DNA of 64,000 nucleotides from Poronia punctata (Eukaryota > Ascomycota > Sordariomycetes > Xylariales > Xylariaceae). The stretch covers positions 47,048 to 111,047 of the forward strand of contig MU401580.1 in assembly GCA_022579005.1 (NCBI GenBank), read 5' to 3'. Positions 1-64,000 of this stretch are shown piece by piece (the first letter of the stretch is position 1; each line of letters opens with the position of its first letter). The translations under genes and the position numbers were made by a program. Under the pieces are notes generated by a model. It saw only the letters and a list, made by a program, of their open reading frames with translations. It did no database searches and was not told the origin of the DNA.

Positions 1-1044
1 GGCAGAGCATTTAAAGACACGAAGGGAACTCTGCCGACCGAACATGATCCGTTGGATTCACAGACGCCTTTGATAAACCGTGCCATTGCCATGCACCTAC
101 TCCGAGAAGGCCAGTTCGATGTCGCGGCAACATTCATAGCCGAGGCCCAGCCACAAAGCAGTATACTCCAACCGGCCTCCCGAGCTCTACCAGAATCACC
201 TTCAACAGTATCCCGTCCTAGTACCCCACCAGACGCCATGATAACGGACTCAGACATTCCATCGGACCTGACAGCCTTTCAGTCCCAGGCTCTACAAGAA
301 AGATTTACCGACATGTATGCAATCTTGGCTTCGCTCAAGAAGCGCGACCTCTTCCCAGCCATTGAATGGGCGAGGGTGAACTCGGTGGAATTGGAAAATA
401 GGGGCTCTAACTTGGAATTTGAGCTATGTAAACTACAGTTCGTATGGCTGTTCAAAGGCCCGACTGTGAATGGTATGGCGGATGGGCCAGGGAATGGGGT
501 GTCGGGGGCGCTCAAGTACGGGCGAGAGAACTTCGCCCGCTTTCAGACGAGGCATCTACGGGAAATCCAACGGCTCATTGGCGCCATGGCATTCCCGGCC
601 CACCTGGAACAATCTCCCTACCGGAACATATTCGATATTTCAGTTGCCTTCGACGAGGTGTCCTCGTCCTTCACTCGCGAATTCTGCTCCCTAATCGGAC
701 TATCCGCTGAATCGCCCCTCTATATCGCCGCTACGGCCGGCGTCCTGGCTCTTCCGAACCTAATCAAATGGACCAGCATTAACCGGAAAAACGCCAAGTG
801 GGCTACAAGGAACGAGCTAGCTTTCGAGACCCCGCTCCCGAAGAGCATGCTCTACCATTCCATTTTTGTCTGTCCCGTCAGCAAGGGGCAAACGACAGAC
901 GACAACCCGCCTGTTATTTTGCCGTGTGGCCACGTCCTTGCTCGCGATAGCTTGCGAGGATTAGCTAAAAGCGGTAATAGATACAAGTGCCCTTACTGTC
1001 CTAGCGAGGGCATCGTCAAAGACGCTAAGGAGATTATTCTATGA
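1..1044 (+). CDS. rmd5: GID/CTLH complex RING E3 ligase subunit, Rmd5/Gid2 type (5' partial)
   Basis: Rmd5/Gid2 is a RING subunit of the GID (CTLH) ubiquitin ligase, which in yeast degrades gluconeogenic enzymes when glucose returns. The frame is open from base 1 to the TGA at 1042-1044, so about 347 residues are present and the gene starts outside the window; no ATG precedes the conserved N-terminal text. Visible order: a helical segment (LINRAIAMHLLREGQFDVA), a CTLH/CRA-like helical middle, then a C-terminal degenerate RING with FVCPVSKGQTTDDNPP, LPCGHVLARDSL and YKCPYCPSEG. The TTDDNPP and LPCGH signature is characteristic of RMND5/Rmd5 proteins, whose RING lacks some classical zinc ligands. 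No intron is needed in the visible part. It is convergent with the UPF0658 gene. Identification rests on recognised motifs, not on a search. Confidence 0.9.
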   Translation, partial: GRAFKDTKGTLPTEHDPLDSQTPLINRAIAMHLLREGQFDVAATFIAEAQPQSSILQPASRALPESPSTVSRPSTPPDAMITDSDIPSDLTAFQSQALQERFTDMYAILASLKKRDLFPAIEWARVNSVELENRGSNLEFELCKLQFVWLFKGPTVNGMADGPGNGVSGALKYGRENFARFQTRHLREIQRLIGAMAFPAHLEQSPYRNIFDISVAFDEVSSSFTREFCSLIGLSAESPLYIAATAGVLALPNLIKWTSINRKNAKWATRNELAFETPLPKSMLYHSIFVCPVSKGQTTDDNPPVILPCGHVLARDSLRGLAKSGNRYKCPYCPSEGIVKDAKEIIL

Positions 1045-1930
1045 GTTTTACGTCACATCAAGTGTCAACAATACAGTCGAGTGGCGCATCATTCAGGTTG
1101 GATTTGTCTCCTTAATTTGTTTGCCTCCTCCCATTCCTTTATACTCCTTTACTTGTTAGGTCTGGATGGCCCGGGCGCCTGGGTGGTGCGGGAACTTGGT
1201 TGTGGAGCGGGCATCGTCCTTTTGAAGCGAGGGAACATGACCGTGGTCAGACACGGCATAGGGCCATATGATTCCTCGAACAGTTTTTTGCTTTCAACCT
1301 TTTGCTTCCCCAGATTACTTAGCATCCGAGCTCATTGTACATATCATCGGTATGCTACAACACAGATACCCAGCACGTCAGGCCCCTTCTTCAGGGGTAA
1401 AGTATCACCCTGATGGTTTTAACAATGGTAAGCCGGTCTAAGCCGGCCACCTTATGAGACAAGAGGCGCTATCGTTTCTGGAGATGTTACTTCGATCGGC
1501 TAGGCATGGGTTCCTAGTTGGAAAGCGTGTAGTAATGTCACAATGCAAGAATAGCAAAGCCCAAAGGTCTATCTCGGTCTGGCCGACCATGGTTCGTCCT
1601 AGCTTTCAACACCACCACCCCGGGCCCAAACAAGTGCCTTCTAGATTTTCCGAAGACTGTGCATTGGGAAGTGGGGACGGCTGAACCTGCCTCACATATT
1701 GGAAACAGCTTTGATGTGACTCAGAGTGCCCAAATATTAGTAGGTCCCCAAACCTCCCAGTAATATCGAAGGAATTGAGGATAATCACGCCTCGAGTCCT
1801 AAGCCATGTAGCCTCCCCGCGGCCCGATATCTGAACAAATAGAAGAAAGCTAACCTAAGGAGAATCGTTAAAAACATCGCGTCGAATTTGTACACCCATA
1901 CTGACCCATCAACCATGAAGTGCAAAGGAG
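1045..1930. other. Convergent intergenic spacer
   Basis: This 886-bp spacer lies between the stop codons of the Rmd5-like gene and the UPF0658 gene. It has ordinary base composition and should hold both 3' untranslated regions and polyadenylation sites. Short open frames here show no recognisable protein features, and I see no RNA gene or repeat. Confidence 0.6.
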
Positions 1931-3345
1931 CTAATCAATCGTCATCCGACTGGGCGTCTGCGTCTGTTTGACGTCATGCATCGAATAGCTGGCCTGGTCT
2001 TTATCGACCTCTTGCCGCCGCGGCTTCAAGAGATGCTGCTTAAGGCCGTGGCCGAAGTTGAATAAACAGACCAGGGCATTGATGATGGTCAAGATGATGA
2101 GGACGATTGTAAGGACCGCAAACGTGGTCAGAGATTTGCGGACAGGCATATAGTACGGGGCTTGGATAGGGTCGTATATCCGTGCAAGCTTATAGATGAA
2201 GTACGTCAAGCCTCCCAGGTAGAGAATGCCAACAACGTACATACCCCCCTTCCACTCACGACGAGTGGACCAGGCAGCGCACAGGAGAATCGCAATCGTA
2301 ACAGGGATGGCAGCCGCAGTCAGGCCGAACTCTACATCAGACCTGCCACGAACAACGACCAAAAACTGGATGGTGAAGCCGACGAAGAAAAAGAAATCGA
2401 ACTTCAGCAAAGCAATGTAAACCTATTCGACGTCAGCCCGAGTCTGTTGTTGTATTGCACAGGAGAGCGATGAGCGCACCTGGTAGTGGAGGAAGCGCTT
2501 TTTCATCCTGTAGTCAGCCCCTATTTGCTTCAGGATGTCCCAGGCGAATTCCTGATACAGCTTCCAGGCCATGAAACCCAGCACAACCGTTATAAGACCG
2601 ATAATGGCAGGGATAGCAATTAGCAAGCCCTTAGTCTCGTACCAGACATCTTCATTCCAGAAAACGTTCTTGGATTTCAAAATCATGATGGCTTCATGAA
2701 TCTGGTCAATCTGAAGTGCGCCATAAATAAGTAGGGCGAGGTCGGCGATGCAAACACCAATAACCTGAATTGTGTTCTTTGCGATGAGGGCATCCCAGAC
2801 GAGAACGACTTCATATATGAAACCCAGAATAAAGAGACCAAGGAAAGTAGGTATTGTCTTCAGTTGGGATTGCACAGCATCGTCGTCCCTGAATACAGGC
2901 TCGTCCGTATTCTTCAAGCCGCGCTGGAAGAGGGCAAAAGTGTATCTAAGGAAGGGTGTTAGCTCATCATCCGCCAACCAGGAATACCCAGGCGCCTGGA
3001 GTATGCTTACGCTTCAAACACCATACAAACAATGGCTTGTAGAATGATGGTGAGGAAGAACCATCTTGGCCACCTCCTCTTGAAAATCTCTACGGTCCCG
3101 TTGCGGAAAACAGTCCAGCGACTGGGCATGATTGGTGCCATAGTGTTATTCGGGTTTCCGGCGTATTGAGGCTGTACGGGGGATGATGGATATTGGGGAT
3201 ATTGGGCGTACGGATGTTGGTCGTACTCGGGCTGCGGTGGGTAGTGATCGGCTGAATATGACGGGTAAGATTGTGAGGACGGTATTTGTTGGAAGCCGGC
3301 GGTGTCCCCAGCCGGATAGGGCCGATTATGGTGATTAAAATCCAG
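1931..3345 (-). CDS. UPF0658 Golgi apparatus membrane protein (N-terminal exon unresolved)
   Basis: This is a multi-pass membrane protein of the conserved fungal UPF0658 family, annotated as Golgi-localised in fission yeast; its biochemical role is unknown. Exons on the minus strand: about 3345-3011, 2945-2481/2480, and 2422-1931. The introns are 2946-3010 (GTAAGC...TTAG) and 2423-2479 (GTGCGC...ATAG). Joins give FEA-YTFALFQRG and LHYQ-VYIALLKFD in frame. The first exon has a Tyr/Pro/Gln-rich cytosolic head followed by PSRWTVFRNGTVEIFKRRWP and the first membrane helix. Several further hydrophobic helices follow, and the tail is charged (KPRRQEVDKDQ). The start is not resolved: the open frame running into the head begins with no ATG, so a short upstream exon is expected between about 3350 and 3715. 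The 3345 boundary is a tentative acceptor. Confidence 0.8.
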
Positions 3346-3714
3346 CTTGAATACTAGTAGAGGCTCCCCGTGCCCGAGGAGCCAAACTTTTGATCGAGAT
3401 AGGATGGCAGTGGACAGATCGAAGCGATCAGTCCAGATACTCTGAAGCACCGCAGCAGCGGAAGAATTATAGGTACGACAAGGTCAGGCAGTGGCACGCC
3501 TTTAGGAGGTTGTTAATAGAGAGAAAGCACTGGCGCAAAATATAATGAATGAATGGATGGAGAGATGGGGCATACCTAAGTGTTGGGGCGTGTGTGAGAA
3601 ACAGAGCATGAACGAGTGGCAGGAGATGGCAATGATGACCCTTGTTTTTGAACAATTGTAACACTGGGTAGAGTTGGTCAGAACGTACGTGTACAATGTA
3701 CAAGTTATACATAT
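3346..3714. other. 5' flank of UPF0658 gene up to AT-rich block
   Basis: This stretch probably holds the promoter, leader and missing first exon of the minus-strand UPF0658 gene. Two overlapping minus-strand open frames (3467-3712) lack family features and are not supported as genes. Composition shifts abruptly to AT-rich DNA at about 3715. Confidence 0.5.
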
Positions 3715-5832
3715 AATCCAGCTACATTTATATGGTTTTTTGCAGCTAAAGCCTAACCTTTAGCTAAAAAGCTAATTTAGGCTAAAAGCTAGTTTAAGTT
3801 TAAGTTTATATAGAGTATAGATAAGTTGCTTTTTTATTTTGCCCTTTTTAAAATAAATTATTTTTAATTTATTATATATTAATATACCTTTATAATTAAT
3901 AAAGCTATTTAATTTTTAAAACTATATATATTTAATTATATGTTTTTTAAATTATAACCTAATAATTATATAGTTTTTTATATAATTAAATTTAAGTTAT
4001 TATAAATAATAAAACACTATTTTATAATAATAATTTAATATATTTAATAGTTAATACTTAGCTAGCTTTACTAAAGATATTATTTTTATATTATAATACT
4101 AATATATTTAAAAAATAAAATAAAGGGTAAAATAATAAGTTAATTATAAAGTAATATTAATAGCAATATTAAACACTAAATATATTAAATAACTTTTATT
4201 TAATTTACTAAGTAAATATTTAAGCTAGTTAAAAAAGGTATAATTACTTAAGCTTTAATTAATAGCTAGTATAAATATACTAAACTTAATAGTATATATA
4301 GCAATAAACTATATAGATAATATATAAATAAGTGCTTTATTATATTAGCTTTTTAAAGTAGCTAGTTTTAATAACATGATATATTTAACATTTTAGTATT
4401 ATTTTTAATTTATCTAATAAAATACTTTTAATATAAATTATTTCATTATTAACCTATTAAACTATATATATCTTTATACTTATTTCTTTATATTTTTAAA
4501 GGGATAATATAAAGCTTAACTTTTAAAGTATAAAATAGTATAATAATTAAAACGTTAGCTAAAAGCTAGCAATATATAAAATTTCTAATTTACTAAATTT
4601 TAAACTTTATAAGTTATAAAATACCTTTATTTAATTTAATATATATTAATAGTTAATTAAAATAGCCTTAATTTATTTAAATACCTATAATTTACTTAAG
4701 AATATAAAAGTCTTTATATATAAGTATATTATAATGCTTTTTTTATAAAAGAATATTTTACTATTTTAATACCTTTTTTATTCTAGCTTTTATATAGTTT
4801 ACTTTTTCCTGTTTAAAGCATTTTTATTATTACAAAATATCTTTATAAATATAATAGCAATAACTATATTAATTAAATTTTTAAAAGTGTAATATTCCTA
4901 TTTTATATATCTTTTATTATAAAGGTTTAAAAAGTCTAAGTATTACTTTTTAATAAAAAGCTAAATAATAATATTATTTTTATAAGATAATATAAAATAT
5001 TTTTTATTATATTAATTTTAATGCTAGTTTTATTTATCTTTTAAATATTATTTAATATAATGCTTTTATTTTAAAAGTAACTTTATTTAGCGTTTTAAAA
5101 ATCTTATATATAATAAGCATGTTTTAGTAGCTTAATAGTTTAAATTATGCTTTATTAAAAAGAAAATAGCTATATTTATAATAGTTTATAAAATATATAA
5201 CTTATTGCTTTTTAATATTAAATATAGTTAAGTTTAATAATAATAGCTTTATATTTATAATTATATTTATAACTATAATAATAAATTAACTTTAAATAAG
5301 TGGGTTTATTTAATTATAATAATTATTATAACTATATATAACCTTTATTTTACTTTAATTTAGCTTAAGCTTTAATAATACCTTATAATTTTATTTATTA
5401 TAGCTAGTAATTTAGTTAATAAAAACTATATATATATAATATTATAATATTATATAATAGCTTTATTTTTTATAGTTAAAAATTCTTTTAAATAAATAAG
5501 TATATTTTAAAATATAATTTAGCTTATATAGATTTATTTTAAATAAAAGCTTAAAATATTTAAAAAGTTATTATTTTAATAATATAAACAATTTAATAAT
5601 AAGCACTATTTTTATATAATAAGTTTAAAAATTGTTAAAAAAATACCTTATAATATAATAACTAAGTATATATAATATAATAGCCTTTATAAAATATAAA
5701 TGCTTTTAATATAAACTATTTAAAAATAAGTTTTACAGTTTTTTAATTATATAAAAATAGGTATTAAATTTTAAAATAGGTAAGTTTTAGTGCAAGTTAT
5801 TAAAACCGGTTATTCTTTATTTAAAGTAACTT
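3715..5832. repeat. RIP-type AT-rich block 1 (about 2.1 kb)
   Basis: This block is nearly all A and T, with no coding frames and sharp edges against normal DNA. It contains a decayed copy (about 4125-4350) of a repeat also seen at 13560-13800 and 42132-42365. Its right end (about 5685-5832) matches the right end of the inverted-repeat element at 27641-28392. This suggests the block is at least partly a mutated transposon. No left terminus could be recognised near 3715. Confidence 0.8.
5685..5832. mobile_element. Degenerate terminus of a TIR element (copy 2)
   Basis: The last 150 bases of block 1 align with the last 150 bases of the element at 27641-28392. Both carry the AACCGGTT core, preceded by a TAAGTT(T/G)T(T)-like stretch and followed by an A/T run and GTGAC or GTAAC. 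Most differences are transitions. The element end coincides with the edge of the AT-rich block, but an exact target duplication is not visible here. Confidence 0.55.
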
Positions 5833-6638
5833 GTTATCAGAGTAGTGCCGGTCTAGTGCCCCTAGTAACGGTGGGCACTAGGAGTGGGCATCATGGCAGC
5901 CGCCGGTCAACCCCGTTGGTAGGTAGTTGTTAGAAGCGCCACCAGGGCACACGATATTGCCAATGTAACCCACGGATCGGTATAGCCGTACATGTGTTGC
6001 CTTAAGCATGGAAGCAAAAGGTCTTCCATTGTGCAAGGCATTCACCTGCCCTATATGCCTTTTCCTTTTTCTCTACCATCAATCCCCTTGTTGGGACCCA
6101 CGTAATCAAAGGTTGACCAGAGGCTACCTACCTTATGTAAATCAAGTACCAAGGTTAGGCTACTTGTGTACCCCATCCTACGGTCTACCTAACGCTTCGT
6201 CCTCGAGACTAGGGAGTTGTAATATGAAGAAAAGGTCCCAGCTATACGTAAAGTAGTTGCTCAGCCATCGTGGCTATCTACTCTCTAGTACCCTAGCATG
6301 CCTAGGTAAGGCATCTTGTGATCATGTTGTGGTTTCTGACAAAAGCAGACCGAACATGGGTTCTAAACGCCTTTCTTCTGACAATTAGGGCGCACTTGGT
6401 CAATCGTGCGCGCCTTACAAGCCACTTGTGTGCGCATGCATGCGTACGTGCCTCTTCAACAAGTACCTATAAATAAGTATCCATTTCAGCGCTTTACCTG
6501 ACACTTTGAATTTGTTCAACCCAGGAGCCTTTACACAAACCACCTGCGCTTGTTGTGGTGGAGCGTATTTGTTTCTTAACACGGTCGCCAAATCCCTTCT
6601 CACTATTTACCCCTAAGCTATCTGGTTTCTTGGCTATC
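5833..6638. other. Intergenic region upstream of the GNAT gene
   Basis: Normal-composition DNA without a supportable gene. An 82-residue frame at 6008-6256 has no recognisable features. A 9-bp inverted repeat (CTAGTGCCC ... GGGCACTAG, 5853-5881) lies 20 bases inside the block edge. The stretch before 6639 should hold the promoter and leader of the acetyltransferase gene. Confidence 0.5.
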
Positions 6639-7193
6639 ATGGCAGCCAACCTCGATTTCGGACCTCCCTCCCTCGAGGATGCGCCAGCAATCAATGAACT
6701 CATCAACACAGCATTCCGCAACACCGATCCTAGCGACTTGTATCTGCCAGGTAAAGGCAACGAGGTCGCCACGATCATGGACGAAGATCGCGTCATTGCC
6801 AGCATCAACGATCCCAGCTGTGTGGTCCTAGTTGTTAGGGACCCGGTCACAGGCGCTATAGTTGGTCACGGCATAGTCCACAACCGTGACGAGACGCGGG
6901 CCTGGATCTCCATGCTGGCTATTGACAACGCTTATCGGAAGCGAGGGGTCGGTGGCCAAATCATTGCATGGGCCGAGCGGTACGCACGCCGCGAATGGGC
7001 CAAACCAAGGATGGAGTTCAACGTCCTGAGCTCGCGCGCTCCGTTGATCGCCTGGTACAAAAAAAGGGGTTACAGCCTTACGGGAGAGTCTTCGCCCTTT
7101 GTGTACCAGTACTATGGAGATTGGAAGGGCGTACTGCGGGATGATCTGTCCTTTGTCAACTTGGGGAAAGATCTTGTAGAAGCTCAAGCTTAA
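6639..7193 (+). CDS. GNAT-family N-acetyltransferase
   Basis: This is a predicted acetyl-CoA-dependent N-acetyltransferase of 184 residues, a single GNAT fold in one exon. The ATG at 6639 (context TATCATGG) is chosen because the frame upstream has no other ATG and the conserved fold begins just after it. Early text (FGPPSLEDAPAINELINTAF) fits beta1/alpha1 of the GNAT fold. A hydrophobic strand (CVVLVVRD) and a glycine turn follow. Motif A is clear: WISMLAIDNAYRKRGVGGQI, with the R-x-x-G-x-G acetyl-CoA pyrophosphate loop. Motif B follows (FNVLSSRAPLIAWYKKRGY), where the Tyr of KRGY is the usual catalytic-region tyrosine. The substrate cannot be told from sequence; small-molecule amines and protein N-termini are both possible. 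It is flanked by long gene-poor stretches on both sides. Confidence 0.88.
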   Translation: MAANLDFGPPSLEDAPAINELINTAFRNTDPSDLYLPGKGNEVATIMDEDRVIASINDPSCVVLVVRDPVTGAIVGHGIVHNRDETRAWISMLAIDNAYRKRGVGGQIIAWAERYARREWAKPRMEFNVLSSRAPLIAWYKKRGYSLTGESSPFVYQYYGDWKGVLRDDLSFVNLGKDLVEAQA

Positions 7194-8494
7194 CCTCGCC
7201 CTCGGAAACCCGCTCCCCGTTGCCACCCTGGGAGGCCCGCGATAATTGTACTTTCTTGTTCCCCCCCCTCCCCTTTAGGAATCAACTGTCAACCGTATAC
7301 GTACAGAGTTATGCAGATACATATATACATATTCATAAAAGGGACGTGTACGTATCTACCACTCCACAGCGTACAGCCCGACTCGAACTGAGTGGGAAAG
7401 GGGCCAGGGGGTAAATGTGCCCCAGTGGGTTAGCAGGTTAGCTCCTAGTTGAACTTGAGTAGGTACTTGACCGGCGTCGATGATGCAGCCCGGGCTCATA
7501 CCTACTAGGACCAGGTAATATCGAGGCAATATCCAATCCACCTACTCTGGTAGAAAGGCTTTCTTAGGGGTAACAACAACGACAATCGCAGGGAAGACAC
7601 CGGCCATCCTCATGTCACATACAATCACAATCACTCCCCCAACGTGAAGTCGCGCCTCCCGTTGTTCCGATTTGGCACCAGCAATAGCAGCTTTTACCTA
7701 CCTCGAGCATAGGCAGCCGTATGGGCGTCCGAATCCTTGTGGCAGACGATTATTTTCCCACCAAGCTCTCCCTCGTCACCGGCCTTGACAGAGACGAGGA
7801 CGCATACGCGAAACAGGCGTAACATCTCTGTTAATAATACGACACATATTACGAAGGCCGGTTCTCTATTGACGACCTGTTGTTGCACAGGTGTCCTTCA
7901 GTCCTTGATCTACGCAAGTAAGAGAATATTGGGGGGGGGGGGGGGGGGGGGCCAAAAAAACAAAACCAAACGCCCCATGTTAGATTTCTTCGGATAAAGC
8001 TTGAGTAGAGAGCTAACAGGAATCGGACAGAACAAATCACTGTCAGCTGCGTCTCCAATACTCGTACATGGTCAAGACGTACGCCGGCATTGGGCTTTTA
8101 GTTTACATGCAATTAAAATCTTTGGAATTGGAAGGGATGATGCGTGCAGGGTTCGGAAGCGGTAATCTACCTACCTAGGTACTCAGTGTTACACGATAGA
8201 TGTAGTAGCATAGTAGTATAGATAAGTACAAGGTACACATAACTTCTGGGATGATTACAGTAGCTTGCCAGTGAACATGGAGGGTTTGTATGGTGCTATT
8301 ACATATAGTCTACAAAAGAAGACCGGCCGAATGCTCTATCCCGACGCACTAGCTATTTTGTCGCGGCGTCGACGACTCCCCGTGGCGGGCCGACCCTAAG
8401 ATACCCGCGCATGGAGGATCCGAGCATAACATACCCAACGATGACACCTTAAATCGCTTTTCAGTTACTCGAGAAATCCACGAAACATATCATA
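7194..8494. other. Intergenic region with a G21 homopolymer
   Basis: About 1.3 kb without a supportable gene. It should contain the 3' ends of the GNAT gene and of the convergent transporter gene. It includes a 21-base G run at 7931-7951 and palindromic TACCTAGGTA-type motifs near 8170-8182. Short frames on both strands look spurious. Confidence 0.5.
7931..7951 (+). repeat. G21 homopolymer
   Basis: Twenty-one consecutive G residues followed directly by CC and an A run. Such a run can form intra- or intermolecular G-quadruplexes and is hard to sequence, so its exact length is doubtful. Confidence 0.9.
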
Positions 8495-11023
8495 CTACAA
8501 GAACCAGCGGAAATCATCTATCTCGGGACCATCTCTCAACCGCGAAGTCGGCACGTCACGTGCCGAAAGGTTTACGCCCTGCCGGCGGTTGCGCCGGCGG
8601 TTGTCAAGCATCATATACGTCCCCAGACATGCCGCGACAACAAAGCCAAAACCGCCAAAGCTAGCAGTCGTGATGAGTGCAGGTGTGTACTTGGGCTGGT
8701 CTTGCTCGCGGAAAACATTACTCGCTACCAACCCCATCAGATTCGCGAGCGGCACTCCCACCGACGTCAGGGCCAACCGCTGGCCCTCGTGAGCTATGTT
8801 GTTGTTATACCACTATAGGACCTGGTATCAGAAACATGCAGAGCGGTGACACCGCAGAGCCGGCGCAGACTTCCGGGCATGGAATGAAACACTCACTGTG
8901 CTGAGCAGAACAGAGGGGGCAGATGTCCCCCACGTCATCATGAATGTGGCATAATAAGCAACTTGAAGGTGGCTCTGGACGTCATCGATAGCGGCATATA
9001 TAATGAAACCAATGAAGGACAGAGCGAAGCCTAGACAGATAAACGGAAATCTGATCCGGAGCATGTCGGATGAAAACGCCAGGATCAGAAGCGTAACAGC
9101 CCCCTGCGTGTTAGTTAGCCAGGCTGAACAGGACCGGATACACTGTAGGTGTCCCTACCGTAATATTTGGCGCCACTGTGTACAGGTTCACTTTGACCTT
9201 GTCCTTGACTATCCGCTGCACAATCTGTGGGAGGAAGAGCCCGACAGACTGTATGGGGACGCCCACTAGGTCCGTCGTGAGCTGTGTTAGCGTGTCCAGA
9301 GGCGTGCAAGTGACCGAGGCAGGCCTTATTTCTATTACTCACAAGCAATCTCGATAAGGAGAAACCCATACGTTGACGGCCGTTTAAAGATATTCAACGC
9401 ATCTTTCAGATTAAATTTCTCGTTGACAACAGATGAGCTGTCGACCTGTATTCGATGAAAGGCAAGGGCCTTCTCCTGCTCGTTGAGAAATCTGGCCTCG
9501 GCCGCGCTCTTCGGCAGGTAGAAAAAGACGAACAGAGCAAAAGTCACGGTTAGTGCTCCCTCTATGATGAAAAGCCACCGCCACGGGTAGTCAACCAGGC
9601 GTGATTGAATCTGGAATACGGCAAAGGCAAGAAGTCCGCTGAATGCATTCGCTATATTGGAGGCCGCGTAGAAGATGGCAAGCCGGCGGGCCAGCTCTCC
9701 ACGTCTATAAAATGTAGTGAGGTAAAAGATGACGAGAGGGAAGAATGCACTTTCCACTGCCCCGAGAAAAAATCGAAGGGCGAAGATACCGCCAAAGTTA
9801 TGCGTCGCGGCTGTCAGCACTTGAGCAGAGAAGTGTGTTAGACTGTTAGTCAAGGCTGGAACCCACAATTTGTGGTGGTTCTAGACGTGCGTGATCCGGG
9901 GCCTCTTTCCACTCACATGTGAAGGACCCAAAACATAACATCAAGACGGGAAGCAACCGAGACGGGCCAACCCTTTTGCCTAGCAAGGCTAGCGGAGGGG
10001 CAAAGACAACCTGAAACACATTGACATGTTAAATGAAGCTCGAGGTGCCAAGGTGGACCGGGTCATCAAGGCCAGAAGTAAGTAGGGAGGAACGGAGACA
10101 AAGGTCCCAGTTTCTCAAATGGACATACTATCGTACTCCGGCGTTAGCGAAGAAATAGGACGGGTTAGGATAAACAGCATGGTCTTGGGACGGACGAAGA
10201 GGCTAGATAATGGCTGAGCGGGGCCGGCACCTTATGGCCGTAGCCGGGACAGCGTGCATAGGAGGTACTCACCATAAGGGACGAAGAAGACTGTACCGCA
10301 AAGGATCAGTATGTCGTCAGCTTTCCGGTCGGGCTCTTCTACGGTCCCGCGTGTGCGTAGTGTACTATGCAAGTAGGTACATGTCCAGCACAGCTGTAGG
10401 GCTGGGGACTTGTGGTGATGATTGTGACTTACTGCCAACTATCAAGTTGTACTGGCCTGATTCGAAATTCAAGTCTGGCGGCTTTACATTAGCAAGCGGC
10501 AATGCAACCGAGAGTTGTGATGTAGTGAGCTTACTTTCGGACAGCCCGGCTGTCTGGGCGTTACCAAGGTTGCCTTTGTCAAGGGCATTGAACAGATACT
10601 AGCCCATGGACATATATTAGTGCACGCCAGGAAACCTTCCTCTGTTTCTTAATTGCTGCTCGCCTCGCTCCGCTGTCTTGCTTTTTCTTTATCCTCCCAA
10701 AACATAGTTCCCCCCAGGCTTTTCACCTACTATTACATCGATATGCCCTACTTACTTGTGAATGGATCTGGGGGGGGGGACCAAGGAAAGAAGAGACGCA
10801 CCATAACAGCCAAGACAGGCAACAGCCGCAGGTCAAACTTGCGACAGAGCGCCCTCTCCGCTGCGCTATCGACAACGTGGGCTGTCTCACCAATGAAATC
10901 TTCATCTTGGCTGCCGCCATCGTGGATACTCTTATTATTTGAGGCTACCGGCACATGCTTCGTAGCGGGCTCGGCGTCGGTAGGTTGGCCGGGGGCTCCC
11001 GTTGACCACTTCATCTCAGCCAT
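8495..11023 (-). CDS. Major facilitator transporter, allantoate permease/anion:cation symporter type (9 exons)
   Basis: A predicted 12-helix plasma-membrane importer of about 515 residues, of the fungal DAL5/TNA1-like family that takes up allantoate, nicotinate and related acids. Exons (minus strand): 11023-10802, 10598-10535, 10474-10433, 10290-10274, 10010-9917, 9819-9343, 9265-9159, 9103-8897, 8812-8495. Landmarks in order: KFDLRLLPVLAVM joined to YLFNALDKGNLGNAQTAG, then QYNLIVG-IFFVPY-VVFAPP, ALLGKRVGPSR, LTAATHNFGGIFALRFFLG, PWRWLFIIEG, LGVPIQSVGLFLPQIVQR, LYTVAPNIT-GAVTLLIL, and WYNNNIAHEGQRL. The ATG at 11023 starts a hydrophilic head typical of the family. Eight intron joins keep phase; seven are simple GT-AG introns. 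The join after the 17-base exon 4 works only if the intron at 10011-10273 is a twin intron. The substrate is inferred from family only. Confidence 0.85.
10011..10273 (-). other. Candidate stwintron (twin intron, D1,2 type) in the transporter gene
   Basis: As a simple intron (GTGAGT at 10272 to TTTCAG at 10011) this leaves an extra G after the TAT codon of FFVPY and shifts the frame. A nested model fixes it. The external intron starts with the G at 10273. An internal intron runs 10272-10128 (145 nt; GTGAGT, branch-like CTAAC at 10147-10143, ends GATAG). Its removal joins that G to TATGT at 10127, making a GTATGT donor. The external intron then ends at 10011. Splicing gives FFVPY-VVFAPP, the family sequence. 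Confidence 0.72.
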
Positions 11024-11590
11024 CGTAAACAGGGAGCAAGCGCTCCTCTCCGACGTGAGGAACCGGCGAGAAATATGGAAGTTATCACAATGCAGGAGGA
11101 GGATATATGGGAGATAAGAGAGACAGAGAGACAGGGAGGGCCAATTGTAGTAACGCGGTCTATTATATTATGCCTGGTTTCTTAGTAACACACTATCGTC
11201 AATAGACTCGATACACTGAAGGATCAGGTCATAAGATAGGTAAGAGGCGGACAACAACTGCATATGCTTATGGAAACCGACTGAGCGCAACAGTATATTT
11301 AAGAATCTCGACAGCCCCTTGATTTCTTTACTTTTTATAGGAATACGCAAAGGATGGCAATAGTACCCAGTACATGTAGATCAGCGTTCAAGTTCACCTG
11401 GGGATAACTTACATACGCCCCAACGTTACATACATACCTACCTACCCCACGTATTACATCGGCAATAAAGATCTAGGTCTCCACAGGTACTTATGCATCT
11501 CTATCAACAGGTGTTGCATGGTAACTTAGCAGACAAGGTACCTAGGTAGGTATGTAAGGTATGATGTATGTAAGACAGGATGTCGCTATG

Positions 11591-11610
11591 CTCCAAGTAC
11601 CTACTTGGAG
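11591..11610. repeat. Perfect hairpin, 9-bp stem
   Basis: CTCCAAGTA, a CC loop, then TACTTGGAG. It lies among many TAGGTA/ACCTA words in the divergent promoter region. Confidence 0.8.
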
Positions 11611-11742
11611 GGTAAAGGTAGGTAAGGTACATACCTAGTTACGACTGTTGTCTCCAGCATTCCTTCCATTTTGGTCAGTAGGTGGGGGTGACTCAAGTTA
11701 CAGCGTTATCTTTAGGATTACTTTATATTTCAAGTATGAGTA

Positions 11743-11773
11743 GAGGTAGGTTAAGGTAACCTTAATCTACCTC
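11743..11773. repeat. 31-base near-perfect palindrome
   Basis: A 15-base arm beginning GAGGTAGG pairs with its reverse complement around a single central base, with one mismatch (a C-to-T type change at 11766). Confidence 0.8.
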
Positions 11774-12803
11774 CACTTAGCCTATAGAGTATATCTAACG
11801 CCAGATAAATCTATAATCCAATATTTGCTCTGTCCTAAAGATGTATATGTAGCTATATTATGTTGTGTGTAATTATATGTTTTACGTTGTATGTACTATC
11901 CTCTATTAACATTTACCTGTAAACTTGGTTATGCAGGCTTGCTACATGTATAGATGTAGATACCGGTATCTCAATTTGCACGCACTTGAATCAATGAATT
12001 TATGATGTTGAATACCTTGGGGACCTACTGAGTTGTCTCTACAATAGCAAGTACACATGCATACCTGTATCTATGTGTGCGCAAGACGGCCGTATCTCCG
12101 CAACAACCACCGCACTCATCCTAGAAGTGGAGGTAGGTACCTAGGCCTAGACAGGAAGCTCTATACAGTTCAACGCAACCAGAAACAGAACAGGACTGCC
12201 TCCTTTATCAACTCCTCTCAGTGTGATGGGGGTCATAGGGTCTTCCCCCGCCCCCAACCAACACCTACGTACATTTACATTCCTCTTTCATAGGTTGGAG
12301 TTTTAGGACGTGATTTGCAAGGAGGATGCCTGGTGTAAAGTACAGGGCGCACTAGGCCCAGTTATATTGTACCATGATCTTGAACATATGGGCAGTCTTG
12401 TGTGCAAAAGTACATACTACCTACATACATATGAGAAGTAAGGACAACCAAGGCACTTCCAGTTCTTAATTGCAACTACCTCGTAACAGAGGTATCTACT
12501 CACATACATGCAACCTTATTAGACAGGAGGAAAGCGCCCCATATGGCCTGGGCATTAAAAGAAGGTCATTCTTGCTCAAAGCTCAACTCTACCAGCATCA
12601 AAGCTACACACAACAAGTTTTTTCCCCCGAGCTACACACCTTTACATACCTAACCTACATTACAAACCTTGTCTTGCCTAGGCTTGACCTCTACAGTCAG
12701 CCCCCTGAGACCTTTGCCGTGAAACACGGACGACTTATCTCTGATCAGACCGTACAACCGGCCTGTCCCGTCCCTTACCATATAAACCCTTGCCCTACGT
12801 ACA

Positions 12804-13355
12804 ATGAGTGAGAAAACCCCAGTGGTCACCGACAAGGCCCCCAAAGCCTTGCCAGGCATCTACAGCCAAGCCATCAAAGCAAATGGTTTTGTATTTGTTT
12901 CAGGGGCTGTCCCCATGGACGCCGTTTCGGGTCAGATCATCTCTGGCGACATCCAGGCACACACCGTGAGTCGGCTTCTGTCTTCCATGGTCACGCTCGT
13001 GTAGGCCCCGCAAAGGCTATGATACAAAGCTCTGACTCAGATCTCCCCATAATCTAGCACCAATGCATCAAAAATCTTTCAGCCATCCTCGAAGCCGCCG
13101 GGTCGGACATCTCTAAGGTCGTCAAGGTCAATGTCTTCCTTGCCAACATGGACGACTTTGCCGCCATGAATGAGGTGTACAGCCAGTATTGGGGCGATGT
13201 GAAACCATGCAGAACGTGAGTCTCGGCGCCGCTGCCCCTCCGGTGGTCCTACTACCGTCTAGAAGTCGATACTCATTGATATTGCCAGTTGTGTGGCCGT
13301 TAAGACCTTGCCCCTCAACGTGGACGTCGAGATCGAATGCACAGCAACTTATTAG
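12804..13355 (+). CDS. RidA/YjgF-family reactive intermediate deaminase (Hmf1/Mmf1-like)
   Basis: RidA proteins hydrolyse reactive enamine/imine intermediates produced by PLP enzymes such as threonine dehydratase; they work as trimers in cytosol or mitochondria. Three exons encode 128 residues, the usual size: 12804-12965, 13058-13215 and 13289-13355. The introns (92 and 73 nt) are GTGAGT...CTAG and GTGAGT...CCAG, and both joins keep frame (QAHT-HQCIKNL and PCRT-CVAVKTL). Visible motifs are LPGIYSQAIKANGFVFVSG near the N-terminus, VVKVNVFLANMDDFAAMNEV in the middle, and the C-terminal signature CRTCVAVKTLPLNVDVEIE. This keeps the Arg that binds the substrate carboxylate. There is no obvious mitochondrial presequence, so a cytosolic form is more likely. 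The gene ends only 110 bp before the large AT-rich block. Confidence 0.93.
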
Positions 13356-13559
13356 TGTGCAGGCCTGGTCTATCTACTTCTACAATCTTGTTGCTGAGTT
13401 TTTTCTACCTTGGAGTGGCTTTGCACGCACCTCAAAACAACTAGGTTAGGTTAGAAAGTAAGGGCCTGTTTAAAAAGCTAAAAGTTTATAAGTAGAAAAT
13501 GTTAAAACTTAGCTAATAGCAAAAAAAAAACATATAATTAAGTGTTTTATATATAAAGA

Positions 13560-13800
13560 AGATGTAAAGGTTTTAGTAATAAAGTAGTTATAAGGTAATG
13601 TTGCTAGCGATTTTAAAGACTAGGTATATTAAATAACTTTTATTTAGTTAGCTAAGTAAGTAACTAAACTAGCTAAAAAGATTAAAAAAGGTATAACTAG
13701 TAAAGCTTTAGCTATTAGTTAGTATAGCTTTAGCTAGTATATAGTTTATATACTAATAGCTTAGCAAGTATGTTTTTTAGCTAAGTGCTTTATTATACTG
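13560..13800. repeat. Dispersed repeat family A, copy 2
   Basis: This aligns with 42132-42365 and, more decayed, with about 4125-4350. Shared landmarks are TATATTAAATAACTTTTATT, GCTAAGTAAGTAACTAAAC and a run of GCTTTAGCTA-like words. Differences are mostly transitions. Confidence 0.75.
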
Positions 13801-14506
13801 CTTTTTTTTAAGTTACTAGTTTTTAGCAATTTTAGTATTTATAAGTATATTTGCTAATTAAGCCCGCTTTTAATTTTTCTAGTTAAATAGCTTTATTATA
13901 TTTTATAAGCTGTTTTTTTATTAACTTATTAGCTTATATTTAGCTTTATATAATTCTTTTTTAATTTTATAACCTTATTTTTAATATTTGCTTTTTTAGT
14001 ATTATTATTTTATTAAGCTGTTTATTAAGCAACTATTATTATGCTACTTTTAAAGCTTTTTTATTTTAAGTTTATATACTAGCATATGTTTTATATTAAA
14101 CTAAGTTAATTATTTTTAAACTATAAAATTTTTAATTTTAACTATAATTTTAATTAGCTAAATAATAACAAGCTAAAAATTATAATAATGCTTAGTAAAA
14201 AGCTTTACTAATACTATATTTTAAATATATATTTAAATTTTCGCATTTGCTATTTTTACTATTTTAGCAATATTAACTATATTTAAAAAAAGAAACTATT
14301 ATAGTTATTATATTATATATTTACTGCTTTTTTACTTTTTAGTTTATTAAATATTAATTTTTTTTTAAATACTTTTTGCTTTAGTTAATATAGCTTAAAA
14401 GATTATATAGTATACTACTTATTTTTATATTAAAACTAAAACTATTTAGTAAAACTATTAAGCTACTATTATTAAAGCTAATAATAAAAATAATAATAAA
14501 AATTAA

Positions 14507-14753
14507 AATAAAAATAAAAATAAAAATAGAAATAAAAATAAAAATAAGAATANNNNNNNNNNNNNNNNNNNNNNNNNNNNNNNNNNNNNNNNNNNNNNNN
14601 NNNNNNNNNNNNNNNNNNNNNNNNNNNNNNNNNNNNNNNNNNNNNNNNNATAAAAATAAAAATAAAAATAAAAATAAAAATAAAAATAAAAATAAAAATA
14701 AAAATAAAAATAAAAATAAAAATAAAAATAAAAATAAAAATAAAAATAAAAAT
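14507..14753. repeat. AAAAAT hexanucleotide microsatellite interrupted by an assembly gap
   Basis: Perfect or near-perfect AAAAAT units run up to the gap and continue after it to 14753. The true array length is unknown because the gap lies within it. Confidence 0.9.
14553..14649. other. Assembly gap (97 N)
   Basis: A run of 97 undetermined bases within the hexanucleotide array; the number may be an estimate rather than a measured length. Confidence 0.99.
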
Positions 14754-15163
14754 GCTAATAAAAATGCTACCTTGCTAAAAAACGCTTTTATTACTATAAG
14801 TTAACATATATTTTACTTATTTAAAGTAAGCTTAGCTTTTTAGTATATAATTGCCTTTAAAAAAAAGCTAGTTATATTAGTTAAAAAAGGTGCTATATTA
14901 CTATTTACTAAAAATTAGTTACTATTTATTATTTATTAACTATTATAGTTACTTTTTTTATAGTTTATACTTTTACTACTTATTTGCTAGTATAGTTACT
15001 AATACCTAGTAGTTTTATATTAGTAAATAAAAGCTTTTAGTTAATAACTTTAATAATATTTTATATAAAGCCTAGTTTTTTATTTTTTTTAAAGTATTAA
15101 AATAGCCTTTTAAACGATTTAAATGCTTGCTTACGCTAATTATATATGCTTATTTTAAAAGCT

Positions 15164-15480
15164 ACTATAACGTAATTAGTATATATAGTAATTACGCTTT
15201 ATATTATAAAGTAGCTATAAGACTAAAAAAGGCTAGCTTGATTTTTATTTCTATATATATAGCTATTATTTTTGCGTTGCTTTTTAAAACCTAAATATCT
15301 AGCTATTTATTGTTTATATAATATACTAAGTTATGCTTTTTAAAATACTTTTATAAAGCCGTAATTAATATAAAGCTTTTATAACCTAGTTAATGCGTTT
15401 ACTTTAGCTAGACTTTTTTTAATATAAAGTTAAAAAAATCTTTAAAAATCTTTAATTTTATTATAATATTAATTTTGCTT
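15164..15480. repeat. Dispersed repeat family B, copy 1 (empty-site allele of the TIR element)
   Basis: This aligns with 27544-27640 and, after skipping 752 bases, with 28393-28590. Shared words include TATTATAAAGTAGCTATAA, ATCTAGCTATTTATT and AAAGCCGTAATTAATATAAA. At the point of the insertion this copy has one TA in a TATATATAGCTATTATT context. Confidence 0.8.
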
Positions 15481-18400
15481 AAATATAAAACTTATAAAAG
15501 CTTTTTTTATAAAGCAAACTATATATAAAAAATAAAAAGCTAAAAATTAATAATACGCTTATATATACAAACGCGCTTAAGCTAAAAATGTAGTAAGTTT
15601 TTATAACTACTAATAATTTAACTAAAAAAGCAAAAATAAGATATTAGCTTACTTTAAACCTTAAAAACTACAAAAATTAGCTAAAAGCTTTAGTATAAAA
15701 ATAATATATTATAAAAAGGCTTTAAAAATAGCTAAGTTATTATAGTTTAAAACTAAGCAATAAAAGCTATATAAATTAAGCTATAAAGCTAAAATTATAA
15801 AATATAACCTAGCTAGCCTACTATTTTTAGTTTAATAAAGCTATAAAACTATAATTTAAAAATACTTTTAATAGCAATTTAAAAAAACTAAAAATATAGA
15901 AAAGCTAATAAAAAACAAAAAAACTAAAAGAAATTAAATACTATAATAAACAAAAAAAGGTAGCGTATTTTATAAAGTATAAAAAAGGTTTGCTATACTT
16001 AAAGCTGCATATATGCAAGCTAGCAGTTAAAAACTAAAATAATTTAAAAATTAAATTTTTAATAAAAACTTTAAAAATTAACAGCTTGCTTAAGCAAAAA
16101 CTTTTAAAATTTTAATTAAATATAAATACTAGCTAATACTTTTTTATTATATTTTTTTAAGTTAATACTAGCTTTTTAATATATTTATACTTTATTATTT
16201 TAGCTTATATTATTTTATATAGTTTCTTTTATTTAATATGTTGCTTTTTATAAAACTTTGCAGTTTTATAAATAAAAACTATAATTTAAGCTATTATTTT
16301 GTACTACTTAAACTTTTTACTTTAAAATAATACTAAAACAGTTTACTAAACTTTATTTTTACTTAAAAAGCAATATTTTTAACTATTTGCTTATACTTAG
16401 CTAGCTTTGTTTTGTTTTTTATTATTAATTTAAAGCTTAAAGCTTTTAAGTTAGCTAAAACTTTTATTTTGCTATTATTCTTTATTTAAAAACCTATTTT
16501 AACTTTTATTTTTAATACTTTAACTATAAGCTATAAAAACCTAACTTTAATTTTTACTAACTATTTTACTACTTTTTTGTATAACTTTTATAGTTTTTAA
16601 CAATATATAACTTATTTTAACTTTTTAAAGCGTTTTAACCTTTTTTAAATAGTATTAAATTAATAAACTAGCTTAAAAAGGTTTTTTACTACTTTAATAA
16701 TTATTCTTTAATTTTAAAAGCTTATATTTAACTATTGCTTTAATATACTTTAACTTATAAAGTTTATAAGTAGTTAACCTTTTTTAAAAAAAAACTATAT
16801 AAATTAAAACATTGCTTATAACGCTATTAAGCGTTGTTTTTATTTAAATAATTTTAAGCAAAAGCTTTTTACTATTATTATACTTTATAACTATAAAAAA
16901 TATTTTAATTAAATAATATTAAAAGCTTATATAAATACTTTTAGCAATATTATTTTTTTTACTAAAATATTAAAGCTTATAATAAACTATATTTTAATAA
17001 CATTATAATTTAAGGCTTTTTATAAAAAATACTTAATTTTATAATTTAAGTTATTTTTTTTATTAACTAAAATTTAATAACTTTAAATAATTTACTTATA
17101 AAGCCTTTTATAATAAGCTTAACCTTTAAGCTATAAATAAATTTTGCTTTTAAAAATATTAAAAGTAAAGTAAAAAAACTTTTAGCTTGTTTAAAAAAAA
17201 GTTTAAGCTTTTTTATTTATATTTTATTAAAGCTACTATAACTTAGCTTAAAAATTAATAAAACGCTTAATAAGTAAAAAATATAGCTATAGTTAATAGC
17301 TAGCTAGTAACTATTATAAAATAAAAGCTTATTACTATTATAAATAACTTTATTTTATATTTTTAAAAAATTAAAATTATAATAAAGCAACTAAAAGTTA
17401 TTATATAAAAATAATAATAAATAATAAATTAACTAGCTTTTTAGCTTTTTATTAATTATAATTACTAAAGCATATAAGCTATAATATATTTAATAAACTA
17501 ATAAAGTAGCTATAGTAAATAAAAATAAAAAAGTTCCTAAACTTATTTAAATTAAAAAGTATTTAGTTATAAGTATTAAATATATTTAAAAAACTTCTAT
17601 TTATAATAAAACTATTTAAAAATATATAACTTTAATGAAAATAAAATTATATACTTTAATAGTTAATAGCACTTTAAAAAAAAGCGCTTGCTTAAGTATA
17701 TTTAATATATTACTTTGCTTAGTAACGTTATTATATTTAGCTAAAAGTAAAAAAGTATTAAAATTAAAATATTATACTAAATTTAAAAAGATAACCTAGC
17801 TAACAATTATAACTTTTACTTTTTAGCATATTATAAACTTAAAAAGTAATATAATAAATATAAATAAAATATATTTAATTAATATAAGTAGCTAATGCTT
17901 AAAATTAATAAAACGCTTTAGCTATAAAAAACGTTATTAATATTAAACCTTTTGCTTATATTAATAATATAAGTATAGTTAAAGCTTTATATTAAAATAA
18001 TAACTTGTTTATATATAAAAGTAAAAGCTATATTTATATAAACTAAATTTAAAGTTTTATTTATATTATTATTATTAACTTTACTAGTATAAAAGTTATA
18101 AAAAAAGTTAAAAAGAATAATAAAATAGCTGCTAAAATATTTATTTTTAACTAATATAAGCTATTTTTTATATAAGTTTATTTTTATTAAAAGCTTATAA
18201 AAGTTTTTGCTTAAAAAATAAAAATATTTTATTATAATTAAATATTTAATTAGTTATTTTAAAAATTAAAATATTTAATTTACTTTTTATTATTATAAAA
18301 ATATACTTAAAAGTAAAAAAAGTAATATAAAGCAAGCGTTTAATATTTATATAAAAGCTTAATAGTTATAAAATATTAAAGTTAATAAGCTACTTTTAAA

Positions 18401-21400
18401 AAACGTTAATATTATACTTAAAAATATAATTTTTAAAGTACTAAGCTATACTAATATATTAATTTATTAAGTTAGCTATATTATTTAAAACGTTATAGTT
18501 AAAAGTAAAAAAATTATTTATATAGCGCTTAAAAACATTAAATACTAATTTAGCTAAAAAAGCAAAAGTTAAGTTTTAATTAACACTATAAACTTTAATA
18601 AGCTACTTAGCTTATAGCTAAATATAATTATGCTTTTAAAATTAATTAATTATTTTATAGCTTTAATTTAGTAAACTAAATTTTAGCTTATTAGAAATAT
18701 GTTATAATAAGTAACTAATATAAGTAGCTATTTTTATATTAATATTATAAATTTTACTTTTAATATTTTATAAAATAATATTTAATTAAGTGCTTAAAGC
18801 TTTAATTTAAAGCTAACTTTATTTTAAATATTTTTTATAGCTTTAAAGCAATATATAGTTATTAACTATATTTAAACTTGCTTTAAAATTATTATTATTA
18901 TAAGTATAAACAAGTAAAGCAAGCTTATTATAAAAGTTATTAATATTAGTACGTAAGCTAGCTTTATTATTAAAATATATGTTTTAAAGTATGCTTTACT
19001 AGTTTAATAAACTAGTATTACTTAAAAAAGCTATAATAATAATATTAATAAAGTTAAGTATACTAATATTATTAAAATTAAAATATAGCTTTTTAAATAA
19101 AGCGTTAATATTTTGCTATATATTATTTTAAAGCAATATACTTTATTTTTTTTACTTTTAAATATAAATCTTATTATTAAAATAAATATATTTTTATACT
19201 ATTAAAATAACTACTTTATATATAATATATAGTTTAAAAAAATAAAAAATATAATTTTAATAGTATTTATTAAAAACTAATTTTTGCTATAATTATTTAA
19301 AGTTGTTAATATATTAAAAGACTAGCTGCTATTTGCTTATTTTTAAAGCTAGCAAATAATATAATAAAGCTTTATTAAGCAACTATTAAAAAAGTAGTTA
19401 ATAATAATAATAATAATAATAAGTTTAACTTATTTTGCTATAATTAAAATATTGCTTTAATTATAAATTATAATATTGCTTTTTATAGTATGCTTTAAAA
19501 ATATTTTTAATATAGTGCTTAATATTAAAAAAACCTTACTTTTAAATATTGCTAGCTTTAGCTTTACTTATTTTAAAAGTACTAAACAATTTAATTATAA
19601 GTATAATATTAATTTTAGCTTTTTTAAAATATTTTTAATTAGTTTAGCTAATAATAAAATAATATAAGCTATATTATATAATAACACTTTTATAAGTAAT
19701 TTTTATAATACTACTTAAAAAGTTTATTATAAAGCTTAATAAGCTAGTATTATTATTATTAAAAAAGCAAATTAACTAAGTACTTTAATTAAATTATTTA
19801 ATATTTTTATAATATATAAAAGCAAAGCTAAAAAAGTTTATTTTTTTAATAATATTTTATTAAATAAAATAACTTTTTTAAGCATATATAACTTTTAAAA
19901 AAAGCTATTAAAAAAGTTATAAATATTAAAAATAAAACTTAGTTATAATAAAAAAGTATTTATAAAAATATTTAGCTTTAATTTATAAAATACTTTTAAA
20001 AAACGTAATTTACTTAAAAAAGGTTATAAAGCTACTTTAAAGCTTAAAAAGAAAACTTTATTAATATAAAAGAAATAGTTTTATTAAAAATCTTTTTTTA
20101 TAAAAAAATAGCTTTAATATAAACTTTTTTAAAATAAAATGTGCTAATAATAATATTGCTTTATTATATAAAATTTAAGCAGTGCTTTATAAAGTATACT
20201 AAGCTAAAATTATTTTAATTTTTATGCTATTAAAAAATAAAGTTATTAAAGTTTTATAAATATATTTTAAAAACAAGGTTTTTAAAAAAGCAAGCTTATT
20301 ATATTATAATATATAGTTTATAATTAAAAAGCTTAAAAAAAGCCTATGCTTTATTAACTTAGCTATTAAGCTTAATATTATTATTATTTAAAACGCTATT
20401 TTATTATAAACCTATAATAAGTTTATAAAGAAATTTGCTATATATATTATTATATTAGTTAGCAACTTATGTTTTAATTATAATTAAATTAATTTTTTTA
20501 TTTATAGCTATGCTTTAACTATATTTAATACTTTGCTTAAGTTATTTTAAATAATAGCTTTGCTATAAAGCTATATAAACTTTATTATTTAGTTTTTATA
20601 TATTATTATATAAGTTTTTTTAATATTGCTTTTTAAAAATATAAGCTTTTTTTAATAATATAAAACTTAAAAGCTTTATATTATATTATAATAAATAAAA
20701 AGTTGCTTTTAAAATTAAGCAATATATTTTAAAATATTTTAAAAATATTAATACTATATTTTTTAACTTAAAACTAGCTAGTTTTATTTTAAGTTTATAA
20801 AAAGTAAGTAGTATTGCTAATTTATAAAAATTATTAAGTTTATATATAAAATATATAAAAGAAAGCTTTTTAGTATAAAAGTTATTAAAATTAAAAAATA
20901 GCTTATATATAAAAACATTATAAATATTAAACCTTTTTAAAAAGTTATTATTTACTATAAAATATAAATTAAAAACTACTTTTAAATATATATACTTTTT
21001 ATTACTTTTTTATAAAAAAATATAGTTTTTATTTAAAAATTTAAATAATAATAGTTTATAAATTAGTTAAAGCTTACTTTAATTAATATATTACTTTTAG
21101 TTATTATTAACTATAAAAATAAGTAAATTTACTTTTAAACTAATATTTTTAAAACTAAATAAAATTATACTTTAGCTTAAAAAGTAAATAAAATAATTAA
21201 ACTAGTTTAATATAAGTTAAAATATTAAAAAAGCTTTAAATTAAACTATAATGCTATAAAAAAAAGCTTTTAGCGTTATTAAGTTATTAAAGCGCTTATA
21301 AACCTATTTTTATAATATATAATTTATTTTAAAAACTAATATAAAAGGTTTAATTGCTTACTTAAATAATAAGCTTTTTATTTTTTTAAAAATAGTTTTT

Positions 21401-24400
21401 ATTTAATAGATCTTATATAATAAAATATTTAACTTTAAGCTTTGCTTTATATTAAAAAAAAAGCATATAACTATAAATAGCTTATTTTAGCAATTTTAAA
21501 AGCTTACTAATAATAATAATAATAATAAGTAAAAAAATAATATAAAGTAATTTATTAATACTTAGCTTAGCGCTATATTTATTAATATTAATATAGTTTA
21601 AGTTAACTTAAAAATAAATATAAATAAGGCTTTAAAACTTAATTATAAGTTACTTACTTTTAGCTACTTAATTTAGCTTATTAAGTTGTTATTAAAGCTT
21701 ATAGTTTAATAAACTTAAAAAAGTTAAAAAATTGTTTAATTTTTTATTACTAATATTATTTTAAAACGCTATAATAATAAATATAAATAAAAAAAGTTTA
21801 AAACTATATATATTAATACTTTATATATAATAATACTTTATAAAAACAAGCAACTTAGCGTTTTACTTTTAAGTAATATATTAATTTTTTAAAAAAGTAT
21901 AAGTTAATTATTTAAAAAATCTACTTAGCTTTTAGCAATAAAAAAATTAACTTAATAATTTAATAAATTTTATAACTTTGTAATTAGCTTAACTTTGCTA
22001 AAAATGTTTACTTAATAATTAAGTTTTATTTTAACTATTAAAAGTTATAAAGTAGCTTACTTAAAAAATAGCACTAGTATAATGTTTTATTAGCTTTTTA
22101 TGCTTATAAGTTATTAATATTTAAACTATATTATTTTATAAAATTCTTTTAGCTTTAGTTAAAATATAATATAAATAAATAGTTTTTTTTAAAGCTAGAG
22201 CTTTTTACTAAGTAAACTTTAACTTAATATTTAATTTTTTTTAAAAATATATAATATATTGCTATAGTAGTGCACTGCATATTAAATATAATAATAAAAA
22301 TAAATTTAAAAAAAAAGTTATTATAGTAGCTAAATACTTTAAGTATTATATAGCTTATAAACTAGCTTATTAGTTTTAAGTATAAGGCTTTATTAAAAAT
22401 AAGCACTGCTTAATTAAAATAATGCTTATAAAAGTAACTAATAAAACTAAAAAAAACTAGCTAATTTATTTAAGCTTTATTATTTTAGCAAATAATATTA
22501 TTATTTAATATTATAAATATAGCTTATATAAACTAGTTTATAAGCGTTTGCTTATTTTACTAATTAAAAATATTATACTAATATAGTAAATATTATAGTA
22601 AGATTTAGCTTTTAATTATATTAATTTAGTAGTATTAAAAGTAAAGCAGCTAAAATATTATATAAAAAATGTTAAACGCATAAAAAGAATTATTACTTTA
22701 AAATAAAAAAGAAATTAAACTAATAAATTTAATAAAATGCTTATAAAATCCAGCTTAAAATATATATTAATAATTTTATATTTTTATTTAATACTTTTTT
22801 TAAAATTAATAAAAGTAATAAGAAAAACCTTTTATATTAATAAAACAAACTATATTAAATTACTAAAGCTATAGGTAATAGATATTATAAGCTTATTAAA
22901 ATAAATAAATAGTAGCTATATAGCTGCTATTTTATAAAGCAACTTTAAGCTTTTTATAAAAATAATAAAAAATCCTAAGTACTAAAAGACTTTAACTTTA
23001 ACTTTTAAACTATTAAAAGTATTTTTAAAAAAGCAAGCTTATTAATAAGCTAGATTTAAAACTTTTAATAATAAATAATAGTTTTGCTTTAAATTTTTAT
23101 AAAAACTATAATTATGTTAATAGGTTTTTTAAACTAATAAATATTAATATAGTAGCTATTAATAGCATTTATAAGTTTAGTATAATATAAAATTAATTAA
23201 ATACCTTTATTTATAACACGTTTTTTTTAAAAGTCTAGCTAGCACTACTTATTTAATAAATTTCTATTTTTAGCTTTTTAGTTTTATATTGCTTTAAAAG
23301 AAAATAGTAAAGTAACCTTATAATATAAACATTATAATAGCTTTTTACTTCTAAAAGCTTTTTATTTATATTTGTTTTAAACTTATTACTAATCTTTTTT
23401 AATTTTATTATTTTTAAATATTTTATTTATTGATTTATATATTAAAATTAATAACTTGGTTTTAAAAAATATAGTAGTAATACCTTTTTCGTTTTTTGCA
23501 TTACTTAAAATAAAAAGTATTCTTTGCTACTTTTAACTATCTTTTTAATATTTTTATTTAATGTTTTAAAACATATGTTTTTAAATTTTTTTTTATATAA
23601 ATTAATATAATGCCTAGTTTTCTTAGATATTCTTTTACTTTTTTTTTCTTTTTCTTTTTTATAGTTACTAAAACTTCCTTTTAAAGCTTTATTTAATAAA
23701 CTATTTATATGTTAGCTAAATAAGCTTTTTTAATAACAATATAAATATTAGCTTATATATTTTAAAGTTTCTAATAAATATAAAGCTTTTAGTTATATTA
23801 AATGCTATAAGTTGCTATATTTTAAAAAGTAAATTAATTATATTATAATAAGTATAAAATATGCTTTAAACTATAAACGCGCAGTTATTATAAAAACTAC
23901 TTTAAAGTTTTAAATTAAAAATATACTTAGAAAACAGCTATATACTTAAGCAAGTATTTATATTTAATTTAATAAAACGCTTTTTATAGCATATATAAAA
24001 AATAATATTTAAGCAACTTGTTTATTAAATTAAAAAAGCTTTATATTAATATTAGTTTTATAACAAATATATAAAATATTTATTTTATAGTTTACTATTT
24101 TTACTTTTAATATAAACAGGCTTTAAGTTAAAGGTTTCCTTTTTGCTAAAACCTTTATAAGCTTAATAATGCGTTTTAAAGCGCTGCTAGCAATATAAAA
24201 AAATAAGTAAACTAGCTAGCAAATATAATAACTTTAAGCAATACTACTAATAATTTTAATTTTTAAAGCTTTAAGCATTTTTAATCTGTTAGCACTTACT
24301 TAAGCAATAAAAAATTAATATAATGTTTTTACTTTTCGCTATTTAGGCCTAAAAATAGTTTTTTTGTTTTTTTATAACTAGCTAAGCTTTGCTTATTTTT

Positions 24401-27400
24401 TTAAGCAATATTAGTATTAAAATCTTTGCTAATTATATAGTTTATATTAGTATTGCTTTTGCTTATTTCTATAAGGTTTAAAATATTTATAATAAAGTAT
24501 AGCGTTAATTTTAAAACAATAAAGCAATAAAAAGTATTTAAAAACTTAAAAAAAGTAAAAAGAAAAAAAAACAGTTGTTTAATACTTAGCCTACTGCTTT
24601 TTTAGCAAAAACTTGTATTAGCTTAATAAAGTATAAACAATATATAACTTTAGGTTATTATTTATAAGCTAGCGTTATAAATATTGTTTAATTTAATAAG
24701 CAAATATTTAAAAGTTATAAGTATATTATAGTAATTTACACTTATAGCTTTAAGCACTTAATAAAGCAAATTTTATTAAGTTTTTTTATTTTAATTTATT
24801 ATAAAAAAAACTTAAAAAAATACTTATTATAATTTTATTTGCTAGTAGCATGCTATATTTATTAAAAATAGCTTATAAACTTACTTTTATTTTTTTAATT
24901 TATTTTTATACTTAAATTGTTTTTTTTAAAAAAGTTTTTGTTTTAGTTTACTTAGTACTATAGTTTAACTTTATATATTTAATTTATTACCTTTATAATA
25001 TAGTCAATTAAATTTTAGTACTTAAAAAAACGCGCTATAAAAATTATAGCTTTTATTTATTTTTAAAAACTTCTATTTATGTTTATAAGTATTTAATAAA
25101 ATTACTTTAAGCATATTAACTTATTACTAAATTATATAAAACTATAAAGATTTTCAAGTAGTAAAAATATTAGCAATAATAAAATTAACTATTTGCTTTA
25201 TAATAAAAAATGCTTAGATTTTATTTTTTAAAAAATATAGGAAAAAAAAACGTTTAGTTTTTAGCTTAGTATACTAATTAAGCATTACTATTATAGTTAG
25301 CTTTTAAAAAGTAAAATTATAGCAAGCGTTTATTTAATTTTAAAAAACTAGCTTTATATTTTAATTAAGAATACGTTTAGCTAAGCTATAAATGTTAAAA
25401 CCTTTAGTAGCTACTTAAAAAGATAGTTATAATAATAGTTTAAAAACAATATAGTTAATATAAAGCTTTTTATTTTAAAAAATCATATTAATAGTAATTA
25501 TTAAACTTTTATTATAGTTAATCTTTACTTATAAAAAGCTTATATATTTAACTTAATAAACTAAGTTTTTGTTTTTAAATATATATAAAAACTAAAGCTT
25601 TTAATAAATATTTAGCTATAAAAAATATATAAAGCTTTTACTTAGTTTAAGTTTTTTTTTATAATTAAAGTAATAGCTAATTATATAAATACTTTTCCTT
25701 AATAACTTTAATTACTTTTATTAAGCTTTTAAATAATATAATTAACTTAATACTTAGCTAAGCACTAAAAGTAAACTTATTAATATTTATTATATTAATA
25801 ATATAGTTAATAACTTAATATAAAGTTTTATTAAAATAAAAAAGTTTTATATGTAAGCTAGCTATACTTTAGCAACTTTTATTAACTATATTATTTATAT
25901 TTAATATTATTATTTTAAATGCTTTTACTATACTAATTTAAAATTTAAATCCTAAAAATTTGCTTATAAAAATATACTGTAAATAGCTATATAAAACTAT
26001 ACTTGCTTTTTTATAAACTAAGCATATTTTTAATTTAAACTTAAATATTTCATATTTTTTAAAACTAAATACTAATAGCTTTTATAGCTTTATAACCTTA
26101 TATAATATAAATAATAATATATTATAGTATTAGTATAAGTTAAAATATTTAATTAATATAGCGCTTTAAGTTTGCTGCTATAAATAGCTTACTAATAAAA
26201 AAGTAATAATTATTTTAAAGAATTTTATAAGAACTTATTACTTTAGGTTTTACTTTAAGTATTTTTTTATAGTTATTAAACTTATATAAAAACTTTATTT
26301 TATAAAAACTTAAGCTTAAAACAAAACTACTTATAACTTATAATAAAAAAAATATTTATATTTAAATGCTAGCATATTTTATTTTAAAGTTTTATAAAAA
26401 AGCTTATTAGTATACTATAGTAGTTAATTATTTTTAGCTAGCAGGTTTTATTATTAATAGTTTAAAAATATTAAAGTAAAGTATTATATAAATTAAAACA
26501 AAATTATAATAAGTTTATAAAACTATATTTTATATATTACTTATGCTATAATATGTTATAGTTATACTTTTACTAATATAGCAAAAAAGTTAAAAATATA
26601 AAATATTTTATATTATTTATATTGTTTACTTATTTAAAGTTTTAAACTAGCTAATACTTTAAACTACTAATACTTTTAATATATATAAGCTTTAAAATAT
26701 TATTACTTTTTTAATAAAACTTAAAAAAATAGCTAAATTTTGCTTTATAAACAGCAAAACTGCTTTAAAAAAGCAAAATTAATATAAAACTACTTATTTT
26801 TAAACTTTTAAAACTATTATAACTAGGTTTACTAAATTAAATATTTATAGCACTTTAAAAAAGCTTTTATATTTACTAATAAGCATAGCTTTATTAACTT
26901 TTTTATAAAGAAATTATAAATTAATAAGTACTTTATTTAAATTATTAATAATATGCTTATTTAAAAAAAAGCTTTTTATTAATAGCTGCTATAGCTTAAA
27001 ACTAAAAAACCTGCTAGCTAAAAAGTTTTTTAAAAACGTATAAAAATATTAAACTTATTATAAGCTTTATAAACTTTTTATAAATGTAGAAAAATACGTA
27101 TTTAAATCTACTATTAAAAATATTATATTATAGCAATGTTAGCAAAATACGCTAAAGTAATTTATTATTAATATAAGTTTAAGTTTAGCTTCTACTTTAT
27201 ACTATAAAGTTAATAAGACTTTTTTTTAGTATATAACTTATTTTTAGCTTATTTATTTTTATAAGTAAAAAAGCTAAATATAGTACTATATAAATATAAA
27301 AGCTTTTAATGCTATAATAGCTAAAGTAAAGTTTTAATAACTAAAGCAAGCTACTACTAAAAGTAGTAATAGGCAATTTTAATAAATAAAACCTTTAATA

Positions 27401-27543
27401 GCTTTAAATAGCTATAAAAAGCTTATTAAATAATAAAATAATAAAGTATTGTATTAATCTTACTAAAAAAAAAGCTTTTATAATATATTAACTTATTTTA
27501 GCTTTAAAGTGCTAAAAATAGCAACTGTTTTAGCTAAAGAAAA

Positions 27544-28590
27544 TTATAACGTAGTTAGCATATATACTAATTACGCCTTATATTATAAAGTAGCTATAAA
27601 ACTAAAAAAAGCTAGCTTAATTTTTGGTTTTATATATATACAGTAGGTCTAAAAAAATAACAACCGGTTTTTTTTCTACAGCTATTCTACAATAGAAAAC
27701 CTTGCAGCATTTAACGTATACTAGGGTATAAAATATTTAAAAAATATCTTTATAAACTATAAAACGTGGGCTATATTTAGCGTATTTTACTTTAATTTAT
27801 AAGACTTTTTCTTTATATTTATATACGTTTAAAATAATTTATATAAATTTAATATATAGTTTTTAAATAAATATAAAAATATAATAACATTAATTTAAAA
27901 ATTAATAACAATTATTTTAAACTATTAAATAGTAAGTAAATAGTTATATATACTTAGTTTTTATAAAGTACTTATTAATAACGTTATATAAAGGCTTAAA
28001 GTATTAGTAAAAGTTTTTATAAAAATAGCCTATATAAAAAACAAGAAAATAATTATAATAAAAAGTTTTCTTTTATATAATTAAAACTGCTTTTAAATCT
28101 AGTTTATAAATCTATTAAGTTTATATCTTTAGTTTTTTTATTTATTTTAATATAAAGCTTTAAAAACTTAAGTTTAAAAACTTTGTTTTTACTAAAGTTT
28201 AAAGCTTAAAAGCTACTGCTATACTTTATATATAAACTAGTTATATTAGTATATAAATGCTTTAGATATAAGCTATTTAAAGATGTTTTTTTAGATTTTT
28301 TAAATTGTAAAAGTAAAGAGTTATTGATTTTTAAAACAGGTGAGTTTTGGTGTAAGTTGTTAGAACCGGTTGTTATTTATTTGGAGTGACTATAGCTATT
28401 ATTTATACGTTACTTTTTAAAATCTAAATATCTAGCTATTTATTATATATATAATATACTAAGTTATGCTTTTTAAAAGACCTTTATAAAGCCGTAATTA
28501 ATATAAAGCCGTTAAAACCTAGTTAATGTGTCTACTTTAGCTAGACCTCCTTTAGTATAAAGTTAAAGGGATTTTTAAAAATCTTCAATA
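27544..28590. repeat. Dispersed repeat family B, copy 2, interrupted by a TIR element
   Basis: The two halves (27544-27640 and 28393-28590) are continuous in the copy at 15164-15480. They are separated here by the element at 27641-28392. Confidence 0.8.
27641..28392. mobile_element. 752-bp non-coding TIR element with TA target duplication (Tc1/mariner-like MITE)
   Basis: The left end reads CAGTAGGTCTAAA and on to the AACCGGTT core. The reverse complement of the right end reads TAGTCACTCCAAA and on to the same core; 23 of 29 positions match. A first-base C/T difference fits RIP of an original CAGT. TA flanks both sides (27639-27640 and 28393-28394). The paralogous copy near 15252 lacks the insert and has a single TA. 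There is no open frame inside, so it must have been moved in trans. CAGT termini and TA duplications are typical of the Tc1/mariner-pogo superfamily. Confidence 0.8.
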
Positions 28591-29744
28591 TTATCGCACT
28601 ACTAATAAAAAGCTAAACTTTAAAAAGCGTATAAAAATAAAAGTATTAAAATATATCTTAATATTAGCAAAGCTTATTAAAAGCTTTTTAATTATAACAT
28701 GGTTTTTATTACTATTACTAGCCTTCTTTATAATACTTATTTAACTACACTGCTTATTTTTAGCTATAGCTATTTTAATAGCATAATATATTATTTGCTT
28801 TTTTAGCTACCTTTTAGCGTTTGCTTCTTAACCCTTTACTTAGTAATAATGCTTTTTATATTAGTAGTTTAAGTTATAATAAGTTTATTAGTATATAGGT
28901 TTTTAGTTTTTATAATGCTATAGCCTAGCTTAGCTTACTTAGTAATAGCTTGCTATCTTTTTATTAACTAAGTATAAACTTTATAACTTTAGTGCTTATA
29001 TGCTAATATAATTACCTTATTTCTTATTTTACTTAATATAAACCTTTTTAACTTTTCTTTTATATTAATTTAGTAAATAGCTTATATTTTCTAAGTGCTT
29101 AGCTAGCTTTAAAATATTATATTTACAAGCTAGCCTTTTATTTTACTAAGTATTTTTATTTACTTTAGTTATCTTAATATTAAATAATATTTTTATTACT
29201 TATTTATTTTATTTATTTTTTTATTTAAGCAACACTATTTAATTAGTATTTTTTAGCTAGTTTATTTATAGTTTAAATAATAATATAAAAAATATATTAT
29301 AAACTTAAAAATAAATTTTAAGCAACTTAATTTAATATGTTTAAGTTTTTACTTTTATAAAGACTTTAACTTAAATATATATAAAAGCTAGCTTTTTTTT
29401 ATACTTAAACTTAAAGTATACTATTAATAACTTTACTATATTACTTGCTTAAAACCTCTTTAGCATATAATGCTTATTATAATGCTTTTATATTAACTTA
29501 ATTATTTACTTTTAATGCTTATAAACTATATAGCATATAGCCTTTATTTACTATAGCTTTTTTTTTACTTTTTAAATATTAAATTAAAGCTGCTTTAATA
29601 TATACTTAATACTTTTTAAGTAGTATTTATAGTGCTTTAAATAGTAAATAGCCTATAATAGCATATTAGCTATTATTATATATAAACTTAGCTTTTACTA
29701 ACACTTTAACTTAGCTATTTAACTTATTAATATAAAAAGTATAA

Positions 29745-29800
29745 AAGTATTTTTTAAAAAGTATAAAAGTATTTTTTAAAAAGTTTAATATAGTTATTTT
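29745..29800. repeat. Short tandem duplication, period about 24
   Basis: AAGTATAAAAGTATTTTTT followed by AAA is repeated twice in a row within the AT-rich block. Confidence 0.7.
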
Positions 29801-32800
29801 ATTTAGCTATTAGGTTAAAAGTACTATATAGTAAATAGCTGCTAACATACTTCTTATACTTTATAAAAGTTTTTTTTAAAATTTACTTATAATAAGTTTA
29901 TTTTTATTACTTATAATCTTTTTTAAAAACTTATATTAGCAGTTTACTTTATAGTATATAATTAATATAAGCTTAGCAGTATTAAGCGTTTTTTATATAA
30001 AAATAAACAATATTATTTTTATAAACTAGTTTATAATAATTAAAATTATATTATAAACCTTATTATTTGCTTTTATATATAAAAGTAGTTTTATAATAAA
30101 ATCTAAGCTAATTTTTTAAAAAGGCTACTTTAGTAAAAATAATAACTAAAGCTTTTTATAAAGCTTATGCTTTAGCTTTTAAGTTTTTTTATATTATATA
30201 TAGCTACTAACATATTTTTAAACGTTTTACTTTAAGCTTTTTTAATAAAACCTACGCTATAATAACTTAGCTATTTTTTTATATGCTTAGCTTTTAAGTT
30301 ATTATAGTACTAGTATATTAGTTGCTTTACTAAAGCTTTTTAAGCTAAAGTTACTAGCTGCTTTTTAAATATAATATACTTTTAATATTAATATAATATC
30401 TTTTATATATTTAGCTTTATAGTATATAATTTTTATAAGTTTTATAAAAGTAACGTTTTTAGCTTATAATTTATAAACTATTGTATAAGACTATATTAAA
30501 GCTACTAGTTAAAAAGCTGTTTTGCTTTAAGCTAATTTTTTAGCTTTAATATATAAAACATATTAGTTATAAATAATAGCTTTAGCTCTTTTTTTTAAAA
30601 AAAGCAGTTTTTATGCTTTAAGCAATAGCGTTTGCTAAACAAGTTACTACTATTATTTATATAGTGCATAATATATAAGTTAAGCGTATATATTAATACT
30701 TTTTACTTTTTTGGTTTTAAAAATTATTTATAATTATATAGTAGAAGTTTAGTAATTTATAAGCTTATAAATTTATAATTTATATTTTTATTATTAAATA
30801 AGCTAATAAGTATAAGTTTAATAAAGCTTTTTAAGCTATTTTAGTAGTATAAGCTAATGCTTTTTTTTAAACGAAATCTTTATTAATAATTGCTATACCT
30901 TTTATAGCAACTTACTAACTAGTTAATGCTTTTTTTTAATATTAGTATTAAATCTTTATATTAAATCTTTTTAGCTATATAACCTAGCTTTTTTAATAGT
31001 TTATTTACTAAATTTAATATGCTTAATTAGTATTTTATATTAAAATTAAACTATAATAGCTTATATACTAAGTAAATAAGCTTTTTTTAACAGTTTTACG
31101 CTACTAAGTTAACTATGCTTTTTAAAGCTATATAATTTATTTATATTATAAAAGTTTTGTTTATTTTTTTAAGTATTGCTATTAGTACTTATAGCTTTTT
31201 ATAATTATTAAAAGCTTTTGCTAGCTTATTGCTTATTTAGTTTTTATACTTATAAGCTTTTATAACTAGTAAGCAATTAGCTTTTATATCTTTTTATAAA
31301 GCTATAATAATATTTTTAATATTGCTTTTATTAATATATTTATTTTTATTTTAGTATTTAAATAGATATTTTAGTATTTAAATAGCTATTTTAGTAATAA
31401 AAAGTAGTTATTAATATAAAGGCTTTTTTTATATTTTTAAACGCTTAATTTACTTTTAAAGTTTATTTAAAAAACATAGCCTAGTAAAGTAAAACTTTTT
31501 AAAATAGCTATAATTAGCATAGTAACGTTTATATATTTAGCTATAAACTTTTTATAAAAGTTTGCAAATTTTAAAAATACTTATATATTATATACTAAAA
31601 TTAGTACTTTTTACTTTTAAATAGTAGCAACTTTTTAAAAACTTATTTTTATTTTTTTAATTATAAAAATAAACTTTAAAAGTTTTATTTTAGTTTTAAA
31701 AAACTTGTACTTTAAAGCTTTATAAATAATTAATACTTTGCTAACTGCTTATAAACTAATTAAAAATTTTGTTTTTTAAAAGAAAAAGATTATAATATTA
31801 TTTAAGTAAGCTATATAAATATAATTTACTAGCTTTGCTAGCGCTTTATATATATAAGCCTAAAGAGTTATAAAAGTATTAGTCTATTTAAAAAGCATAA
31901 CTATATACTTAAAATAGCTATACTTTATTTAAAAAGCAGTTTTTAACTTATTGCTATGCTTAATTTAAATATAGTATTAAGTATTATAAAAGTTTAGTTT
32001 TTAACAAAAGTTTATTAACTTTAGCTTATTTATTACTTTTAATATAAAAGGTAAAAAGTATTTATTTTTATAGTTACTTTGTTTAAGCCCTTATAATTAA
32101 TATAAAGCTTTATAGGGTTTTTTTAAAGTATAAGTAAAATAAAAGGTTTTATATTTACTTTTAAGTGCTATATATAGCTTATTTAAAAGTTTTTTTAAAA
32201 ATACTTTTTAAGCACTTACTATTAAGCTTTTATAGTAAAATAAATTAAGCTAAATAGCATTTATACCTTTTTTACTAGGTTTATTATATATTATATTTTT
32301 AGCACTAATAACTTTTTTACTAATAGCTTAAAGTATATATGCTTAAATACTTTAAAATATTTAAATAAATTAATTTTCTTTTTAGTATTAAGCTTATTAT
32401 TAATTTAAAAAATAGTAACCTTTTTAAAAAACTAATATTTATATTTATTAAGTTAGCAACATACGCTGTTTAACTACTAACTATATTTTTAGTAAACCTT
32501 TTAAAATTTATTTTTTAGTATTTAGTATAAAGCTATTAAGTAGAGGCTATATTTAATAATATAGTTAATTAACTTATTTTTAGTTATAATATTAAAAGCT
32601 TTAGTACTTTTTGCTTTTTATATATTATATAAAATATTTGCTTAAAAGTTTGCTTAATCTTTTAAACGTTAATTATTTAAAAGCTAGCTATATAAGCTGC
32701 TTAGCACTTTATTACCTTTTTATTAAATTTTATTAATAAAAATAATAAAATATCCGCTTTTTATAAGTACCTTTTTAAAAAGCTTTTATATATAATATTA

Positions 32801-34077
32801 ACTTAAGATTTTATATTTATATTTATAATAACTTTTTTTAGCTTTTGCTTACTGCTTAAAAAAAGTATAGCTATTGCTTAAAATAGCTTTATAGTGCTAA
32901 ACGCTTTATAAAACTTTGCTAAAATAAATTAAATATATTATTTTACTTTAGCTTAATTTTTAATTTTTAATTTTTAAGGTTTACCTAAGCTACTTAAACG
33001 TTTTATATTTTACTTTTAAGCTATTTTAATAGTTTTTGCTTAACTTTGCTTAATTAGCAATTTAATGCTAATTACTTATTTTTTAAGCAATACTTAGCTA
33101 TATAGCTTTTTTTATTATAGTAGTAGTAGTTTATAAAACTATTGCTAATATATGCTAATTTGCTTTAATTTTAATTTATATATTGCTTAAACAAGTTATT
33201 AGTTTTTTTAAAATTATTTAAGCGGTTTTAAGTTATTTACTAACTTTATTTGCTTTAGCAAAAGTTTAGCAGATTTTTATTTATATAACAATTAATATGT
33301 TTTGCTAGCGTAATATTAAGTGTTTTATTATTTTCTAGTTTTTTAATATATTATTATTATATTATTAAGCAATACGTACTACTTTATTAAAACCTTTTTT
33401 AGTTTTTTTTAAAGTTTATATTAATAGTTAAAAGCTAGTTAGCTATTATTTTTTAGCAGTATAGCGCTTTTACGCTTTTATACTAATACTTATTAACAAA
33501 TTTCTTTTTTAAGTTTTTCTTTTTTTACTATTTTATTTTATATAGCTATTTTTAAAAAGTTTGCTTAAATAGTTTTAAGTTAACCTTTTTTTATTAAATA
33601 AACTTTTAAAAGTTTTTAAAAGTAGCCTTTTTTAAGTTATTATAATTTAGCGTATTTTAATAAGCACGCTAATTTATTTAAATTTTAAATTTAGCTCGCG
33701 TTAAGGCCTAAGTAATTTATATTAAATTCTTATAGCTAAGCTTTTGCTAATTGCTTTTTTCTTTAGCTATAATCTAGTTTTTAATTTTTATAGCAGGAGT
33801 AATTTACTTTAGCTGCTTATAGTTATATATAAAAGCTTTTATGTCATTTTTATGTTAAGGTTTTCTTGTGCTTAGCAAGTAGCTAGAGCAACTATACGTT
33901 TTAATTTACTATGTTAATAATTTAATTTAAGAAATTATTATCTTAGCCTTTTAAACTTTTATAAAAGCCATTATAATAAAAACCTCTATTATAAAAGCTT
34001 TTATATAACAGTAGTTTAAAGTAAAAAAAGTATTTTTTAACCTTTTAACCCTTTTATAAGTTGCTGCTTAGTAGCTA

Positions 34078-34285
34078 ATTAGTAAAGGGAACTATAAAGT
34101 AATATAATAAATTTCATAGATTAATAATGTATAAAGGAAGGAATTTAGCAAGGTTAGGTTAATTGGTTAATACTAACTAATTAACTTTAGTGTGCTAGTT
34201 TTTATTTTATTTAGCTATTTAATCTAACCGGCTTTAAGACCTTATTATCTTAATAGGTTTTTTTATAATACGTTATATTAAGTGC
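34078..34285. repeat. Dispersed repeat family C, less decayed copy
   Basis: This aligns with 41636-41835. Common landmarks are ACTATAAAGTA at the left, GTTAATACTAACTAATTAA in the middle and the AATAGGT...CTTTATAATA end. This copy retains more G/C (for example AGGAAGGAATTT and CAAGGTTAGG) than its partner. Confidence 0.75.
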
Positions 34286-37200
34286 TGGCTATATAAAAAT
34301 TTAGCGTTAACTTTAATAAATATAAACAAAGGCTAATCTTTTTGTTTTTGCACTTTTTTATTTTCTTTGCTTTATAAGGTTGCTTAAGCTAATTTATAAG
34401 TACTTTTATTTTATAGCTAGTTTGCTACTTTTTTAATTTTAGTATTTTTTAATGCTTTTTTAACGTTATAAAGTTACTACTTTAAACGCTACTAGTTATT
34501 TTTATAACTATAACCTTTTTATTTAACTAAATACTAAAAACTTTTTTTTAGTGTAGTTTAGCTTATAATTTAAAATAGTTTTAATTTTATAGGCCTTGCT
34601 AACTTTAATTAAATCTAGCTAATTATTTTAAATAAGTTTAAAAGCTAAAATAGTATAATAAAAGAAATCTTTTCCTTTTTGTTTTAAAAATAAATAAGCT
34701 ATAAAAATAACAAGGTATATGCTAAATATGTTTAAAAAGCTAATTTTATAAGCTAGTTTTTTTACTTATTATTTTATTTTTATAAACTAGCTTATTATTA
34801 TAAAAATCTTTTTAAAAGCTTTTTAAGTAAATAATAGCTATAATAAAGTTTAAAATAAACCTTATTACTAAAATTAAATTTAATTGTTTAGTATTTTTAA
34901 TTATAGTATTGCTTAGCTTAGGTAATAGTAAAATTTATAGCAAGGTTTACGTTTTAGCGTAAGTAAATTTAAATAGTATTTAAAGTTTTTAATTTTATTG
35001 CTACTAGACTTTTAAACTATATAATTACGTTATTAAAGCTAAAATATAAAAACTAAAAAGTAGTTTATATATTAAAGCTTTAATAGTTTTAAAATAAATA
35101 CTATTTAAGTTTTATTATAATATAAGCAATAAGTTAGTTTATTAGCTTTTTAAGTGCTTAAAGTAGTAAAAGCAAATAGCTATTTTAACTATTTAATCTT
35201 TTTGTTTTAATACTTTATTAGTTTATAAGTAGTATACTGTTAATATTAGCAGTTTTATACTAAAGCTTTTTTAAAGCTTTTTTTAACAAAATATAAACTT
35301 TTAGTTTTAATTTAAAATCATACTAAAAAAGGGTTTTTAATTAGCTATTAAAGCTGCTTAAACAAACACTTTAGGTTATGTTTTTACTATATACTTTATA
35401 TTGCTAAATAATAATAATAAGCGTTTTAAAGTAATATATATAATTATTATAAAAGCGTTAAAGTAGTTTTTTTTTTATGTTTTAAAAAGGTTAATTACTT
35501 TAACTTTTAACAGGCCTATAATAAAGTTTATTATAATAGTTTTTACAAGTTATAAATTAATTAATTATAATGCTTAATAAGATTTAGGTATTTTTTTTAT
35601 GATATAGCGTATAGCTTATAAGCGTTGCAATAGTTAATATACTTTTTAACTAGCTTTATTTTTTTAAATTAAGTATAGCTTAAAGTTTTATAGCATATAT
35701 TATTCTTTAAAGTAATGTTTATTGTTATAAGCTATTACTATAAACGTTTTAATTAAGTCTTTTAAAATATATAGTTTTTATTTCTTTTTTTAGTTAACGT
35801 TATATATTAACTTGTTATTAATTACAAATAAATAGCTTAGCTTAAAAAATTTAATAACGTTTTTATTATTTTTTTCTTAAATATAATTTAAAATATGTTT
35901 ATATTTAAAATCTTTTTTATATCTTTTTAAAAAAAATCTTTTTTTATTTTAAGGTTTATAATAGCTTTAGCTTTTATTAGCTATACGTAATTAAAAGTAG
36001 GTTTTTTATTTAAATATATTATTTTTTTATTCTTATTTGTTTTATTAATTATGTTTTAAAAGCAGCTTAGTATAGATAAAATAAAGTTAAAGCGTTTTAA
36101 TATATAATAGATTTGTAAACTATATTAAAAAAAGTAAATAAAAGCGTTAACTAGTTATTTATTTGCTTTATTAGTTAATATAATATTAAAGCTAATTTAG
36201 TTTAAAATACCTTTTATTACTAAATAGTTTATTAAAATAACTACAAGGTTATTTAATATATTTATTATAGTTTTTAGGTTTTTATAAGTTTAAACTATAT
36301 AAGCTACCTTTATTTTTAAAAGGCTATATTATAATTTTAGCTATAGAAATAGTTAACTTAAAAATATTATAAGCTTTGTTTAAGTATTTAAAATAGTTGC
36401 TTTAAGTTATTAAGTATAGCTTTTTTTAGTATAAAATATTATAACTTTAAAGCTTTTTTTAATAAAGCGTTAACTTATATAAATAATATCTTAGCTAGAC
36501 TATAGTGCTTAAAAATAGTATGCTTATAAATTAGGTCTTATACTACTTTAAATAACTTTTTTTAACCTTTGTTAGTTTAAAATAAGTTAACTAAATATAT
36601 GCTTAGCATTTTTTAAAATTGTTATTAGCTACTTTTTTTTTACGCTTTTTATTTAGCAAAGCAGTTTTTTTATTTTATAAAAGCTTTATATATTAAGCAT
36701 AATAAAGTAATAGTGTTTAAAAGCACCTATTGCTATTAAAGTATTATTTTAAAGCTTTTAAATTATTTAAAAATATTAAGTTTTAAAATATAGCTAAACA
36801 ATGCTTTATTATTGCTATTTTAAAAAAGTTAACTTAAAATCTTAACAGTTTTACTAAAAAGTATTTTAAAAATAATGATTTTAAAAATGTTAAAATATGT
36901 TTTTATTTAAATAGTATAAATATTTTTTAAAAGTATTTAAAATACCTTTTTTTATTATTTAAAAATATTATAATATTACTAATAAATACTTTATAAAAAG
37001 ATTTATATAGCTATAAAGTATAATTTATAAAGTGCTATATATAAGCTAAGAAGTTATAAAAGCTTATTAATGCTACTATTAATCTTTTAGTTTTTAAAAG
37101 CTTTTTATTATAAAATTATTTTTATAGTTTAAGTATACTTTAAATTAGTAAAAAAAAGCAATAGTATTTATAATAATAACATTTTCTTTACTATAAACTA

Positions 37201-40200
37201 ATTTAATTACTTTTAATTATAAAGGTAGTAAATAGTTATTAAGTATAGCTATTTTGTTAAAAGCTTAAAAGTTTATTATAAGTTTTGTTTATATACTTTT
37301 TTTAACTTATTAGTACCTTATAAAAGTTAAATATATAAAAAACTAAGTTTATTTACTTATTTTATATTGCTTTGTTTATAAAGTTAATTAAATACTTTAT
37401 TTATAATAGCTTAATCTTTTATGCTAAAAAAACAGAATTAGCTATTTAGCTTTATTTATTGCTAGTTATTTACTAAAAGTATTTTTCTTTAGTTATTTTT
37501 TAAAATATTAATAATGCTTTAATTAGTTTTAATTTTTAAAAGGTTTTTTAAGATTTATAGAATTTTACTAGTAACAAAGTCTAGGCTAGCATAAAAAGAT
37601 TATTTATTAAAATTAGTTTTTTTCTTAGCTTTTAAAAGCTTATAAATACTTATAATTAAAAAGAACTTAGTTACTTTAAAACGTTTAAAACTAGCTTAAT
37701 TTTTTATTACATAGTTACTTTTATTTTTAAGTATTAATCTATTAAGTATTTTTATTACTTTAAGCTAAAGTATAGCGTTTTATAACTTTTTGCTATAAAT
37801 AAAATACTTACTTATAGCTAGTGCTGCGTATATAGGTTAATTTAAAATTTTAGCTCTAATAAAGCACTTAACTAAAAAGTTTATAATAGCGTTAGTTTTT
37901 TTTTATAAAAGACTTTATAAAAAATAGTACTTATAATAATACTATACCTATTACTATAGCTTTAAAGCATTCTTTTTAAATAGCTTTTTAAACTTTCATT
38001 TTTATTTATTTATTAATAATATTTACTTAAATAGTTTTATTAACCTTTTTTGCTTAAAGTAACAAGTTAGCTATAATAATAATATTTTAAGTAGTTAATT
38101 TTATAAACAAAAAGACTACATTTTTATAAGTTAAGTTAAATATAAAGTAAAGCTTAAAAGTGCCTTTTTTAATTTTAGTACTACTTTTTGTACTAGTATT
38201 ACTTTTTAAATATATAAACAAAATTATAGTTTAATTATAAAAAAAGTTTTAAAGCTTTTAATAGTGCTAAAAGTAATAGCTTTAAATTTAAAGTTAATTT
38301 AAGCTTTATAAGTACTATTAAAGTTAATTTTTAATAGCATTTAAAGTTTTATTGCTTTATTTAATACTTATATAAAAATAGTAAACTTAATTTATTTATT
38401 TTCAGTTTTATTTAATCTTACTATATACATTTGCAAAGTAGCCTATTTTATATATTTAACGTATTTCTTTTAAATATTTTATACCTTGCTTAATTGTTTT
38501 TTAATAATATAATTAGTTAAACTTAATAGGTTATAAGTAATTATGTTTTATTTTATACTAGTATTAAAGCATATAATAGTTTTAGCAGCTTTAAAACTAA
38601 GTTAAACTAAAGTTTGCAAGTATAAGTATTAAAACTAACTAATTAGTTTTTTAAACTATGCTTTTAAAAAGGTTAAAATATAAAAGTTTAGTTTTTTAAG
38701 CTTTAAATTTATAAATATAATAACGTAAGCCTTTTTGTTTTGCCTTTTTTATACTGTTTTAAGTCCTTAAATAGCTAATTCTATAATTTTAAAAACTAGT
38801 TACACTTTATATACATATATTTTAGTTGCTTTAAAGTAATACTATTTTATAATTTAGTAGGTTTTTAATTATATTTTTTGCTATACCTTTTTTTTTAATT
38901 TAAAAATGCTTTGCTATAATACTTATATTAAGCATTGTAGTTTACTACTATAAAATCTTAATTTAAATTAAAGTTAAAATTGCTATTAAATAAATTGTTA
39001 TAATTATTTTTATTTAATTTAGATTTTTTTATAGTTTCTTTTATAAGGTTTAAATAGTTCTTTTAATTTTCATTTTTAAATTTATTTTAGTTTAAAGCTT
39101 ATTTTTATTTTATAATTTTTTTTTAATCTTTAAATTAGTAATTGCTTTTTTTATAGTTGCTTTTATAATAACAATAGTTATTATTATAGTTATAACTTTT
39201 ATTATACTTATTGTTATACTAGCAGCTTTTACTTTTATTGTTGCCTTTATTATTTAATTAATTTCTAAAAAAGTTGTTAAGCTATTTTGTTTTTTTCTTT
39301 TTTAAATTTAAAAGTATATAAACTTAGCTGCTAATAGAAATATTGCTTTTTTGCAAGCAAGGAGTTTAAAGTACTTGCTAAAGCTTTTATTTTAGTTTAG
39401 TACTAGTATGTTTTGCTTTAAAAAAAATCTATAGCTAACTATGCTATTATAACTACTTTTATTTAATTATAATTGTTTTTTGCTAGTAAATAACTTATAT
39501 AAGCATATTAAAGTTTTTTTAAAAAGTACTTTTTAAAAGCATTTTTATTATATACATTATCTTTTAATTTAAAACGCAAAATATTATTTTATTTAAGAAG
39601 AATGCTTAAGGCTATAGTAAAGCGTTAACTAAAGTAGTTTATTATGCTTTAAATATTTTTATTTTAAAAGCGCCGCCTTTTTTTAATATTTAAAACTAAG
39701 TTTTACTAATAAGCTATAGCTTTACTTAATAAAGTTAATTATAGCTATACTAGATATTTTTATAAGTCCCTTTTTATACTTTTTAGTATAGCGTTAACTT
39801 TTTAAATAAAAGCCTATATATTTATATAAATAGTTTTAAATTTTTTATTAACCTATTTAAAGTTTTTTAAGTTTTTAAAATTAAATATAAAAGTACTAAT
39901 ATTCTCTTTTTTAATTTTTATTTTTTAGTTACTAAAGTTAGTACTAAATAGCAATGTTAAGTTATAGTATAAATATTTATTGCTTTTTAAAGGACTAGGT
40001 AATTTTAGTAGTCTTAGCAGTTTTAGTAGTTTGTTTTTCTTACCCTAAGATCTATATAAACCCTTTAAAGATTAAAACAAGTTTTATAAAACGTTATCCT
40101 TATTATTTAAGTTATTTTCCTTAAGGTTACTAGCTAAAGCACCTTATTAGTTTAACTAAACATAAAAAGTAAAAAGAATAGTATTTTTATTATAATTAAA

Positions 40201-41635
40201 GTAATTTTTTAAAGTGTTTATTATTACTAGTTTAGTTATAAGTTAAACTAAAAAGTTTATAAATTAGACTTAAAGCTAGTTATTTTATAGTAGTATATAC
40301 TTTATTAACTAAAGGTTAACTTATAATAATAAGTTAAATTTTTATAAAAGTTGTTAAAATTAGCTAAGGTTATATAACTTAAATAAAACCTTTTAAAGTT
40401 TTAAAATCTTTATTAAAAAGCTTTTATTATTAATATAAGTTAATATATATTTATATGCTAAAAAAGCTTAGTTAAGCCATTTTTAGCTACTACTTTAGTT
40501 AGCGCGCTTGCACTAGTACTAATATAAGTATAAATATTATTGCTAAAAAGTCTAGTATTGCTAGCTTGCTTTAAGCAGTTTAAATAAACTAGTTTAACTT
40601 ACTTATTATTGTTTTTATGTTTTTATTTAAAGCTTATAATTAGTTAAATATAAGTTTTACTTAATTTACTAAGTAGTTAATATAGCTAGTAATATATTTA
40701 TTAAACCTTTTCTGCTCTTATTTGTTTTATTTTAGCTGCTTTTACCTAGCTTTTTTTTTTTTCATTTTTTAACCTTTTTAGCGCTTATTATATATAATCT
40801 AGCTTAATTAAAGTTATAAAGCAAAGGGTTACAAAGTAAAAAACCCTATAGAAAATTGCATAAAAGCTTATATAAAAAATTTAATAGCGTTAAAATATTA
40901 AGTTTAAAACTTAAAGCCTAATTTCTTATTACTCTTAAATTGTCTTAGTCTAGCAAGGGTGCTATTAGCGCTTTTTTTATTTTTGCTTATTATATAAGTT
41001 TAACTAAATTAACTTTTTTTCATTAACTAAAAAGGAAATAAATATAAAATAAATATAAAATATAAACAAGAAGTAAAAAGTAAAGCATTTAATATAAATT
41101 TTAAAAAATAAGTATTTTATATAACACTCTTATAATAATAAAAGTTTAAAAAACAAGTTGCTTATATATAAAGCATAGGGTATAGTTAAGCGTATAAAAA
41201 AATTAGGCCTTAATAAAAAATAACTATAAGCGTTAGCGTTATAAATAAATATAGCATAAAAATAATGCTTTTATTTACAACCTAAATGTAGTAGTGTTAA
41301 AATAAATTAGCTATCTAAAAAGAGATTATATAAACTTAACTTATTTACAAGGTTTTTTGCTTAAAGTAAAAAAGCGTAGCAAAATAATGCAATTAACTTG
41401 CTAATAAAAAAGATTTAAAAAAATAACTTTAACTAAGTTTTAACTTAGTAATAAAATAAAAAGTTTTAAAAAATAACTTTTTGCTTTATTACTTTAATCA
41501 GGCTTCAAGCTTTAAAAAAGTGCAAGTTAAGTTTTAAAATCTTAAAAAGAAAGTTTTTTAATTTATACCTAGCTACTGCTACTAGAAAATATATAACTAA
41601 ATATTAATTATATTAATCTAATTAACCTATTATAC

Positions 41636-41835
41636 TATTAAATAAAAGAAACTATAAAGTAGTATAGTAAATTTTATAAATTAATAATATAAAAGAAATT
41701 TAGTAAAGTTAAGTTAATTAGTTAATACTAACTAATTAACCTTAGTACGCTAGTCTTTATTTAATCTAGCTATTTAATTTAATAAGCTTTAAAACCTTAT
41801 TCTTTTAATAGGTCCCTTTATAATATATTATATTA
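41636..41835. repeat. Dispersed repeat family C, second copy
   Basis: The partner of 34078-34285. Most differences are G-to-A or C-to-T, but it keeps GGTCCCTTTATAATA at its right end where the other copy has GGTTTTTTTATAATA, so decay is mosaic. Confidence 0.75.
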
Positions 41836-42131
41836 CTAATTAACTACTTTAATAAGTAGCACGTTTTATTTAAAATATTTTAGCTTGCTATTAAGTTCTT
41901 TGCTTTTTTTTTTACGTTTATTATAATTTTCTTATTTTTAGCTATTTATAAATTTAGCTTAACTATTAGCTAGTTCTTTTAAGCCTTGTTGCTTATTTTT
42001 AAAATTAGGTTTATTAAGCTTGTTTATATTGTTGCTAGTTGTTTGCTTAGCAGTTATAAACTATGCTTAGTTTTTAGTTTAAATCCTTTTACTTAATATT
42101 ATATTATAACTTAAAAATATAAAAATAAAAA

Positions 42132-42365
42132 AGTATAAAGGTTTTAATAATAAAGTAGTTATAAAGTAATATTGCTAGCAGTTTTAAAAACTAAGTATAT
42201 TAAATAACTTTTATTTAGTTAGCTAAGTAAGTAACTAAACTAGCTTAAAAGATTAAAAAAAGTATAACTAGCAAAGCCTTAGCTATTAGTTAGCGTAGCC
42301 TTAGCTAGTATATAGTCTATGCGCAAATAGCCTAGCAGGTATATTTCCTGGCTAGGTGCTCTATT
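42132..42365. repeat. Dispersed repeat family A, least decayed copy
   Basis: This aligns with 13560-13800 and about 4125-4350. Its right part keeps words such as TATGCGCAAATAGCCTAGC and TTTCCTGGCTAGGTGCTCT, where the 13.7-kb copy reads as AT-shifted versions (for example TTTTTTAGCTAAGTGCTTT). Confidence 0.78.
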
Positions 42366-42691
42366 ATTAAAAAAATTGTTTTTTTATTATAAAGTTTTTA
42401 TATTAAAAATAGGTAAATAAAAACCTTTAATAAAAGCTGGTTTTTATTAAAAAAGTGTTTTTATTATAGTTATTAAAACTTAGCAATATAGCTACAAAAT
42501 AGCTATATTTATTAGCTATTTTATTTATAAGCTTAATATTAGTTTAAAAACTAAGTATATTATTATTTAACATAATAAGTAAAAGATAATTAAACTAGTT
42601 AATAAATATATTGCTATATTAAAAATAAAATCATAATATATAAACATATTTAACTACTAATTATAATAAAATATAAATAATAAAACGCTTT

Positions 42692-42693
<2 letters not shown>

Positions 42694-42731
<38 letters not shown>
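42694..42731. repeat. TA dinucleotide microsatellite
   Basis: An uninterrupted TA repeat of about 37 bases inside the AT-rich block. Confidence 0.9.
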
Positions 42732-42733
<2 letters not shown>

Positions 42734-43596
42734 TTTAATAATAATAAATATTATATAAAGCATTTACTTATAAAACTTACTAGCTAAGCTATTTATATAT
42801 AAACTATAAATTAGCTAAAGCTATTTATTTAATAGCATAGTAATTATATCCTGCTAAAAGTGCTTTAAAGTTAAGGATATAAACTAAATAGATGCGCTAA
42901 TTATAGTACTTAATCAACTTTTATCTTGCACTATCTTTATTTTAAGTGTATTAAGGTATATTTAAAGTACACGTTTAAAGGAAAGGTAAGCTACTATAAA
43001 ACTTGTACTTTTAATGTTATTAACTTGTTATAAAGATAGCATAGAAAAGCAGCAATGCTTTTATAAACCGATGTAATTACTATGCTGTTAAACAAATATT
43101 AACTTATAGCTATAATTTAGCTAGCTATACTTTTTCTTTTTTTTTACTAGTTTAATTACTTACCTAGTTAACTAAACAAAAATTATCTAATATACTTAGT
43201 TTTTAAAATTACTAGCAATATTAACTTATAATTAACTTATTATTTAAACCTTTATACTTCTTTATTTTTATATTTTTAAGTTATAATATAATATTTAGTT
43301 AAAAGCTTTAAACTTAAAACTAAACATAGTTTATAACTACTAAGCATATAATTAGCAATAATATAAATAAGCTTAATATACTCAATATTAAAAATAAGCA
43401 AGAAAAACTAAAAAAAAACTAGCTAATAATTAAGCTAAATTTATAAAAGGCAAAAAATAAAAAAGCTAAACAAAATGTAAAAAAGTAAATAAACTTAGTA
43501 ATAAACTTAAAAGATTAGTGTTATTTATTAAAGTAGTTAATTAGCTACTAAACAATAATTTATAAAAAAGCTAAAAAGTTAAAAAGCACTTTTTTT

Positions 43597-43690
43597 ACTA
43601 TAAGTTTTTATTATATAAAAGTTTTATAAAAAAGGTTTTTACTATAAGTTTTTATTATATAAAAGTTTTATAAAAAAGGTTTTTATTATA
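43597..43690. repeat. Tandem repeat, 44-bp period
   Basis: A 44-base unit starting ACTATAAGTTTTTATTATAT occurs twice (43597 and 43641), followed by the beginning of a third, diverged unit. Confidence 0.85.
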
Positions 43691-43904
43691 AAAGCTTTTA
43701 TAAAAGTTAAAAAAGCTAAAAGAATTAACTTTTTAAACTAGATTATAAATATAATATATTAAAATATATAGTTACTTTAGCTACTTATTAAGCAAAAAAA
43801 GCTTTAATATTAAAATAACGTTAAAGCTTTTATATATAATTATAAGCAGCTAAAGTAAAATACTACTATAAAAAATTAAAAAAACTAAATAATACTTATA
43901 AAGA

Positions 43905-44140
43905 TATAATAGGGCTATAGCAACAGTGCACTTATTAGTATAGTCTAAGTAAAGTCTATTTTTTAATTAAAAAGAAAATAAAAGATCTAATAAAATATAC
44001 GCGCACTATTTACACGCGTTTATATAACTAACCTGTTATTTTATTTAAGCGTATTATGCATAGCTTGCAAGCATAGCGCAAGGTACTAGGTAAAGTGCTA
44101 GTATAATAACTACTTAGGCTTTTAGCCTATAATATAAAAT
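43905..44140. repeat. Dispersed repeat family D, little-decayed copy
   Basis: This aligns with 50555-50767. It retains CpG- and CpA-containing words such as ATACGCGCACTATTTACACG and GCATAGCTTGCAAGCATAGC. Confidence 0.82.
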
Positions 44141-45846
44141 CCTTTTTTTAACTGCTTTAGCAAAAAGATCCTTAATAAGAGAATAGCAGTTGCTTTATAG
44201 CGCTTATAAAAGAAAGGCAGTTATTTATTTATTAAAACTAGCAAAATAACACTTATATAACGCTAGCATAGTTATTTAGCTAAAAGTAAAACTTATTTAT
44301 TTTAAAAATAAAAAGCCTTTTTTTTAACTAGGTCTTTTTTTATAAAAAAGAAATCTAATTATAAAGAAAATAAGTAAATTTAATTTTCTTTTTTCTTTTT
44401 AACCTTTCCTTTACTTTTTTATAGCTTACTTGCTTATATGCGCTTTATATAAAAAACCTGCATATAGTGCTATAGTGTTAAAGTAAATATTTTAGCACCT
44501 AGGCTATAAGCTACTTATACCTTGCTTATAAGCGCACTAAATAAGTGCTATATAAAATAAAACGCATATATTATTTATAAGTAGTATACTAACTAAGTTT
44601 AAAAGTTAATATTTATAATTTTTTAATACTTTTTTATATACGTTATATACTACTTATAACTTATATAATATTAGCCTTATTACTTATAAGTATATTAGCG
44701 TTTAAGCGCTTTAAAAATAGTAAAGAAAATAATTAAAAATAAGCTTTTTAAGCAATACTTATAATTTAGCTTAAAAAAACTAATAAGCTGCTTTATATTA
44801 TATATTTTAAAGTAGCTATTTTAAAACTTATAATAATATAAATGCTAGCTATAAAAGTAAAATATAATTAACTTTAAGTAGCTTTTAAATAATAAGCTTT
44901 TGCTTATTTGTTAGTTTAATATTAAAATAATAGCCGCTTTAAATAATAGTAATAATTTTAATAAGTAGTATATAAGCTTTTTAAAAAACTTCTTTAACTT
45001 TTTTATAAGCGTTTATTATAGCTTAGAAAACTGCTAGTAGCATATTTTATTACTGCTTAAACTAAGTTTATAATACTTATTAAAAAGTAATAAGTAGCTT
45101 ACTAGCCTTTTTTAGCTTTTTATATACTACTTACTATTATACTAAGCACTATTTACTTTAGTTTACCCACTTATTATTAGCATGCTTATTAATATAACTT
45201 ATATTAAAACAAAAAATCAATACTATATAAGTTTTTTTAATACGTTATACGCTGCTTATAAGCAATAACTTTATTTTAAACTAAAGTTATAAACCTTTTT
45301 TATTTAACTAAAGTATTTATTAAAAAGGCTATAAGCAGCTTAGCTACTATTTTTATTTATATTATAAAAAAGTTGCTTAAGGTTTTTTATATACACTTAT
45401 AAGCTAAAAAAATAAAAAGAAAAAAGCTACTATAGCTTAAAATTAAATATATTATATAAAATGCTTAGTAGTTACTTATATAATATAAAAGAAAATATAA
45501 AAAAGTAAAAAATAAATATAAACAAAAACTATTACTAACTAAATATTGTTTATAGTTAGTATATAAGCTATACTTTACGCTTTTTATCTTTTTTATAAGC
45601 ATAACCTAAATAATATAATACTAGGTTTATTATTTTTTATAATATTTTTATAATATTTTTTAAACTTGTTTAGTGCTATAGTTTTTAAAAGGTTTTTTAA
45701 ATTAAAAACTACATTTTCTTTCTTTTATAAGTAAGCGCTATTATGCTTATAAGCTGCTTTTTACTTAAAAAGCATAAAAAATTAACTTTATTCTTTATTT
45801 TTATTTTGCTTTATTAAGGGTTTATAATAGCAAAAGTAGCTAAGTA

Positions 45847-45930
45847 TTATTTTATACTTAAAAAAAGATTATTTTATACTTAAAAAAAAAGATTATTTTA
45901 TACTTAAAAAAAGATTATTTTATACTTTTA
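45847..45930. repeat. Tandem repeat, about 22-bp period, 4 units
   Basis: The unit GATTATTTTATACTTAAAAA plus two or more A residues is repeated about four times, with A-run length variation. Confidence 0.85.
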
Positions 45931-48900
45931 AAAAAGGTTATTACTTACGCTATATATAAGCTTTATATAAAACCTATTATAAATACTTAGTAAAGTATTT
46001 AACTTTATTACTTAAAAGCTAATAACTTTTATAACTATATATTTAGTATATAGCTAAGCTACCTTTTATAAAAGCTCTAAATAATAATGTTTTTTAATAA
46101 AAGCTATATTGCTTACTTTATTTAAAAGGTTTTTACTAGCTTTTAATATTTATTAGCTAATTTTTCTATATGCTATTATATTATAGCTATTGCTAACTAA
46201 ATAAAATTTACTTTTTTAAAGCTTTTATATAAAATGCTTTATATATACTTGCAAGTTTTTTATAAGTAGTACGCTTAAGCAAACTAGGAGCGCTATATTA
46301 ATATAATACTTATAAATTATAAAAGAAAGCTTAAATTAACTATAGTAATATTATAATTATTAATTATAAGCATTGCGCTTAGTAATAATCTAGCTTAGTT
46401 ATATTATATATATATAATAAAAGCTTAAAAGTATATTAATACTTTTTAATTAGCTTTTTTTATAGCTTTTTTTATTTTTAAGTAGTATATAATAAACAAG
46501 CGCTATTTAATACTTAATAATAAGCAAAGGTTAATTTAAAACCTTTTTATTTAATTAAACTTTTTATTACTAGTAATAGCTGCTAAAGAACTATAAAATT
46601 GCTAGTAGTTTATTATAAAGCGCTTAATATAAGCTTTTATATTTATTATATATATTATTTTAAATATAATATTTTTATTTAGCTTATTAATAATAATTTT
46701 TAAAAATATTAAGTTTTAAATATTCTTTACTAAAAGGTTTATTATAAAATTAATAAAAAGCTTGCTTTAATATTATTTTAGTATTAAAAGCAGTTTAAGC
46801 AAAGCTTATTGCTAGTTTTTTGTTTTATAAACGTTATAATTTTATAAAAACTTATAAACGTTTTAAAGAAAAAACAGCTAGTAAAACTTTTATAAAAAGA
46901 TTATAATAATAAATTTATGCTTTAAGTACTTAGTAATATAAAAGTTATAAATATTTTATATTAATGCTATATATAGCAGCTTTTACTTTAATACTTTTAA
47001 ATAGTTATAAAATATAAGCGCTTTTTATAAGTTTAACTAGTACTTTTTAACAAAAACCTTTAAGCTTAAGTTAATAAAAAAAGTAAAAAGTTTATTTCTA
47101 TTACTATTTTTACTTTTATATAAGTAATATTTTTTAAAGCAATACTTTAAAGTTTTATTAAGGTTTTATAACTATAAACTTTAAACTCTTTTAAAAGCTT
47201 TTAACTTTATATTATACGCTACCCTATATTTATTACTTTTACTACTTTTTTAGCTTAGCTATATAATAGCTACTTATTTAATAATAACTTTTATATATGC
47301 TTTATAAGCTTTTTATTGCTTAACTTATAAAAAACGTTTTATTTTTTATATAAAAAAGCGTTAAGCTTATTATTTAAGCAGCTTATATAAAACTTAAATA
47401 TAAAGTTATACTTTATAAGTTTAGTTGCTTATTATAGCTATTACTTTTTTATCTTTTAAGCAAATATAAAATATATTAATTTTTTATAATTAGTTATTAT
47501 AATATTTTTAAGCTTTGCTTACTACTTTTATAAAAAGCTATAACTATTAAAAGCTTTTTATTATAAATTATATAGTTTACTTTAATAAATATAAGCTACT
47601 TAAAATAATAAGCTATAAGCTATTTTTAGCTATTTTTGCTTAGTTAATTAAAGTAGTGTTTAAAAGCCCATTTTACGCAGTTAGTTTAAATTTTTATAAG
47701 TTTATTAAAGTTTTAGTATACTAACTAAAGCTTAGCTAAAAAGCAATATTTAGGCGTTTTAAAAACGCTATATTAATTTAAACTTCAAATAAACAATGCT
47801 GTTTATATATTAAAGCTATAAAAAAGGTTATTAATAATAACTAGTTTTTAATGAACTTTTTATAAAAGTTTAAAAACTTAAAAAAACTGTAAATCTTTAA
47901 AGCATAATAAAACCTTTTTACTTATATATTATATAAACCTTTTTTACGTTTATATTAACTTTTATATTAACTTTTATTATATAGCTTAAATACTTAGTTT
48001 TTTAAATATAAACTTACTTTTATTAATATTTAAGTTTAGCTTTGCTTTTAATAAGCAGTTTAAAACTAGCTTAACGTTTTTAAATAGTTTATAAATATTT
48101 TATTAATAAAAATAAAAATGTTATTTAAATAAGGTATATAAAAGATATATAAGCAGTTATAAAAGCGTTGTTTATATATTGCTAAAATATTATAAGTATA
48201 TTATAAAAGCTAAAAAAGTAATAAGCTATTTATATAGCTTAAAATAAATATAAAACGCTAATATTCTTAAGTTTTTACTACATATTATATATAATTTATA
48301 AAGTTTAGCGCATATATTAACTTTAATAAACTACTTTACTTTTAATAATATTTTAAACATTTTATAAATTTTAAAAAGATAATTATTATACTATATAGCC
48401 TTATTTAGTATATAATTGTTTATATAAAAATAAAAGCCGCTTTTAAGCTTATATATAAAAAATATTAAAGCGCTAGCTAGCAAGCTGCTTATATAAATAA
48501 CCTTTTTTATTTAATAGTTTTATAAGCGTTTTATATAGCACTAAAAGCTTTTTTAAAAATATTTTATATAAAAGACTTTAAAAAACTTATGCTTTATACT
48601 TTTTTTTAGTTTTAGTAAAACGATTATATAATTTATGCTTAAGCAATTAAAAAGTAGCGTATATAATAAAGCCTTATTAAATAAAGCTATAAATTTTATA
48701 AGTTTAAAAAAAGGCATTTTTTAAAAAAGAAAGCCTAAGCGCTTTAATATAAAAGCTTTATTAATATTTACTATAAAAATTATAAATACTTTAAATTATA
48801 ACGTTTTTAAGCCTTGTTTAAATACTATATATATTAAATATATTATTAATATAGTAAAAGTAGCTATAATAGTGTAAATAGTAGTTAAGTTAAAAAAGTT

Positions 48901-50554
48901 ATTTTATAAGCAAAGGTTATAGCTTTTTTTATAAACTATTATATTTTTTACTTTATTAATAATTATACTCTTTTTATAAGCTATATATATAACTTCTTTT
49001 TTTAAAAAAGCTTATTAAAAACTAGTTAATATTATAGCTTATATATTATATAAGCATATATTTACTTAAAGTACTTTTTAATATTTATTTATAAGTAAGT
49101 TATTTTATTAATAGCTAGTATATTACTTAAAACATGCTTATAAGCAAAATATATATTTGCTACTAGGTTTAAGTTTTATTATTTTATTTAAATACGCTTG
49201 AGCTTTTAACGCTATATTAATTATTTACTTATATTTATATAATACTTATAACTATTATTAATAAAACGTTTATAAAACTTTAAAACTTTTATTAATATAA
49301 TTATAATAAATAAAAAGCTATTTATATAGCTTTTAAGATTTAATAACTTATTTAGCTTTAGCTTAGGCCTTTATATATAGCTATATATAAAAACTACTTA
49401 TTTTTAACTTATATTTATAGCTTATGTTTATATTAGCAACTATAAATAAAATAACTATATTATTTACTTTAATATCTTTTAGCAATTTAGCTATAGCTAT
49501 TATATAATTTTTACTAAAATAATTTTTATAGCATATATAAAAACTCTTATTTAAGCGCTATTTGCACTTTTTATAAAGCACTTATAATGCTTTTTAGCGC
49601 TTACTTTTACTTATATTAAAAATATTTATTATAAGTATATTATTATTAGTATTTATTATAAAGGTAAGAGCTAAAAAGGACTATAGTTATATTTTATAGG
49701 TTAAAAGCTTTTTAAGCTAGCTTATAACCTTTATAATATAATTAATATATATAATATAATTATTTATTAAAAGCTTAATTTTAATTAATATGCTTATAAG
49801 CTTATTATTAAATATACTTTATAAATATTTAAGCTTTATTATATTAAGCTACTATATTTTTTAAAAATTAGCTATAACCTTTTTAAACTTTTAAAATAGT
49901 ATTAAAACTTTTTAAAGCTTTTACTTTAATATATAATACTTTATTATTGCTTATAAGCAACAAATAAAATTATAATAAGTTACTTTAAAGTAAATAATTT
50001 CTTTTAATAAAGTACTTTTTTATTTTAGCTTTTTATATATAAAAGCTATTAATTACATTTTATATAAATAGGTTAAAGTGTTTATAAATAATATACTATT
50101 ATACTTATATATTAGTAATAAACTTAATATTTTAAGTAGTTTAAAATTTTATAAACTATTTTTATAAAGCTTATTAGCTTTAACTTTTATTAAACTTTAC
50201 TAAAAATAAAAAAAGCTTTTATTAAAAGAAAGCGCTTAATTAAAGCAAAGCGCTTTTAAGGCAGCTTTTTATTAGCTTAAAAGTATTAGCTAAGCAGCTT
50301 TTACTTAGTTTTTAATACTTTTAAGCTATATTACTAATTATTTAGCTAAAATATTAAAACGCTATTTAAAAGCTATACTTATTTAGTTTAAAGTAGCTAT
50401 ATTTTTATTACCTTAATTTAATTAAGCTTAAACTATGCTTTTAATTAGCTTATATATATTTTATAAACTTTAGTTTAGCTATTTAAAATAATTAAAATTT
50501 GTTAAAAAAAATAAAAAGCTTAATAAATATATAAGTTAAAAAATATATAATAAA

Positions 50555-50767
50555 GCTATAATAATAATATACTTATTAATATAGTTTAAATAAAGTTTAT
50601 TTTTAATTAAAAAAGTTTAATAAAATATATATATACTACTTATATATATTTATATAAATAACCTATTATTTTATTTAAATATATAATATATAGCTTATAA
50701 GCATAGTATAAAGTATTAACTAAAGTGCTAGTATAATAACTACTTAGGCTTTTAGCTTATAATATAT
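50555..50767. repeat. Dispersed repeat family D, strongly decayed copy
   Basis: The partner of 43905-44140. Where the other copy has ACGCGCACTA this has ATATATACTA, and TTGCAAGCAT has become TTATAAGCAT. The shared block CTACTTAGGCTTTTAGC is unchanged. Confidence 0.82.
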
Positions 50768-51052
50768 ACTTTATATTACTTTAAAAAAAGTTATTAAAAG
50801 AGCACTTATAAAATTGTTAAAAAGGCACTTAAATTTACTTCTAGCTAATTAAACAGCTTATAAGTAATTAAAAGCGACCTGCTTAGTATTAACTTGCTTA
50901 TTATATAGTGCTATATATAAATCCTATTTAAAAACAAAGCTGTTATAAAGGTAAAAAAAACTAACCTTTTTAAAAGGCCTTTTTATATATAGCAAGACTT
51001 TTAAGCGCAAGAGGTAATATATTGCGCTAAAGATAATAAGACTTTAAACAGG

Positions 51053-51555
51053 TAGGTTTGTATATAGTACGATAGGGTTATAGATGCCCCCTTAATAATT
51101 CTCATTTTAAAGATCCACCCCCTGTTGAGGTGACCTACCTACCCCGTCTTACCGCCAACCCCGCGTTCTAAAAGCGGGCTCTTATAGATACACAGTACAT
51201 GTAGGTATCGTATTTTGGTAGGCGTCGGTAGTACATACTTGTAGTACGGAGACCAAACAAAGCTATCACTACAACAAGACATACAAGTAGGAACTCTCCT
51301 ATCGGGCCTCAACTCCCCCAATTCTATCCACCATCAAATATCCTCACAAGCTTACACCTCGTACAAAGAGTCACGAAGCACTAGGCCGAGCCTCCCTGAG
51401 ACAGACTCTCATTACCAAGTTGTTCTTCCTTCTCATCAGGGCCACGGGATGAGGAAGTAACCAACATTAAGTAGAAGGCTCAGTAGAAAGAACTATTGTT
51501 TCACGGACAGCTATAAGCCCCTTCTCCCCGTCTGGTCTCATACCCCCTTGAAAAC
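51053..51555. promoter_or_regulatory. Upstream region of the RPEL gene
   Basis: Normal-composition DNA between the edge of the AT-rich block and the RPEL start codon, expected to carry its promoter and leader. The minus-strand frames here are antisense shadows. No specific control element is recognised. Confidence 0.45.
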
Positions 51556-52004
51556 ATGGCCGCACACGAAGAACAACCTTCGACCATCGACGAGACGCCC
51601 ATTTCGCCTGTCCGCACCAGTAGCGGCCGCAAGATGTCGCTAGAACAACACCTGAAGCAACGCCCAGAGAGGTCGGAACTTGTAGATAAAAACATACTCC
51701 CGCTATCCACCGCTGCCCCCGTTTTGCAAGAGAAGCAGAAAGAGGTACGCTACTAGTACTGCATTCCATGATATCTCATATACCACACTACCTGACAATG
51801 CCGAGAACGGTATGCTAAACATGATGGTATGCGCAGCTCGCAAAGCACATGCGTGCCGACTCCCTGAATGAAAAGATATCTCACCGTCCATCGCCGGATA
51901 AGCTAATGAAGGAGGGCGTACTCCACGACGATCCTAGATCTCCCAGTGAGAAATATGCTGAAGCTATTGAAGAACAATATGCCAAGAGAGAAGGGGGGGC
52001 ATAA
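51556..52004 (+). CDS. Small RPEL-repeat protein
   Basis: Two exons (51556-51744 and 51837-52004; intron 92 nt, GTACGC...CGCAG, phase 0) encode 118 residues. RPEL motifs bind monomeric actin in animal MRTF and Phactr proteins; small fungal RPEL proteins are widespread but their role is little known. The first motif, residues about 28-46, is LEQHLKQRPERSELVDKNIL, followed by a STAAPVLQEKQKE linker. After the splice site LAKHMRADSLNEKI leads into a second, degenerate motif (HRPSPDKLMKEGVL). The head IDETPISPVRTSSGRKMS is typical of the fungal family and looks like a phosphorylation-rich segment. The protein is short: many relatives have three motifs. It sits about 500 bp from the end of the large AT-rich block. 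Confidence 0.85.
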
Positions 52005-53003
52005 CGAAAGTACCTACATTAGGCATCATTTGCAGACTTGAGGGGCTAGGGAATTATGTATCGCGTGCTAGGCGGAGACTTCGTTGCTCGCTGTGGTTTC
52101 TCTTTCCGTTCCTGCTTCTCGTTATATTCTTTTGCCTATTCTCATTCTCCCATCTTATTTTCTTGGCAGTCGTTCATACGAGTACAAGGCTCGCCTGAGA
52201 CATCCCTTGACAGCCCACAGAGTGCGTGTAACGGGCATTCCTTGTTCAAAAAAAAAAAAGGCACAGCTGGCTATGTTTATCCGGATTGAGACAAGTTGGT
52301 TCGTTATTTCCAACGTCGAGATGAGGGACGCGCAGGCTAAACCTGGTGGGAACGCGACAGAATAGGAACAGTGAAGGGGTTTTGCTCCCTTCAACTACTC
52401 GTAAGTTGCTGTTAGTATAGTTGCTGGTAGGCAGATAGATATATTTGGAAATCAATAGCCTTTTGATGAACCGTAGCGCGACTTATCTAGGCTTTATCCT
52501 AGCTATCCGCGCCGGGGTCTCTTTTGGCTAAAGATCATTAAGCCCTAAGACGGTTTAAAGCCTAGACTAGGTACTCTCGTAATTTTACCAGTCCCTTGGC
52601 TCTACTCGTGTCGTACAGGGCAAAGACTGGTTTCGTCGTGGTCGTCAAAGAGCCCGGGCAGCCGGGAAACTGGCCCGACGATCAGCCATGGAGCGCCAAG
52701 GTAAAATTGATCCCTCCTTGTTAAAAGGTTGTCTTTCGGTAGGACAATCGGCCTAACTCCCTGCTAGGTTGGAAGAAAAGGCATGGTTAGGTGAGTTGGG
52801 TATTTCAGGACCCAGCCCTCCGTTCCTGTGCTCTTGGCCCGGCTTACCGGTACGGATCGTGACTTCCGATAGGACCGCTTACACAAAACGCCGCAGAGCC
52901 CAGAGGTCTCGTCTGGCCCTTTGTTGCATCGACGAGGTAGAGTGCCCGCGTTGGCTTCTTGGGGGGCCTTGCCAATCGCCCGGGATCCCCGCAAAGGAGA
53001 CCA

Positions 53004-53026
53004 ATAACTTATTGGCAATAAGTTAT
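53004..53026. repeat. Perfect 11-bp inverted repeat (palindrome)
   Basis: ATAACTTATTG, one G, then CAATAAGTTAT. It lies about 245 bp upstream of the GH51 start, so it could be a dimeric regulator site or a hairpin. Confidence 0.85.
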
Positions 53027-53107
53027 AACCACGATTGATTGTAACCTGGCATGTCCTGTCGGCCCACGTGCAAGGCCAAATTGCGGCGCAAGCGGCCGGA
53101 TGCTTTT

Positions 53108-53116
53108 TATATAAAA
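53108..53116 (+). promoter_or_regulatory. Putative TATA box of the GH51 gene
   Basis: TATATAAAA in a locally GC-normal region, about 155 bp before the ATG. Confidence 0.4.
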
Positions 53117-53271
53117 GCAACGTTACCGCCCCTTCCGTCATACCACGGATAGTTCATGCCCCGCGCCTAGACGTACTTTTACTACCTGGTGGGTGCGTAT
53201 CAAGAGCGAGAAGGCGTCAAGCTGCATTATAGACAAACACAAACAAAGGCACGAACACAGCGACGGCGACA

Positions 53272-56062
53272 ATGGTAACGATTAGGGTGCTGGCGAGTTT
53301 ACTGGCCGTCACAGCAGCTGCGGCGGCGGTTGAAATCAGCGTTAGCTCCGTAGGAGGCAATGACACCGGTGGTTTTCACTATGGATTATTACATGAGGTT
53401 CGCAAAGAGATCCCTCCGGTTTGCCTATCAAACGAGAAGAAGTAAAGAATAGCCGGGCAATCGGCTTACAAGTGACTCAGGACATCAACAACTCCGGTGA
53501 CGGGGGTCTGTACGCCGAGCTGATCCGCAATCGAGCGTTTCAGTCTAGCGAGGCCTACCCGGCCACCCTGGACGCATGGTATCCGGTCAACGGGGCGCGA
53601 CTGTCTCTCAGAAATCTGAAGGAACCGTTGTCCAAGGCACTACCCACCTCGATGAACGTGGCGGCAACCCCTGGGGAACGAGGCCAACTCGGCTTCTACA
53701 ATGACGGTTACTGGGGGATGGATGTCAAAGCCCAGACGTACCGCGGATCTTTTTGGGTTCGCGGCGACTACCGCGGAGACTTCACCGCATCGCTACAGTC
53801 AAACCTGACAGGAGAGGAATTCGGAACCGCAAGAGTGAAGTCTCGGGCCCGGGCGAGTGAATGGGTTGAACACGAGTTCGTTCTAAAACCGTTCAAGAAT
53901 GCGCCCAACTCGAACAACACCTTTGCCATTACTTTTGACGCTGAGGTGAGCGGGCGCTTCCTCATGGCTACACCATATTATATATAGATATATATATATA
54001 CAGAGAGAGAGAGAGAGAGAGCTGACCTTGACTTACTCAGCATCTGAAATCGGAATCCCTCAACTTCAACCTCATCAGCCTCTTCCCGCCTACTTACAAA
54101 GGTCGCAGGAATGGAATGCGAGTCGACCTTGCCGAAGCTCTAGAACAGTTCCACCCGGTAAGCGCGTGTGTCTAATACTGTTTCCAGCCGAACTAATATC
54201 TATACAACAGACTCTTTTCCGTCTTCCTGGAGGAAACATGTTGGAAGGCCTGACAAACACATCGTACTGGGATTGGAAAGACTCCCTCGGGCCACTGAAG
54301 GATCGGCCGGGATTCTCGGGAGTCTGGGACTATCAACAGACTAATGGGCTGGGCTGTAAGTTACCGCCTCAACATGTCCTTACGACCTTGGACGGCTTTC
54401 AGCCACCTACACACCATCATCTTTGTCCCCGCTGACTTTGAAGCTTATTCATAGTGCTCGAATATCTGCAGTTCGCTGAAGATCTGGGTACGGAGCTAGG
54501 TGAGGCATACCTTGGCTGTTTCTTCATGACAAAAGCCAGCCCTAACTCGAGGTAGTGCTGGGAGTGTATGGTGGCCTATCTCTTAACGGAGATATCACGC
54601 CACGAGACGAGCTGCAACGGTTCATCGACGACGCCCTCGCCGAGATCGAATTCATCAGCGGACCGCCCGACTCGAAGTGGGGAAGGGTACGTGCTCGACT
54701 TGGTCACCCTAAGCCGTGGAAGCTGCAGTATGTCGAGATTGGAAACGAAGATTGGCTCGCTGGGGCGCCGGCGGGTTGGGAAACCTATAAGGATTACAGA
54801 TTCCCGATGTTTCTACAAGCCATCAACGAAGCTTGGTACGTAAAGCCCTTGCCGTTGTGGGACGCCAGGCTCCGATACTGACAACCACGGAAAGTGAGTT
54901 CTAGGCCTTCTGCGCCCCATCCTTTTGGCCGTCCGCCGGGGGCCGCCGGAGCCGTACGAATAGGATACACTGAGGCGCCGAAGCGGGCGGTACAAGATAC
55001 TCAACGTCTAACTATTTCCCATTCCCCCTCTAGATCCCGATATCCAGGTCATCGCTTCAGGCTCGGTATACGACGGGCACGATATCCCAACACCAGGCGC
55101 TGGAGACTACCATCTGTATGACGAGCCGGACACATGGATCACCGAGTTTGGTAAATTTGATAACGTCACGACGCCGCATATCATCGGCGAGATGGCCGCT
55201 ACTTTTCCAAACGGCGGGACAGGCTGGGACAGTGGGGTTCTAAGGCCATTTCCCTGGTACGTGGCGTGGCTTGTTGTGAAAGAGTAGGGTACCTCCTGTT
55301 GCTAACGCGACTCTTGTGCATAGGTGGGGTGGTGCAGTAGGTGAAGCGGTTGGTCTCGTTGATTACGAGCGAAATGCAGACCGTATGATCGGAACAGTAT
55401 ATGTATCGAACCCCTTCAAGACACTCGACGCACTCGACGCATGCTGACGTGGTTCCCGGTACACAGGCACCCATTCTACGCAATATGAACAGATGGCAGT
55501 GGTCAATCACCATGTTGCAATTTGCGGCAGACCCGGCGTTGACTACTCGCTCTACGAGCTGGTATGTCTGGGAGGTAAGTGGTACCAAGAAAATGTGTGA
55601 GGGTCCGAAGCCGTGTGGTCCGAAAAGCGGGACGTCGGGAGGGCCAGAAGATAGAAGTGGATGAGAAAAGCTGACGTTCGATATATATAGCTGATGGCGG
55701 CTCATCCGATAACCAAAACATTGCCGGCCGTTGGCGAGCTAGGTCCCCTTTATTATGTGGCGGGAACAAACGACAAAACTAGGGCGCACGTCTTCAAGGC
55801 AGCCGTCTATAACTCTACCGAGGGCGCGGACGTCCCAGTTCGTCTCACATTCGATGGGGTGGCCCCGGGGACCACAGCGGAACTGACAGTGCTATCGGGA
55901 CCTCGGGATCCTTATGCTTTCAATGACCCGTACGCCGGCAACAATGTGGTGAAGACGTCTCGGACGGTGGTCAAATCGGACAGGAAAGGCACGTTTTCGT
56001 TCAGTCTGCCCAACCTTAGCGTCGCTGTCCTGAACACAAGAGGGTGCCACAAAACTGGGTAG
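53272..56062 (+). CDS. Secreted GH51 alpha-L-arabinofuranosidase (10 exons)
   Basis: It cleaves terminal L-arabinofuranose from arabinan and arabinoxylan outside the cell. Exons: 53272-53397, 53481-53945, 54041-54157, 54211-54355, 54455-54499, 54556-54834, 55034-55256, 55324-55402, 55467-55574, 55691-56062; about 652 residues, normal for fungal GH51. The first 20 residues ([20 protein letters not shown]) are a signal peptide. Then come [64 protein letters not shown] and [20 protein letters not shown] holds the acid/base Glu (about 364), and [17 protein letters not shown] the nucleophile Glu (about 445). [39 protein letters not shown] and a beta-sandwich end complete it. All joins keep phase with canonical GT-AG introns except exon 6 to 7, which needs a twin intron (54835-55033). 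There is no stop or missing catalytic residue. Confidence 0.92.
53977..54022. repeat. TA and GA microsatellites inside GH51 intron 2
   Basis: A TA-rich run followed by about ten GA units occupies half of the 95-nt intron between exons 2 and 3, so allele length probably varies. Confidence 0.85.
54835..55033 (+). other. Candidate stwintron (twin intron, D1,2 type) in the GH51 gene
   Basis: As a simple intron (GTACGT at 54836 to CTCTAG at 55033) the join reads TG-A, an in-frame stop. In the nested model the external intron begins with G at 54835. An internal intron spans 54836-54894 (59 nt; GTACGT donor, TACTGAC branch site at 54876-54882, ends AAAG). Its removal joins G to TGAGTT, making a GTGAGTT donor. 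The external intron (CTAAC at 55008-55012, CTCTAG end) is then removed. The join becomes T-AT, giving [14 protein letters not shown] as in other GH51 enzymes. Confidence 0.78.
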
Positions 56063-56682
56063 GCAAATACGTATATATATAGGACAGCCTGAGTATGGGT
56101 GTCATTGTCCCTAGCTCCTCACTAGCAGTCGATTTGCCATCAGGGTAGGATGAACACCTGTGGGTGAGGAGGCCTAACTTAAGCTCGTGGCTACCTAATC
56201 TATGTTGAGTTATTTGCCCGTCTTCTAGATAACTTCTAGTCTAGATAGCGATGCGTTAATCTCAGGAAGGATGATATTTAGAAGTAAAGGATTTCAGTCA
56301 CAGTAGCTTACTATGATCGGCCCTAAATACAGCACCTGCCCCCTCAGCGGGTAGGATGTGGCTTGGTTAACCAGGTTGGTGGACTACCTAGAGCCTCGGT
56401 GATTATGCATCTTTCTCATTTTATCATAGATAATTCTCGACAGACGTAAAGTTACAAAATACGAGGCGTGATAGATGAGGAACTGTTATGTATGAGAAAA
56501 ACATCACTTGCTCGGCAGAAGAGATGGTAGAATAGGCATCAACTGCTTGAGTGTTGCCGCTCGCGGCCATGTTGGTTGTTAATGGATGAGGGTGATTGGC
56601 CGAGTGCCTCAACAGTGTAGCCGTTGCCTCTCTAGCATCCATAGATGTTCATCTCTTCCCCGATCGCCTTCCCCAATGGGAC
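56063..56682. other. Convergent spacer between GH51 and FKBP genes
   Basis: Holds the 3' ends of two convergent genes. Base composition is normal and no gene, RNA or repeat is recognised. Confidence 0.5.
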
Positions 56683-57497
56683 TCACAGTTCGTTGTGTTC
56701 TTGAACGTCGTCAGTGTCCATCAATATTGTGCCTACAACTTCAGCCGCCTCGCCCACTTTCTCAGCAATCTTCTCAGCAGCGCCCGTTTCCGTCGCCGTC
56801 GCCGTCGCCGTCTCCGTCGCCGTTTCCATCCGTGGCTCGCTGTTTCCCGCCGTGGCTTTCGTTACGATAGACTCGGGCTTGGGCACACCCTTAATCCCTA
56901 TGAGTTCTGTCTCGAATACTGCTACAAGGTTAGATACTAGTCGTCTCCAGCTTGCCCGCCGTGATTCGGATGCTCGTACCAAGAGTAGAGCCGCCAGGTA
57001 TGGGGCCCACACCGCGGTCCCCATAGGCCAATTCCGGGGGGATAGTGAGAGTCCTATGCATACAGAACGATCAGCTAGTGCAAAGCGAGGGGTTACGGAT
57101 CACTGCAGTGTATAGGATCTAGAGCCGTGTGCGAGTAAATATATTTACTGACCTCTTCTCTCCAATGCACATGTCCAACAGTCCTTCGTCCCACCTAGAA
57201 TGCGGGGGTTAGTGGGATGAAGAGATGTCGATAGCGAAGGTCACAATCTTGACGTTACCCCTTAATCACTCGGCCTGCTCCGAGCAGGAAACCAAAAGGT
57301 GTGCCACGGTCGTAACTGGAGTCGAACTTATTGCCGTTAGACGCCAGAGTACCTCGATAATGAACCTCAATCGAGTCCCCTTTCTCGGTCTTGCGGTCGC
57401 ATTCCACTGGCAGGGTCACATCGATCTTGAGGTCGGAACCGAGGGCGTAGACAGCGGCAGACGCTACTAACGTCAGGGAGCAAAGAAGGCGGTGCAT
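56683..57497 (-). CDS. ER-lumenal FKBP-type peptidyl-prolyl isomerase with HNEL tail
   Basis: Catalyses proline cis-trans isomerisation and assists folding in the endoplasmic reticulum. Exons (minus strand): 57497-57259, 57194-57153, 57053-56980 and 56918-56683; all three introns are GT-AG and keep frame, giving about 196 residues. A signal peptide ([19 protein letters not shown]) precedes the FKBP domain: [69 protein letters not shown] and [12 protein letters not shown]. These include the Tyr, Phe, Trp and FETELI residues of the FK506/proline pocket. A Thr/Ala/Glu-rich tail ([13 protein letters not shown]) follows, and the protein ends EHNEL. HNEL is a KDEL-type retention signal known from Neurospora FKBP22, which also has an unusual C-terminal extension, so this is probably its orthologue. 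Confidence 0.93.
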
Positions 57498-57660
57498 ATT
57501 GAGTAGAATATATTACAAGAGCGTGTTGATACGGTGCTATATCTATCGTATTATGCGTTACCAAACAATGGCAAGGCCTGGCAGAGGGTAAGGGTGGTGG
57601 TGGTTACTGGCGATTGCTAAATACGTGCAGCTAGGTACGAGAAGACAGTAAAACCAAAGG
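57498..57660. promoter_or_regulatory. Upstream region of the FKBP gene
   Basis: A short normal-composition stretch between the FKBP start codon and the duplicated 160-bp sequence; it should hold the promoter. No specific element is recognised. Confidence 0.4.
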
Positions 57661-57820
57661 AAATGCCCGAGTTTACAAGGGATAATTGTTCCTGTTTTTA
57701 ATTGCCATCCCGTTTCTATAGGAGAAATCCGTCCAAAAAAGGCTAGCCGATTCCCTCTTTTAGACAAAAATCTGCCATTGCTAAGACATTCTGTATTCTA
57801 TAGAGAGGTTTTCTTGGCAT
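57661..57820. repeat. Unmutated copy of a 160-bp duplicated sequence
   Basis: This aligns over its whole length with 58275-58435. It keeps normal composition (for example GCCATCCCGTTTCTATAGG) whereas the other copy has become AT-rich at the matching sites. Confidence 0.85.
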
Positions 57821-57900
57821 TAGGCACTGGCGAGGACTACCTAGCCACACCACTTGGAATTAGCCACAACATAGCCACAAGGTCAGGTTAGCTAAGGTAA

Positions 57901-58274
57901 GGTCTATAACCTTTAGAATTCACCTGGCAGAGCCATAGCCTTTAAAATTCACCTGGCAGAGCCATGACCTTTTAAATTTACCTGCCATAGCCATAACCTT
58001 TTAAATTTACCTACCATAACCATAACCTTTAGAATTCACATGGCAGGACCATTACCTTTCGAAATGACCTGCCATGGCCATGACCTTTGGAAATGACCTA
58101 TATTAGCCCTGACCGTTACCTTTTGAATTAACCTGCCAGGGCCATTACTATTACCTTTTGAATTACCTGCCATGGCCATTACCTTTGGAATTCACCTGGC
58201 AAAGCCATAGCCTTTAGAATTCACCTAGCAGAGCCATAACCTTTTAAATTCACCTGGCAGAGCCATAACTTTTT
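57901..58274. repeat. 29-bp minisatellite, about 12 units
   Basis: Diverged units of the form TAACCTTTAGAATTCACCTG followed by GCAGAGCCA repeat with a 29-base period; two units carry short extra insertions (near 58110 and 58145). Many units contain a GGCC- or CCATGG-centred palindrome. The array lies between the two copies of the 160-bp duplication. Confidence 0.88.
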
Positions 58275-61200
58275 AAATGCCTGAGTTTACAAGAGATAAT
58301 TGTTTTTGTTTTTAATTACTATCTTGTTTTTATAAAAGAAATCCGTTTAAAAGAAGCTAGCTAATTTTTTTTTTTAAACAAAAATCTGCTATTGCTAAAA
58401 CATTTTATATTTTATAAAAAGGTTTTTTTAGTAAAGTAATTTAAGTTTTGTTTTTATAATTTAAAAGAAAATTTGCAGCTATATATTAAGCTATAAAGCT
58501 ATATAGCTATAATTACTAATAAAAACTTTTTTTTTAATTTTAATATTTTTGTTTTTTTATATATTTATAGTTATTTAATAGTATATTTGTTTATTTTATA
58601 AATAGTTTATTATATATTATTTTTTTGCTTTTATTTTTATTTTTTTATTTTAATATATTAGTATAAAAAAACTTATAAGCTAGTATTTTTAGTTTATAGT
58701 ATAATTATTTTATATTTTAAGTAATTGCTTTTTTAATTTTTTATTTTATGTTTGTTTTTATACTAGCTTGTTTTATAGTATTTTATTTTTTTATAAAAAA
58801 AGTTTGCTTTTATTTAAGCGTTTTATATAGCAAAAGTAATTTTTAAAGTTGTACTTATTATAAAGTAATAAAATAACTATATTTATTTTTTATTTTTTTT
58901 TATTTACTTTTATAGCAGCTTATAGTTTAATATTTATTATTTTTACTAAATTAATTATTAAGCAGTAGTTAGCTTTTTAAAAATTAAAAGCTATTTTTAA
59001 AATGTTATAAGTTAATATTAAAATTTTATTTAAATAGTTTAATTTATAAAGTTTATTTATATTATTTATAATTATGCTTTAATTATAATATTTATTATAT
59101 TATTTAGTTAATTTTGTTTTTATATTAATATTTAGTATATAAATGTTATGCGTATAGTACTTATTTGCTAAAAGTATATAAGTTATAAATATAGTTATTA
59201 GTAAGTAAAATAATATAATTATATACTTAATATTTATTTTATTTTTTAAGCTTAGGTTTTTTAATATTATAAGTTTTTTTTTATATATAATTATATTATT
59301 AATAAACTTGTAAATTATAATAAATTTTACTAATTAGCGTTTAAGTTTATTTTAATATTTTTAAAAAATAAAATATTTTAGTTTTTTAATTATTATAGCT
59401 TAGTTATAATTATTATTAAAGTATGCTTTATATGCTTTTAATTTATATATATTAACTATTTTACTATTAATATTTTTATTATAAATAATATTTTTTTTAA
59501 AAAAATATATAATATATAAGTATATGCTTATATAATTTAGCTTTATTTACGCTTTATTTAGTACACTACTAAGCTTATTGCTTATAATATAAAAGTTATT
59601 AGTATTAAATAGTTTTATTTTAATATTTTTTTATATTAGCTTAGTACTTTAGCGTTTTTTAGCTATTTATTTAGCTTTTTTATTTAGTAGTAAGTATTGT
59701 ATATAATATTATATATTAGCTATTATAGTATAAAAAGCTATTTTATTTTTGCTTTTTTTTATTAAGCAGTTAATTAGTAAAACTTAAATCTTAGTATTTT
59801 TTTTTTATTTGCTTGCTATTAAATTTATTTATTACGTAGTAAGCTAATAAAATTTAAGTAATTACTTTTTTATAAAATATTTATAAATATTAATAATATT
59901 TTATAAAATTTTTATTAATTTTAAAGTTTGCTTAGTAGCTTAAGTTTTTTTTATATATTTATAGTTACTTTATAATATAGTTAATTTATAAATGTTTATA
60001 ATATATTTTAGCTATTATTTTTTATTATTAATATGTTTATATTTTATTATATACTATACTATTAGTATATAGTATTATAAGCTGCTTAATAAAATAAAAG
60101 CTAATATAGTAAATATTACTAAACTAATAGCATAATTTTTTTATAGCTTTTTTAGCAAAGCAAATAATTATATAAGCTTTTTTACGTTTATACTAATATA
60201 TTAATAAGTTTTATTAAAAAATATAAAAGCTGCTATAATTATATATTTATTATTATAACTATTTTTTAAGCTTTAAATTATTTTTAAAGTACTAAGTATA
60301 AAAAAGTAGCTTTAGTTTTTTTAGCTTTTTATAAAGCTTTTAGTTTTTTTTTTTACTTTTTTCTTTTTTTATGCTTACTATTTATTTTATTTAATTAAAG
60401 CTATAGTATAAGTTTTTATTTTTACTATATACTTTATATTTAATTAAAATTTAAAGTATTTAAATTATTATATAGCTATAGTTTACTAGTTTTTTAAACT
60501 TTATGCTTTATTAATATAATATAAATATTAGTACTATATAGATTATAAATAATAGCTTTATAGCTAAAGTAATTTTATACGTATTATTAAACAAAATATA
60601 TATATATTATATTAAATATAAAAATTTATTTTAAAATAAGCACTGCTTACTTTTTATATTTTATTTTATTAAATAGTGCTGCTTATTAATTAGTATATTA
60701 AAAGTTTAGTATTTTTAAACTTTTTTATTATTTTTTATAATAATTATAAAAATTGCTTATATTGCTAAAACTTTAACTATTTTGCTAAGCTTTATAGTAT
60801 TTTTTAAGTAACTTTTAAAAAGCTTTTATATTAATAGTTATATAATTATTTATTATATTATATAAAGTTAATATAGTTATAAAGTAATATTAAATTTATA
60901 TAGTTTAAAATTAATAATGTTAATTAAATACTAAAATATTTTATATATATAAGCCTACTTTTTTTTAAAAACTTTTAAGTTTTTATTTATAGTATTAAAA
61001 TTAAATATTAATTAATTAGTTAAGTTATTTTTTTTATTGCTATTATTAGCTTTTTTTAATTAACTATGTTTTTTTTTAAACGTAATTTTTTTATTACTAA
61101 ATAATAATACTATAATAACGTTATTATTTATAAGTATACTTATATATAGTTATTTAATTTTATTAATTATATTTTTATTTTTTTTAACTTTTTGTTTTTT

Positions 61201-64000
61201 AATAGTTAGGCTTTATTTTTAAATATTTACTACGTTAGCTTTTAAATTTAAAAAAATAGCTAGCTATTATATTATAATAGTTAAAAAAAGTTTTAGCTTT
61301 TTATATACTTTTATATATTAAAAGTTATTAATTAAAGTAAATATTTTTTTAATATATTATTAATATAATAAACTTTGTTATTATAGTTGCAAAATAATAT
61401 TAATTATTATTTAGGTTTGCTTTTTAATTAAAGCGCTAATTTTTATAGCTAGTACGCAGTTTTTTAAGTATATAAGCAATATATAACTATTAATTTTATA
61501 AAAAATAATATAATATATTATATATATATAATTAAAAAAGTTTTTAATAAAAATTTAATTATGCTACTGCTTAAGCTTTAACTACTTTATTAAGTTTTAA
61601 GTATTTTATTTAAATAAGTTTTTTATTAAAATATTAAAGTTTATAATAAGTAATTTTATATATAAATATTTTATAAAATAGTAAGTTATAATGTTTAAGT
61701 TTTTATATATATAAAATAGCAAAAAAAACATATATAATAATAGTATATATATAAATAAATATAAAAATTAGCTTATATTTTAAAAGTTAGTATAGTTTTA
61801 ATTAGTTGCTTTTAAATATATTTATATAATAAATTTTTATTTATATAAAATAGTATAAGCTAATAAATTTTTTTAAAATAATTATATATAATAGTAAAAA
61901 AATGTAAATAATTAAAATAAATCCTTTACTACTTGCTAGCATTAGTTATTTTAAAATAAAAATATTTTATTTATAGTTTATATAAAAAAATATAGTATTA
62001 AGTAAGCAAAAAAATAAATATATTTATATATATAATAGTAAAATGTTTTATATAATATATTAATAATAGTAAAAAAGTAAAATAAAATAAGTATAAATAG
62101 TAATTTTTAATAATATGCAACTTTAAATTTTTATTTTAATAGTTATTTTTAGTAAAGTTAAAATAAGTTAGTAAATATAAATAAAATATTAATATTTTTA
62201 AGTATAATTAGCTTGTATACTTACTTATTTAGTTTTTTAGTATATAAATAATTACTTTTTTTTTTAAATATAAAAGTTAATATTTAATATAATATATATA
62301 TATATATATTTATAGTTAAAGTTAAGTATAAAAGTATATATTATAAAAAATATATATATATATTTATATAACTTTTTAAAGTATTAGTTTAAGCAAATAT
62401 ATATTTTAATTTAGTTATAGTTTTAATATAAGTATATATTTTTTTTTTTACTTATTAAATATATAATACTTAAAGTTTTTATTTTAGTTTTAGTTTATAT
62501 AATATATAGTTTTTTTAAAATATATAAATTAAATATACTATTAAACTTTTAAAGTTTATAGCTAATAATATATTTTAATTAAGCAAAATATATAAAAAAT
62601 AAATAAAGTATAAGTTATATATAAATTATTAATAACGTATATATTTTTAATTATTTATTATTATTTTTAAAGTAAAGTGCTATATAGTTATTATATTTTT
62701 TTAAGTTATAATTAAGTTATAAAAAAAAAAACTAATATTAAGTTTTTTTTTAAATTAGTAGTACTTTATATTTTTAAAGTTTTAGTAATATATTATTAAA
62801 AAAATATTATATAGCTATAATTATAAAATAAAATATAAGCTATAAAGTTTAATTAGTAAATATTTAGTATTTAGTTATTTATAAAGTTAAAATAATTTAA
62901 TATTATAATTTAGTATAAAACGTAAAATAATTAAGTAAAAGTAAAAATAGTAAAAAAATTATTATTATTATTAACTTAAAAAAACTATTATATAATTATT
63001 TTTACTTTTATTATAATAAGTTAAGTATATTACTAATATTAGTTTTAAACTTTTAAATATAAGCTTAAGCAACTTTGTTTTATTTTTTAATTTAAGTTTT
63101 ATTTTAAAGCATATTAACTTTTTTAGTTTAATATTTTAAAAAGTTTTTTAAATTAAGTTTTTTTTACTTGTTTATAGCTTTAAAGTTGTTATTTAGTAAT
63201 TTTAAAATAATATTTAGCTTATATTTAAAAAGCAAAGTTAACTTTATTTTATAAAAATTATTATTATAATAGTTTTTTTTTTTTTAATTATAATAACTTT
63301 TAAAATTACTTTTAGCTTTATATTAAGTTTTTTTTTAATAAGCTTTTTTTTTTTTAATTTTAATAAAATTTTTATTAGTTTAACTTTTTTTACTACTATT
63401 TTTAGTAGTAATATAGTAGCTATAGCGTTATAACTATATATTTTATATATAAGCTAAGTATATACTATTGTTAATAAAAAAATATAAGTAGCACTTTATA
63501 AAAGGTTTTAAATTAGTAGTAAGATTTATATATTAAATAAAACATTTGTTTACTTTTTTTTTAATAAAATTAATAAAAAAAGTATAAAAATATGCTTAAC
63601 TAATATATAAGTTATTAATAAACTAATAAATAGTGCTTATAATAGTTTTATTATAAAAGCTTATATATAGCTAAAAAATATAAAATAAATTTTAAATAAT
63701 GTTTTGCTTTATATTTTATATAACTTAACTTATTAATTAAATTATAGCAAGTTTATATAAGTTTTTATACTTATAACTAGTTTAAGTAGTATAGTTTATA
63801 ACTTAAATATATTATAAACTTTTAAGTATACTTTGTTATATTAAATAAAAATAAGTAATTTACTTTATTTAAATATTATTATAATAAAAAGATTTATAAT
63901 ATTAGGTTTTAAAATTAAAGCTATAGCAACTATAGCTATAAAGTAATAATTTTTACTAAATATAATAAAGTTTAATTATTTAAATTTTAAATACTTTTTA
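58275..64000. repeat. RIP-type AT-rich block 3 (continues beyond the window)
   Basis: Extreme AT composition with no coding frame, running to the window end. The first 160 bases are the mutated copy of 57661-57820, which marks an exact edge of the mutated zone. No terminus or less-decayed element was recognised further in. Confidence 0.85.

Follow-up and report, generated by a model that had tools for sequence, protein, structure and literature searches.

The GH51 gene and its protein

In the window analysed here (the whole 64-kb stretch of DNA), the forward strand carries a ten-exon gene for a GH51 alpha-L-arabinofuranosidase, whose features are collected in Table 1. When a 199-nt element between exons 6 and 7 is taken out in full, the gene model yields a stop-free protein of 652 aa, so that the rest of the enzyme is as intact as the first-pass annotation had claimed. 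Both the catalytic and the C-terminal GH51 domains of this protein exceed the curated Pfam cut-offs (PF22848, E 1.6e-27, 97.1 bits against a cut-off of 22.2; PF06964, E 4.8e-15, 56.6 bits against 27), and its residues 34-644 match the PDB entry of MgGH51 (6zps, E 4.1e-108). Glu364, in the motif YVEIGNED, is presumably the acid/base, and Glu445, in IIGEMAA, is taken to be the nucleophile. The remaining eight introns of the gene are 53-116 nt long; the AU content of the gene's other introns is 0.42-0.59 and that of its coding sequence 0.45. A search of the host's own genome for a further GH51 match returned only one distant locus (L028, 29% identity), which is too divergent to be used for a comparison of intron positions.

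The intact GH51 gene is set in an island of normal GC content, about 6-7 kb long, with AT-rich blocks on either side. Within positions 14001-50000 and 58001-64000 of the window such blocks are long, with a GC content of about 10-20%, and they show high TpA/ApT and low (CpA+TpG)/(ApC+GpT) ratios, as after repeat-induced point mutation. The gene is adjoined by a minus-strand open frame (57255-57512) that encodes an FKBP-type peptidyl-prolyl isomerase domain (PF00254, E 1.2e-12).

Table 1. Features of the GH51 locus, in window coordinates (a slash within a donor marks the point at which it is split)
Feature	Coordinates	Strand	Remarks
GH51 alpha-L-arabinofuranosidase gene	53272..56062	+	ten exons, 652 aa; gene model, Pfam, PDB
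Exons 1-5	53272-53397, 53481-53945, 54041-54157, 54211-54355, 54455-54499	+	gene model
Exons 6-10	54556-54834, 55034-55256, 55324-55402, 55467-55574, 55691-56062	+	gene model
Glu364 in YVEIGNED	54747..54749	+	exon upstream of the stwintron
[D1,2] stwintron (very probable)	54835..55033	+	199 nt in phase 1; interrupts the TAT codon of Tyr393
G1 of the split external donor	54835..54835	+	sequence, match to published model
Internal intron	54836..54894	+	59 nt; donor GTACGT, branch element ACTGAC, 9 nt, acceptor AAG
Rest of the external intron	54895..55033	+	donor G/TGAGT, branch element TCTAAC, 18 nt, acceptor TAG
Exon junction 54834/55034	54834..55034	+	yields the conserved 14-residue peptide; gene model, PDB and bacterial alignments
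Glu445 in IIGEMAA	55189..55191	+	exon downstream of the stwintron

Structure of the probable nested intron

The element at 54835-55033 is very probably a spliceosomal twin intron (stwintron) of the [D1,2] type, in which an internal intron sits between nucleotides 1 and 2 of the donor of an external intron. All the motifs from which the first-pass annotation had built this proposal were found in the sequence where it had placed them. As a U2 intron the internal one is complete, having a donor, a branch element and an HAG acceptor; in it, ATACTGAC precedes GGAAAG, which ends at 54894. The external part starts with TGAGTT at 54895 and continues with TCTAAC and then with CTAG, which ends at 55033. 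Taking out 54836-54894 joins G54835 to TGAGTT and thus restores the donor that had been predicted, G54835 and T54895GAGT together giving the standard GTGAGT. The resulting external intron is of 140 nt, counting G54835 and 54895-55033, and has a branch element (TCTAAC) and a TAG acceptor of its own, so that branch-like sites are indeed present in both parts.

This arrangement is also that of the published regular expression for such introns (model A, PMC9024468), which matches 54835-55033 exactly in all its motifs and distances and matches nowhere else on either strand of the 64-kb window. In fact, the nested arrangement is more than chance. When the 160-nt core was shuffled 20,000 times behind the fixed G and GTACGT, with dinucleotides kept, an internal acceptor of the published type together with a new donor arose in 39 shuffles, and a stricter form, defined after the element had been seen, in 2.

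Reading frame and conservation at the junction

Removal of 54836-55033 alone, as a simple GT-AG intron, keeps one G and produces an in-frame TGA at codon 393, as the first-pass annotation had stated. A stop is likewise met at codon 396 when only the internal intron is removed, and at codon 408 when the element is fully retained or when 54894-55033 alone is taken out. Alternative solutions were enumerated over the interval 54700-55120, allowing GT and GC as donors, AG as acceptor and intron lengths of 42-320 nt; two-step solutions could be nested or serial, serial pairs being taken in both orders, with a protein length within 15 aa, and were scored by our own simple sum over donor, branch and acceptor. 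Only four single introns keep the frame, and none of them retains the conserved peptide at the junction: all four end at the acceptor at 55047 and delete the conserved PDIQ. Among 1605 ordered two-step solutions, the proposed pair has the highest score (13, against 12 for the runner-up). The exact protein is obtained from four solutions. In all of them the donor is split from 54836, and two standard donors are a feature of the proposed one alone. Among the enumerated solutions, the [D1,2] stwintron is supported as the only one that gives a stop-free frame, a family-typical peptide and standard signals for both introns.

The protein alignments place the junction inside a conserved segment. The fungal enzyme MgGH51 aligns across it without a gap and has Phe at the position of the split codon. 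A scan of genomic contigs gave seven bacterial relatives, with 30-36% identity, and all seven are gapless over the 14-residue junction peptide, with Tyr at the split codon in six of them and His in one; the viral contigs that were scanned contained no relative. The description of this peptide as family-conserved thus stands for its pattern, and not for every residue. Full excision of the element restores this conserved coding sequence, and the single introns fail to do so.

The same architecture in other genes

The 45.05-Mb assembly of the host genome (573 contigs) was searched with a strict [D1,2] motif, consisting of GGTRHGT, 30-60 nt, RYTRAC, 4-20 nt and HAGTRAGT. It matches 20 times and its reversed control once; with the donor end permuted (HAGTTGAR) there are 4 matches, of which one coincides in part with a true match. 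A version with a TATGT donor end has 7 matches, against 0 in the control; these seven [D1,2]-like places, with external donor G/TATGT, are given as motif matches only, frames aside. The 19 strict matches other than the GH51 element lie in 18 loci. Their flanking frames were rebuilt by eye, guided in part by known features of the protein families, with external acceptors picked to fit the frame, and the rebuilt pieces were then tested by Pfam and PDB; two of these pieces (L021 and L024) also needed the removal of a nearby ordinary intron. Besides the GH51 locus, the 20 matches comprise 13 with protein support, 1 that rests on the frame and 5 that are unsupported.

In the 13 protein-supported cases a Pfam or PDB match crosses the rebuilt junction, one of them weakly. 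PDB alignments have no gap at the junction for saccharopine reductase (L021), NMD3 (L014), RRP9 (L027), PARP (L013), KRR1 (L024) and prolyl-tRNA synthetase (L012). Another gapless PDB alignment, that of valyl-tRNA synthetase (L025), reaches only 5 residues past the junction, and the Pfam match 13 past it. Pfam matches, as judged by their ranges, span the junction for an RdRP (L022), an ALO-type oxidase (L026), a GH18 chitinase (L010), an SDR (L016), a fungal transcription factor (L019) and, weakly and under the curated cut-off, fibrillarin (L023 at 2395). At the second match of this last locus (L023 at 1954) the frame fits and Pfam gives no match; the fibrillarin-like gene (L023:1954-2547) seems to hold two [D1,2] stwintrons a short way apart, both with an AAG external acceptor. 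Four other matches (L011, L015, L017 and L018) have no coding support, and L020 looks like plain coding sequence, presumably that of an ETF-ubiquinone oxidoreductase. The five matches without protein support and the one with a frame only mean that the motif by itself is no proof. If a simple intron started at the internal donor, one G would be retained and the frame displaced by one base in every supported locus.

A frame test based on codon usage gave output for 18 of the 20 matches; L010 and L019 are absent from it probably because a branch element was required at the external acceptor. At L016, L021 and L024 this test settled on wrong external acceptors; it favoured the frame of the simple intron at L013 and L027, later protein-supported as stwintrons, and gave a near tie at L012 and L014. 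At the GH51 locus it favoured the stwintron (14.1 against 5.6), with the acceptor picked by the test as the one best suiting a stwintron. The first-pass annotation had called stwintrons a rare class in filamentous ascomycetes, which does not apply to the host genome.

Alternative explanations

One rival to the stwintron is an ordinary intron of 198 nt (GTACGT...CTAG), the extra G upstream of it being due to a sequencing or assembly error or to a real one-base frameshift that makes the gene a pseudogene. Dropping one G of the GG at 54835-54836 does give the same junction from one ordinary intron, and TCTAAC, close to the 3' end, would serve such an intron as branch element. It is nonetheless very improbable, since the internal branch element, the AAG and the adjoining TGAGT would all have to be accidents of the kind found in 39 or 2 of the 20,000 shuffles, the 652-aa frame is otherwise intact, and the layout of a G plus a nested intron recurs in 13 other protein-supported genes, one of them weak. 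The intron would also be longer than any of the other eight of the gene.

A pair of ordinary introns placed one after the other, with a small exon between them, is another rival, and both runner-up solutions of the enumeration are of this kind: one removes 54836-54904 and 54931-55033 and adds 9 residues, and the other removes 54771-54904 and 54954-55033, with a GC donor, and lacks 5. These options are extremely improbable. The first puts ten residues in place of the Tyr and the second drops residues from a segment that is gapless in MgGH51 and in 7/7 bacterial relatives, and their donors (GTCCGC and GCGGGT/GTACGA) are poorer. The identical protein can also be obtained by dividing the element otherwise from the same internal donor, as in the other split-donor partitions among the four solutions, for example with a GAG acceptor at 54898 and external donor G/TTCTA. 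There is next to no likelihood of this, because GTTCTA is off consensus, AAG at 54894 is the first acceptor after the branch site, and GAG is described as rarely used in introns of filamentous fungi (PMC9024468). The remaining two partitions rebuild a GC external donor, and their internal introns have no branch element in the same scan.

Composition, folding and copies

The GH51 stwintron was compared within a set of 15 from the host genome, itself included. It is the longest of the 15 (199 nt, against 128-176) and the richest in GC, with an AU content of 0.407 against 0.491-0.644 in the other 14; this richness is partly local, in view of the AU values of the gene's other introns and coding sequence given above. 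The AAG at the 3' end of its internal intron, considered before as the weak point of the proposal, is an ordinary acceptor. In a sample of likely introns of the form GTAAGT...TGCTAAC...HAG (170 matches, against 5 in the control), the matches listed include 92 distinct introns, and by a hand count 19 of these have AAG as their nearest acceptor; three of the 19 are copies of one AT-rich repeat and three have a further acceptor downstream, so that the AAG sites truly used may be fewer. Yet none of the other 14 internal introns of the compared stwintrons ends in AAG, which does occur in two external introns.

The predicted RNA fold is nothing special (z +1.65; equalled or bettered by 195 of 200 shuffles) and, like the composition, counts against rather than for the stwintron reading. 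When the first 40 nt are set against the last 40, the longest pairing is of 6 nt, and in the minimum-energy fold the two ends are unpaired with each other. A search of the host genome for similar copies of the 199-nt element returned only itself at E <= 10, such counts being lower bounds, and the published NTIRE sequences were absent from the element. The description as a sister (propagating) stwintron does not fit it, neither a similar genome copy nor a terminal complementary NTIRE-10 pair having been found.

The published 5' NTIRE element with its donor, allowing one mismatch at most, has 65 matches in the host genome. Twenty of these loci were examined; 14 are AT-rich (GC 0.12-0.20) and 6 have a GC content of 0.40-0.49, and none of the 20 matches the published model even with the external spacing widened to 200. 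The 14-mer GTAAGTATAAAAAC occurs 30 times among the matches listed in the NTIRE search, and 14 of 15 such loci examined are AT-rich (e.g., L031, L033, L035 and L038); this 14-mer is a decoy when searching for the NTIRE element of stwintrons.

Proposed splicing pathway and significance

On the principle of intron definition, the internal intron would be the first to be removed by the spliceosome. This removal would bring G54835 beside TGAGT and create the donor GTGAGT, and a second round would then remove the external intron, joining 54834 to 55034 and completing the codon of Tyr393. The [A2,3] route that has been described elsewhere as an alternative is closed, since A is the first base of the downstream exon. 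Should a missplice go in one step from the internal donor to the external acceptor, the G would be retained, and the resulting TGA at codon 393 would lie upstream of three more exon junctions, cost Glu445 and leave no active enzyme. It is conceivable, though improbable, that the stwintron acts as a regulated switch in which the ratio of two-step to one-step splicing sets the amount of arabinofuranosidase; if so, the GC-rich external core and the distant branch site would tune this ratio.

These observations are of practical significance because a gene finder that allows simple introns only would break or truncate the GH51 enzyme, with loss of the presumed catalytic nucleophile. The 13 other genes are open to the same misreading, several of them house-keeping genes (those of NMD3, KRR1, RRP9, fibrillarin, two tRNA synthetases and saccharopine reductase), and stwintron-aware annotation is therefore needed for the host fungus.

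Comparison with known stwintrons

More than 1500 stwintrons of the [D1,2] type are reported in Hypoxylaceae (PMC9024468) and 288 sequence-similar ones in 14 Xylariales (PMC12403724). The GH51 stwintron at most adds one more case to a kind of intron that is known but uncommon; the host genome appears to contain many of them. The string 'arabino' is absent from the main texts of six papers on stwintrons, and supplementary tables may already list this position.

The closest likeness is to the unique [D1,2] stwintrons of Hypoxylaceae (Fekete et al., 2022; PMC9024468). They share with the GH51 element the donor split between G1 and T2, the five motifs and the distances of model A, and phase 1, found here, is their commonest phase (about 45%). 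Like them, it showed no similar copy when the genome was searched, lies seamlessly in coding sequence and has no G past its 3' end, which leaves no [A2,3] alternative. It differs in composition, the 117 published stwintrons having an AU content of 0.52-0.70 against 0.407 here, and in the distance from external branch element to acceptor, which is of 18 nt here and mostly of 6 (50/81) in the unique ones. In a class described as AU-rich, the GH51 case is thus a GC-rich addition whose external intron is long.

Another example is that of the lipS stwintron of Aspergillus nidulans (AN7524), whose splicing intermediate has been amplified and sequenced (Flipphi et al., 2017; PMC5639578). It is also of phase 1 and of the [D1,2] type, with external donor G/UGAGU and one AAG acceptor; it lies in another gene, is 99 nt long and has the AAG at its external intron, whereas here it is at the internal one.

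Finally, the sister [D1,2] stwintrons with NTIRE-10 (Fekete et al., 2025; PMC12403724) differ from the GH51 stwintron, for which no second genome copy was found and which has none of the published NTIRE sequences and no unusually folded RNA. They are of the same type, and they are reported to missplice by pairing the internal donor with the external acceptor so that one G stays behind, which is the kind predicted for the GH51 gene. Their external branch-to-acceptor distance in Hypoxylaceae is 19 nt, so that the spacing of 18 nt found here resembles that of the young sister stwintrons more than that of the old unique ones.
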